NCBI GenBank assembly: GCA_013407085.1
Contig: JACCGJ010024047.1
Coordinates: forward strand, 16,791 to 80,790
DNA: 64,000 nt
Reading direction: 5' to 3'
Origin: Atriophallophorus winterbourni
Lineage: Eukaryota; Platyhelminthes; Trematoda; Plagiorchiida; Microphallidae
Shown here: one piece after another, positions 1 to 64,000 of the stretch
Position numbering within the stretch: the first letter of the stretch is position 1
Layout: the number at the start of each line of letters is the position of its first letter
Program-made: the position numbers and the translations under genes
Notes under the pieces: generated by a model
Database searches by the model: none
The model's input: the letters and a program-made list of their open reading frames with translations, nothing else
What the model was told of the DNA's origin: nothing

Positions 1-160
1 GCACGAATGGTCGGTACATAATAATTTTCCATTCAATATCCAAAAATCCAAGGTGTTGCAAATCGGTAAACCATTTCATTACCAATATCTCTTTGGGCAG
101 ACGATTTTGAGCTAGACCGAATCGGAAAGTGATCTTGAATTCTGGGTATGCGGCAGAGGT
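1..160 (+). mobile_element. CR1-type LINE fragment (RT thumb)
   Basis: The frame starting near base 10 reads WSVHNNFPFNIQKSKVLQIG, matching WSLNNKLPFNFNKC in the copy at 11.7 kb. The element enters from beyond the window edge and decays by about base 160. Bases 160-325 show nothing recognisable. Confidence 0.65.
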
Positions 161-329
161 AGTAGAAGGGCACCATTATAACGACTTCGAAACAGCGAAA
201 ACTTGTTGTCTGCCAAGTTGTGGTGTACCTCGACAAAAACCCCAAAGTTCAAAGAAATTCAAAATCAATTTGTTTGACTTGACCATTCCAAGTGCAAAAC
301 GTCAATAAATAGTCCGAAGCATACTTAGC

Positions 330-600
330 GTGCGGCTATCTCGGTTATACACAGATGAGTATTGCATGCTATTCTTACGACTTCCATTAATCGATGCGTC
401 GAGTTCCTTTTCTTTTGTTGTCTATTACCTATTTGCCATCCAAGATTGTAGGAGAACAGGGAATGGTTGCCTGTTTGCAAAATTGTGCAGTTTCTTAATT
501 TGAATGAAAGCCTGTTGCTGTCTGTCCATCTGTTCAATATATTCATATCGCTTTGTAAGCGAAAACAGACCGCGCTTGACGCGAATGGAATACGAGGTAT
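330..600 (-). mobile_element. Possible LINE RT thumb fragment
   Basis: The minus strand reads LNRWTDSNRLSFKLRNCTIL followed by a Y-x-L-G-W segment. This resembles the W..N.L.FN..KC..L thumb pattern of CR1 elements. It abuts Gypsy-like sequence, and the border is not clear. Confidence 0.4.
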
Positions 601-1490
601 AACGTCATCCGGGGATCTGGTGGTATGCACGTACGATGTCCAGTTTGGAGAAACCTGAATTTTCGTAATGGCTTAATGAGAAACGGTGAATGTGCAGAAT
701 AGGTAGCGGTTGGATTGTGTAACACTATTTGATGCACGATAATCGCCGCAGGGTCTCAAATCGCCCGTTCTTCCTGGCGACCATATTTAACGGCGATGCC
801 CACGGACTGGTTAACGGTATAATTATACCTAATGCAGCCATATGTTCAAATTTGCCATTTGCTGTTTCAAGTTTTTCCGGTGGCAGGCTTCGGGCTTTAG
901 CGAAAACTGGACGCCCTTCAGTGACGATGTAAAGGTGAACATCGTAAGTAGGTCGCTCCTTGTATGGTACTGATCGTGTTATGGTCAGAAAATCGGGCAA
1001 AATATCGCTGTAAGTGACACCGTTCGGGACAAAAATTTGCAGACCGGGTGAGGTGATGGAACATAGTTACCGAACACGTTGAGTGACATGGTATTGTCAT
1101 GTAGCCGTCAGTGTCGAAGATCATCTACTAGACTATATTTTCTCGGGAAATCGATACATATGATAGTCTTCTGCACATCCGTGATCATGAAAACGAAGGG
1201 AAATTCACGTCTACGTCCGAGATTGAGTTTTAGAAGTTTCTGACCGTAAGTCTAGGTTTTCGAATCGTTAGCCGCTCGCACTGTGATGCTTGAACGACGG
1301 AGGTCGCGTTTATCGTAACTACGCGGTATAACGCCTACTACGGCGCCGGTGTCTACGAGAAAGTTGATTTCAGTAGATTCGTCATAGACGGTCGCGCTGG
1401 GTGGCAGGCATTTTAGCCAAAATTGCTGTAGGACGGAATCATCCAACTTTGTGTTACCCACAGGAAAAACGCATGTTTCGTACAAGCTGT
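600..1490 (-). mobile_element. Ty3/Gypsy pol remnant: protease and N-terminal RT
   Basis: The minus strand has an aspartic protease motif, FLVDTGAVVGVIP, near 1,350. It is followed by the RT entry region with VFAKARSLPPEKLE, FEHMAALGIIIP and SPWASPLNMVARKNG at 725-1,000, and then [14 protein letters not shown] near 640. The order PR then RT fits Ty3/Gypsy. Frames are broken by shifts, and the RT catalytic box, RNase H and integrase are absent. 1,490-1,740 shows nothing. Confidence 0.8.
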
Positions 1491-1739
1491 GGCGGAGTTC
1501 TGTCCCCGAACTCTACCCCGGCACGCAATTGTTTTGAACTCGCTTCGTCAGAAGACACAGTGCGTTTAACAACAGTAACTTTCAGGGTATTGTAGGGGAA
1601 TTTACTAGCATCCGATCAATAACGTCTGAATTTTCTAAATGTGAACGGAACTGCTCTCACTGACAGGAGAATTGGCGAAGACGGGTGACTGTCGCTTTAA
1701 AACCAGTTTGCTCCGGGCAAATAGAGATCGTCAGCTACT

Positions 1740-2180
1740 GGCCATTTATCTATGGGGAGGAAAACCCTGAACTTAAACACTCACTGCCTTGTGAGTCACC
1801 CGATTGCGGGAAAGGCTTCGGGAGAAAACCCCGAGGAAAAATCCGGAGAGAAGTCGCGAAGTAGATAACTGGCGCACAGCGCGTTTATCTGCCAACTCTC
1901 TGCTGCCTTGTAGGTTGCACTTGGCTGTGCAATGGCTAGAGAGGTGTACTCGAACAAACACTGAGTGGTGCTGGGGACATCACTTGTACACTACCCCCAA
2001 GAAACTTCATGGTGATGTCTCAATGGGCCTGCGACCGTCTACGGAGTTCGCAGGTGGAAACGAGACTGAATCACGATCTGGAACGATCTTGCCTCCGATC
2101 GACGTACGTGGGCTGGTGCGATCCGAGACATCAATGAAGACGGCTAATCCACCCGTAGAGCCAGCCGCACAAAAGTAAGT
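1740..2180 (+). mobile_element. RTE-type LINE leader (5' region)
   Basis: An open stretch with no Met-to-stop protein I recognise. It shares short blocks (GGGAAAGGCT and GAGGAAAAATCC-like) with the 5' region of the RTE copy ending near 58.5 kb. I therefore read it as RTE leader rather than a host gene. The 124-codon ORF in it (1,804-2,178) is probably not a protein. Confidence 0.5.
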
Positions 2181-2324
2181 AAAGTAAGTAATATTACAGC
2201 ACCAGCGAACAAAGCAGAAGATGAACGCGCGCGGAAAAAGTAGATTATGGAATATTCGTTGAACATAGATGGAAATGTAAGTACAATTGAAAAGAAAGTG
2301 AAATTACAAGTAGCCACAAATTGT

Positions 2325-4060
2325 TAAATGATATTGGGTGATTTTAATGCCAGAGTTGGTGCAGAATTCGAGTATTGGCAAAAATGTCTCAGGAGGTTCG
2401 GTGTAGGTTAAACCAATGAAAATGGACAACGCCCTTTAGAATTGTGCACACAGTTCAATCTTTGTGTTAGTTACGCCTTTTTCAAACAAAGAGGTCTTGG
2501 AAATAACCTTGCTCTAAACATTGTTATCAGCTTTATTTTATTATGGTTAAGCCAGGTAATATAGGAAACGTGCTCGTTAACAGATCATATCAAACCGCAG
2601 ACTGCGACACTGATCATTCACTGGTCTGCGCAAAACTGAAGCTTCACCATACGTGATTTAACCGCAACAAATTGTCTGCTAAGCCTAGGATAGACGTCAC
2701 TCGCATGTGCGAACCTAATCTAACTGCGAGATTCGCAAAAGCCTTCACAGCCGAGTTCGACAAGACAACCCTACTTGAATCGGCTCCAGAAAACTGGGAA
2801 TGGATAAAAAGCTGCATATGCCGAGTCGCACTTTCTACTTTCGGTCCGAATAAAGCTCGAACGAGCGACTGGTTAGAAGCTAAAGCTTCTAAGATGACTG
2901 CTGTGTTGAATGAGAAACGGCCAGCATTTTTGTGGTTGCAAGGTATGTCAACAGATGAAAACTTACGTCTTCTAAGAGCAGGTGCAAATAATGTTCGACG
3001 GACTGCAAGGCGATGTGCAAACGACTATCGGATTGAAGTTAGACTCAATATCAAGAAGCTGCAGATACCGTAAATATTCACGGTGTGTATGATGAGATTA
3101 AAAGAGACATTGACCCAAAACAAACTTAAAACGGCTCCCATTATTTCTTTATCTGGTAAGCCGATTGCGACAAAACTCAACATATGGAAAGATGGGTAGA
3201 TTATTTCTTATTACTCTAATGAATGGATGATACGGTTGTACCGCATGCACTTGAAAATATCGAGCGGTTGCCGTCCATTAAATATCTAGACATCCCTCCT
3301 ACACTTGAAAAGCTCATTAAAGAAATCGACCGCTTAGCGAATGGGAAGGCCCCTAGTGACGAGCCTGAGCTTATCAAGAGCTATAGAGCAGCATTATTAC
3401 AACCTCTTCACTATCTGCTTTTTCAGTGCTGTCAGAAGGGGGTGGGGTGTACCACAAGAGATGCGATTCACAAAGATCATCAAGCAATTTATGAATAAGG
3501 GTGACAGAGGCGACTGCAACAATTACAAAGGGATCTATCTTCTGATTGTTGTAGTCAAATTCTTTGACTAAGTCTTACAGATCCGGCTGCAAGTTTCAGC
3601 TGACAGAATTTACTCTGAATCTCAATGTGGCTTTCGCAAGGGAAGATTAACAGTTGACATCATCTTCTCCCTGAGACAACTTCAAGAAAAGTGTCCAGAG
3701 AAGCGTATGTCATTAAACGCTGTTTTCATTGATATAACGAAGGCATTCGACCTCGCGTTGGCTTGGTCCTCTCTTTAAAATTAAAAATGGTCTTATCCCG
3801 AGAGTTCTGCTCTAAGGTGCGTTGCCATCGGGAAGTCGACCATTGGGTAGACCGCACTTGCGGTACAAAGATGTTTGCAAAAGAGATATGAACGCTCTTA
3901 GCATTGACCCGGCGATTTGCGAAGAACTTGCTCTAGACCGCTTACATTTGAAGCACTGTGTAAAGCGTCGTCTGCGAGCTGAGGAGGAGAAGAAGCAGCT
4001 CTTAACTGCTGAACGTAGAAGAAGTAGATAAGGGTTTAGACTAGCCATGCTAACGACCTT
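2325..4060 (+). mobile_element. Internally deleted RTE-type LINE
   Basis: Starts in the second half of the endonuclease (GDFNARVG at about 2,340). It continues through the linker (LTARFAKAFTAEF, KARTSDWLEAKASKMTAVL, NNVRRTARRCANDY) and the RT fingers (LANGKAPSDEPELIK, CNNYKGIYLL, SQCGFRKG, FIDITKAFD). Near 3,812 it jumps from the palm (GLIPRVLL) to the C-terminal tail (GRPHLRYKDVCKRDMNAL, LALDRLHLKHCVKRRL). The FADD box and thumb are missing. Stops and frameshifts are frequent. 4,060-4,370 is probably its 3' UTR. Confidence 0.85.
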
Positions 4061-4371
4061 GCACCAGCCCAACGGCAGTGGTTTATAGATTTTCCTAGTT
4101 CATGTGCCTACTGAAATGCGAATCTTGCTTATTTTGTGCCGTAGAGGCTAGATGACCTGAAATAGATTTCGCTTGTTATTGAGTTTTTATTGCCTTTGTA
4201 TTCTACTGACCTAACATTTTGGAGTACGTCTTCAATGACCACTACAGCAGATGACATAAACATTGTATGTTGGCTAAGGTTTATCCTATTTTTAGTAGTT
4301 TTCAAGTCAGTCATGGGCGTTTTGAACGCTTTTCATAAAAGTGTGGTTGGGACCCCGTATCATTTCGGTGC

Positions 4372-6666
4372 AATTCAGTTTAGTAGGCAGTGTATAGTAA
4401 ATGGCTGACAAGCCAATCGAGCGTCCAGAATCGCTTTCAGTAAAAAGCGGCCGAGAAGCACGTACCACTGCCAAAGGGTCAATCCTTCATTTACGTGTAC
4501 AAACTCTAATGGTCGTATGACTAGGAAAATGTAGTTGTGGGAGCACCGCGCTATAATTGATGCACTGCTAAAATGCAATTTCCTTTTTCTCCGTTTGCAA
4601 TCTCTGATGATCGCGGTGCCAGGCGATGTACCGGATATTAGTATGACAGCAACGCGCAATAATCGATGCTGGAAAAAGAAAAGGCAGTTTCTCCTAACCC
4701 GTACGGTAAGAGGTCAGCTGTTGGATAATCAAGAATAAGGAGATTCTCTAAAATTGCTACAATGAATAGCGAGCAAACGAAGACAACCTAATCACGGTGA
4801 TCAAGTGATGTAATCAGAGAATAACTTACACCAGTTACGGTCTAAATCATCCTTGGAAGTTGATATGGAAATACAGGAGATAAAATCTTTAGGGAGCTAG
4901 TTCCAGAAGTTGACCACCCTGAAGCTAAACACGTTTTTCTTAGAATGTAGTCGGCATTATTCGTTAGCAAGCGTGAGTGCGTGTTCGCCAGTGCACGGCT
5001 TATGACTTAGGGTAATGATGTCATCTGGATTGATGCCGCTCAAACCTTTTAACATCTGAAAGTTTAGAATCAAATCAACTCTCAAACGACTACGCCTAAG
5101 ATAGAAAAGACCCAGAGCCAATAGGCGATCAGCATAACCTTTTCCACGCTGACCCTCAATCATGAGTGTTGTTAGTCGCTGGACGCTTCCAAGTCGAACG
5201 ATATACTTCTTGTAGTAAAGATACCCTTCTTGGACACAATATTCCAAATACGGCAGGACTAGCGCCTTTTAAATTGACAGAAACATGACGGTTCTCCTGC
5301 TGGAAAGCACGGACTTGAGCAGAAAAAGCATATTCATCATCATCATGAAGCACAAGTCTGTAGTCAGGCAAAGTGACGAGCAATACGGAGCAGAGAAAGC
5401 GGATAAGCAAGCGCGTAGAAAAGGAAAAACAGACAAGCGGAATACACAAAAGTAAATGCACAAAAAAGCAGCTTGTTTTAAAAGTTTCACTGCATGTGAT
5501 TTTTTGATTTGTTTGTTTTATTTTTGTTTTTTGTGTTTTCGTGTAAAATAATACCGGATGAAGAAGTGATGACACACATATTAAAATACACTGGCGCCAC
5601 TGACATTTTTTTGTAACCATATCGCGTAAGGTTTTCAGCTAACTTTCAGGTGGAGCTTTTGGACCACACCCATGTAAACGAATACGCCCAAATGAGCTTA
5701 GCTCTACAGGGAATATCTTTATTTCAACGCGCCACGTCATGCACTCGCCACCCGATATTTTCTTCCAGCTTCTGTCAGGCTCTGCGAATAAGGCGCGCTA
5801 CGGTAAACGGTGATTAGGCATTCTTAAGACATGTCCTAACCATCGTACATTGCGTGCAATTTGCGCTGCAACAACGCATTAATCCTCCCATTTGAAGTCA
5901 GCTCTAACTATGAGACACAATTCCTTAACCGGCTGTGTGGCGTTAACGCTAATCGGAGTACCTGACACCTGGACTGTGATCCTGCCGACCAGAGCATACA
6001 AGAGTGGGCACTTATTGAGGCTTACTGGGAGGTCCCACCGTATGGAATGGTCAATGACCCGCTCGATGTCGTGCATCAGAATATCTTCAATTGTTGGAAC
6101 CATCAACTTCACATTATCCGCAGAAATGAAACACGGTCACTTCATGATAGGCGACAAGTCTTCGATAAAAATCAGAAATAGCAGCGGACCTAGCACACAC
6201 GCCCAAGGTACCCCACTTATCAATTTCGTTTGGATCCAAAACGTATATCCTACTCGTATAATGGAGGTCCTACCTGTCAGGAATGATTTAATTCAAGCAC
6301 GTAAACTACCACGCATGCCTTTTGATGCCAGCTCAGTTTTTAAAAATCTGTGTTTGCCGGACGCGAAAGCCTTGCTAAAATCCAAGTCGAGCGCCTCGGC
6401 CGGCTTCCCTTCATCCAACCTTCTCGTAGCAATATTGAGGAAACTCGGAAGGTTAGTCAGACATTATCTCACTTTGACGGATCCATGTTGAGCATCACTT
6501 AGTAAAGAATGCGGGCGGAGATGCTGGCATATTTTGTCGCGTATAAGTCTTTTCAATACTTTCGAGATGATGCTGGTAAGGCTCACTAGTCTGTGGTTAC
6601 CAAGAATCGACCTGCAACCACCTTCGTTTATTGGTACTACTATGGCTTGTTCCCACTCAAGAGGAA
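4372..6666 (-). mobile_element. CR1-type LINE, split by a nested RTE
   Basis: Minus strand from 6,660 downward: RT fingers (PLEWEQAIVVP, SIISKVLKRLIRDKICQHL), then LGPLLFLIFIEDLSPI. The catalytic box is degraded (SADN in place of FADD) at about 6,120. Next is the thumb (DLPVSLNKCPLL, LIVRADFKWED) down to 5,880. The element resumes at 5,335 (FLLKSVLSSRRTVMFLSI, LEYCVQ, LTTLMIEGQRGKGYADRLLALGLF, DLILNFQMLKGLSGINPDDI). The 3' UTR and end match the element at 63.2 kb. It is strongly decayed. Confidence 0.85.
5335..5868 (-). mobile_element. RTE 3' fragment nested in the CR1 at 4.4-6.7 kb
   Basis: The minus strand reads ARNVRWLGHVLRMPNHRLP and then a long 3' UTR ending in a (CAT/ATG)n-like tail at 5,335-5,350. 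The 3' UTR matches 47.82-48.2 kb closely in order and wording (plus-strand blocks GCAAGCGCG, CGCCACGTCATG). CR1 coding sequence resumes on both sides, so this is an insertion. The 154-codon minus ORF across it is not a gene. Confidence 0.8.

Positions 6667-6668
<2 letters not shown>

Positions 6669-6702
<34 letters not shown>
6669..6702. repeat. (TA)n microsatellite
   Basis: About 17 TA units at the edge of the CR1 element, followed by ATTAATTAATTAA. Confidence 0.95.
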
Positions 6703-6706
<4 letters not shown>

Positions 6707-6889
6707 TAATTAAAACAATCGGTTTTAGACCCGATAATTTTCAGTCAACTGAACTCAAATGTTTCCGTAGGCAAAAAGATTTGGCTTTCCGAATAGTAAA
6801 CTCCGCCAAGGACGGTCCCAAGCCCGCCTTAGAACGAAGAAGGGCTAGGCTTAGGTCTAGCAACCCTACCCCGTAAAGCCTACATTGCT

Positions 6890-7165
6890 ACGGAAACGAT
6901 GACAACAGATCCGTGGTTTGGTCATGTCTGCAGGATGGATCTCAGTTCGCATACGAAGGTAGCCATTCACTGGCGCAAAGTAAACGAAAAATGGGACGGT
7001 TTAAGGAAACTGGGCGCAGAACGTTGGAACGCGAACTACCTGCACAAGGATTCACGGTGCAGACGGCAACGGAAGCAGCGAGAGACCTAAACCAATGGCG
7101 TGAAGTTGTTTTCGCCACATGTGCCACTTGGCACGGAGAGGACTTAGTGACTGAGTGAGTGAGTA
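6890..7165 (+). mobile_element. LINE C-terminal fragment (RTE-like)
   Basis: Two overlapping frames together give FGHVCRMDLSSHTKVA, SKRKMGRFKETGRRTLEREL and TEAARDLNQWREVVFATCATW. This is the conserved tail after the RT thumb in RTE-like elements (G-H-x-x-R, K-R-x-x-G-R-x-x-x-x-W-R-R, D-R-x-x-W). A short GTGA repeat and ATA-rich DNA follow. 6,720-6,890 is probably the same element, too decayed to read. Confidence 0.7.
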
Positions 7166-7169
7166 TCCT

Positions 7170-8930
7170 AATATTAATAATAATAATAAACCAAATAATC
7201 ATCATCATAATTAGCGAAAAATAAATTGCAAAAATAAAATTTGAAAAGCTTTGAACTAGATGACGCAAACGTCAGTATATCTGAAAATGATGTCCTCGGA
7301 AGGCTCTGTGTGTTGAACTACACGAAGGCCCTGGTTTAGAGAGGTTAACACTTACGGTTTTTATGATATTTTTGCAATTGGTTTCGAACCAATAGCTTCA
7401 ATTTAACCGCCTTCCATTTTTCTGGTTGTAAAACCGTTTACTCAACAACGGTCACAAAATATGCAGGAAGATTTCACTCTTTAGCATTCTCCTCATAAGT
7501 TTGAAAAATCATGAAACGTTTAGTTCTGGATGGTCAGCAGAAGCTACCGTCCTTGGAGGAGATGAATCTAATGGCATACAGACGCAACGCTTTGTAGTTG
7601 ATGTTACCTTATGTCTAACTCAAAGAATTTCAAATGACATTGTGTCTGAATCGAGAGACGTCACATTTCTTATTAGACGAACGCGTTCGGGAATGTCGAT
7701 CATGCACTTTTGAGGTACCAAATAGAAACACGAGTCGCACTAGCCAATTACATTGACTGAATGGGCTATTCATATGGCTGTCAGGAAAGAATTTAATTCT
7801 GCACACTTTCGCTAAATTTGGAATGAAGTCACAAAAATCTCAAGGGAGGACGGGCAATATCATCGGCTTAAGCCCCCAGTAAAATGCAAAGACATTTCAA
7901 ACTGCTAGTTCACAAGCTTTCGTCAAAACAATATGACAAACAATTCCAGCTCACGACATGTAGGCGTCGTTCTGTGTAAGCCATCGAAACTGATTCTAAT
8001 GACAGATGAACGGGCAAAGGCGGTAAAATGGGCACTCGAACTAAGTTGGCTTCTAAGCATGTGCAGCTTTACTGCCTACCAGTGTGAACATCGAGAGAAT
8101 TTCGGTACAAGTTTAGGCGAATACGCAGTTGTATGTCAATTATTTCCGGCCTATTTTTTCGGCAGCATCGTTCTCAATTTATTCAACGTAGCAGTTTTTT
8201 TCTGGTTTCAATGGAATTTTTGATCGGGTGCATTTTTGGCAAGAGCAACATTTTTCTCCATATTTAGCAGACTTCGTGTTAATTAGGGTGAGCCAATGGA
8301 GATGACAAATATTTTTGATTGTGTAAACCAAATCCTCGGGAGCAGCATATATCGGTTAAATCCTGTTACTTAACTGGTTTCGAGCTAAGCACCTGAAACT
8401 GCTTCCTACGGGAAAATAAAACTCATATCGCTGCACAAAGTGCTTTCATTATTTGTTCCATGTTATCTTGAACGTACCGCCAAACAGACTTTACCAGCGA
8501 AAGATACTGCTACGGCACAGATCAGTTTTCAAACTTTTAACCGAAAACATCGGTATGTACTTCCTGAGTAAGATCAAAATCTATTAAACATATGAAATGT
8601 TTAATTTTTACTTCTTATTATCAATGAGCTGAGATGTTTGAAGGTCGTCAGGCTACCCAACAAGAGACGCAGATACCAGAGACTGGTATGTTGACTAAAC
8701 GTTATTCCATATTTTTAAAAAGGAATGGGCTGTTAAGAGCATCAACCGCATATGATTACTCATAAGTACAGAGTCCCTTGAAATATTCACAAATTGGATC
8801 ACGATGGTCCATAAAGGAAGAAACAGTGAACTCGATTTTCGCTATTATGTACCAATTGTGATCAAATTTTGGAATAATTTAAATGTGCTTAATAGCCATT
8901 CAACTAATAAAAGAGTATAATCCTAAAAGA
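7170..8930. other. Unassigned stretch
   Basis: No recognisable gene. ORFs of 70 and 96 codons (7,501 and 7,933, plus) show no domain, no convincing splice sites and ordinary composition. I treat them as chance. Confidence 0.5.
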
Positions 8931-8934
8931 TGGG

Positions 8935-9060
8935 AAAGAGTGAAAATTGAATATCGATGAACACTTTAGAAGAGTAAGCACGAGCAAACTGAGATAGTGT
9001 CTACACCTCAAATGGATCATGCTTTCAATCGAATTTGGTGAACAAGGAGAGCGAGTTCAG
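8935..9060. repeat. Interspersed repeat shared with 47.38-47.53 kb
   Basis: The block AGAAGAGTAAGCACnAnCAAAC, then GTGTCTACACCTC, recurs near 47,405 in the same orientation with similar flanks. It is non-coding and its family is unknown. Confidence 0.6.
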
Positions 9061-9199
9061 CACTTCTTCCTTGCAGCTTTCACGGCCTGACAGCCCAACA
9101 AGCAATTATAGCGTGCAAAACGTATAGTGAATGCGGGCACAATAGAAGCAAACTTGCTATGTATCGGTTGTTGCTCTGTGTAACGGTCGAAAAGCAGAA

Positions 9200-12100
9200 A
9201 ATTATAATAAGCATAATTTTTGATTATGGGTGACTTCAATTTACCGAATCTGCAGAGCAGTACCATTTACCCAGAACACTCCCTCAAGAGTGCATTTTAG
9301 TGAGTTTTTTGACGATCTAACTGTTTATAACCACATTACATGTAATACTCGATACCGAGGAAACGATTTATCCTCACTCTTAGATCTCGTTCTGACAAGC
9401 AATGAACATGACTTTGATAACGTTGCTTACGAAAGTCCACTGGGACTAAGTGATCACGTCGTCATCCAGTTTGACTATCTGTTTGAAGCTGTAAGAACAA
9501 ATGATGCCAGTAAAAGAGTTAAAGTGATTCAAAGTGATTCAAAGTTGTAATGGTCTAAAAAGCATTTAGCTTAACAATAACCATAGGATGGAGTTATGAG
9601 GTATATACAATAAAAAAGAAGAACAGGAAAACTCATGTAGTGTAAATCGTATCAAAGTTTGTGTTGTCTCTCAAGTGTTTGTCTAAATTAGCTTTAAAAA
9701 TATCCAGGTTGGCTGAGTGTGTAACAGTGGAGGGGAGGGTGTTCCATGTGAAACTTACACGTACAGCATACGAATATCTTCGACAGTTCAGTCTTGAAGT
9801 GGGAATAAGCACTGAAATTTCGTGTTTCCGACTGGCACGGGGTGGCGAGCGTGTGAAAAGTTTGGACAAGGGATGGTTAGGGACGTGCATAATATTGTAC
9901 ATCAGTATGAGGTCACCTCTTAGTCGACGACAGCGAAAGTCGAACAGATTGAGACTCCTCAAACGTTCTTCATATGGTTTAGCAGCTAGTCCGGGTACAA
10001 GCTTTGTGGTTCGGTGGTAAATACGCTGCAGAAGATTGATGTCTTTCTGAATCCAGGGTGACCAAGCCTGAACAGCGTACTCCATCGCTGGTCTCAGATC
10101 GGTGTTCATGATACGGGGCACCGACTGATTGGAGAATCTGCCGAAAATTCGTCTCAATAACGCCAATACTTGTGACGCCTTTTTGTATGCCGCTTTGCAC
10201 TGCAGAGAAGTCTTCAGACTTGAACTGGTCCAAACACCCAAATCCTTCTCTTCAGTTGTCCAGACGAGTTGGTGGGACCCAAGAGTGTAGTTGTAATTAA
10301 CAGTCTTTCCAATGTTTAACGCCTTGCACTTTTGGAAGTTGAATGGTAGTTTATTTCTCAAAGACCAATCGTGCACTATGACATTGAGTGATGCTCTGGA
10401 AAACACGTTTAACTGCCAACCGGAAACCAGCAACGTACATGAGTTTTGGATATGACTAATATCTAATCTCAAAATTTCAATCGAAGTGAGCTCTGAATTT
10501 GTCCTGAGGAACTCAAGAAAAAACTTTGAATTTAAATTAAGAAGCCGAACTCGTAAGTGGTTATCGGTACGAAACATTGCTTGGCGACACCATCGGCAAA
10601 ACCCATCATCCGAGACCTGGGAAACATTCCGTTTACTGCGGAACAAATTAAACAAATTTGTCATCTGAGACATGTTGTGCTTCCAAGAAGTGATATCAAG
10701 CATGATGGAGCTAAATCTCATAATACTATATCGTATGGTTAACGATCAAGCTAACGTAAAACCTGGATTAGCGTCCGTGAACACATCAGCTGGACCAAAA
10801 ACAACTGCAGCAGAAACTGCTGATGCTTTAGCCACGTTTTATTCATCAGTATTCAACCCGATAGAACATGCAATAAACAGCCCAAATCCAACACTTTTAA
10901 ACACGGTTGCCCTAAGTGAAATAAGTGTCACTGTGAAACGCGTCCTTCAAGGTTTATTTATTCTTGAAACCGGATTGTCGTCTGGGGCCGACGGAATAAC
11001 CCCGAAAATATTGAAGCAATTCGCGAGTTTGCTATACAAACCACTCACTTATCTGTTTGAGCAAACACTGGCAAGTGGAGTGAATTCTACAGATTGGAAA
11101 CGAGGAATAATGTATCCAATTTACAAAGGTGGAAATCGCTCCGATGATTCCAATTACTGACCCGTTACTCTGTTACCAGTGATTTCAAAATTACTTGAGC
11201 GACTCATTTTTGACGATCTGATGAAACACTTCGAGAATAATCAGTTGCTTTCGAGGAACCAGCATGGATTCAGACGAAATTATTCCAGTTTGTCTAATTT
11301 AAAGGTAACGCTAGATGATTGGACAAAATCGGTAGATAAAGAACAAGCAATACACGCGTGCTACTTAGATATTTCAAGAGCATTCGATCGTGTTGACCAT
11401 TCCCTACTACTGCAGAAGCTTGAAAGGCTTGGTATCACTGAAAAATTGCTGAATTGGCTAAATGACTACCTAACAGATCGCACTAACCAGGTACGTGTTA
11501 ATGGTGCATTATCCAAACCAATCGCAGCAACTAGAGGAGTTCCCCAAGGCTCAGTCCTTGGTACGATTCTCTTTCTGGTTTATGTCAATGAAATACAGGA
11601 AATTGTTCGATGAAACATTTTTTTATTTGCGGACGACATGAAAGTTTGGCGCAGCATTCGTAGTCCAGAAGTCTGTCTGCTATTACAAAAGGATCTTCAT
11701 ACGCTCCACAGCTGGTCGTTGAATAACAAACTGCCGTTTAACTTCAACAAATGCAATATCTTGAATTTATTGAATCGAGTAAAGTTCACATATCACATAG
11801 GTTCGCATGTCCTTGAAAATTGCAGTGAAGAAAAAGATGTGGGTGACTGGATATGCTCCAGTTTAAAAACATCACTTTAAAATAACAGTGCCTTCAAAGA
11901 AGCAACACGCGTTCTAAATCTACTCAAACTTGTATTTGGAAAATTTTCGCTCAAGATATTCCCAAGGATCATGAATACATACTTGAGATCAGTCATGGGA
12001 TACGTTGTGCAGTCATGGTCTCCGTGGCTCAAAAGGGATGTGAAAATTATGCAGCTATTCTATCACCGCTCAACGAAACTAGTTCTCAGCATCCGAAACA

Positions 12101-12565
12101 AACCATATAAAGAAAGGATAGCTCAACTGAATTTGTTCGATTTTTCCTATCGACGAATCAGAGGAGACCTCATCTTACATTACAAAACATTCCGTAGTCC
12201 GAACCATCCCTTACAGGATTTGCTCACGCAAAGGAATACGGTGAATTATCGGACCCACGAATATGTGCTGGTCGTACTCCATTCCCGCCTGAACTGTAGA
12301 AGGTATTTTTACTCCGTCCGTGTCTGTTTAACTTGGAACAGTTTACCTTCAACCGTTGCTCACGCCACTAACTTGCATGACTTTAAAATGAAATTAGACG
12401 AATTTTTATTGAATTATTCGGTTCCAGAACACTTGTATACTGTTTAATCTATTTTCTTATATTGTTTATACACTTAAATTTCAATTTTTACCATCCTATG
12501 GTTGTTGTTAAGCTTGTTGCTGTTTAGTCCATTACAAACCTTGAATTACCTTGAATCAAAGTCGA
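9200..12565 (+). mobile_element. CR1-type LINE, near full-length ORF2, interrupted by an inverted copy
   Basis: Endonuclease C-half with MGDFNLPNLQ, SSLLDLVLTSNEHDFDNV and LGLSDHVVIQFDY (9,225-9,515). After the insertion come the linker (FVLRNSRKNFEFKLRSRTRK at 10,490) and RT (SSGADGITPKILKQFASLL, PVISKLLERLIFDDL, NQHGFRRNYSSL, YLDISRAFDRVDHSLL, GVPQGSVLGTILFLVYVNE, FLFADDMKVW at about 11,630). Thumb and tail reach 12,447. Five or so stops or shifts break it. Its 3' end carries TTGAATTACC-type repeats at 12,538-12,560. Confidence 0.9.
9516..10470 (-). mobile_element. 5'-truncated CR1-type LINE nested inside the 9.2-12.6 kb copy
   Basis: The minus-strand reading frame 10,400-9,633 is open and reads WSLRNKLPFNFQKCKALNIG, TEEKDLGVWTSSSLKTSLQC, RPAMEYAVQAWSPWIQKD, RSLNLFDFRCRRLRGDLI and a C-terminus near 9,633. 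The 3' tail is a ten-base direct repeat (9,516-9,545). It is the same family as its host element, in the opposite orientation. The left border is clear; the right border (10,440-10,480) is not. Confidence 0.88.
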
Positions 12566-12712
12566 TAAGCTTGCCACCTAGCTCTATCTGAATTACGAAA
12601 GCTGAGTTTTTATATAAGCACAATACCATGAGGACATCAATTACAAAATTGAAAACTAGCCCGACATCATTCCTGGACACCACTTATGGTGAGACATTTT
12701 GCGGAGTGGCTT

Positions 12713-12731
12713 TATATATATATATATATAA

Positions 12732-12778
<47 letters not shown>
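12713..12778. repeat. (TA)n microsatellite
   Basis: An alternating TA run with one imperfect stretch near 12,731-12,740. ORFs over it on both strands are artefacts. Confidence 0.95.
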
Positions 12779-12779
<1 letters not shown>

Positions 12780-12780
<1 letters not shown>

Positions 12781-13835
12781 TTTACTGCATCCCGATATAT
12801 AATCATAAAGTGCACGAAACACGGATGCAACGCCATGCGTTGAACAGAACATTTCGATCTATTGGACAAAAAATTCCCATTGCAGTATTATCAGATGGTT
12901 TAAGTCAGCTGGCTGTAAGTGTGCCTCAGTTCTAAGATCTGTTAAACAGTAACATTGTGTTTGACCCGATCTCTGCCAGGACGATACCAGCTGGCTGCTC
13001 TGAGATCTGTTTCAATATGCGATGGTGAACTTTGAAGGCATATGTAAGCTAATAATTTCGTGATGATGAAATTGAAACCTATCGCGTTGTGGTCGATTTA
13101 ATCCCCACTTAAAAATACTTTACTCACAGATTCAAATAATGAGACTTCTATTTCACCTCCGGTCAAGCATTACCACACGCACTCACACATTGACATTATA
13201 TATGCCACCTGTTCACCGAAACTGTATTTGATTATTCTTCTTTTTTTAAATTTGTTTCCTACGAAACGTCTTCCCATCACAAAATGTACAGTCATCTAGT
13301 GGAAAGATGTTTTTCAAAAATGTATATATTTATGGTCAGAAATTCAAAATTTCCCCCGTTTAATTAACTAGATTAAACGACGTCACACGATATATTCCCT
13401 GACCTAGATAAAGTATGGCATTTTTCTGTTCACAAAAATGTCGATATTCCCAACGCCCCATTTGTATACGAATATGCTTTGGTGTTGTACAAGTATAAGT
13501 TTTTTTATGCAACGAAGATATAATTTCGAATACAGAATATTATTTTCAAGTTTTCAACCTGAACAAATGGGAATCGGAAACCAAATTATAGGATTGGCTA
13601 ATCTGTGACATGTTTTACGCCGAAGATGCAGAATGTTGACTCACTCTCACAAATACCTTCAGTCTAGTGGGACTGTTTTCCGTCAGCATTTAAAGTCTTC
13701 AGTCCGAAAATCAGCATGAGCAATGCTGAAGTTTTAGCCAAGTAATTATATCGCCTCTGATTAACACTATTAGAAACTGCCAGCTTTAACCAGTTCAGAA
13801 TCCCATATATTTATTAGTTCAATCATTACAAATAT
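12780..13835. other. Unassigned stretch
   Basis: AT-rich, no ORF worth naming and no repeat I recognise. A donor-like ACTCAC at 13,124 has no acceptor at an in-frame distance. Confidence 0.5.
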
Positions 13836-14150
13836 CCTCCATTTAGACAAGGAGACTGTAAAGCGGAATGGCAAAGCAGCTGTTATTTTGTCCCGATTGA
13901 ATTCTCGTGTATGAAAAATCACCAGTAAACTGTACGGACAAAGACCAAGGCTTTTTCGGGTATGTAATGAATGCCTTGCTGAACAGTAGAGAAAACTGGG
14001 CCGTGAATGCTAGATACGAACGAAAGATGAATGCTTCCCATAGAAGGAGCTTACGGCGTATTTTAAACATTTCGTGGATGGGCAAAATAACGAATGCGGA
14101 AGTGCTTTTAATGACAGTTTACAGAGCTTGTGTACCCTAATACGACAGCA
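13835..14150 (+). mobile_element. RTE-type LINE thumb fragment
   Basis: The plus frames read AAVILSRLNSRV and then ENWAVNARYERKMNASHRRS and LRRILNISWMGKITNAEVLL. This matches the RTE region SLNSRVQGNRKLTVNTKMMV and SLYGSET in the copy at 55.7 kb. Both ends are truncated and frames are shifted. Confidence 0.8.
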
Positions 14151-14159
14151 AGGCCTACT

Positions 14160-16100
14160 GTGATTGAGTCATGCGGAGAGAAATAGAAAATAGTCAACAA
14201 TATCTACTCAATGGTGATTTGGGTTACGGTTTCGAAAAGGATATCAAATCTGTTGAGATTAAGCATACGAGCAACAAAGAAACATGCACATAACTACTCA
14301 ATTTGTGGGCATTGTGCAATTAGGCTGCTTGGTATTATAAACTACTCTTAGCTGCTAATCCTTAATTCCTTGTGCTTAGTTCATCTGAAGTGTGACATCG
14401 AGTATATGATTTTTCGTGGATTCCAAGTATAATTTTGTTTAAAAGTTTTCCAAATTTCTAATTTGTACAGCGCCCAATATTACTGTATTCACATGATGTG
14501 AGCAAACATCCAGAAATCAGTTTTCACATGATAGTGTACAGGATGAGATCATCCCCAGAATGGTTATTTTTATTTGACCCAGCATGTCAAAGGAAAAGAC
14601 AAATTTGTTTCAAAAAAAATTATTGTTCAACCTCAATCAACTAACAACTGGCGTTACTACATTGCACTACAACTAACTAAAGTTTGATTGCAAAGGTTGA
14701 ACAATTGCATGCCTTGAATCTAAAATGAAAAAAATATGTGAAACATAATTTTTGAGAACATGAATTCGCATATGTATTGGATGGGCAACAATTGCGTTGT
14801 CACTTCTGCCATGTGAGATAAATCGAATCATTCGCACAAGTTCGAAGACGGCAAGGCAGCGAATTTGATAAATTTCGATTTATAGGTTCAATGACAGTAT
14901 CATTTGGATCAACATGAACACAAATAATTTGGTTCGCACTTCACAAATAAATTAATATTGTGTACTTTAATTATGAATATTTGATTCGATTAAACTGTAT
15001 ACTCTCCAGACTATCTATAGAAGAATACATAAAATACGAGTGGAAAGCTGTGAAATTTAACTTACAAAAATATAATTATAAAGATTAAAATTATTTCTTT
15101 AATTTTGTTTCACTGTTGGTCACATCTAGTTTGACACAGAGAAGTCTTAACGAATATCGCCAGTTAACTAAATCCTCGAACACGAACTACAAATTTTCAG
15201 TGTCTTTAGCGTATATTTATAGACTTGCTACAAGTGCATTTGTACCCTACTGAGAAAATCTTAATCATCTTTTTTTGACGTGGATTTGAATAATAATTCT
15301 CGATCTACTATCTACTGTGAGGATTATTAAATGAATTATCGCAAAACATCTGTGTGAATCTGATTAAGAAATCGCAAGTTTATTTCAGAAATATCACTTC
15401 ACTTGGAATGCCATTCGAAAAACGAAACTTACTTGTCCGCGTGTCTACACACTTGATCTGGCATGAAGCAAAATTTACACTGGGTTATCGAACATCATGC
15501 ATGGCAGAGCTAATGAAATTTAATAAATGTTGTCAGATAAAAGGTTGTAAACATTCAAACATTTTGTTGGCGAAACGCCTATTTTGCATTCAATGGATTG
15601 TTTGCCTACGAAGTTATTACATTAGCTTGGGATCTGTCTGTCTATTGTCTCATACGAAAAACCTTAACCATTATATTCATTAACAATATTCCAAAATTTC
15701 CAACGATGTTGCTTTTCTTCTCTTTTACTATACACAATTTACTCCATACAGCGGATATTTAGTTACGTCTTGGAAAACGAGGATACATTTAACCTAATGG
15801 GAACACATTATCACATGGATAGCGTTTGTCCCCAGATTGAGACAAGACATTGTATTAAGTATGTATTGAATCCAAAAATCCTATATAATACATAAGATAA
15901 ACATTAAGGTGAAGTGCTTGAAATGTTAACCTGTGATTGTTTGAGAATATTGATATTCCTTGTAAATTTGCAATATTTTAGTCAAGCGCAAAGTACTAAC
16001 CAGCCAAAAGGAGGATATACAAAGATGCAATTAGTCAAAAGATGCGTAATTTGGATTTATTCTGATGTATATTTCACATTGCATGCTTATATCGTTGCTT
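14160..16100. other. Unassigned stretch downstream of the micro-exon gene
   Basis: AT-rich with ORFs of 73-109 codons that carry no known domain. I found no further micro-exon in phase, nor any repeat. Confidence 0.5.
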
Positions 16101-16118
16101 TTAATCTAAATTACCTAC

Positions 16119-16124
16119 TTTATT
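16119..16124 (-). terminator. Polyadenylation signal AATAAA overlapping the micro-exon gene stop codon
   Basis: Plus-strand TTTATT reads AATAAA on the minus strand and includes the TAA stop. If it is used, the 3' UTR would be only about 15-25 nt. A further TTTATT lies at about 16,055, so a longer alternative 3' end is possible. Confidence 0.55.
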
Positions 16125-16171
16125 CGAATATGTGATGATACGTCAAACTCGAATAGTGAGCACGGATGTGT
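16120..16171 (-). CDS. Micro-exon gene, exon 28: terminal coding exon
   Basis: An ATTACATCAG acceptor is followed in the required phase by HIRAHYSSLTYHHIFE and a TAA stop. The final codons GAA-TAA are followed by A, so a canonical AATAAA polyadenylation signal (minus strand, 16,124 down to 16,119) contains the stop codon. The C-terminus is rich in His and Tyr, unlike the helical middle of the protein. No longer coding exon is visible between here and the RTE fragment near 14.1 kb. Confidence 0.85.
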
Positions 16172-19100
16172 CTGATGTAATTTGGATCTGGAAGACGGTA
16201 TATTGTTGATTTTCATATAACAAATAACTCACAGATCATTCACAGCTTCATTGCTGATGTAAAACATAGAAACATTCGATTATTACATGAGATTCAAAGT
16301 TTTCGGGTTACTCGATGATTTCAACTTACATGGAGTACATGACCGCATTGCTGTTGGTAGTAAATTAAATTAAATTAATTAAGTTCTGTGTAGGAATACA
16401 AGATGAATGCTGATTGGGCAAGAAGTTATTCAACAACTCACTATGTCGCCCTGTGATTCTCAATACTGAAATTGTAATGAAATTAGACATTTATCGGTAA
16501 AACTCGCCAAGATTACCATAATAATATTATTGCAAACTTAAAAATGGCATTCACTACGAGGCATATTTCACGAGCGAATTTTCAGAGCCAAGTTTTGCGC
16601 CGCACCAATTTAGAAAAGAAATATTTGCGGTAAGCGAATACTTGATTGAAATGCTCTCTCTCCCGATTATTAACTTTTTATACCCACGCTGCACGACTGA
16701 CTCATAAGGAAAATCGTTTGAATAAGATAAGTGATTTTCTTACAAACAGTTGCATACTTAGGAGATGACCTAAATGATGTAATAGAAAAGCGCGTGGGTT
16801 GATTGTAAAATCAAATATCCCACTAAGTTGAAATTCGTTTTTTCATTTACTTTGGAAATGCTTTAAAAGCAATTTTATCCAATACCCAAATATGATGAAA
16901 TTATTTTAATAGTATTCATGCAAATTTCGCACATTATGTTCTTGATTACAGCAACTTACTCTTGATCCGCCAAACTGCAAATTGGGGATATATCAAAAAT
17001 TATAATATTGATATGAGATGAGTAAAACAGCATATATCTATATATGTATTGCTATAAATTTACGAATGTATTTATTTATGAATTTATGTACCTATGTTTG
17101 TATTGGTGTATTCATGATATATGTATGAATTTAAGTATTCATGCATGCATGTGTGTATGTATGATTGTATATTTGTATACAAGTTTGCATATGTATGTAT
17201 TCATTTAAATGCTAGAGACTGAAAACATTTTTCGACTTTAATTCTGCTAGGCATTGATTTCCTGACTTCCTGCGTAAAAACCGAATTTCTTAGAGTGTTA
17301 ATTAATTACCATCTTTGATTTTATCAGCTTCCTCATAAATTTGGTTTGTTCATACAAACTGTCTATTTAAACGAAAGCTTATTTACGCAGATCGAACATA
17401 TTTTAAATTAATGCCAGTATACTTACGTCGCTTCTGTCATGATGCGGCTGTAAACGAATATTGTAAATTTCACAGTTAATCACAAAATGAAGTTTGCCGT
17501 ATAAACATACAATTTCGAAAACTTACAGTTCATTCGCGGCACCAGCACTGGGTTTAAGTAAAGCAGATTTCAATGAATGGCAATATATAAATAACGAGAA
17601 AAAAAAGCGTTGCGGAGCATTCCCAATGGGTTATATCACAATGACGGCTTCTCCAGCTAAGTGATTTCTTGTTTCACGGATTTGGATATGTGTTTATTTA
17701 GGACAAAGTTTCAAAAGCAAATATCAAAATCACCTTCGTACCAGCCTTAGCCAACAATGGCATACAAGCGCTCCTTGTTATCCCTACTCAATTTGAACAA
17801 AGGTTTTATGAAGAGCCGTTTCAAACGCATTATAAAAGTAAGCAGGTGTAGTGAATTAGAAAGTGAACCTTAACATTCGTATTGGAACTGTCTGTCTGCT
17901 TTACCACGTTGTTTTCACTGGATGGATTGTAACTCGAACATGCTAGGTATTTCAAATTTTTGCTGCAACATTTGGCATTACTACCCAATAAAGGTTGATA
18001 GTATATTCCCAAGATCCCGGAATTGAACAGTAAACTAGAGAATAAATCGCTCATACATATATCTATATAGAAGTCAGTAATTTATGCCGATGACTATTTC
18101 AGTAAAATATATACATCTAATATTCGTAATTTTGGACTGCGCCAGCTGAAGCTGTTTTATTTTGATGGATTTGATTAGAGATGGTCGTTTCGCGCAGACG
18201 CAAAATGCTCAATTATAACATTACCTGTTCCTCCGATAAATGATATCATTCAAATATTTTTTCATTTTATAAATGTAATATTGTTAACCGGAATCTTAAT
18301 TATCATGTTATGTTGGAACTCACAGCTGTTTTTCAACACCGTAGCTTTTGATTCAACAGCGAAAAATGCATTAGTCAGGCAAACTAATGCTAACAAAATA
18401 CGTTAGGTATGTTTGAGTTATTAATCTGTTTATGTCAAACGATTATATGAAACAAAATACACAGCAGCATTTCTTTACCCTGAATTTCAACGTAACACAC
18501 ACGGTAAGTCGGCCTTCAATAAAGTAAAGTCCAATCGTTTAAAATGCCATATATTTCGCGCAATATATTTTCTTTTATCCTGGTACGTATGTGATGAAAT
18601 GTCACGCAAAGAAAAATATTTTCTTCATCTACTTTTGTTCCGGAGGCACCACATCATTTTAAATACAAAAAGGCTATTAAACAATGGTAGCTATACGTTT
18701 AAATCATTCGAGTATTCGAGTTTCCAACGATTTGAGGTTGAAATGTTGTTATTTTACAACAGCACCTTCAAATATTGAAGTAATGAATTTCACAAAAATG
18801 TAGCATGTAAATTAAAGAGTGAATCGACGAACAATACGGAAGCTTGAGTTACAATTGGATGAGGTATGTCGAAATATCGCTTTTCCATTGCATTGTTGAA
18901 ACAATTGCAATAGTGTATGACTTTCGGTAAACACAATTCTGCGGACAAGAATAATTTAGCGTTGTATCCTCATTTGGTAATATCACATGAAACTAGACGT
19001 CGCATTCGAGCGGTTTACGTAAAATCGCAAAAACCGTATGTATCTTCGTTGCGCTGTGTTATACTTTATTGAAGAGAGCACTATATTCTGTCTGCCGATA

Positions 19101-19504
19101 TACATTCTGGCAATGAACCGTGCTATTTGAGATTCTACTTATCAATACTTGAATGTTAGTTCACAACCCACCTCCATAACGAGTTACAGTTCAAAAGTCG
19201 ATATGTACATGATATGATTTCGAATATCAAGAAACGGATTTTAAGTAGCGTGAATATTCTAAGCTTCAGGCGGCATCCATGCTGATCGCTTTAGTGCTAT
19301 GCACTTTGTTGTTCAGCTGCAAACAACAAAAAGTAGTTTCCTTTTGTATTTTTGTAAAGCGTTGCGAGTTCTCGTCAGTATTCAGTTTATCAATCGCTCA
19401 AAATTTCGTTCAATAAACAACACAGAATTAAACTCCGAGGAAGAAATTATTTGTTATTTAATGCTACATTCTGGTGAAACGTTTATTAATAGTGCGGTCT
19501 ACCG

Positions 19505-19543
<39 letters not shown>

Positions 19544-20324
19544 TATATATTATTGGATACTTTTGGATAAGGTTAGTAAACCCAACCTGTTCAATCACTT
19601 GGGCGCACACTCATGTAGACAGGGTTTCCACGCATGACCTCGAAATACAAGCTTATTTGCAGCATTTCCTTGGCGCACTCTACGACCGGTTATATTCTGT
19701 TTGCATTTATCAGTTTAGGACAAAAGGAACATAATCCGCATGAGCTTGAAACCGCAAAAGAATGATAAAAAATTGCGTTTTGTGTTTGCATACATATCAA
19801 TCTTTTTCTACAGTTTCATTAAAGCGCAACATGTTTACCAATCTGCGACTGTTTCAAGCACATATAGAACATGATAGTACTGCCAATATCTGAGGAGTGT
19901 AAACAGCACGAAACCGGTCGTGGTATGTGTGCTGGAAATGCATGTAAATGAGCTTATTCCTACATAAGTTGATGCCAATATATCGCCGATGGAATCGGGT
20001 TATCTAAATCACATCTTGTGATGACATGTTTTGACAACACATTTGTATACTGATGCAAAATATCCCATTTCTGTCGAAACACGCAAAAGTATCGCGTTCT
20101 GAATAGTCATTTGAAATTCTTTGCATGGGTTGATCAACTAATATATGCTGTTCTTAGCATTAGTGAATTGATATTCAAAAGAGGCTATTAATGCGAATGA
20201 CCGAAATACTCAATGAGAAAAAATGTAGACTCACAGTACCAATGCTTCGTATCGATAGCTAAATTCATTAGGAAAAAGCAGTAATAGAAAGATAATATAC
20301 ATCTTTATTACAAAACTGCGTTCC

Positions 20325-20388
<64 letters not shown>

Positions 20389-23300
20389 CCAGTGTGAACA
20401 TACACTATTCACAAATAAGGTGCACCGGAATTTAAGGCTTACTGCCGATTTTTCGTATCAATTCGTGTTTTTATGTGCGCTCCATAGTCCGAAAAATACG
20501 GTAATATTATCCAGTTTGTTGTTCATATTCACGTCTCATTATGAAAATGTATTCAGTTGACCTCGGTCTAATATATGTTTACCGTTGCCACGTTCAATAA
20601 AGTAGAACAATCTTATGAATAAAAAATAAATCTGACGACGAAATTTCACACTCAAAAAGTTCATCTTCGTTGAGTCCAAATTAAATGAGAAGCTAAACAA
20701 AATTTCAGAAAATACCATCACTGGAAAACAAACTGCCATCCACATTAATCGGAAAATAACTCCGAATATTTCTGACATTTTCTGAAGATTCGCTGCAGAA
20801 GCAAAAGATTCCGGGATATCTGGTATCAATTGCACAATTGCTCTCAATATGAAAAATTTACGCGAACGTTAAAATACAATTTTCTATCTTCGAGATCATA
20901 CCGATAAATGGGAAGAATTTCATGTAAATGTTCAAATGATAAAATAGTTTGCAACAAATGATTAGCAAATTATTTAAACTAATTTGTTCACAAATAAACA
21001 TTTTTTACTTTGAAATAGGATTATAAACAATATAAACTTACATAACATCAAGTTGCCAATAATTGCTTGCGTGAAATAGGAACGAAACTATGATTTAAAC
21101 ACTTCAAACAATTCATTAAAATATCTCAAGCGCCTAATATTAACGTTAATATAGTTCGCATATTAGTTGAACAATATAATTCTTGGTGTAAAACGTGATC
21201 TGTCAAATAAAACTCGGAAACCTCTTCATTTCCTTTCTTGGGTTCAGCGGAAATATAGTCACGTTATCCACAAGCAATGATGCTCATGCTTAAATAACAT
21301 TTTTTTGTTCAAAGCTAGAAAATTAAGGGTAGTATTAGAAAAGCTTAGTGCCAACAACAAGTTTATTTACACACTATCAATGCACATATGTATACAATAA
21401 AACGCATTTGAACATTGCTGGCTACGTGTAATAGGATACATGCTTTTTTACATGATGAGTACAAACGGAACAGACCGAATGTAATGTCATCAGTGGCATT
21501 TTAGACGGAAATTCGCGTTCATCAATATACCGAATCAGAAAATCCGAGAATAATAGAATTGGAAATTAACATTTGCACATATACTAACTAAAATATCAGT
21601 TTTTAGAATCTGACATGCTATAACGCATATTATAATAAAAAGAGAGGAAATGTAAAATAATGGCAAACGCTTACCCGATATCTAGCCACATGCTAGTAAA
21701 ACAGAAAAGGTTTAGATTTATCCATGAAAATGACATGTGAAAACAAATATGAAGTAATCAATATAGAATTAGTTTCTTCTCTAGGTCCACAATCTTGTTG
21801 ATAAAAAAACGTAAAATATGTGAACTAACAAAACGTCTCCAATACTATGATAAATGCAAGTGTCAGGATGATACAAGCAAACTATCAAGCGATAATTCAT
21901 TGAGCTTATGGTTAACGTCACGTTATATCTGCTATAATTTTGTATATGAGGCTAATATGAGATCCTTTTTTTATGCAATCAGATGAATGATGATGGAAGT
22001 TTATCATAACTCGACAAGTCTGAGAAAAAAAGAATATTTTCGTTACAACGAAAATCCTAAAACCTATTTAATGTCAATCGAATAACGATATATTTTCTTA
22101 TTCTTGACAAACCGTTTCTAAAATGGAGCAATTCTAACACAATGTAGACAATTAAATTAAAGATATACGATAAAAAATTAACTCACAAATTTCCCAGTGG
22201 GCTAATTCTAAATTAATTTTATAAAATCATTAACCGATTTGCAAAATGCTTAGGAATTCTAAACATAATGTAAAAAACTACAAGCCTACAATGAAAAGGT
22301 ATGCTGAGGAATTGTTCGATAGTAGTCTGGTTTCATAATCGTATTACTGGTGTATTGTTTCTAAAACAGTTATGGTTTAGAAAACACTAATTGCATGCAA
22401 CGCTTGTGTTTCGTATGCTTCATGCTTTGATCGTGAAATCTGGGCCGTTCGCACATCACAGACGAAATAAAATATTTGAAGATCATTTTTTTCAAATTTG
22501 TCTTATAATTTACCTAATTTGCATTTTGACAGTTTTATCGAGTAGTCAATCGCGAGATTTACGTAGGATACGTAAATCGATTATTATACAATTCCACAGT
22601 AACTTCAGGCGTTATCTTACTAATGATGATTCTTAAAAGACCACTAGCAAATTACATAATCTATCTTAGTTTATTCTTAAACCAAAGTCGTAACAAAAAT
22701 GTGTTATTTACACTGCGTCGTTAAATATATTGGAGAAAGAGCTGTCCGGATTGTAAATTGGCCGTGTTTAAATCGACGTTTGCTTACCTATCCACTTCCG
22801 ATTTCATGCTGTAAACAAAGAATATATATAGTTTCAAATTTTCATCCAACTTTTGTATAAGGTTGGTAGGAACAAATTTACTATTACTTTTGACCACAAA
22901 CATTGTGCGTGTGGTCATTAGGTGTAATGTATGTAAGTATTTCTCGATACATTTTCAACGCGTTTTTGATTTATTTCGAGGTTAAATTGTTTTACGTAAA
23001 CATTGAAGATAAGCTTGTGATTTATTATTACGTGTTTGCTATATATTCATTGTACGGTGAATATTTAACGTTTACTTATAGAAATTGTCGAATGAAAGCT
23101 AGATTTGGATGGATGAAATTGGATACTTACAGTGTTTTCTGCATATCCATTCTGGAAAATATAGATGAAATAGTTAAACAATTAATCAAACAGGAATATG
23201 ATTGGATTTCCTTTCCAAGTCTGCAATTAATTGTTGATTTACGTTCCACTTCGAATATGAAACATTTTTGTGATCATTACCCTAGGTTCATTATCAATCA

Positions 23301-26300
23301 TTTCGAATTTCTGCAACTAGAAAACTCACAATTTCAAATTGTCTTCTCCACTGTGTTATAAATACACAAGTATAGAGAAAAGTTAATAAATCATTTTGTA
23401 TTGTAATTTCACAGAAAATTGTGTATACTTACCTGGTTGCGTTCTGAGAAAATCTGAAATGTGACATTTATGGGATATGCATTCACTTATCCAGAAAGAA
23501 ATATCTTATCATAATATAGTGAATAATGGAGTTACCTTGTATAAAGTGCATCAATTCTGTAAAATGTGATAAATAAAAGCGTACGTTATTTGCGAAATAC
23601 TTTGTAACTCAAGAACATTACTCGGTTTCGAAAGAACAGTGTAAATTGGATACATATATTCGTCAAATTCACAACACATCCTATTCAGCAACAAATAGTT
23701 GTTTTCTGTGAATGGATACATTTTTGTTGAAGAGAAATGTGAACTACTGATCCGAAGACTATTATAAACTCATGATATTCTAACATTTCGGTATTATTGA
23801 ATTTCACGAAATGAAACTCACTGCGCATCTTCCACCTTTAAACTAAAATAGAATAAACAGAAAAGCAAAATTATTTTATGCGGTGCAGATTTATTCTAAA
23901 GTGACAAAGTATCTGTAGATTTCATTATTATTTTTCCTGTAAGGAGCATTTGATTCAAAGAATCCAACTTTAAAATTTCAAATATAAATTTTTCGTTACG
24001 GAAATGTTGAATCTGGTGGCATATAAATTTGCATTCAATTGACCTGCGGTTATTATTGCGCTGGTTGTAGCATGATTTCATGCAATAATTTGCAGTGTCT
24101 ACTCGCGTGCATATGGAAGAGCAACCCGGTTTTTGATTTAGCATAGTAATCCGTGCAATGCTTGGTATTATCTTCACGTCATAACATGCGATCTCAATAA
24201 TTACGAAGGAGCCCAAGTTGTTAATAAATCACTGAAATACTTATATAGATAAACCTGACCTAATTTGATTACGGCTCGAAAAAATATTCTGTTGAATTCA
24301 TCTTATCGATGAGCTAATTAATTTTACCCAGATTCGTGTGAATCAGATCGGCACAAATGGGTCACTTGTTACCAAGTCAATTTTGACAAGTAAAATATGA
24401 GAGATCAAATGATAACTCACAAAAGGTCACTTGTGCCACTGTGGATTGAACGGAAAAAATGATAATTATAGCAATTTTGTTACAGCATTAAACTAAATTT
24501 AAATTAGTATGCCTTAATAATACATTTACAGTTAATATAAAATATGTGTCGGGATGACTTCACAGAAAAAATTGCTATTTATGAGAGATTATGATTAGAG
24601 ATTTAACAATAACTCACATCCAATACAACTTCGATTTCCTGGAAACAGTTTAGACAAATAATGCAAAATAGTTTAGCAAGTGGTTATTCTAAAATCACAA
24701 ATAATATAGAAATTGCTTGAAATATAATTATTACCGGAATATTTAAACGTTACATGTTCACAATATAAAATATACGGAACAATATTAAAACCTAATCTCT
24801 TGAGATCACAAAATAAATCGTTTATATACTATTAAATACGCAGATTGAATTTGTCAATTCTATTGTCTTTCTTTACATTTATTCTTCTATCCATCCACTT
24901 AACGGTGTATCTAACTACCTGTCTACTTGTAGGTACAATTAAAATAACATTTCTTCCAAACAACAAATTTCGATCACAAGAGATGCAAAACTATCAAGAA
25001 TTATTTTTATTCATGTTGATCTTGGAAAGAGCATCGTGTTGCAAAGCATTCAGCTACAGATACCTGATTTTAAGATATACACTCAATACGAACGATGTGA
25101 CCCCACCATCACTCAAATCAATGCCGTATTATTATTATTATCGTAAAATCGAAATATAATGTCGATTCATTACACTGTTTATCATGTTCCATCTATTGTT
25201 AGTTTTCTTGGTCAATGTAACAGGTTTGTCACCCTGACATTAATAATAATTTACTTATTCCTGGTGGGGAGTCTTTTTGTATATTTTGTATTAAAATAAT
25301 ATGCTCCAGAACAATACGCTGTTATATCAAATAATGATGTATAGAATGTATTTTAATTCAGTCGTTCGTTGCAACTCACATTGCATTCAATTTTATAAAG
25401 CTGCAATCAAGAATATGATATGACGCATTTGTAAATAAGCATGAGAAAATGAAAATAGCTTCATTACAAAAATGTGATGAAGCATCAAATTCGGAAAATT
25501 TCTTTTGAATATTGATTTCAACTGACTATTTTTTCGTGTCCAGCATTTCAATAGTTCCGATTCGTTATTGTAGTTGTAGGAAACGATTAATCATTTTGAT
25601 GAAAAAAGCATAATTCTAAAAACTGTAATTTTATAAAAGTGAACCATTATCTGTTGATTGATTATCAATGTCCTTCCTAATCTTGTTTTTATTCTTAATT
25701 TGCCCGTTACCACTACTCAGTGTTCACATGAAGCCTTTATCAAGTTTACGACTAGGAAGAATTTCTTATCATTTTGCATGTCAAACTTAATAATCTATTT
25801 TATTCACGACAACAGTGCTTTTGTCATTACATGCTACTACATAAACTAAGCTCAAAATTCGTTGTGTATGAATTCTTTGGCTAAATTACTTTGCAATCTG
25901 GAATAATACTCATTTGAAATCTTGAATTTGCCTCACATGCAATATAACAAAATCATAATGGCCTTCGTTTTTTTCAAATCGAATGTACTTATAAAGATTT
26001 TGCGGAAAAATGAGTATAAGTTATGTTTTAATTCGCACGGCGAAATGATTTTGTTTCCTGGCTTTCACTTGACTGATTTTCTACAGTGGAAATAATGTAA
26101 TCCTAGCACGATTTATATATACATATGAAAAGTTAACGGAGGCGGAATATCTCTTGTTATTGAATGTACTAAATTAAATGGGGGAACTATGAGATTCCCT
26201 AAGAATTCTCACGTTAAAATTATTGCCCAATTCTTGTGTCTAATAATGTTGACTGGTGGATCAATAGCAATAAATATAAATTAAACTATTACGGAACGCC

Positions 26301-28920
26301 TTCAATTGAAATCTTGTTTCCAATATTGAAAATGAATATAAATCGAACTAGCTCTATTGAGACAGAAGGCATTAAAGTGCAAATTGAATTTCAGAAGACT
26401 TACAATTCGTGTTGTTGTTTAATGCTGGAAACAAATAATAGTTGATCAATGAAGATTGTTAGGGTTAAATAAGTTTTACTTTGAAAAATATGCTTTCTCA
26501 GCTACATGTTTACAACTATACAACTGTATGAAGGCTCGGTGAAGCTGATGGTGGTGTCTCAAACCGACAACAAGAAACAACCAGAAACCGGTAGTGTTCA
26601 GATAAATGGGATGTTAGGACCACAATTGATGAAGACTTTAACAATTCGATATAAAAAACATGCATGCTACACATTTATCTATTCACAGTAAAACGCCTGA
26701 TGGCCTTGATAGAACAGACAATAGCAAATTCAAAGTAATTCAAAGTAATTCAAAGTTTTAATGGTCAAAAAGCAAATACTTTACAATAACCACAGATTAA
26801 AAATATATAGAATGCATTAAACCAAAACAAATGTTTTATCCATATGGAAAGTCATCACGTTTATTCAGGTGTAAGGTTGGATTTCGTCAACATATACTTG
26901 TGAAGTTCAGCCTTGAACATGTTCATGTTTGTTGCGCAAATCATATGTAGGGACAGGGAGTTCCATAAAAAACAAAAAACGACAGCAAAAAACCTTCGAC
27001 AATTTGATCTGGAGTGTGGAATAATTAACTTGTAGCCCTGCGATCTGCTACCACGTGCTTCTTGCCGTGTTCAATTGGGTGATTCACTGTATGCAGAATG
27101 TTGAACAGCGGGATCAAGTCACCTCTAAGACGACGTACGGAAAGTCAAAGAGGTTTAGAGTTGCGATCTGCTCTATAGCCAGGTCACCTGTTTTGAAGCG
27201 TGGTGGTATAACCGTTGCAGCAAGGTCATGTCCTTCTGGTAACCATGGGGACCATGCTTGAACAGCATACTCAATTGTTGGTCTGATATATGTGTTAAAT
27301 ATACGTGGGAGTATCTGCTTTGAGAAACGACCAAATATCCCTCTGAGTAATCCTAAGCTTTGGCAGGATTTATGTATACAACAGAACACTGCCGTGAAGA
27401 CATCAAGTTACTAGTAAACCACACGCTCAGGTCTTACTCCTCAGTAACCCATGAAAGTTGCTGAGATCCCAGAAAGTATGTGAATTCGAATGATTTTCCG
27501 ACTTTCAAAATTTTACATTTTTGGATGTTGAATGGAAGGCAGTTTCGCAAGGACATATTATGAAGTGCTTCGAGATCTTATTAGAGAATTTGACAATCTT
27601 CTATGTTGTGTATGCTAGTCACATACATTGATGTCATCCGCAAATAAAATGATTTTGCTGCGTACGATTTCGAGTATATAGTTCGCGTACACGAGTATTG
27701 GCTTTGAGACTAAGCCTTGAGGATTTGATACTCATGAGAAATAAGAATTATGTATCCTATGTACACTATAATGAATATCACAGAAAGAATTATTTCCGTA
27801 CTGTATAAGAATAAAAATGAATCTCAATGAATTTCGTTAAAACAAATAACAAAATTTACGACTTACAGCTTATTAAGTAATTCAAATCTGTGAAAAAAAT
27901 CATTTGAACGTAATTAATTGATGGACACGAAGACATATTTATGCTAAATTTTAGAATACTCACGCATCTCGTCCTTTCAATACTCCATGTGTTTCTCTAG
28001 AATAAAGAGAAAATACATTCAAATTCCGTTAATCTTCTGGCCAAATCACACAAGATGAAAACTTAACAATTTGATCAATCAAACAAAGTGTTAATCAGTA
28101 TACAGCAATTTATAATACCATGTCTGACGGTGTATGATTGTCGTTCATAGTGTAACATATCCGACATTGGATTTTGCTCTACATCTTCGAAAAAATAATC
28201 AGAATATCTGAGGCATCAGGAAAAACGTTCATTTGCAGCAGTTTAACAATTTTGTTTTTCACAATTTTTCAAATGCGTATTGCCTACACGAATATCGTCT
28301 TTCGGATTTATGAGAACAAACACTCATTCTATCGACAAAGCTTTATATCATATATCTTTATTTATGTGTATTCATCAGATGAATGAATGATGAAAACACA
28401 GACCTGAACACACATATCTAACATTCATCGTTTTCTTATATAACCCACATTGTTCGTCCTACATATGCAGGTGTAACAAACGTTTTTGAATATACTATGA
28501 TTGTTCAAATTTCACGATTAAAAATCTGGGTAAATTTCATACTCCAAGTTTCATGTTATATATAAAAAAATAATGTCATAATGAATGTTTTGATGAATAT
28601 CTAAGTACTATGAATTTCGAAATAAAATTAAAATATCCGGAAAATCAGCAAAGTAATACCGAAATTTATTCTAGTGGTATCCCATTCAAGTTAGATCAAC
28701 TCTATCGAATTTACAATTAATAATAAGCAGAACAATTATATGGAATGGAAGTTTTATTGAAGTCGCACATACGTTGTTGGTGCTCCAGTGACTGTAAGAA
28801 ACGGAGAAATAAAATTAACTTCATTATCAAAAGTTTTGGAGTCACAATTATTATGAATTTCTAGGACTCACCGACAATTAGAATGGCACTCAATACCGAT
28901 ACAATGTTGAGTTTAAGCAT
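16120..28920 (-). CDS. Micro-exon gene (MEG-like), 28 exons, predicted secreted protein of 219 aa
   Basis: Reconstructed by hand from splice signals on the minus strand. Each exon lies between an AG acceptor and a GT donor, mostly GTAAGT or GTGAGT. Coding lengths from exon 1 to 28 are 49, 19, 33, 21, 21, 27, 21, 21, 18, 27, then six of 21, then 15, 18, 24, 24, 21, 21, 21, 15, 24, 21, 21 and 52 nt. The sum is 660 nt: 219 codons and a stop. Intron 1 is phase 1 and introns 2-27 are all phase 2, so exons 3-27 are symmetric. Exons of 36 nt or less make up about 85% of the CDS. Exon 1 encodes a signal peptide. Introns run from 61 to about 1,890 bp. This matches the architecture known for schistosome MEGs (secreted, variable through exon skipping). 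I cannot place it in a numbered MEG family. Individual weak exons could be wrong or missing; the overall gene is hard to explain by chance. Confidence 0.9.
16233..18344 (-). CDS. Micro-exon gene, exons 21-27
   Basis: Exon 21 is 18,324-18,344 (YGVEKQ, split Leu). Exon 22 is 17,527-17,547 (AGAANE, split Leu). Exon 23 is 17,427-17,447 (RIMTEA, split Thr). Exon 24 is 16,960-16,974 (15 nt, LADQ, split Asp). Exon 25 is 16,442-16,465 (24 nt, IENHRAT, split Tyr). Exon 26 is 16,330-16,350 (NAVMYS, split Ile). Exon 27 is 16,233-16,253 (NEAVND, split Leu). All unspecified sizes are 21 nt. Donors are GTAAGT or GTGAGT throughout. The acceptor of exon 21 (ATCAAAAG) is weaker than the rest. Confidence 0.87.
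19507..19552. repeat. (TA)n microsatellite in intron 20 of the micro-exon gene
   Basis: A run of alternating TA with one interruption near its right end. The overlapping ORFs that read IYIYIYIY are artefacts of this repeat. Confidence 0.95.
20235..22201 (-). CDS. Micro-exon gene, exons 17-20
   Basis: Exon 17 is 22,187-22,201 (15 nt, PLGN, split Phe). Exon 18 is 21,675-21,692 (18 nt, MWLDI, split Gly; donor GTAAGC, acceptor TTTTACTAG). Exon 19 is 21,042-21,065 (24 nt, NYWQLDV, split Ile; acceptor CACGCAAG). Exon 20 is 20,235-20,258 (24 nt, YRYEALV, split Leu). This block is aromatic-rich (W, Y, Y, W, Y, Y). Introns 19 and 20 each hold a (TA)n run. Confidence 0.85.
20329..20385. repeat. (TA)n microsatellite in intron 19 of the micro-exon gene
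   Basis: An uninterrupted run of about 28 TA units, 70 bp below exon 20 in gene direction. Confidence 0.95.
22788..23842 (-). CDS. Micro-exon gene, exons 11-16: six consecutive 21-nt exons
   Basis: Exon 11 is 23,822-23,842 (LKVEDA, split Gln). Exon 12 is 23,536-23,556 (IDALYT, split Arg). Exon 13 is 23,433-23,453 (FSQNAT, split Ser). Exon 14 is 23,330-23,350 (GEDNLK, split Leu). Exon 15 is 23,131-23,151 (MDMQKT, split Leu). Exon 16 is 22,788-22,808 (MKSEVD, split Ser). All are 21 nt, so each adds exactly seven residues. Introns 12 and 13 are only 82 bp long. A 152-codon ORF on the opposite strand covers exons 14-16 but is a shadow. Confidence 0.87.
24205..26239 (-). CDS. Micro-exon gene, exons 6-10
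   Basis: Exon 6 is 26,213-26,239 (27 nt, HKNWAIIL, split Thr; donor GTGAGA). Exon 7 is 25,380-25,400 (21 nt, FIKLNA, split Met). Exon 8 is 24,618-24,638 (21 nt, KSKLYW, split Ile). Exon 9 is 24,421-24,438 (18 nt, GTSDL, split Phe). Exon 10 is 24,205-24,231 (27 nt, DLLTTWAP, split Ser). Exon 10 has the weakest donor (GTAATT) and is the least certain of the five. The others have GTGAGT or GTGAGA donors and CAG or TAG acceptors. Confidence 0.82.
26404..27996 (-). CDS. Micro-exon gene, exons 3-5
   Basis: Exon 3 is 27,964-27,996 (33 nt, ETHGVLKGRD, split Ala). Exon 4 is 27,867-27,887 (21 nt, FELLNK, split Leu). Exon 5 is 26,404-26,424 (21 nt, IKQQHE, split Leu). Acceptors are ATTCTAG, TTTTTTTCACAG and GTTTCCAG; donors are GTGAGT, GTAAGT and GTAAGT. 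Exon 3 is the longest internal exon. Intron 4 (about 1.44 kb) carries a CR1 retrotransposon fragment. Confidence 0.87.
26733..27745 (-). mobile_element. 5'-truncated CR1-type LINE in intron 4 of the micro-exon gene
   Basis: Minus-strand RT fragment: FADD with surrounding IILFADDIN near 27,640, then thumb and C-terminal motifs (GLLRGIFGRFSKQILPR, IEYAVQAWSPWL, TLNLFDF). It has frameshifts and stops. The 3' end is a direct-repeat tail of TTTGAATTAC-like units at 26,733-26,760. The 3' UTR matches the LINE copies at 9.5 and 12.5 kb. It lies in the same orientation as the host gene. Confidence 0.85.
28773..28791 (-). CDS. Micro-exon gene, exon 2: 19-nt phase-adaptor exon
   Basis: Acceptor TTCTTACAG and donor GTATGT flank 19 nt that encode TGAPT between two split codons (V before, T after). 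It enters in phase 1 and leaves in phase 2. It is the only exon that can join exon 1 to the uniform phase-2 series, so it is probably constitutive. Residues A-P here suit the end of a signal peptide. Confidence 0.85.
28872..28920 (-). CDS. Micro-exon gene, exon 1: start codon and signal peptide
   Basis: The minus strand reads MLKLNIVSVLSAILIV and ends with one base (G) of a split Val codon before a GTGAGT donor (plus-strand ACTCAC at 28,866-28,871). A basic N-terminus followed by a 12-residue hydrophobic core is a typical signal peptide. Cleavage is probably near the T-G-A-P encoded by exon 2. The reading frame stays open upstream to another Met near 29,058. I chose 28,920 because it gives a compact signal peptide and lies just downstream of a TATA motif. 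Confidence 0.88.
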
Positions 28921-28973
28921 GCTGCAATTACGTTTGCGATAGAATGTGTAACGTATGGGGATTCCAATATTGG

Positions 28974-28980
28974 TTTTATA
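28974..28980 (-). promoter_or_regulatory. Candidate TATA box of the micro-exon gene
   Basis: The minus strand reads TATAAAA 54-60 nt upstream of the start codon. Transcription would start near 28,945, giving a 5' UTR of roughly 25 nt. This is a motif match plus position only. Confidence 0.5.
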
Positions 28981-29045
28981 CTGCTCATTTGACCTTAAAT
29001 TGCAAAATATGTGAAAAAAGTGAAAAACTTTGCGTAGATGTGCAG

Positions 29046-29102
29046 GGGGCATGACCAAATATGGCTATGCTAGATGGGGCATGACCAAATATGGCTATGC
29101 TA
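29046..29102. repeat. Tandem duplication, about 2 x 30 bp, upstream of the micro-exon gene promoter
   Basis: A 27-bp sequence beginning GGGGCATGACCAAATATG occurs at 29,046-29,072 and is repeated without change at 29,076-29,102. It ends some 70 bp upstream of the TATA motif. Perfect identity suggests a recent slip or selection on a regulatory site. Confidence 0.85.
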
Positions 29103-30480
29103 ATTTTGTTTTCAACCATATACGTGTGCAACCTTGAAACACGGTAAAGTACAATTTGCAATCACGTTTCTTGAAATACTTTGTTTCTTCAGAAACATTG
29201 AAGAAAATACACTATTTAATTGCTGTATTGAATAATTGAAAACATTAAAGAAAAATTGTTTGAAACATCTTCATTATTTACTTAACATATTTGAAACAAT
29301 GTGGAACACCTTGCAGACACCCAGCGCTAAAGGAAAATAAAACGAAAAAAATTGGAAAGTCTGCTTTTTTGCTAGACTAATATAGGAACTTAATGTTCCG
29401 TTAATAAAATTAGAGCCTTTCTCATTAATATAAAACGATTATAAACGTTCAATCTATGAACGCATCAATCGCTGATACGTTACTCTTTTTGTTTGTTTTT
29501 GGCTTCATTCGAGGGTAAAATATTATTATTTAAAGCACCATGGCATTTGCTCACATCTTCAATCTTGCCAACTGGAACATCAATTCTAAATTCCTTTTGT
29601 GAACATAGATTTTCGACAGTATATTTGTATTAGTAAAATTCATATATACTCCTAAGAGCTTCTCCGGGTATTTACATTGTGTGCGTTTTGATATTTATAT
29701 AGGATGCATAGAAATTTTCTGAGGATCACATTCTTGAGCACACAATGCTTACGTTTTGGGAATGAATGTAAAAGTCTGAAGCGACAATATCCCCGAAAAC
29801 ATAGGGAGATGGGCAACGTCAGACGCAATCCAACGATATGCGAAATGATGAAATGAACGGTCGTGTTGACCAGAGTTCAAACTGTTACAACTCCAGACAG
29901 CTGAATCCTTCGCATTGACTGTGTACTCCAGGATATGGTCACCGAGCTTGTATGTTTAGGAAACGTCAGAAACGCGGCCCATCTGCATAATCTCACATTC
30001 TGATTATTGAAAAGCTGTTTGGTAACATTACAGAATTTTCATCGCCGTGCAAAATAGGCAAGTAACACTATCGAAAATAGCTGTATTAGTGAATTTCAAC
30101 AGGAATGCAGTAAAAGTGTTATTTGTGTCGCATTCGCGCTATTTCGTCGTTGGATGTGCACCATATCCCTTTAAATTCTTCATGTTCACCAGCTTTTCGA
30201 ATCAATAAAACCGTGCGATTCGGGAGGAACAGTCTCTTTCAATGCGCTAACAGCGATATGCTGTAATCGGTTGAACGATCGAAGATGCACGATGATTGAG
30301 TGATCTACAATTATAAGTTGTAATACGTATCTCTACTTTATCGACATACAAACGATGCTAAACACAACACCTCTCAAATCAGGGTTCAAGAGCAGCTCAT
30401 AGGTTCACTGTCACGTGCTTTCTATATCTCGCTTGCCAACACCATTATATCGCAAGTAATGTCTGCTCAAATGACTGCTT
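29103..30480. other. Unassigned stretch upstream of the micro-exon gene
   Basis: Contains whatever distal promoter the micro-exon gene has. GC rises after about 29,760, which may mark a decayed repeat, but no protein motif survives. Confidence 0.4.
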
Positions 30481-30499
30481 TGTTCTGTTAACTCAAATA

Positions 30500-31235
30500 G
30501 ATCAAATCATAGGAACAACTCCATTGTCTATAGTACGCACATTACTTAGCCAGCACCAACGGTACTATCTTAGTAGGTTGAACACGCTCTGTATACAAGC
30601 ATCTGAAAGCATTTCGTCATTGGTTAAATTGTCCATCCGTGATATTCAGACACAAGCATTTGACGTACGAACTAGCATCAACATTTGCTATCTGGATATG
30701 CCTAGATCATTTAACCGAGTTGACCACATTTGACCAATGAAGAAGGGGCATTGGATGCGAATCAATTTACAGCTACTCGTAGGGCTTCGATGGTGCCCGA
30801 CTGAGCGCAAGAAAATCGTGAGTATAAACGGCGTACATTCACGGGCCATTGATGCACGTACTGGCGTACCGTAAGGTTTTAATCATGGGGTGAATACTTG
30901 TATCGGTTAACGTCAACAACCTACCGCACACGCCCTATCGTAAAATGAATCTCCTTGACGATAATATTAAAATTGAAAGAGGATAAATGCCACTGCTTAC
31001 TTTGAAAAGCTGCAAAGTGTTTGTAATGCTGTACATCAAAGGTCGGTAACGAATAGTCTACCATTCAATTCACACAAATACAAGGTAAAGCACATTGATA
31101 ACCTGGCCCAATATTACTATGGATAGAAAAGGTGTTTAAAATCTATAGTCAATTCTAAAATGTCGGTGACTAAATCTGATAGAGTTATTTTGTTGAGATC
31201 AGCTGTGAGCGCTTGTGAAATTCGCACATAAATAC
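30500..31235 (+). mobile_element. Decayed CR1-type LINE RT fragment
   Basis: The plus strand reads TSINICYLDMPRSFNRVDHI (motif A region) near 30,670, then VSINGVHSRAIDARTGVP. A degraded box in place of FADD sits at about 30,960, and SLPFNSHKYKVKHID at about 31,060. The order matches the intact CR1 copies. It is heavily mutated. Confidence 0.75.
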
Positions 31236-31483
31236 TAGGTTGACCCTGCTTGCCGTCGATTCTTAGCTCAAACTTCAATTGAGCATATTAATCAGAAATT
31301 AGTTTTATCCAGCAACAGTTATAGTATTATTGAAACAAAAGTATATGGTATAATGCAAAGACATTTGAGTGCTATGAGTTAGAGTAGATTTTGGGTTACG
31401 TTTCACTCCTGACACAGAAGCTTTGTCAAACGAATGTATATGGTATTACTTGTAGCTAGACTCGTGAGATGTTTTTATCGTTG

Positions 31484-32196
31484 GTGAAGTTGAACCTTCA
31501 CTATCTACATCGTATGTACAGAAGAATATGCTCACAAAAGCACTAAATTAAGTAGAAAAATGACGCCATTCTGAATAACTTATTTTGAGAGTCTTTAATC
31601 TGTCTAAACTAGTTAACCAAGTAGATCATCCGATTCAATCACTAGAATAGAAATTCGCGAAATGCTCGATCACACACGCTGTATAACCATGTTGTCGAAT
31701 ATACTCGACGAGGGCATTTGCAATAGATTACTATCCTAGAATGGTCTTAACCTCTAAAGACGCGGCTGTTTAAAGTGTTCAGTATCACATTCCACTAAGT
31801 CGAACTGACAACCTAGTTCTGCTCTTTCAATAAATGTTCAACGTCAGTAGAATGCTAAAACAAACAAAACTAAATAAAAGTGGATACCTTTGATTTCATA
31901 AAAACGATGGGAGCATTCGATGATCGTAATATGAATTCCAATTATTCAGTATCAAACTGTACAACCATTACATATTACTTGACCAACATGATACATTTAA
32001 ATGTTAAATATGTCACAAAGTATTAGAGCATTCGCACTAGACAACGGTTAAAAAGCGAACATCGGTATAGGTTATTCATAGAAATGACATAAAATAATGC
32101 TCCTGGGCACATTTTTCTTATTTACGAAATCAAGTCACAAATCTCACCTGGAAGGATAAACGATATTAACATCTTCAGCAAATAGTGTGGATGTAT
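31484..32196. repeat. Segmental duplication, copy 1
   Basis: About 0.7 kb recurs in direct orientation at 34,495-35,152. Long near-identical blocks include the part starting TCAGTATCACATTCCACTAA and the part starting ACATCGGTATAGGTTATTC. Differences are scattered substitutions and short indels. No coding content is visible. The two copies lie about 3.0 kb apart, so LTRs of a non-autonomous element are possible. Confidence 0.8.
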
Positions 32197-32734
32197 AATG
32201 ATTGTATATTGTTTTAGAATTCAGGCAATGGTGAAATTCAGCTACATTGAGTTGACTTTACATTCTGAACACCTAAGAATCCGGAGGCAGATAAAACGAA
32301 TGCATTTTTAAATGCTTCATAGGAAGTGCAATCTCGCTACGATTTTGGTCAAAGTTTTTAAAAACACGTTCGGTGAATGCCAATGAACAAATACATTTCA
32401 TAAAAGTATAATGTTAACCAAATCCCTCAAACATGAGCAACATATTAGTTTAGCCACTTCTGATTGAACAACAATCACTTTGTTTCTCTATGTAATACCA
32501 AGGTTTGTAGTAGAAATCCTATTTATCAAAGGCATTTAGGTACAATTTTGTTAACATGTTATAAAAATGTTTTCCAGCAGTCATTATGTTTGATATTGTG
32601 AAAGCTAAATGGCTAATATGCTAAGGATAGTGCCCATGAAGTTCATGTTTGTCATTGCCGGATGGATCTTGAAGATAACCTCTTATTACCAGAAATTTAA
32701 TTTTGAAATTTGAGCAAACATCAATGCCTGAAAT

Positions 32735-33400
32735 TAACGCGGTAATTCACTAGGCTTGCAAATGCATAAACTGTGCATGCGCTACAAGAATCATAGTTGT
32801 TTATGTGCTATAAATAAACGTGTAACTTGAGTACAAACTATTGGCCAAAACAACACTTTATTTCTTCTGGTATGCCAATTCTAAACTCTGCGCGTGCTCC
32901 AAAAACATCAGTTATTTTTGGACTCTCATTAAGTTTGTATCTTCAGTTGATTTCATCGCCTAAATTTACGCTACATTCCTCCTAGTATGGATATTATTAA
33001 ACTCTCTGCGTGCTACGAGAACCTTAGTTGTTTTTGTGCTCTGAATAAACGTGTAACTTGAGTACAAACTATTGGCCAAGTTAACACTTTATTTCTTCCG
33101 GTATGCAAATGGTCATCTCTGCACGTGCTCCAATAACATCAGTTGTTTTTGTGCTCTTATTATGTTTGTAACTTCAGTTGATTTCATCGCCTAAATTTAC
33201 GCTTCACTCCTCGTAGTATGCGTTTGCTCAAATATGCACGTTGTGCAAGAACATCATTCTTTATTTCTGCCCTGATTAAACGTTTAGCCTTAGAGTAAAT
33301 CGTTGACCTAATTTACGCTCCATTTCTCTTGGTATGTAAATTTGAAACTTGCACGTGCTTCAAGATTATGAGTTGTTTTGTGGTCTGATTTAGTGTGCAA
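32735..33400 (+). repeat. Tandem satellite, about 115-bp monomers (A/B dimers near 230 bp)
   Basis: Recurring landmarks are CACTTTATTTCTTC-GGTATG near 32,850 and 33,087, TTACGCT-CA-TC near 32,967, 33,199 and 33,314, and AACATCAGTTGTTTTTGTGCTCT between them. Alternate monomers are more alike than neighbours, which indicates a dimeric higher-order unit. Five or more monomers are present, diverged at the right end. 33,400-34,495 shows nothing recognisable. Confidence 0.8.
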
Positions 33401-34494
33401 ATACTGTTCACATTTTCCTATAATTTTTTCGCATCACATTACCATAGATTTTAATAATTATAAATCCGTTTCATGCATCTAATTTTGTCATTGCTGGGTG
33501 GGTTTTTTCCGGATAAGCTTCTAGTTTTGTCACGCCTCACATATATACTATGTCTAGCTGTTAGCATGCATCCCTTATCCTGTGTAAAATGCCGGAACAC
33601 ATTTCGTTGATTGAAAAATTTGTGAGGACTGTTAAATTGTGCCTTAATCCTGATTTAATAAATATTTGAATGGAATTTTTCTTGGGTGATAAGATTTAAA
33701 TATTAAATGTGGGCATCATATTGAATGAAGCACACATCTTCACAATATGGCGTATGTTTCTTGAGTAGACCTCAACAATAAAAGGAAATTGTTTAACGGG
33801 ACGATAATTTCTAGCGGCAGATCAGCAGTCGATATTTAACCTAGGTTTAATCACAAGGAGTTCCAATCTTTTCAACCGTCTCACGAGGAGCAAATCGCTA
33901 AAATGACTGTATAGCGGTTCACATAGGTCGCGATAACAGAACCAGAGGCCATCGTGCGTCATGCCATCCGAACCTCAGAATATCTGGATTAAGCGAAATT
34001 ACTCCCAAATTTTGAAAACCTTGGACTGTCTAAATAGTCACAACGTTTGTTCGCTATATATCGCGAGAGCTTTTGCGATTCTCAAAACGGTCTCAGTGAG
34101 TTCCCCACTATTATGTACGGCGAAAATAACTGGTTTTACCTTTGCTTGCGCGTTTACAATTTCAACGGTATCCTATGTTTGGCTATCATGCTTGAGAGCA
34201 GCTTCAATAGGTGCACTTGCATATACTCTGAAATACGTAAAGACAATTTATCGCGCAGCGTTCGAAAATTTCGCCAAATGAGAGAAGTACTTTTGGGTTT
34301 ATGCAATATCTACGATCCTCGATTCAGCGGCATCCACGTTTTTCTTCTACTGCGAACAACAAAATTAAGTTGATGTTCTGATCTTTTAGGAACTATGTGT
34401 GAGTTCTCTTTGACCTTGAGTTTGAAAAATACAATTCCGTTCCATTGCGCGTCATTGCTTGTGTAGTCCGTCACCCAATACTGAATCTGCAAGA

Positions 34495-35152
34495 GTTGAA
34501 CTTTCACCATCTACAACTTATGTAAACGAGAATATGCGCAGAAGACTTTAATCTGCATAAAGTAATTAACCAAGTAGATCATCCGCTTTAATCACTAGAC
34601 TTGAAGTTTCGCGAATCGCTCGATCACAGACACCTGTATAAACATGTTTTCCAACATACTCGACGAACAAATTTGCAATAGATAGCTATTCTAGAATGGT
34701 CTTAACATCCGAAGACAGGGCCGTTTAAGACAATCAGTATCACATTCCACTAAGTCGAACTGACAACCTAGTTCTGCTCTTTCAATAAGTGTGCAGCGTC
34801 AGTAGAATGCTCAAACAAACCAAACCAAATAAAAATGGATACCTTCGGTTCCATGAAAGCGAAAGGAGCATTCGATGATAGTAAAATGAATTCCAATTAT
34901 TCAGTATCAAACTGTACAACCATTACAGATTACTTCACCAACATGATACATTTGAATTCTACATATGTCACAAAGTTTTAGAGAATTCGCACTAGACAAC
35001 GGTTTCGGAAGCGAACATCGGTATAGGTTATTCATAGAAATGACATAAAATAATGCTCCTGAACACATTTTCCGTATTTACGAAATCAAGTCACAAATCT
35101 CACCTAGGAGGATAAACGATATTAACGTCTTCAGCAAATAGTATGGATGTGG
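34495..35152. repeat. Segmental duplication, copy 2
   Basis: Partner of 31,484-32,196. The match starts near GAACTTTCACCATCTACA and ends near the block AGCAAATAGTATGGATGT. No TG...CA termini or primer-binding site were identified. Confidence 0.8.
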
Positions 35153-35489
35153 GGGAATCATAAATTGCTCGGTCGAACCTTCACTAACACGCCGTAGCAG
35201 AAACCCTGTATGTTTTCGATCTTGACCGTTAACAGGGTAACAAATTTTCTTTTAGATAAACATATTGATATATTCAGTCTTCATTCTCGAGTGTTCAAAT
35301 ACAAAAATGTATTACTATCAACTACATTGTCAGCGCATTTTGTGCTGTAGATTATAGGCTATATTTTCGCAATTCTGAAAAAGCGCGGCACCAATTACGC
35401 TGGTTGATAGTAGCAAATCCCTGAAAGCCGATGGAATCTCACCTGCAATTTTGATGTTATGTGACAGTTGACTGCAAAAACCAATTTGT

Positions 35490-36060
35490 AATTTATTTAT
35501 TCATTGTTTGAGAAAGAGCTTTGCATTGGCTGTCTTAAAAAGAGAAATCCTTTACAAAGGTGGTACATGTTCGGACGCAGCAAATTATCACTCTATTACA
35601 CTTACTACCGTTATCAAAAATTATGAAGCGAATCTTCTGCGAAAGCCCGTGGGTCATCTCGAGCAACACTTTTTGTCCAGAGGGCAAAGCTATTTTGGAA
35701 TTATCGTCCTCGCTTGACCTATCTACTAGAGACTATAAACGACTGGGCACAGGTAGTGAATGATGCTGTTTTAGTTGATTCGTATTAATTAGACATTTCA
35801 AAATCGTTAGATTGCATAAACCATTCCATACTACTGTGCCTGCTGCAAGAGGCTGTAAATAATGGGTGCCTTATTATCTGGATGAGCAGCTGCCTCCTAA
35901 ATCGACGGCATTAGTGGTGTCCCACAGGGTTCGGTACTTGTATCTGTTCTCTTTTAGATTAACACCAATGACATTGCGAAACCGTTCAGATATGGTTCTT
36001 TTGCGGTGGGTGCCAAGAGAAAGATGCGAGTTCCACCATACACTGCCTAAATAACACCAA
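35490..36060 (+). mobile_element. Decayed CR1-type LINE RT fragment
   Basis: The plus strand reads REILYKGGTCSDAANYHSIT, then a degraded motif A (LDISKSLDCINHSILL) and GVPQGSVLVSVLF at about 35,930, followed by INTNDIAKPF. A gap and frameshifts precede it, and the catalytic box is not readable. 35,160-35,490 shows nothing. Confidence 0.75.
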
Positions 36061-36329
36061 TAAGCAACTTCATATATTAAATAATCTACTAAATATACGT
36101 GCATCATACCTAGAACATAGACGATTTTTTTCTAATAAGAAATATACTATCGATCTCCTAATTCATCATTTCAGTTCCTTATACAAATAACATATTGCAT
36201 TTAGAGCTATTAGGTTTAAAACCATATATTCATTAGTCATATATCGTCAATTTTGAAGAGGATATTCTTGAAGCATACTCAGAGAACAGAAGCGTTAGGT
36301 AGGATAATAATTTAATTTAAATTAGTACT

Positions 36330-36670
36330 TTTAGGCGGAGCACAAAACAACTGATGTTCTTAGAGCAGGTGCATATTTGAGTATCTGCATACCAAGAGAG
36401 GTGAAGCGTAAATTAGGCCATAGATTTGAACAAAGCTTGTATATTTCATCAGAGTACAGAGTAAACCAAGGTTCTTGTACTACCTACATACTTCAGCATT
36501 TCTATGCTAAGAGCAACAGAGCGTAACTCAGGGTAATAATGTGATTCCAATTTGTAGATACTACATGAGCACAAAAGGAATTGTTTTCCATTGTTCAAGT
36601 GCATTATTTAGCTTGTGCATACCAAGAGAAGTGAAGCGTAAATTGTGGCTAACGTAACAAAGAATGAAGT
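36330..36670 (-). repeat. Inverted copies of the ~115-bp satellite
   Basis: The reverse complement of the 33-kb monomers: GCACAAAACAACTGATGTTCT and CATACCAAGAGAGGTGAAGC at 36,340-36,420, with the second landmark again at 36,620-36,645. A scrap of the same sequence (GCACAAAAACAACTAATGTT) lies near 38,133. Confidence 0.75.
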
Positions 36671-39095
36671 GTACTTGCAATCGGTAACTGTGTGTGTAAC
36701 TGTTTAGTTTTCAGCTTGTACCTTTATCAGATCTGCGGTTTAAGTAGTATCTCTAAATAGCATTCTAACTAACACTTTTGTTTGTCCTCGCCGCTGACAA
36801 GCAACATTATGACATTCCGCTCTGTACAAATTTACGATTACTTTACAGAATCTTTTAAATTTAGATGAGGCCTCGAATAGACCCTTTTTAATGTTTCACC
36901 CCTTTTCAAAGGTTTTCGCTCTGAGTCCCGCTTTCAAATCGAGAGCAGTATGGAATTAAGTTCCCACCGGTTGTGATAATCATTAAACTGCTGTTTAAGA
37001 AGATGCAGCTTAAATTGCCTACTCTCAAGCGCAACTCAAGTCACTAATGAATTGCATTAGTATTTATGAAAATATCTCATATTAGAGGTTAGCATGAACA
37101 AGACAAAATTCTTTCATTGATGGAATGTATGGCTATTTTCATCATTTCAAAAACTGTCTCATAGAACCAGTGAATCATTTCTTAGATCTCGATTAACAAT
37201 TGCGAATTACCCATCGCAGCGCACCGCGATTGAAATGTATCTTTCAGAGCAACTGCTGTCGCATAAAACTAGAGTCAAAGTACGACTAGATGGTTGGTGT
37301 AGTCTCGCACTGTCCGACCTGATACGGCAAGTGATTAGTCAACAGGCTGAATATAATACGCTACTATCATTCACCACTCACGAGGGTTTACAAATGCAGG
37401 CAGAGTTGCTAGATCGTGCTTCAACTGCACAACATTCAATTCGACTTTAGTCCGAGATGTACGGAGTGATGGTCCTTTTTGTATGTAGTCTTCAATTAGG
37501 ATCCACTCATTTTTAACAGCCTCGAGAGCCATCGACTGATAAACTTTCGCTTTGCCCATTGCATTAACCATTCTCGCAGATTTGTAAAGATAAACGGAAA
37601 CTTAAACCTGAAATAGTATGACATAACGCATGTAAATAGTGTGAACTCTCTCAACGGTGGTTAAGTCAAAGAGAAGTATTTGTAATTGAAATTAACTGCT
37701 TTAAATAATAACAACTACACCAGAAACCCTCCCCTATCGCTACAGATAATGCAACGCTGTTTAGATGACCGAAAAAGGTGAAATGTTATTCCCCAGATCT
37801 TAGAAATCATTACTCTAACTGGTTCGTTGATACGATTATTAAGAACCCAGAACATCTCATGTAAACTCACCTAAACTTATGCATGGATTGTTAACGTCTT
37901 TACAAGCTGTTGAGGGTATCCTAAAATTCTCAGTCACTTTTCGGAAAGTATCAGGTGTACGAATATTTCCCTGATGTTTCTGTGAAGAAAGTTATGTTAA
38001 CTTTAACTATTGTAAATACAAAAAGCTGTCATAGTTCATGTGATGACCGAATTGAACAACAAATAATTCTGTAAACTATTGCCAAACGACTGCGTTGATT
38101 GACAGATTTTCAAAGAGATACTCGGTTCACACCGCACAAAAACAACTAATGTTTTATATCTTAATTCGGAAAACGAATCTTAACAACATCCTTCTCTCAA
38201 AAGTTAATTTCGGTAATGTGGAAATAAAATATAGATTAATACGGGTCTGGTAACAATACCAAAAATTGGAACTTCCTGTTATGCGTATCTGATCAGCATA
38301 CTGCATATCACCAACAATGATCCTGAATTGATTCATCGAACAAGTCAAATACATGCACCTGAGTTGAAAAATGGAGCCGCTGTCCACCTTGTGGTCAGCC
38401 TTTTCGGTAATGTAAGTTATCTATCTGCATAAAAATGAAATCCTAGCCATTTGCAGGACTCTTTATTCAATTTTACAGAACTACAATCACATTCGACATA
38501 CGAGTCTTAGAATTTGCTTGCAGTGACAAAAACCTGGACACGTTATTCCGCCCATAATTCTGAATTCACTATCCCACGCATGGTGATATACCGACGAGAT
38601 TGACCAAAACAATATTGCGGTATTCTCCGAAACTTACTGAATAATCTGTACTATGTTTTTCTCAGCTAGATATCCCAGATCACCGTTTTCACACAAAGAT
38701 TTTTTTCTTCACGACATGCAGATGACCATTAGCTATCCAAAGTATAACGTTTTGCATCGACGACGATGCACAGCTTTAGGAATGAATAAACAGTCTAATT
38801 CGGGAGATTCTATATATTCCGCTCCGTTTGCAGCGTAAGGTCAATGCAAAAAATTTTCAAATCTCTTTGACATTCTTATTTGTACCACAATTTTTTATTT
38901 GCTTGATGGTCTTGATTTTATGTCATCATAGAGTAGATCTCATTTTCTTCTTCTTGATAGACGACATAGACTCAAGCTTATTTGAGCTACATATCGTTAT
39001 ATCAGCAACATATTTCAGGAGAACCTTATTCGATGTAATCCTATACAGTGTTGTACTGCTTTGCCGTTATTACGGTAAGTACTGTATACACTAGT
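36670..39095. other. Unassigned stretch
   Basis: ORFs of 61-88 codons only. A plus-strand ORF at 38,828-39,094 has hydrophobic runs and a GTAAGT near 39,075, but no convincing acceptor in frame. I leave it unassigned. Confidence 0.4.
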
Positions 39096-39098
39096 TGC

Positions 39099-41700
39099 TT
39101 AAATTTGTTTATACATGGGTTTGCCAATGCCGTAGCTCCATTCTTTGGGCAACCTACAACACCTCAGGGATAAACTGAAGATTAGCGCAAGTGGTTCGTG
39201 TATGATACCCGACAATTCGTTTAAATGTATAGGGTGTATTTCGTCCGGACCTTGTGCTGAGTGTACATCGAGTCGTTCGAGTAAAAACTGCAAGATCTTA
39301 GGCGATAGCGAGATATCCGGCATTTTGGGGCTGCTCGTATTGAGCACAGGAATTGGAAACGTCTCCTCTGTGTTAACCGAACTGTACTGTGCTACGAGAA
39401 AAACCGCTTCAATTACATTTTCATGATCAGTTAAACCTGCCATAGATCTCAAGTTGGGTACTCGTTGAGAACCTTTAGTTCTTTGTCTAATGTACGCAAA
39501 AAACATTTTGGTACTGAATTAGCTCCGCCCATCAAACAAGTTTCTTAGTTCTGTCTTTTTTCTCATATTAGGTAGGTGCACTTCATGCTTAGATTACATA
39601 GTCATCGGTGCATTCACTTGAACAAAACTTCCGCCATAACCGTTTTATTTTGTTCATGTATTTACGAATAACGTTATCAGAGAGAAATCTTCCATTTATC
39701 AATGTGGTATGATTTTCAAGCACGCTGATTTTACACAAAAAGTCTAACCATTTAGTATCAACATTCGTAAATGGAGGAATCAACCAGTCAATCGAGTCTG
39801 CAGGCAAGATTAGACTCTTTGTGTCTAATTTCCAGTAGTTTCTCTGGGCATGCTTGATAATTCTCGGTTAAGGACCTCGATTCCAAAAAAAACGATAAAC
39901 AACAGTGGTCGGTGCACACAATAGGGGTCTTGGTCAACAGATTTGTAACATCGGAAAATCTGGGTGTGACCTGTAAATCTAATATCGGAGGAACTTGTCA
40001 TACACATTTTATCGTAGGATCGTTAACATTCTGCACCAAATTTAGCTCCAAAATCGTATCCATAAGTTCTTGTAGGAGCAGTTTACATGCCGAAACTAAA
40101 TCCGTCTAGGTTATATCAGTCCTCCAAAAACGATAAAGTCACCAATAATACCATACTGTTTGATTTGATAACAACGCAGGAACATATGCGCCAGGAGAGC
40201 GGTAAATAACCTTTCGTGATACAGCCCCAGCGCTAAACTTTACTTGACACCAAATGCTTTCTGCATTTCCAGCATCATTTCAAAACCCTTCTATTACTTC
40301 CACAATCAGGTGCTCTTCAAGTTATACGGCAACGCCACCGGCAGATCTCGAAACTACTATATTACTTCTGAGAAGCGTATAGTGTGGTAGCGCGCACTCC
40401 ATATCAGATATATAAAATCTTAACCACGATTCCGTAGCAGCAATTATAACTGGCTTTTGCCGACAGACAATAACCTCGTAAAATTTATTGCGTAGTCTTC
40501 TTGCATTTGAATAAAAGACTTAAAATCTCTTCACAGAAAGATTAACTGGAGTAGGATTGACAGCGGCTTCCAACGAATGTACGCCTCCTCCTCACTACCC
40601 GATAATCCACAATATAGAGATCAACCTAGCTAGCTTCTCTACGTGCACGCAATTTTTGGGTGGCTATTTTTATTTTAATTGTTTATTCAGGAATCAGGTC
40701 ACGTAGTGTCTTGAACGGCTCTCCCTAAAAACAATGAACGTGTCTTAGAACCATCTGGATTTGCTCATCCGAAGCTGATACAATTTAGAATTTCCGCGTT
40801 TTATCCTCCTCCTTCTTTCGGCTAAGTCAAAATGCTGAAATAATGGTAACTCCTTCCTACCCTCGATTAAATAGCTTCGAGAAATGGATTGTTAAAAAGT
40901 GCACTCTTGATGTAAACGTATCTTAGCCGTGTATTCTGTTTGCTCCGGAACATTCACCATATTAAGGCAACGCTCCTGAGAATTTGAATATGGCTCCATT
41001 GAGACTGCAGATCTAAAAGCAGTAAGTATTACGCACTTTTTTCACTACATTTAGCTAAGCCTCTATTTTGAACGATCGCTGTCACAAGATTGCATGACTC
41101 GAATCACTAGATAGACCGTTCGACATCATGTCTGCATAAGTTTTATTCTTTCCCGACTGTTGAGTAATCGGTGTTGAAGGCCAGCAAACGTCGAGTTCAT
41201 TTACGTTTAATGTATCAGGGGTACTAATAGCAATTTGTTAACAGCTTGTAGTTGATTAAGCGAATGTCACGCAATATTTCTTCACAAATTGTCGTAATTA
41301 TCCTCAGCTAAGGTTAAGTAACTATTTATGTCTCTTCCATCAGCTGTTCTAGTAGATGCAGCTACGATTTCATTCTGACTACCTTCGTGCGTAACACTAG
41401 ATGCTGGAAGGCATATCATACATACAGTTCGAATAATATCGCATGATGTCTTCTGAAGACACCGGTATGTCTCCGGCTTCAATTACTTTAACCGAATATT
41501 TATCTTTTTGAAACACAATTCACATTGTATAGTTTTTGCATTATACGAAACCCGTTTAGGGCATACAAGGCAAGATTCCAACGAGCGAGCAGCGGAGCAC
41601 CTGATCCCTTGGATCTTCGTTGCAGTAGATGTTGTCCTATTTACTTTTGCAGATTTTCTATTCATAACCATGTTCAAATCCAGTGATAATCAAATAAATA
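39099..41700 (-). mobile_element. CR1-type LINE with PHD-like ORF1 segment, endonuclease and start of RT
   Basis: Minus strand from 41,677: CLVCPKRVSYNAKTIQCELC and, after a break, ETYRCLQKTSCDI. This cysteine pattern resembles the PHD finger known in ORF1 of some CR1 elements. From 40,560 comes the endonuclease (YSNARRLRNKFYEVI, TESWLRFYISD, PHYTLLRSN, SAGGVAV, GNAESIWCQVKF). Next is the linker (LWRKFCSSECTDDYVI), then RT fingers at 39,500-39,100 (VAQYSSVNTEETFPIPVL, LDVHSAQGPDEIHPIHLNEL, LPKEWSYGIGKPMYK). It stops abruptly there, so the 3' part is lost. Confidence 0.82.
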
Positions 41701-41774
41701 CAATGACAAAATATTTGTAAGAAACAAAATTCTACTCTGATCTTCAATTCAAAACATTTCACAATACTACTTTT

Positions 41775-43600
41775 TTCCATTAGTCATGTAGACATTTCAA
41801 AGCCACAGGAAGCGGTTCTCTCGTAGTAGGGTGAACATTCTCTGCAGACCGTCTTTTGAAAACACTTCTGCATTAGCAAATTCGCCCATCAACGGTATAT
41901 TCAACATAGGATGGATGCTCCTTTTCTTGCGTGGACGGTCCAGGGTTCACTGCCGTACAGTAGAACATTTAGTACATTAGCCACATTAGTACATTTAGCC
42001 ACATTGAGATTCTGAGTAAACTCACTCAGCTAAAACTTGTAGCCGGATATGCTATACCTTGGGAAACAATTTGCATAAAACAAATAGAAGGGAGATTCCT
42101 CTGTAATTGGTGCAGTCGCTTTATCATCCTAATTCTTATATAACTTGATGGTCTTTTGTAATCTTGTGGGACAAACTACGTCAGCCAACTCTGAAGATTA
42201 TATTCAGCTAACAGGATGTACTAATGCTGTTCTACAGAATTTGATTAGTTTGGTTAGAATTCCTCTGTCACCGGATGCCTTCTTAAACTCCAAGCGGTCT
42301 GTTGCATTATTGAGCTCATTAGTAGTAGTTGGACTATCTAAAAGTTCATGAAGACTCAAAATATTGAAGTGCTATCGCTAGTGTATAAAGAGTAATTCTC
42401 TATTCAACTTTCCATCTGCTAAGTTATATCTACAACCGGATTACCAGATAGATACTTAACGGGAGTCAATTTAACTGCCGTTTGGTCAATAGCTTTTTCT
42501 GACTAACATTCAATACCGTGAAAATTTCGAGCATCAGTAGATATTTGGTTAGTGAAGCCCTAAAGTGTGTTGGACTTTATCTATAGCTGCTCCAATTAGT
42601 CGTTAGTGTTCATATGTTGGTGTACCTATACACTTTAAGATTTCTGACAGTGTACAGTGCAACTAGCAGTCATCTCAAAAACTCTTACTTCCTGACAGTT
42701 GCCCGTTCGAGCTATCTTCGAACAGTATGTTGATAATGCGATCCGCATAAGCAGCTTTTTAGCGTTTCGCAATTTTTGAAATCAGATTCCGTGTGACATT
42801 GAGGCAGCTTTCGGATGACGAAGAAATCTAATCACTAGAACGTTAGATCGAATGCGATTGTCAGTTGTCTGAATGTGGTCATCATGAGACAACCATGATT
42901 TTTCGACACTATAATTTTGTATTGCATGTAGTAAACTCTACAGAGGAGCTCAGACCATTTATTTCTAATGCTACAAGCGTTTGTATAGAACAGAAGAGCA
43001 CTATCATATGGGGCCAGACTTCCGGTGTTGGGGCTACCTAAGAGCTCTTTGTCCTCGAGCGTAATGCCCGATTACGAACTGTCTATTTTGAGACGGCGGT
43101 AGCGATTTGATAGGATTTAAAAATCTGAATCACAACAGAATGAAAACCTAGGCTCTGAGGTTTTCTAGAATGCAGCCATAGACTAGAACCGTTATCTGCT
43201 GCTCTCCGAGTTATTATCGATAAAAATGAAATGGAATGCCCTCGACATTGATGCGCTTGGGAGCGCGCCAAAGCAGTTGAATATGTTGAACTAGTTGTTC
43301 CCTTGCCATGACATCATTGAAACTCAAGTTGCAGTCTTTTTTGTAAATTTGAACAAGGATGACATCTAGGGTGTCGCGTGGATGAATGTGGGCACAACTA
43401 ATAACTGCCTGTGTACTACCCTGAGTTTGATCACTGAACCCGTTTTCATGAATGAATCAAGCCATTCGCCTATCTTCGCCACGTCTTGTCAGTAGTAGTT
43501 CCGCCCAGTCAAACAATATTACGTGTGACAGTCAGGATCTGGGCTTAGTTTCACGGGCTGTATGAGACGCGCAATTCGGAATGTTAGAAGTTAGGAGCAA
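41775..43600 (-). mobile_element. Internally deleted RTE-type LINE
   Basis: Matches the RTE copy at 55.0-58.6 kb block by block. The 3' part (41,775-41,985) equals 55.44-55.66 kb. After a short duplicated CACATTAGTACATTTAGC at 41,980-42,000 it jumps to the equivalent of 56.47 kb. It then continues to the leader (43,200-43,590 matching 58.04-58.55 kb). About 0.8 kb holding the palm box and thumb is missing. Frames are ruined throughout. Confidence 0.82.
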
Positions 43601-43609
43601 ATTGAAGGT

Positions 43610-44890
43610 AAACATAAAAGCAGGAAATTTCGATTACGCAAACTGCGGTGTTGTACTGAGACTTCCTTAAATGTTGAAACGTGTAATCAAAATGAATCAT
43701 GTTTGTTCTAAACGAAGCCTCGATTTCATATGCAAGAAGCTGGGCAACAGCAACTTATTGCTTTTTGTCATTTGGCCAGAACATGACGTTCGAAAACCAT
43801 TCTTGAAAAAAAATAATGGACATAGATTCTCCACAATTTAGAAAATGGCATAGTTTTACTTATAAGCCAAAAAAAGATCATGCAGTGTATTCAGTAAATT
43901 CTCGATACACTGTTTGGACTACATGGGTGACCAACTGAATTAAGTATTTTCGTTAAGTTAACATGCAACGAATAAGCGGTGCTTCGCTCAAGAGATCAAA
44001 ACACCCGGCCAGCGATCTCAACGCGACATGTATTGAAATGAGTCAGTTGCACCGGGGCGGACAATGTTTATAAAATCATTGGTTTATAAAACTTGATGCT
44101 AAAGGATAATGCCTAAGAAGCGAAAATGGGAAAAGAAAGATTGAAGAACAGGGACAGTGGCTGCTGGTTTCGTCTACCACATTGCAGTATACAGCGGGTA
44201 AAGCAGAATGGATTCATCGTGACCCACCGATGCGCGAACAGTCGGATTTCGATGTAAAAATGTCCTGATAGAATGCGCGATGAAATAGTGTCAGGTGTCT
44301 AGTCATTAGGCTGGATACACGAGACAATCAAATAAGATCGAGTTGCTCAGGCCTTAGTTTATCAATATTCCTGCTGTGACCGACAGTATTGGTGTCCAAA
44401 AGAAACCATCCAGGATAAGCTGCAAAAATCAGCACATCACGCTTAGGGATTTAGCGCAAATGAGTAATGAAAGATTAAACGAGAATTAGTCACACACGCA
44501 TAGACGAAAAAAGCTTTCCGCTTAACCAGGTGGGTAGCACAACTGACCTAGACACTCAATCATTAACCGAGAATAATGCTGAGAGTATGCAAGTTGATGA
44601 ATTTCAACGAATCGCAAAAACGCGGCTCCCCAAGAATCCGATCCAAATATTTATTAAACATATGGTTTTGTTCACATGTAATGTTTGTTTACAAAACGTA
44701 TTCTGATTTAAATGTCATCAAGAATTATCTAACCATCTCAAATCTGTAGAAAGTGAAAAGCAAGATAAACAATAATGATAAACAAAACCACCTATTGTAA
44801 TGTGCTCTTTTCAACGCGGCTATATTGACAGGTGTGCTCTATCTAAATCGGGGGACGCAACGTCGAAGTAAACAGTGTGGCCATTGACAT
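43610..44890. other. Unassigned stretch
   Basis: No ORF above 60 codons and no motif recognised. Composition is near that of the flanking repeats. Confidence 0.4.
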
Positions 44891-44954
44891 GTACGGATGA
44901 ATGCATGGATATACTCGTATGTAACTATTCATAAATTCATCCATCCATATATCG

Positions 44955-44956
44955 AA

Positions 44957-45024
<68 letters not shown>

Positions 45025-45082
45025 TTATCATTCGATCAATCTATCTATTCATCTATATATCTATGTATCTATCCATCCATCC

Positions 45083-45175
<93 letters not shown>

Positions 45176-45225
45176 GCAATCTATCTATCTATCCATCCAT
45201 ATATCGAACTATCTATCTATCTATA

Positions 45226-45264
<39 letters not shown>

Positions 45265-45344
45265 TTATCTATTTATATATCTATCTATCTATCTATCTAT
45301 CTATCCATCTATATATCTATCTATATATTTATCTACCTACCTAC

Positions 45345-45416
<72 letters not shown>

Positions 45417-45440
45417 ATATCTATCTATCTATCTATATAG
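44955..45440. repeat. TATC/CTAT tetranucleotide array, about 0.49 kb
   Basis: Long runs of CTAT units interrupted by CCAT, TTAT, ATAT and CTAC variants. The segment CATCCATATATCGAACTAT occurs twice (before 44,960 and at about 45,194), showing an internal duplication of the array with its left edge. The 182-codon ORF (44,897-45,445) is only the repeat translated. Confidence 0.97.
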
Positions 45441-45489
45441 CGTAAACAACGTTCACCTTTTGCCCTATATAGTTTTACATACTGCCTCT

Positions 45490-45745
45490 AAATTAGGCGC
45501 TCAAGAGCAAGTTGTTCTGAACTCGAAGGATCAATTCTTAAAGCTTTCATATCTTTTTCTGCAGAAAGAAATTGTACCGCAATTGGGGACTGCACAAGTG
45601 TCGACTTTGCAAATTCAACTCACTATGAATTAATTGTTTTTGAATACGATTAATTTCCATTCTTTACACATGTCCCAACCAGCGTAGATGCCGTTGTCAC
45701 AGTAGAGTGATCCTGCTCTGCAGAATAGCTTTAAAAGGACATTGT
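45490..45745 (-). mobile_element. RTE-type LINE 3' fragment
   Basis: The minus strand reads EKDMKALRIDPSSSEQLALERL, the conserved RTE C-terminus (compare KRDMKALGIDPASLEELALNR at 55.3 kb), with matching flanks. Short and decayed. Confidence 0.75.
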
Positions 45746-45945
45746 TCGATCGAATAACTCGTAGTATTGATTTAAGGAACAGAGTGAGAGATAAATGGAA
45801 GCGGATGTGTCGAAAACGACAGGCATCCAATTCCATTCTACCAAATTAACGAAAAAGTGGAAAAAAAATTGATTGAATGAAACCACCAAGTGGCCTTGTG
45901 ACTTCAGTGGTCTAAGATACTTTGAACAAGAAAATAAGCGAGCTC

Positions 45946-46279
45946 ACTTAAAATAATCAGGAGGACAAGTTCACGCAGGGTCATACTCAGAGCAACCATT
46001 GAACGCTGGCAGGATGACAATTTTGAAATCTTTCGCTTTCGGATTGCATTGTCGATGAATCGGCAATACTTCAGTGAAAGTATCGCGAAAAGGGCGACGG
46101 ATAACGATGTTATTGATAACAAGCGAAATCCAAATGACGATTGGTTTATGGCGATGAAAACAATGAAAATGTGAATGAATGTGGATTGCGACGAAAAAGC
46201 CTGACATAATTGTCCACCTCGGTACTGATGATACGTTCGTTTTTTCCTTCGAAATGAGGCTGATGTTTTAGCCACGTCT
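45946..46279 (-). other. Open stretch with splice-like borders, possible exon
   Basis: The minus strand has an acceptor-like TGTACTTTCGCAG at 46,280 and a donor-like GTGAGC below 45,946. Between them a frame stays open for about 110 codons with two hydrophobic segments (FIHIFIVFIAI, LVLLIILSELAYFLV). A second frame is also open for 78 codons (MSGFFVAIHIHSHFHCFHRH...). I recognise neither. It could be an exon, a decayed repeat or chance. Confidence 0.3.
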
Positions 46280-46339
46280 GCGAAAGTACATACATTACAT
46301 GCACATAGATAAATGACATCACAGAAAGTCTATATCGAT

Positions 46340-46470
46340 AGCGATTAATATTATATTATAGTATATAATTCTTATAATATATATATATATAATAGATAGA
46401 ATATATATTATAGATATATATAAATATATTATATATTCTAATATCCATATATATCTACTCTATATATATG
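46340..46470. repeat. AT-rich simple and palindromic repeat
   Basis: Imperfect TA-rich stretch with ATAGAT and ATATTCTA mirror elements. Confidence 0.85.
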
Positions 46471-46534
46471 TCGGAGCCAAAATGTAAACAATTTGGTTAT
46501 CTGGATATGCACGAGTTTAACAACCTCACTTCAA

Positions 46535-47190
46535 ACTAACATTGTCTTTACAGAGGTAACGCGTGTCTTCAGTGTACTCAAAAGTGTATTTGGAAATATT
46601 TAGCCCAATATATTCCCCAGAATTATAAATAGATACCGGAAACTAGTCATAAAATACGATTTGCAGTCATGGTCTTCGCGGCTTAGGAATGATATAGAAC
46701 TTATGCAGCGAGTTTATCACCGCTTAACAAAGATACTTCCAAGTAGCAGACACTAGCCTTATAAATAAAGGATAAGTCATCTAAATCTGTTCGACATTTC
46801 CGATCGACGAATCTGATAGAACCTTGTCCTTCTTTTAAAAAAATTCCATAACCCAGATATATTCACACGAAGGGATACGAGAATTTGTCTGCCCCATGAA
46901 TATGCGCTAGTAGTACGCAATTCCCGCCTGAACTTTAGAAGGTATTTTTACTCTGCCCGTTATTGTTTTACTTGGAACAGTTTACCATCTACCGGTACTC
47001 ACTGTACTAGCTTGCTTGATTTAAAACGAAATTGGACAATTTTTAATTAATTCGTTTCCCGTATACTTTTATGCTTGATCAAACTGCTGATCTTGTGTTT
47101 TACACCACGTTTAATAATGCCTACCATTCTATTGTTATTATTGAGCTTCTTGCTTGCCAGACCATCTGAAACCTTGAATTACATTGTACT
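46535..47190 (+). mobile_element. CR1-type LINE 3' fragment
   Basis: The plus strand reads TRVFSVLKSVFGN, LMQRVYHRLTKILPSS, LNLFDISDRRI and FTWNSLPSTGTHCTSL, then a 3' UTR ending CTTGAATTACATTG. Same family as the copy ending at 12,565. 5'-truncated, with stops and frameshifts. Confidence 0.85.
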
Positions 47191-47379
47191 ATTATCACGG
47201 ACAGCATTACACCGCTATCATTTACCAGATTCTTAACTGCCTAGGACTGAGCAACTTTATATTATCTTAGCCCACGCGAAGCTTCCGAATGTGATGCACT
47301 TTGCCTAAATCTAGGTTTGTGATTTCATAGAATAATGCAACAAAACCCTGAAAAATACGATCATAAAAGAATAAAGAGG

Positions 47380-47530
47380 CCAGCATCAGATTGCTACGGA
47401 TTCTATAGAAGAGTAAGCACAAACAAACAGGGATGAGGTGTCTACACCTCGTGTGAAAACTGTATTCAAACACGTTTCTTGAATGAGTAGAGCAACATTA
47501 GCAACTTCCTCGCGACTTTCACATGTATCG
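47380..47530. repeat. Interspersed repeat shared with 8.94-9.06 kb
   Basis: See the partner repeat near 9 kb: AGAAGAGTAAGCAC and GTGTCTACACCTC in the same order. No coding potential. Confidence 0.6.
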
Positions 47531-47799
47531 TAAACAGCTGACCTGATTAATTCACTTGACAACATACAGGATTAATCGAACAATCCAAATCGAAGCATGA
47601 GTTACTGACTGAAGGAGAAATTAGTTTGATTGTCGAGGGCACTGTTGACGCGAATTGTTAGGAATGTGCACTGTGTGCTTTGCTATTCTACAAAACGACG
47701 TTAGATCCTTCGTAAACTTGTTCATGTATTGAGCTGACATTGCCCATTAGGTTGACAAAAAACGGTCAACATCATCCTCGTAAATCCCAAGTCTTAAGC

Positions 47800-49505
47800 A
47801 AGACAAAAAGCCAAGCAACATGAAGCAGACAAAGCAGATAAGCAAGCGCGTGAAAAAGGGAAAACAGGCAAGCGGAATACAAAAAAACAAATGCGGAAAT
47901 CAGCTTGTTTGTGTAGTTTTACTGCATGCGATTTAATTTTTGTTCATCAAATTTAAAATAATAATAATATACCAGATAAAATATTAGGACAAATAATAAA
48001 ATACACTAAGCCACTGACTTCGGTTTGCAGCCATATCTCTTAAGGTTTACAAAAAAATATTAGGCGGAGCATTTAGAATCTAACCAAGCAAACGAATACG
48101 CCTCACAAAAATAGAGCTACATTGTGTTTCTTCATTCCAACGCGCCACGTCATGGACTGGCTACCCGGTCGTTTCTCCCAGTTTCTGCCATACTATGCGA
48201 ATAAGGTGCGGTATGGTAAGCAAATCATAACCATAGCAAGCGAGAAAGCATCAGAATTTCTCTCAGTCCATGGACATCCGGTCCCGACACTCGCTCGCAG
48301 ACATCTATATTTGAATTGCGATGCTGCCACCGAATGCGCGCAATCATACGCAGGCAACGGGTATCAAAAACAGAAAGCCGACGGACATCTTCCTTTCGGA
48401 TAGACCAGGTTTCGCAGCCATAAAGGAGTGTTGCAAGTACCACTGCGATGTACGCTCGGCCTTTAGTATGGAGTGAAAGATCGCGTCGACGCCACAAATG
48501 GTGGAGGTTAGCAAACGCTAAACCCTCTTTGCGAACACTATGTGAGATCTTGCCTCAACACAACCACCTGCAGAGTTACAAATACAAGGTAAACAAAGCC
48601 GTCGATCAGTTCAAGATTGACATCGCACACAGTTAGATTTGAAAAAGATCCGCCCCAGTCCTCGGTGAGTGTTTTACACTTGTTTCGCACAAAACACATG
48701 CTATACATTGAAGCTTTGAATTTCAGGTGGTCCATGGCTTGTTGCATTATATGGTGGTCATCTTCTGGAAATGCGATGTCATCCGCATACTCATTATCGG
48801 TAGCACTCTCACCAGGCTGAAGTTCAAAATATCCGACTCCCGGACCAGCAAAAGATTTTCTTAGGACATCGTCGATCGCGACGTTAGAAAGGAAGGGCAA
48901 GATATGGCAGCCCTGTCGCATACCGCTGCAGATATTGATCGAGGATGACAATTGTCCGTAATCTCCAACCCTGCACAAGGTTTGGAAATATAATGTTTTC
49001 AAAATCAAAACATACTTCTTGGCGACTTCATGTCTCAACAGACAGTTACAAAGTGTCTAGCGGTCAATTGAACTGAATGTCGATCAGAGTTCAAGGAATA
49101 CCAAGATAGTTGGCCTGCAAAATGTGTGGCGTTGCTCCAGTAACTGACGAAGTGTGAAGATCTGATCTATGCATCCTCGACCGGCACAAAAACCAGTCTG
49201 CTCCTCAAGGATATGTACTTCCCATTTGGTACTAAACCGATGAATGAGGATGGATACTAATATTTCAGGAGCTACTGAAATAAGACTGATACACAGATCA
49301 TTTTAACAGGAATCGCGCCGTCCCTTTCTGAAAATCGAAGCAATTACTGATTCTTGCCAAGGGATCGGAACGCATTCCTCAGCATATATGTCAGCAAACA
49401 GCTTTTGAATTATGGAATCTAGAGCGAATCCGCCATCTTCGAACAATGACGTTACTAAAGCATCAGCATCTGATGGCCGATGGCGCTTAAGGTTCCGGAG
49501 TATAT
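47800..49505 (-). mobile_element. RTE-type LINE, second subfamily, RT to 3' end
   Basis: Minus strand: fingers (LRNLKRHRPSDADAL, TGFCAGRGCIDQIFTLRQLL, then ILVFLELRSTFSSIDR). Next RT catalytic region (GMRQGCHILPFLSNVAIDD, NEYADDIAFPEDD at about 48,790) and C-terminal parts (LLYGCETWSIRKEDVRRL, RCLRMIARIRWQHRN). The 3' UTR at 47,820-48,200 matches the fragment nested at 5.3 kb. YADD is retained, but motif A has lost its first Asp (FLELRSTF) and frames are broken. 5'-truncated at the Gypsy border. Confidence 0.85.
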
Positions 49506-50490
49506 TGTAAATCTCCGATTAAATTAAAATCCAAGATAAATCGACCAACAGTATCGGACAGTCCAGATAAATCATTATTATCACTTGTGAATTGGGAAAT
49601 AAAGTCCATATGTCGGATCTCACGAGGAGAATATTTATCTGAAACAGGAGCAAGGACAAATGTTAAGAGCTTGTGGTCGTTCCTAACAGTGCAGTTGCGA
49701 TCTTCTAGCAAATTGCGAAAATGACGTTTTGCACAATAGATTGCCAACAATTCACAGCTCAACGTACTATATCGTGTCTGAGCTCATTGGAGACGTAGGG
49801 AAAAGAAAGCATGTGATTTGGCGATACCGTTGACATCGTGTAGAAGGACTGCACCGAATGCTTCATGATAGGCGTCCGTGTCGAGTAATAACTCTGCATT
49901 GAAACACGTAGACTTTATCGCCTGTGAAGTAGCTGCGTTCAAGGTGGATTTTAAACAGTCGAACAACTTGCTAGCGTTGCCATTCATCTTAAAATCGCGT
50001 TGCTTGTCGCGTAGATAATCTGCCATTGCCTGTAATACAGCAGCACAAGACCGAAAAACGCCTCAACTGGCGAAGGGAAGTTGAACAGTGATATTCACTG
50101 ATGGCTGATACTTTTTGCGGCACAGGTTTCATACAGAAACTGTCGACATAGTGACCGAGGGTTCATAAGGATGCAACTCCAACCAAACTTTTGTCATTAT
50201 TGACAATAATGCCATAATGTGACAAACGTTGGAACACTGTACGCAGGTGTTCAACGTGTTCTGCAGGAGTGGAACTAGCAATACGACTATCATCATTGTA
50301 CACGCGAACAAAATACAACCTTGAAAAACCTATTCAATGAATCTCTGACATGTCTGAGTAGCATTTTTAGGCTAAATAGCAATTTAGATATTCAAACAAA
50401 CCGGATAGAATGGTGATTGCTGTCTTTGGAAGGTCTTCTTCAGCGACGGTTATCTAATGATAGGCATGAACTAGATGCAACTTGCGCATT
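49505..50490 (-). mobile_element. Ty3/Gypsy pol fragment: RT and RNase H
   Basis: Minus strand: DLVHAYH then AEEDLPKTAITILSGLFEY, RVYNDDSRIASSTPAEHVEH (RT box, YNDD in place of YIDD/YVDD), YGIIVNNDKSLVGV and RRFFGLV. The connection and RNase H follow (DFKMNGNASKLFDCLKSTL, LLLDTDAYHEAFGAVL, LLAIYCAKRHFRNLLEDRN, DKYSPREIRHMDFISQF). Frameshifts separate these. Integrase and LTRs are not seen. Confidence 0.88.
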
Positions 50491-51060
50491 TAGCTGACGT
50501 GCGGTCGCATGTTTTCTTGCACCGAAACTTTTAATCGTATCTTTGCCAAATCTACTCGGATCTTAACCATTATAACACCCTTTGTTACACCATCTGCTTA
50601 GAATCTTTATGATTGTGACTACTAATTAGTACCAATGTTATCGCAGCGCTGATCACAACAGTGCACGTAGCAAGCACTGAAGACGATGTAGTCTATCATC
50701 AGAGCTCATCAGCGATGCACATCTCATCCGCACGAGCTGTGATTCGAAACCGAGACCATCACCCTTGTGGTACTACTGTCTGAGTTTCATTCAACCGTTT
50801 GATCAATCTCAAATATATTCTATGTTTCTCCAGGTTGGCACATTTAAGTAGCTTTATATGTCCGACCGGCCGAGCGAGTATCATCAAAATCTGTTTTGAT
50901 CGTCCAACGGATGTGAAATACTAAATACTTAAGCTGACGTGCTGTCGCATTTTTGTTGCTTGGTCACTTCGCCGTTTCTTCGCAAAATCTACTTGAAATA
51001 TAACCGTTCTAATAACCTCTGTTACACTTTGACCAGTGCTATCGTAATTCATACATTTTG
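50490..51060. repeat. Local direct duplication, about 0.13 kb units 435 bp apart
   Basis: GCTGACGTGCGGTCGCAT with about 100 bp of following sequence (50,498-50,630) recurs at 50,934-51,050 with substitutions. The DNA between is unassigned. Confidence 0.6.
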
Positions 51061-52380
51061 TTTTGGCCCATCGATTAACAGCAAAGTTACCGTTTCAACA
51101 TAAAAATCTAAGTCAGCTCACACGTTCTAAACTTCTCCCACAGTTGAATATCATACGGTTTTTGCTCTCAATGCAAAGATCATATCGAACTACACATTTT
51201 AATGCGTTATTCGGTGCTCTACTTTGTGTGGTTATCGAGTTTGCAGGGATTATTCGTTAAATATACAAATTAAGAGTTATAACCTAGCTAAATTGACCAG
51301 TAGAATGAACGAACATTCTTCAACCAGTTTTCTCAATTCAGCCTACGAAGTGTGGTCGAGTCACGAGAGCAAACACTCTGGCGAAAACATCGATCGATCA
51401 TGGTGTGCATACGACGGTTGTTCCCCGGACAGCGACATAAAACCACATTGACCTCTGCGCCAAGTGCCTATACCCGGTAAGCAAGTTCATAATAATCAAC
51501 CATGCTTACAAAGGATTACACTGAAGTGCGATGATGATATCCAGGACATACTCCTAAATTTGTACCGACTAAAGACGAATCTCAATTCAGGTTGCCGGCT
51601 ATATCCCGATGTAGCATGGTGGGAAAGAAAAGTTACTGCAAACAATAAGAGAAAACGGTCTTACGAAGCTATTTCTACTTGGGGTACCAAAAAATACCTC
51701 CCAAGCATCGGTTTAGGATGCCGCAGAGCACCACTTCAAGCAGTGGCGTTACATTGCGTGTTTGCTTGATATTTATAATCTTGTGATCACTAAACATTTT
51801 AGGGTGCCTTTTCGCCAACATATAAAGGAGGTGGTCCAAACCCCCTGAGGAATAAGTTTTTAACTAACCACATGGTTGAGATTGTAAAGTCCGAATGGAA
51901 AAACGCGAAAAGAGCTTTACCGAAAGACGTTAGACTTAGTCCCCCGAAACCAAGTACCATGATTGAAACACATGCTCGTCTGGGGACAGTAGATGATAGC
52001 GTTCAAACCGAAATGAAAAAAAATCGATACATCTAAAAACGTCGTAGATCTGATTCAAACCGAGTCGGACCAAATGCGTCATACGAGAACCCAAATGTTT
52101 ATTTGAGCCGTCAGCGCGCAATGAGTAGCTCACAATTTTTAACCTCGAATCCAGTGAAACTAGGCAATCAACCCGAAAAACTAATTGTCGATTTAAGCGG
52201 TCGGTGACCATTGAGAAGCACTGATGTTTCATCATCTCACACACACATTATTCAGAGTAATCCTGCATCACAATGTTCATCGCCTTATCACAAACCAAAT
52301 GATTCATCAATGCTTGCTTAGTCCGACTCCAGAGAATGCGGAGCAATATCTTCAGTTTACACCCCGTCATTACTCACGAA
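51060..52380. other. Unassigned stretch, possible ORF1 of the following LINE
   Basis: Plus-strand frames from 51,224 to 51,769 are open for about 75 and 101 codons in overlapping order. They lie just upstream of the CR1 endonuclease, so a decayed ORF1 is plausible. I see no zinc finger or RNA-binding motif that proves it. Confidence 0.35.
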
Positions 52381-52384
52381 AAAT

Positions 52385-54925
52385 ATGATTAAGTGCATCT
52401 ATACAAACGCAAACAGCCTTTTTAACAAATTAAAAGAATTGTAATGAAACGGCGCTAGACATAGTTGAAATAACAGAAACGCGGTTCAATGCCTCATTGT
52501 CTGATAATCAACTCTCTTTGCCCAGCATGTCTCTATTCCGGCGTTACCGTTTAGACAAAGGCGGATAAGCAGCACTTGACTTTAAGCAATGGTTTATCTG
52601 TAGAGTCATGAACGACCAGGCGTTTAATATCACTGACACACTTTTGTGCACTCTGACTCTTACTTCAGGAGAGCAATGCATTATTAGAGTGATTCATCGT
52701 TCTTCAACAGCAACTCTCGACCTAAGCAATAAACTGATGAATGCTTTGCGCAATGTAACAACGCAGTACATTATTCAAATGTCAAAAATGTGGGATTTCA
52801 TTTTTCCCCAGCTCTATAGCTAAAATGATCATTTATCAGAGACACTTAAAAATGAACTTCAAGCCGTTTTGTATTACGCACCCCTTTATAACCACGTTTT
52901 TGGATTTACACGTATGAGGGAATCAGACCAGCCGTCTACCTGGGACCTAATGCTTACATCAGATCCCACAGCTGTTGAGAATATCGTTTATAAACTGCCG
53001 ATCGGACGAAGCGATCACGTTGTCCTAGAATTCGAGTACGTTTGTAGCGCTAATCGCAATAGTGACGTGACGAAATGCGTCAGAAGGCTGACGTACCGTG
53101 CCCTGTGTGCAGAATTACAAAGCACTAGTTTCGCACAACTGGATTTCTCCGATCCGAATAGTCATTGGCGATATTTCTTGCAGCCCTGAACTCTATATTG
53201 GAGGAACATTCAATGTTCGTTTTGAAGAAAGCGACTTAACGTAATACATTTTGTCTGCGAAGCAGGACTAAAAAGTGGAACAAAAGAGGGCGAAGCATGG
53301 GAGTTTCACAAGGCTATTAACACAGCAGATGCTCAGGCACGATTTACTTGACTGCGAAACAAAGTTATCAGCTTAAATAGAGATGATAAACAAGCGTTCA
53401 AATCGCAACTGATTTCTCAAATGCCTTAGAATCCGAAGCTCATGTGTAGACTTGTAAACGACAGAAAGAATAATTAACCAGAAGTCTTTACGTTAAAAAC
53501 TCCGTTTGGTTCCACAGAATCCATAAACCAAACCGCTAACCTGTTAGCAGATTTTCATGCAGGAGTTTTTGCGCTGAAATCCACGGAGCCTGATCAGGAA
53601 CCAATAGTTAGACTTGATTAACCGACCTTGAGTTAAGTATTGATTACTCCGCTGGAGGTAGCATAGCACTTACGAAAATTAAACGGTAGGAAATATTCAG
53701 GATCAGACGAGATAACTCCAAAGCTGCTTAAATCCTGGCATGCGCAGCTATCTGAACCTCTATATTGCATGTTCAATAACTTGCTGGCGTAGTGGCAAAA
53801 GACTGGCTACTGGGACAAATAATACTCATTTACAAAGGTGGTTGTTGTTCTAAATTTAAAAATTACAGGCCGGTGACGTTGCTGTCTTCGGTATCAAACG
53901 TATTTTTAGCGAATATTAACCGCAGAAATCGTGCGACATCTAGAAACTAACCAACTATTCGCAGTTACACAACATGGTGTTTGCAGAAATCGCTTTCGTC
54001 TAACAAATTTGCTAACAAGCTTAGAAAATTGGACGAGGATTGTAGATGCGAGAGGCTGTATTTATGCGTGCTATCTTAACAATTGTAAAGCGTTTAACAG
54101 AGTTGATCACAATTTACTCATAAAGAAGCTAAGGTAACACGGTGTTGTTGGTGGACTATACGGATTGATAAGAGATTATCTCAGCAAAAATCACATCCAA
54201 GTTCGTGTGGACGGCTTCTTATCGAAGAGCATCGACGCCACAATAGCGCGTCTCAGCTGCTCGGCATGATACGGTGGATATTTAGACGTTTTACCCCGGT
54301 GTGTTTTCCTCTTTTGATGAATACATATATACACCCGGTTCTTGATTATGCCGCACAAGCCTGGATACGATGGCTCCAAAAATACATCTAACTCCTGGAT
54401 AGCATATACCGGAGAGCTTCTATGGTTGTCATTTGACTCGAAAACATGCCTTTTCTCTGGGCGACTCAGGCGACTGGAGATGATGACAATTGCACAAAGG
54501 AGAATTTATTGTGATCTTATCATTGCATACAAAATAGTCACAACTCTTTCCAACCCCTGGATATATCATTCCACCTTTGAACTTCCAGCAACAGCCGTGG
54601 CCATGGTTTCAAGTTGGAAATACCACATTTCAAACGGAACGTTCGCAGGTATTTTCATTCGATAGGCGTGTTCTTTACTTGGAATTCTTTACCTTTTGAT
54701 TTGGTAAGCTCAAACAGTTTATCTATATTAAAATCAAAATTTGATGATTATATGAGAGCTAATCTGAATTCGCCCCCAACTAATAATAAACTATCCTCGT
54801 CCCATTGATTTGATTTTATCTATACTATATATATACATTTTTACATATAGTTCAACTCTGTGGTTATTGTAAATTTAATTGTTTTTCCAACCAAGAATCC
54901 TGAATCTTGAATCTTGAATCTTAAA
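52385..54925 (+). mobile_element. Internally deleted CR1-type LINE
   Basis: Endonuclease (IYTNANSLFNKLKEL at 52,398; WDLMLTSDPTAVENIVY and GRSDHVVLEFEY near 52,980), linker (CLRSRTKKWNK), fingers (LAGVVAKDWLLGQIILIYKG, NYRPVTLLSSVSN) and a decayed motif A (NCKAFNRVDHNLL). Near 54,235 it jumps from the end of motif A-B (VDGFLSKSIDAT) to the thumb (MIRWIFRRFTPV, LDYAAQAW), so the FADD box is gone. The C-terminus (FFTWNSLPFDL) ends near 54,808. The tail is a seven-base direct repeat, TGAATCT, at about 54,898-54,925. Confidence 0.88.
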
Positions 54926-55012
54926 TCACAGAGAAAAAGGATTTGCCGTTAACGGAAAGGGCAATATCGTTTATGTGAGGGATAGGATAACGATCAGGGA
55001 CAGTCCCTCGAA

Positions 55013-58000
55013 ATGTTGTTGTTGTTGTTGGCCTCCTTTGGTCGATGTCGACCATGGATGTACATCTCAAACGCGTGCATGTTTAATTTTGCAGGTTTTG
55101 AGTGACTGAACAGTCCGATTCAGGAGGCGCAATCTTTTCCGCAGCGCTGCCAACGATAGTCAGAACTCGGTTTTATTGCGTCAGTTGCCCTTCGGCGGCG
55201 TGATCTGCGTTCAGCCGCTAAGAGCTGTATCTGCTCATCCCCAGCATAAAGACGAGGCTTTGTACAGTGCCTCCAATGTGATCGGTTAAGAGCAAGTTCT
55301 TCCAAACTCGCCGGGTCAATGCCAAGAGCTTTCATATTTCTTTTTCAAACGTTTTTTGTACCGCAAGTGCGGTCTGCCCAATGGTCGACTTCCTATTTGC
55401 AACTTACCATAGAGTAGATCTTCCGGAATACGACCATTTTCCATTTTACATAGACATGACGAAGCTACGCAGGCGGCGCTGTTGCAATAGAGTGAACATG
55501 CTCTGTAGACCAGATTTTAAAAGCATTTCAGCATTAGTCACTCCGTCCATCCACGATATGTTAAAGATACGACGGATGCCGTGTAGATGGAAAGCCTTCA
55601 GCTTCCGTTCGTGTCTTGCGTGGGTGGTCTAGGTTTCACTGCCGTACAGTGAAGCATTTAGTAAGCACGCGCTGTACACCATCATCTTCGTATTAACAGT
55701 CAGCTTGCGGTTACCCTGAACACGAGAATTCAAACTGGACAGAATGGCAGCTGCTCTGTCAATCCACTTATCAATCTCCGTGTCTAGCGAGAGGTTATCC
55801 GCAATGGTTGAACCTAGGTATGTGAACCGATGTACTGATTCAAGCTGACAGTTTACAACAGTTATGATGCGAGGCGATACAGTTCCTTTGGCCAATGACT
55901 TTGGTCTGGCTCAAGCTGATTGTTAGACCAAAGTCTTCGCATGCCGACGAAAAACAGCCCATTAGAGACTGAAGGTGCTCTTGGAAGTGAGCAATAAAGG
56001 CTGCATTGTCAGGAAACAGCAGGTCACGGATTCGCACGTTTCGTGCCTTGGTTTGTGCTCTCAACCGGTTTAGGTTGAAAAGCTTGCCATCATTTCGCGT
56101 GCGTAGGTAAATACCTTCTGTTCTCGTCGTTAAAGCGTGCTTCAGAAGCAGAGCAAAGACAATGACGAACAGCGTGGTAGCAAGAGCACACAATTGTTTG
56201 ACGCCTCGGCGAATTTCAAAGGCATCTGCGCTGAAACCGTTTAAATGGACTGAGCCCTTCATGCCTGAGTGGAACGAAATAACGAGCTTTAGCAGTCTTG
56301 GGGGCAGCCTATCTAACCAAGAATTCTGAAAAGACTCGACCTGCTGACGTAGTCAAATGCCTTCGTTAAATCAATAAAAACAGCGTATAATGGCATACGC
56401 TGTTCTCGACACTTTTCTTGAAGTTGTCTCGGGGAAGAGTTCATGTCAACGGTTGATCTTCCGTTGCGGAAGCCACATTGAGATTCAGAGTGAATTCTAT
56501 CAGCTGAAACTTGCAGCCTGGTCTGTAAGACTTTAGCAAACAATTTGCCTACAACATTCAGAAGGGAGATTCCTCTGTAATTGTTGCAGTGGAGCGGTTG
56601 AAATAATGCTGCTTTACCACATTTGATGAGCTCTGTTAAGATTTCGTCGTCACCAGGGGCCTTCCCATTCTCTAAGCGGTCGACTGCTCTACTGAGCTCA
56701 TCATGAGTAGGGAAGTAGCTAGATATTCAATAGTCGGCAACCGCTCGACATTTTCAAATACATGAGTAGAGAGAGGAAAAGTGCTCTACCCACTTTTTCA
56801 TCTGCTAAGTTTTGTCTACAATCGGGTCATCAGATACAGACTTAATGGAAGCCGTTTTAAGTTAGATACTGAGGCTAATTTATGTCCAGTAGTCAATTGC
56901 ACATCGCCTCGCAGTCTGTTGGACCCTATTTCTGGCTGCTCTTAAAAGTCGTAAGTTTTCTTCTGTTGGTATACATTTGAACCTCAAGAATGCTGACCGT
57001 TTCTCATTCAACACCGCAGTCATCTCAGAAGCTTTTGCCTCGAACCAGTCGCTCGTTCGAGCGTTCTTCGGACCAAGAGTGGGAAGTGCGACTCGGCATA
57101 TGCAGCTTTTAATCGATTAACAGTTTTCTGAAGCCGATTCCCGTGGGAATTTCCTGCTGAACTCCGCTGTGAAGGATTTTGCAAGTCTCGCAGCTAGATT
57201 AGGTTCGCACATGCGTCTGACGTCAATCCTAGGCTTAACAGACAATTTGGTGCGGTAAAATCTCGTGTCGTAGAGCTAAAGTTTTGCACAGACCAGTAAA
57301 TGATCAGTGTCACAGTCTGCGCTTTGATATGATCAGGTGAGAATTACGCTTCCTATATTAGTGCACCTAACAAGAATAAGATCGAGCTGGTGCAAGTGCT
57401 TAGAGCGAGAATGTTTCCAAGAGACCCTATGCTGTGGTTTCGTTTGGACGAAATTGTTACCAACACAGAGACTGAACTGTGTCCAAATCCGTTCGCTCCC
57501 GCTGCTGCTCGGTTTTTTTGATTTTCAAAGGTCGTTTCGAGCGGCAAACCAAACTCCATGCAGTCAAGGCTCATCAGAACCACTTATGTTCCAAAAAAAC
57601 GTGTAATCTCTTCCTGTTAGCTTACCAGTGTCTGGTAATCGCGTCTCTTGTAGGGCTACCCCATCGACATTGAGTCTTTTTAACTCATTGTTAATCACAG
57701 CAGATTTTTTTACGCCTCTGATATTCGGGACCTCGTCATGAAATCCAGGAAGCATGGACCGGACGTTCCAGGTTCCCAGTTCTAGAAATGACATTTGTTT
57801 TTTAGTAGTTGGTTTTGCTGGTGCGGAATTAAATGTCTGCTTGTCGGTTGATTCCTATTTCCCATGCACCCAATGCGAATAGCAGACCGTGGCATGAAGG
57901 CTGCCCAGTTTGAGACGTGCGGTTTTCGTCCAAAGAGATTTGAAAGTCTCCTTCACCATCGAAAGCAAACCCAGGCGCTGAGCCCAACGCCAATCGAGCC

Positions 58001-58575
58001 ATAGCTTTTAACCGGTATCTGCTGATTCCCGTGTTATCATCCACAAAAGCGAAATGGAGTGTCCTCTATTGGTGCGTTGTGATGTACGCCATGGTAGTTC
58101 AATGTGGAGAACTAGCAGTTGCCCATGCAGCAAGCGCTCCCTCCCCACTGCACTACCGAAACCATAGGAACAGCTAGGCTGATACGTTCGGACAACGATG
58201 CGGTCGCAGAAGTTGGCAGAGCAACGTTGTAGAGAACTTCGTACTCCCTATGGGACTCCGGCTCTGGATTTTTCTTCGAGGTTGACACCTGGAGCCTTTC
58301 CCATGATTAAATGTAGCCACTAGGCATTGGAGGTTTGAGATAAGGGTTTTCGTTCCCCCAGGTGGACCGGCTTTATGAACTTACGACCTCCACCTGCCTG
58401 AAGCATGCTGGTTTTGAGGCGCAAGTCAGCCGCCTTTGCCCTTTCTCTTGTCTCTAGAAGCAGTTCCTTTTGGTCACAAAGGACCACGTGTGCAGGCCAA
58501 AAGCTGGATGCGGTTGTCAGAGGCTATATGAGACGCGTGCCATTGGGAGATTTTTGGAATTGGGAGCTGATCTTC
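55013..58575 (-). mobile_element. Near full-length RTE-type LINE
   Basis: Minus strand: leader 58,575-57,800; endonuclease start (LELGTWNVRSMLPGF, VDGVALQETRLP) at 57,790. Then linker (ARTSDWFEAKASEMTAVL) and RT fingers (LENGKAPGDDEILTELIK, CNNYRGISLL, SQCGFRNGRSTVDM, FIDLTKAFDYVSR). A degraded catalytic box follows (LLFPDNAAF in place of FADD). Thumb (HRFTYLGSTIADNLSLDTEI) and C-terminus (KALGIDPASLEELALNRSH, end about 55,120) complete it. The 3' end is (CAA)n, seen as TGTTGTTGTTG at 55,015-55,030. Frameshifts and a loss of roughly 35 residues before CNNYRG make it inactive. Confidence 0.9.
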
Positions 58576-58945
58576 AAAACCGCTCCGGCTTTGACAACCT
58601 TGGATATTTGTTGAAAATATTGTTTTGCAGTTTTATCATGTCAGCAAATGGTGCCACTTGATATAGGAAGGAAGTCACTCGAATTAGGGCACAATAATCA
58701 CAACATGGGCGCCAGGCATTGGCTTTGTTCTTTATAACCACGTGCAGAGAGTTAGCCCAGGATGAATGAGAGGGTCGGATGATACCAACCTCCAACATGT
58801 GCTCGAATTCTCATTTAGCACAAAAAATATTTGTATGATGGAATTACGGAAACTCCCAATGTATTTAGCTTTGCTAAAATTGTCAATGAAACTCACGATT
58901 AGTCAAATCAACGTTCAAAGCAATAGGTCCCCTTCTAAACAAACC
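58576..58945 (-). mobile_element. Ty3/Gypsy RT N-terminal fragment
   Basis: The minus strand reads EFEHMLEVGIIRPSHSSWAN, SLHVVIKNKANAWRPCCDYC and ALIRVTSFLYQVAPFADMIK, then breaks off at 58,600 inside the motif that should read DLSKAYHQ. It lies between the RTE 5' end and LINE ORF1. It appears less decayed than the Gypsy piece at 0.6-1.5 kb and differs in sequence. Confidence 0.85.
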
Positions 58946-58964
58946 ACCAAGCATTAAGCCACTG

Positions 58965-59357
58965 GTGAACGATTCTTTTAGGAACAGTAATTCTAGATAT
59001 TCTAGAAAGTATCTCCATCCATTACCTACGCAACCTCCCATTTACAAGTATTGTGGGTATTCACCTTATGGTTCCCCTAATTATTCTACATGGTATTCCT
59101 ACCCTTACTCCAATCAGCATGGTGACCAGCCACAAAAACTTAGTTTAAATAGAAATGGACACCTCAACTTTAATTTACCTTATGTTTATCCCAATCCACA
59201 TACTGTCATGTCACCCCAAAGAAACATGCATAGTATTTCATCTTGGCCACAACCTGCTCCACAGGTTTATCCATCTTATGCCCCCAGCCATTTTTACCAA
59301 GACTATTCACCACAGTCAAATTTTCCACCAGTGTTTCCACCCGTATACAGGATTTAA
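58965..59357 (+). CDS. LINE ORF1, partial, Pro/Tyr/Ser/Asn-rich
   Basis: Open frame from a stop at 58,887 to TAA at 59,355-59,357. The frame has no ATG before codon 80 or so; 58,965 is a GTG, so the true N-terminus is probably lost by 5' truncation against the Gypsy fragment. Composition is low-complexity: YGSPNYSTWYSYPYSNQ, YVYPNPHTVMSPQ, PAPQVYPSYAPSHFY. No zinc knuckle, RRM or PHD is present. Its position directly before the endonuclease-RT frame identifies it as ORF1 of that LINE. It overlaps the ORF2 frame by at least 115 nt. Confidence 0.65.
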   Translation: MNDSFRNSNSRYSRKYLHPLPTQPPIYKYCGYSPYGSPNYSTWYSYPYSNQHGDQPQKLSLNRNGHLNFNLPYVYPNPHTVMSPQRNMHSISSWPQPAPQVYPSYAPSHFYQDYSPQSNFPPVFPPVYRI

Positions 59358-62260
59358 CACAATCTAGTTCGAAATCCCAGGTCCCCATCACTAACACATC
59401 TATCTGTACTCCCGCCATCAGCATCCTTCTATTTAATGCGAGATCTATTTCTTCCAAAATGTCTGATCTTCAATTTTTCCTGTCTGCTAACCCAACTGAT
59501 GTAGTTCTAATCACTGAAACTTGGACAACTGATGAAGATATAGACGCTACACTTTCTCTACCAAATTATAATATTTTTCGTAAAAATCGGTGCTCCACTC
59601 GTGGTGGTGGTTGCATCATATATATTACTAAGAATATTCCTGCCAATCTTCATTGTTCTTCCTCACTGGATGAAATTGATGATTCCATATGGATACATAT
59701 ACCTTCATTAGATGCCATTTTCGGTTGTATTTACAACCCACCTCCTCCATCCTTACACAATCTTGATAAGATTAAAAATGCTTTTATTGAAGTTTCTTTG
59801 AACCCTTTTAAAAATAAACTTATAGCTGGTGATTTTAACATGCCTTATACATGCTGGAACTCGCCTCAGCAATCTAGAAAATTTTCCTCTTTTTCCGAAA
59901 CAATCAACCTACTAGGTTACACCCAAGTAGTTGATAAACCTACAAGGCACTCAAACCTTCTAGACCTTATTTTTACATTGGGTCCTAATGCTAGTAATGT
60001 GAAAGTCATAGCACCCCTTCCTGGTTGTGACCATAACATGATCACGTGTCAACTTCATTTTTGTGAGAATCGGACCTCCATCAGCAAAGCTAATGGTCGT
60101 CTCTATGTTGATTGGACAAAGTTTTCGGCTCTAATTAGAAACTCTGATTGGACTGACTTCTTTATATCTCCGGATTTTAACCTTATCTCTTCAATATTCC
60201 ATAAGAACTTATCTAAATGTCTCGTAACTGCATCAACTTCTCGGAAAACTAAATCAATTAAACTTGATAAAATAAACCTTCTTGAAAAAAAGATAGCCCG
60301 TCTTTCTGCTTTTGTAAACCACACACCAGACTTTTATTCATTTTTACGTCTCAAGGAACTTCTTAGCTCTTTTACAACGATCAAATTACAATTCATCGAG
60401 AATCAAGAAAGAATGGCCCTGAACGGTGCTTCGAAAACCAAGTCTTTGAATAATCTAACGAGATCTCGATATAATCTAAGTAAACATGAAATTTCTACAA
60501 TTGTGTTCCCCCATGATGATATGGAATCATCCACATCAGATTCTTCAGAAATAAGTATGCTATTTTTAAACTATTTTAGCCAATCATTCAATACCACCAT
60601 ATACCCTATTCCAGGTCAAAATACCAGCGTACACCCTGTACTCCCAAATCAAAATAATAATTCAATGTGTATTGATTCCATCTCCTTTAGTTTACAAGAA
60701 GTTAGCGCAATGTGTCGGCGAAGCAAAGCTTCTTACAAGCCTGATACTGTAGGCTTCGTTCCAGCAATGTTGCAACTAAATACGGATGATATACCTTTAA
60801 TTTTATTAAACCTGTTTAATCTTTCTGTTAAATCTGGTATATTTCCCCTCGAATGGAAACATTCTGTCATTATACCTCGGTTTAAAACAGGGAATTCGCA
60901 CATTATCACTAATTATCGCCCAATTAATCACACACCTTTTCTCTCTAGGCTATTCGAAAAGTTGATCAAGAACGCACTAATAGCTTACTTAGGCCCAAAC
61001 GCTTTCTCTCCATTCCAACATGGCTTTTTAAATCAGAAGTCCTGCATTACCTGTCAGTTGGAATATTTAGACTATGTAACCACCTCCATAGATCATGGAT
61101 TAGCTATATTGACAGTTTTCTTAGACATTACCAAAGCATTTGATAAGGTCCCTCATTCTCTTCTTCTTCGAAAATTATCATCACTTGGTATTTCCGGACC
61201 CCTATTTAATTGGTTTTGTTCATATCTTTCTGATCGTACCTTCTCTGTTTCCGTTAATGGCATATCCTCTGAAACACAACCTATACCAAGTGGAGTCATT
61301 CAGGGTAGCGTACTAGGTCCTCTCCTTTTCCTTATATATATTAATGATGTGCAACATTTTGTAAAAAACTCAAAGCTCTTTATCTTTGCGGATGATATTA
61401 AACTTGTCTTAGCTTTTCCAGCCATAGAGATATCACAGGCTATAGACTCCCTCAACGATGATCTTTCAACCCTTTCAAGTTGGGGCTCACAATGGGGGTT
61501 AGAATTCTCAGCTCTGAAGACGCAATTCATGGGTATACGCTGCTCAATACCCCCTGCTAGTATCATTCTCAACAATACACCACTCGCACCTTCTAACGAA
61601 ATCAAAGACTTAGGATTTAGGTATTCTTCATCTCTTAATTTCAACGAACAAGTAAGATTTCTCATAGCAAGAGCTAGACAGAATTTTGGTTTGATCAATC
61701 AAAAATTCCTCCTTCGTGAAAGTAGACTGAGTCTATATAAAATGAAAGTATTACCGATTCTTGATTACTGTAATATAGCCTACTCTCACATCGCTAGGCG
61801 TGACTGTATACTCTTAGAAAGCCTTCAACGAAGAATTAGCAAAATCATGTTAGGCTACTCTAATCCTTCATCTTATGAAGTACGATGCAGTCTACTAGGC
61901 ATTGACCCGCTATGGTTACGTAGAATTCGCCTTAATCTTTCTCTTTTCTTCCGAATCATCACAGAGCACCAAGTTAAGATTAGGTCCACAATGCGCTTCC
62001 AAGATTGTAATCGTTATGTACGACGTAACCGAATGAGGCTATTACATATTCCCCTTACTCGCACTAAAGTTCGACAAAACTTCTTTTTAATTAGGTATGC
62101 ACATCTTTGGAATTCTCTTCCACTCCATTTTCGTATGTGCACTTCTACAGGTAAATTTAAAGCACTCGTAGAATCTCTTACTGCTCCATCGCTATGTGAA
62201 ATTCTCAAAATAAACAACTCTATAGACAATATATTTTGTCACGGTATTCCTGGTTATTGA
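59243..62260 (+). CDS. LINE (CR1/Jockey group) ORF2: endonuclease and reverse transcriptase, intact frame
   Basis: A 1,005-codon frame without stops, the only intact retrotransposon polyprotein here. It should nick target DNA and reverse transcribe its own RNA. APE-type endonuclease: LLFNARSISSKM, ITETW, AGDFNMPYTCW (Asp197, Asn199), NLLDLIFTL, GCDHNMI (Asp263, His264). RT: SVIIPRFKTG, NYRPINHTPF, PFQHGFLNQKSC, FLDITKAFDKVPHSLL (Asp628), SGVIQGSVLGPLLFLIYIND and FADDIKLV (Asp717, Asp718). Thumb (ALKTQFMGI, EIKDLGFRY) and C-terminal LLGIDPLWLRRIRLNLSLFF follow. No RNase H, as usual for this group. The frame begins with TTG; its only early ATG (59,459) lies after the first endonuclease motif. 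Likely a young insertion. Confidence 0.93.
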   Translation: MATTCSTGLSILCPQPFLPRLFTTVKFSTSVSTRIQDLTQSSSKSQVPITNTSICTPAISILLFNARSISSKMSDLQFFLSANPTDVVLITETWTTDEDIDATLSLPNYNIFRKNRCSTRGGGCIIYITKNIPANLHCSSSLDEIDDSIWIHIPSLDAIFGCIYNPPPPSLHNLDKIKNAFIEVSLNPFKNKLIAGDFNMPYTCWNSPQQSRKFSSFSETINLLGYTQVVDKPTRHSNLLDLIFTLGPNASNVKVIAPLPGCDHNMITCQLHFCENRTSISKANGRLYVDWTKFSALIRNSDWTDFFISPDFNLISSIFHKNLSKCLVTASTSRKTKSIKLDKINLLEKKIARLSAFVNHTPDFYSFLRLKELLSSFTTIKLQFIENQERMALNGASKTKSLNNLTRSRYNLSKHEISTIVFPHDDMESSTSDSSEISMLFLNYFSQSFNTTIYPIPGQNTSVHPVLPNQNNNSMCIDSISFSLQEVSAMCRRSKASYKPDTVGFVPAMLQLNTDDIPLILLNLFNLSVKSGIFPLEWKHSVIIPRFKTGNSHIITNYRPINHTPFLSRLFEKLIKNALIAYLGPNAFSPFQHGFLNQKSCITCQLEYLDYVTTSIDHGLAILTVFLDITKAFDKVPHSLLLRKLSSLGISGPLFNWFCSYLSDRTFSVSVNGISSETQPIPSGVIQGSVLGPLLFLIYINDVQHFVKNSKLFIFADDIKLVLAFPAIEISQAIDSLNDDLSTLSSWGSQWGLEFSALKTQFMGIRCSIPPASIILNNTPLAPSNEIKDLGFRYSSSLNFNEQVRFLIARARQNFGLINQKFLLRESRLSLYKMKVLPILDYCNIAYSHIARRDCILLESLQRRISKIMLGYSNPSSYEVRCSLLGIDPLWLRRIRLNLSLFFRIITEHQVKIRSTMRFQDCNRYVRRNRMRLLHIPLTRTKVRQNFFLIRYAHLWNSLPLHFRMCTSTGKFKALVESLTAPSLCEILKINNSIDNIFCHGIPGY

Positions 62261-62334
62261 ACCAATTGTAAGTATTCTGTACATTAGCACACGCATAGAA
62301 CAGTTCACAATGTACAAAATACATTGTATTATCG

Positions 62335-62641
62335 AGTGTCAGGTTACCTAAGGTCTATGTATGTTGCATCAAAACCTGGGACTCGTAGTATATGTATCTA
62401 TACTTATTGTATCTGTCTAGGCCTGGACAACCTGACAGTAGCTCAGCCCACATACAGTTTCTGTCTGCGCAGCACTTTGCCTGGATCAGGCTTGTGCTTC
62501 CACTTCAATAGGCTCATTTCACCCACCTTTTGGTTTAAACATAGTTATCCTTAAATAAATAGAAAATTGTAACATCTAAAACATTAATTTTTATGATTAT
62601 CTTTTATAACGCAGCTGTAGTGTCAGGTTACCTAAGGTCTA
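62335..62641. repeat. 23-bp direct repeats 284 bp apart in the LINE 3' region
   Basis: The sequence beginning AGTGTCAGGTTACCTAAGG is identical over 23 bases at 62,335-62,357 and 62,619-62,641. Each is followed by a related TATGTATGT / GGCATGTCT. The intervening DNA has no ORF. Confidence 0.85.
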
Positions 62642-62789
62642 GGCATGTCTCGTCACATTGCCACACTTCATCATCGTAACCGTGCGTATTATAATCATTT
62701 CCACCATATGACCATATCCTTAACCGTGATCTGCTTATATTTAATCCATTTATATATGAAAATATGGTTTGTCATAATATATTTACTAA

Positions 62790-62840
62790 AAAACAAAAAA
62801 AATGAAAAAAAACGCTAAAAATGCAAAAAAATACTGTTTT
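62790..62840. repeat. A-rich tract, possible LINE 3' end
   Basis: About 75% A, with runs of five to eight A. It could be the remnant tail of the LINE at 59-62 kb. 62,850-63,180 is unassigned; two overlapping ORFs of 86 and 95 codons there have no domain. Confidence 0.45.
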
Positions 62841-63182
62841 TTGATCTTTTTTATCGTTTATAATCGATTTACTATTTCTCTTTGATAACCTCTCACCATG
62901 ATGGTGAAGAGAATATCTTTAATTGTGTTCCAGTGTCTCCGACTCCCAAACCAACTCCTGCCGTCTATTCAGAAGAAGAAGACACTGGCCCTTGCTCCTT
63001 CCGCATACGACTGATTCTTCTATATGGACCGAAAGCCCTACTGGCGAACAGTTTTGGTTTCCCTATTTCCGACAATTCTTCAACTTTCTGGATCGTACAA
63101 CTTGCCCAAACCTCATGCAATTTAAACCACAATCTCTCCTCATCCCCTTCATTTTCTTTTTTTCATTAAAACTTCGGTTTTA

Positions 63183-64000
63183 AGTTCAGTTCAGTTCAGT
63201 TCAGTTTGCACAGGACGGTATGTGGCTGACAAGCCAATCGAGCGTCCAGAATTTCTTTCGGTGGAAAGCTGCGAAGAAGCGCCCACCACTGCCAAAGGGT
63301 CAATCCTTTTCCTCCGTGTGGAACCTCTGATGGTCGTAGGACTAGGAGAATGTAGTTGGAGGAGCACCGCGCTATAATCGATGCACTGCCAAAAGGTAAT
63401 TTTCTTTCTTCTCTGTTTGCAATCTCTGATGATCGTGGTGCCAGGCTCTGTAGTAGTAGAATAGTAGTAGGACAGCAACGCGCAATAATCGATGCTGGAA
63501 AAAAGACAAGGCAGTTTATCCTCACCAGCACGGTGAGAGGTCAGCTGATGGAGAATCAAGAATAGGAAGATGCTCTAAAATTGCTACAGTGAATAGCGAG
63601 CAAAATGGAGGACAACCAAAGCATGGTAATCATGGGATGTAATCAGAGAATAACTTACCCCAGTCACGGTCTAAACCCTGTTTGAAAGTTGAGACGGAAA
63701 TACAGGAGATAAGTTCTTCAGGGAGCTTGTTCCAGAAGTTGACCACCCTGAAGCTGAAAAAGTTTTTCCTAGAATCTAGTCGACATCGCTCCTTAGCGAG
63801 CTTGAGTGCGTGTCCGCGAGTGCCCAGCTTAGGACTTAAGGTGAAGATGTCATCAGGATTAACGCCGCTTAGGCCCTTTAAGATCTTAAAGGTTTCAATC
63901 AAATCACCTCTCAAACGACGACGCTTAAGAGAGAAAAGACCCAGAGCCCAAAGGCGATCAGCATAACTTTTTCCACGCTGACCCTCAATCATGCGTGTTG
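63183..64000 (-). mobile_element. CR1-type LINE 3' part, continues beyond the window
   Basis: The minus strand from 63,992 reads MIEGQRGKSYADRLWALGLF, KRRRLRGDLIETFKILKGLS, GVNPDDIFTLSPKLGTRGHA, KNFFSFRVVNFWNKLPEEL and FKQGLDRDWGKLFSDYIP in an open frame. A 3' UTR follows that is close to that of the copy at 4.4-5.0 kb. The tail is a five-base repeat (TGAAC)n, seen as TTCAG units at 63,184-63,207. The intact frame and clean tail suggest a younger copy. Confidence 0.9.

Follow-up and report, generated by a model that had tools for sequence, protein, structure and literature searches.

A multicopy family of predicted micro-exon genes from a digenean fluke, with fast-evolving phase-2 exons and a predicted secreted product built largely of heptads

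Micro-exon genes (MEGs) have been described mainly from schistosomes, and a gene of this type is defined by the location of about 80% of its coding region in short symmetric exons of 6–36 bp (PMC5825161). Further marks of the class are a secreted or membrane-exposed product with a signal peptide, protein variants made by alternative splicing of micro-exons, and expression in host-facing glands or epithelia. Schistosome MEGs combine a flatworm host, a signal peptide and a CDS mostly contained in symmetric exons of at most 36 nt with long introns, several copies, some of them clustered, and a high dN/dS; those of Schistosoma mansoni have 10–20 very short exons, most commonly of 15 bp, and MEG-4 and MEG-8 possess a hydrophobic C-terminal domain (PMC5825161, PMC4350168, PMC10526429). 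Their origin has been suggested to be related to blood feeding (PMC5825161). A second system with a comparable layout is that of the bicycle genes of aphids or related Hemiptera, multicopy and fast-evolving genes for secreted, helical proteins, whose numerous small internal exons are almost all bounded by phase-2 introns; these genes are named for CYC motifs, although cysteine-free members exist, and adopt saposin-like folds (PMC9168663, PMC13041983).

Here, we analyzed a 64,000-nt stretch of DNA (the window), whose minus strand carries, between 28920 (the A of the start codon) and 16120 (the last base of the TAA), a gene of 26 exons with a CDS of 588 nt encoding 195 aa. The first intron is phase 1 and the remaining 24 are phase 2, as in bicycle genes, and 16 of the 26 exons measure exactly 21 nt, that is, one heptad per exon. 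In its architecture, this locus reads as a MEG, and as one from a new family: 83.7% of the CDS lies in symmetric exons of at most 36 nt, a signal peptide is predicted at the start, the host is a platyhelminth (its COX1 reads with flatworm code 9), and the long introns, the several, partly clustered copies and the high dN/dS of schistosome MEGs are all found here, with coding established by paralogues. On the other hand, it differs from them in its host, a fluke that is not a schistosome, in its number of exons (26 vs. 10–20), in its commonest exon size (21 nt vs. 15 bp), in the phase 2 of every intron after the first, in the absence, judged by eye, of a hydrophobic C-terminal domain from the main product, and in the lack of any similarity found to a known protein. 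The mature fluke protein is also without detectable relation to bicycle proteins and without CYC motifs, no cysteine being present after the signal peptide, and its host has a digenean mitochondrion; the resemblance to aphid bicycle genes is one of architecture only, not of membership, and probably reflects convergence.

The original prediction had placed the gene on this strand between these same two ends, with AG/GT borders, an open frame and a single phase-1 intron, every later intron being phase 2, all of which held; its 28 exons and 660 nt were reduced to 26 exons and 588 nt by conservation across copies, which left two segments unsupported. The predicted TATA motif (TATAAAA, 28974..28980, minus strand), read in the sequence, is kept in 10/10 copies having the region, the window included. 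Downstream, on the minus strand, exon 1 (28872..28920, 49 nt) supplies the ATG and the hydrophobic start MLKLNIVSVLSAILIV, which resembles a signal peptide by eye and by Kyte–Doolittle hydropathy and is kept in the copies, and ends in phase 1; exon 2 (28773..28791, 19 nt) passes from phase 1 to phase 2. All following counts of supporting copies include the window copy. Exon 3 (27964..27996, 33 nt, ETHGVLKGRD) has AG and GT in 10/10 copies and is open in 9/10, stops being present in C1146b. The 21-nt exons 4 (27867..27887, FELLNK), 5 (26404..26424, IKQQHE) and 6 (25380..25400, FIKLNA) are each supported in 10/10 copies, as are exons 7 (24618..24638, 21 nt, KSKLYW) and 8 (24421..24438, 18 nt, GTSDL) in the 10/10 copies possessing them, both missing from C6248. 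Support reaches 11/11 copies for six further 21-nt exons, namely 9 (23822..23842, LKVEDA), 10 (23536..23556, IDALYT, with the donor gtaact in every aligned copy), 11 (23433..23453, FSQNAT, with an N-glycosylation sequon at N86), 12 (23330..23350, GEDNLK), 13 (23131..23151, MDMQKT) and 14 (22788..22808, MKSEVD). Exon 15 (22187..22207, 21 nt, ISPLGN) is intact in the window, shows TT instead of GT as its donor in five out of ten copies possessing it, and is missing from C2736. Exon 16 (21675..21692, 18 nt, MWLDI) is supported in 9/9 aligned copies and was not found in C9432; it appears as alignment gaps in C1127 and C2109, although both possess it. Exon 17 (21042..21065, 24 nt, NYWQLDV) follows in 10/11 copies, with a length of 18 nt in five, then exon 18 (20235..20258, 24 nt, YRYEALV) in 11/11 and exon 19 (18324..18344, 21 nt, YGVEKQ) in 10/10, with a weak yet conserved acceptor (aaaag in the window). 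Toward the 3′ end are exons 20 (17527..17547, 21 nt, AGAANE; 9/9 copies), 21 (17427..17447, 21 nt, RIMTEA; 8/9, the copies being strongly divergent here), 22 (16960..16974, 15 nt, LADQ; 7/8), 23 (16442..16465, 24 nt, IENHRAT; 7/7), 24 (16330..16350, 21 nt, NAVMYS; 7/7) and 25 (16233..16253, 21 nt, NEAVND; 7/7). Exon 26 (16120..16147, 28 nt, LTYHHIFE and the TAA) is the least certain, with a weak site score (−3.2) and a stop position that varies among copies; its acceptor AG (ttcgag in the window, ctcgag in the others) is kept in 7/7 aligned copies and in C9432. The stop does lie within an AATAAA in the window, as predicted, yet the remaining copies read AATTAA, and with the motif not conserved it is doubtful that it serves as a poly(A) signal.

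Several other segments were considered on this strand. A phase-2 frame at 27711..27800, LTEIILSVIFIIVYIGYIILISHEYQILKA followed by a stop, may be an alternative last exon or a remnant: it is hydrophobic in 10/10 copies having the region, likely forms a membrane helix, and has lost its acceptor AG in 4/10. The exon candidate 27800-27765 was dropped for want of a conserved donor across copies, and is one possible candidate for a surplus segment of the 28-exon count. Likewise dropped were 16187-16115, tried as a last exon but with 2-nt gaps in copies and an acceptor that is not conserved, and 16696-16688 and 21316-21296, whose borders are not conserved.

With so many short segments, one may ask whether AG..GT pieces picked by eye could join in frame by accident. 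As a matter of fact, joining in frame is by itself without weight as a criterion, since 104 exons chain in the region when the strength of splice sites is ignored, and shuffled sequence then chains 93 on average (30 shuffles). When site strength is scored, however, the highest-scoring phase-2 chain of the region reaches 73.8, against a mean of 4.7 and a maximum of 18.6 in 200 dinucleotide shuffles, and AG..GT segments of 6–39 nt with a summed site score of at least 8 number 9 in the gene region and strand (8 of exactly 21 nt) versus 3 in the window's other 115 kb of strand. These shuffles, together with paralogues in which the borders, length and frame are conserved, refute an accidental origin, whose probability we hold to be negligible. 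The identical exons also chain in phase 0 (59.4) and phase 1 (53.6), so that phase 2 is assigned from stop counts and from the copies rather than from the chain score.

The decisive evidence for the gene is its paralogue family, which the original prediction could not see and of which the window gene is one member. As far as their sequence extends, the ten paralogous loci that we retrieved for alignment and one more (C9432), read separately, carry the micro-exon array, and the pattern of exon 11 matches 20 places in the genome when its reversed version matches 0. Across 224 aligned micro-exon instances (exons 3–25 in 11 copies, aligned exons below half length left out), the borders are AG in 221 and GT in 219, and all 224 lengths are divisible by 3; phase 2 contains 3 in-frame stops in 1,363 codons, where a mean of about 108 is expected from shuffling, compared with 115/1,587 and 73/1,363 in the remaining two phases, and 0/209 exon junctions create a stop. 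The spliced strings of C2109 and C6248 read out of frame as a result of concatenation across missing pieces. The family came to light via relatives of exon 13 among the listed matches of a genome-wide micro-exon pattern search, whose 200 matches (of which the listed part was inspected) versus 177 for the reversed pattern are without value as a statistical test. The 5′ and 3′ gene ends recur jointly, sharing both contig and strand (for instance at 27743-28912 and 39892-41351 of C13849), which indicates that the unit duplicates as a whole. This joint recurrence also speaks against the idea of two tandem genes, the first starting at 28920 and the second running from a hydrophobic ATG (20326/20302, MYIIFLLLLFPNEFSYRYEALVL) to 16120, to which a strong signal-like sequence in frame upstream of exon 18, an exon with a weak acceptor in the window, lends some appeal. 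Since that exon is flanked by AG and a strong donor in 11/11 aligned copies, with a better acceptor (gctttYag) in most other copies than in the window, we regard two genes as very improbable.

We then compared divergence in exons and introns, omega, Ka/Ks, heptads and residue variability in nine copies, leaving out C2109 and C1146b. Exons diverge more than their flanking introns in 36/36 pairs, which are non-independent, even if the excess is not universal exon by exon (7/15 exons in one pair, 10/20 in another). Some copies are decaying, e.g. C1146b with its stops in exon 3, and the donor of exon 15 lost in five copies and the two exons missing from C6248 could likewise be expected of a former gene whose copies all decay neutrally; such a dead family would nevertheless have accumulated many stops, when 3 are seen for about 108 expected, and would diverge equally in exons and introns, and the frame is open in the window copy, all of which makes it highly improbable, if marginally less so than two genes. 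Ka exceeds far-intron divergence in 36/36 pairs and Ks in 31/36, and omega is estimated at 1.75 (MGK; 2dlnL 14.6, p=1.3e-4), the test without kappa being weaker (2dlnL 7.0–7.5). The protein is evolving unusually fast, as proteins that meet the host often do. Its family could be genuinely coding and still owe its fast exons to gene conversion, higher exon mutation or intron constraint rather than to positive selection, an explanation that we find unlikely, albeit far less so than the preceding ones. In this sense, Ks also exceeds far-intron divergence in 30/36 pairs (median ratio 1.33), so that selection may be joined by gene conversion, by local mutation or by multiple hits, and some exon versions recur in distant copies, exon 21 of C1146a differing from the window by one base when that of C1127 is almost wholly different. 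Conversely, the excess of Ka over Ks and the omega above 1 speak for selection, and median divergence is similar in near and far introns (0.229 and 0.231), which implies that the exon excess is not due to constraint near exons.

The residues are not evenly distributed along the exons. Over 127 units, mean hydropathy at heptad positions 1–7 is 1.36, −1.99, 0.32, −1.33, −1.94, −2.07 and 1.46, a pattern equaled in extremeness by 0 of 5,000 permutations, and the mature chain most likely folds as amphipathic helices. Residue identity at codons 1–6, the positions measured, is 0.72, 0.43, 0.53, 0.67, 0.56 and 0.41; of these, positions 1 and 4 of the unit vary least and positions 2 and 6, both hydrophilic, vary most, the hydrophobic position 3 being also fairly variable.

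That the family may be undescribed, as first suggested, is borne out as far as we searched. Among 5.8 billion proteins, no homologue was found at E<=0.01 (3,504 candidates) or E<=10 (5,567 candidates), including no similarity to any numbered schistosome MEG family at E<=10, a word-based search of a very large database that leaves room for a remote relation. Pfam returned 0 families for the window protein and three weak ones for the copies (best E 0.07), each in 1/5 copies; four PDB profile matches (best E 0.041, TSG101) were treated as noise, and scanning the window gave no Rfam hit at the gathering threshold and no tRNA. A literature search combining “micro-exon gene” with “heptad” retrieved no paper, and neither “micro-exon” nor “microexon” occurs in the accessible part of the Atriophallophorus winterbourni (Microphallidae) genome paper (PMC7936022). 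Judging from mitochondrial COX1, whose best match is Prosthogonimus cuneatus (79% identical, against 65% for the listed Schistosoma entries), the host is not a schistosome but a digenean closest to Prosthogonimus, for which reason schistosome gland data are unsuited as a test.

Taken together, we consider it very probable that the locus is one gene of a multicopy digenean micro-exon family, whose 26 exons yield a 195-aa secreted product and which has undergone whole-unit duplication and selected variation. A TATA promoter would drive a transcript of about 13 kb, from which the removal of 25 introns would join the exons into the secreted protein, leaving, after the signal peptide, a cysteine-free chain made mostly of seven-residue units, one 21-nt exon each, with hydrophobic residues chiefly at unit positions 1, 3 and 7 of putative amphipathic helices. 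Because internal exons from the third on are symmetric and phase-2-bounded, exon loss or skipping removes whole codons, mostly a whole heptad, with frame and helix register intact, and the frame would thereby permit the alternative splicing of MEGs. The copies would have arisen as the entire unit was duplicated, in part in tandem, and would then have diverged, with positions 2 and 6 changing most and 1 and 4 least, as fits a secreted, presumably host-facing protein selected to vary. A bolder reading, which is plausible but to which we give somewhat less than even credence, takes the heptad as the evolutionary unit: in a hypervariable secreted family occupying some 20 or more genome places, 21-nt phase-2 cassettes of two helical turns each could be skipped, lost or substituted to alter the exposed helix face, a design reached independently in aphid effector genes.

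From a broader perspective, such genes are readily overlooked: the gene's own spliced protein, searched against the genome in six frames, gave 0 candidates, so that the secreted repertoires of flukes may be undercounted. No processed copy was seen in that search either, an empty answer of this kind being uninformative. A MEG-type family in a distant fluke would detach this architecture from schistosomes, and a large, fast-evolving one would offer a second system for testing why parasites use micro-exons, for which the near-uniform heptad exon provides a concrete structural reason. If the heptad-cassette reading were true, the phase-2 micro-exon design would represent a general way in which genomes diversify helical proteins that interact with a host.

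The micro-exon array on the minus strand at 28920-16120 consists of conserved, coding and symmetric phase-2 exons, most of them encoding heptads, and it belongs to a multicopy family whose exons evolve fast. The original prediction had rested on AG..GT pieces that join in one open frame, a property that is uninformative alone, as 104 exons can be chained without regard to site strength, against a mean of 93 in 30 shuffles. All AG..GT segments were scored with hand-set generic metazoan splice-site weights. On these weights, nine segments of 6-39 nt reach a summed score of at least 8 in the minus-strand gene region, eight of them of exactly 21 nt, against three in the window's remaining 115 kb of strand. 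Over the whole window, the top symmetric phase-2 chain of the minus strand scores 83.7, and chains of any phase on the plus strand score at most 13.2; minus-strand chains in phases 0 and 1 also score high (59.4 and 53.6), because many of these exons are free of stops in two or more phases. Within the gene region only, the phase-2 chain scores 73.8 versus a mean of 4.7 in 200 dinucleotide shuffles (SD 3.4, maximum 18.6), and 13 strong 21-nt exons are found there versus at most one in the shuffles.

A genome-wide pattern for strong 20-22-nt micro-exons gave 97 forward and 103 reverse matches, which are mostly background since the reversed pattern gives nearly as many (82 and 95). Variants of the exon at 23151-23131 were nevertheless present on numerous contigs among the matches listed, a part of the 200, and ten such places were taken for comparison. 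All ten carry the array in identical order up to the limits of the available sequence, contig ends truncating it in the copies C2067 and C2109 (copies are named by contig), and the tails of C1146a, C1146b and C6961 lying beyond the stretch taken. Introns included, the unit aligns with the window in pieces at 61-94% identity. In an eleventh copy, on C9432, 25 of the 26 model exons are recognised, the one not found being exon 16. Searches of the genome returned 41 matches to the 5' end, in 28 places including the window, and at least 55 to the 3' end (40 of 442 candidates scored), and the pattern of one exon occurs at 20 places versus none for its reversal. Alleles separated by the assembly probably account for some of these places, so that there may be fewer loci. 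The 5' and 3' ends pair at gene distance on one contig and one strand, for instance on C13849, C1146 (three copies), C14275, C9432 (three) and C14131 (two); the unit is therefore one gene, in part tandemly arrayed.

Exons were selected by conserved borders and frame in the alignment of the window with the ten copies, which reduces the 28 exons originally proposed to 26: the first three of 49, 19 and 33 nt, then 16 of 21 nt together with two 18-nt exons, three 24-nt exons and a single 15-nt exon, and finally a terminal exon of 28 nt. Candidates with borders conserved in at least 80% of copies, a mean donor score of at least 2 and a mean acceptor score of at least -2 have lengths of 21 (13 times), 24 (three), 18 (two), 15, 19 and 33 nt; others of 14, 50 and 53 nt (three times) also passed and were left out of the model. 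Three 21-nt model exons fail this filter: the one at 23556, with donor gtaact in 11 of 11 aligned copies, exon 15 at 22207, which lacks a donor in five copies, and the one at 18344, with an acceptor that is weak yet kept in 10 of 10 copies. This 28-nt terminal exon is the least certain of the model: its acceptor AG, although conserved in C9432 and in 7 of 7 aligned copies, is weak. The stop, a TAA ending at 16120, does lie within an AATAAA in the window, as had been noted, but other copies have AATTAA there, and its codon position varies among them. The 195-residue protein runs from MLKLNIVSVLSAILIVVTGAPTT... to ...LLTYHHIFE; it is cysteine-free beyond the signal and carries a single NxT sequon.

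As for the frame, exons 3-25 aligned across 11 copies give 224 instances, of which 221 are bordered by AG and 219 by GT; their length is a multiple of three in all 224 and equal to that of the window in 215. Phase 2 contains three stops in 1363 codons, every one in exon 3 of C1146b, against 115 in 1587 in phase 0 and 73 in 1363 in phase 1; within-exon shuffles (1000) give a mean of 108 and a minimum of 70, introns used as control give 318 in 4341, and junction codons none in 209. These stop and border counts settle phase 2 as the coding frame of the array.

In the 127 seven-residue units encoded by 21-nt exons, hydropathy at positions 1-7 averages 1.36, -1.99, 0.32, -1.33, -1.94, -2.07 and 1.46; 0 of 5000 within-unit permutations gave so extreme a pattern, and likewise when averaged over the 16 exons. 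Residue identity, computed for codons 1-6, peaks at codons 1 and 4, has its minima at codons 2 and 6, and is 0.53 at codon 3, on the hydrophobic side. This roughly fits a putative amphipathic helix with its buried side kept and its exposed side varying.

In all 36 pairwise comparisons among nine copies (C2109 and C1146b set aside), exons diverge more than their flanking introns, at ratios of 1.10-2.38, these pairs sharing ancestry and being non-independent; depending on the pair, the excess is seen in as few as 7 of 15 or as many as 16 of 17 exons. Around 21-nt exons, per-position differences amount to 0-0.1 in the first six donor bases, 0-0.05 in the last three acceptor bases, 0.12-0.44 in the exon and mostly 0.05-0.28 in the intron. 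Constraint close to exons was considered as the cause of this excess and is ruled out, because near and far introns diverge alike (0.229 vs 0.231). Pairwise Ka/Ks has a median of 1.32 in the coding frame versus 0.87 and 0.61 in the remaining two. A codon model that includes kappa, fitted to 141 codons of nine copies on a tree built from flanking introns, gives an omega of 1.75, with 2dlnL of 14.6 (p=1.3e-4) over omega 1 at its best on a grid of ten kappa values, and of 7.0-7.5 when kappa is omitted. A simple reading is weakened by Ks lying above the far-intron rate in 30 of 36 pairs, and by Ka being greater than Ks in 31 rather than all 36; the fast exons may owe something to gene conversion, local mutation or multiple hits. 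Synonymous sites of the micro-exons diverge about 1.3 times faster than introns (median, nine copies).

Within intron 4, a phase-2 frame on the minus strand (27800-27711) encodes a likely membrane helix followed by a stop; all 10 copies that include the region keep this hydrophobic frame, but four have lost its acceptor, and it may be either an alternative end with a membrane anchor or a remnant. The same intron of the window holds a fragment that resembles a retrotransposon by eye (27721-26731), mostly present in C2067 as well, the remaining copies aligning only outside it. Immediately upstream of the promoter lies a perfect tandem duplication of 30 bp (29046-29102, 1.9 copies), which, among the 10 copies that include the region, occurs only in the window and the near copy C2067. 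Elsewhere in the window lie a 231-bp tandem repeat of about two copies (32781-33283), a long ATCT microsatellite (44939-45436) and, on the plus strand, a seemingly intact 1008-residue stop-to-stop frame (59234-62260) with a likeness, by eye, to non-LTR retrotransposon endonuclease and reverse transcriptase.

The genome's best cytochrome oxidase match translates by the flatworm mitochondrial code and is 79% identical to that of Prosthogonimus cuneatus, a member of Microphalloidea; no other among the 120 matches listed exceeds 70%, Schistosoma entries standing at 65%. Many further, damaged COX1 matches lie on C4859, C4746, C8922 and other contigs, and are perhaps old mitochondrial insertions in the nucleus.

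Micro-exon genes are defined by a secreted product and by short symmetric exons forming about 80% of the coding sequence (PMC5825161, PMC4350168). The gene fits this definition, as originally proposed, and is by definition a micro-exon gene. Those of Schistosoma mansoni are described as having 10-20 very short exons, mostly of 15 bp (PMC10526429). No homologues were found for two alignments in a protein database that includes fluke proteins. Aphid bicycle genes (PMC9168663, PMC13041983) resemble the fluke family in being built of phase-2 micro-exons, in evolving fast and in having products that are secreted and helical, secretion and helix being predictions in the fluke, but differ in phylum, cysteine motifs and sequence; we take the likeness as convergence. 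The copy C6248 lacks two exons, C2736 lacks one, and the exon 15 donor has gone in five copies, natural losses that are consistent with a tolerance of in-frame exon loss. The array is predicted to be transcribed and its micro-exons to be variably spliced, and the product, presumably secreted and folded as a helix, may act at the host interface.
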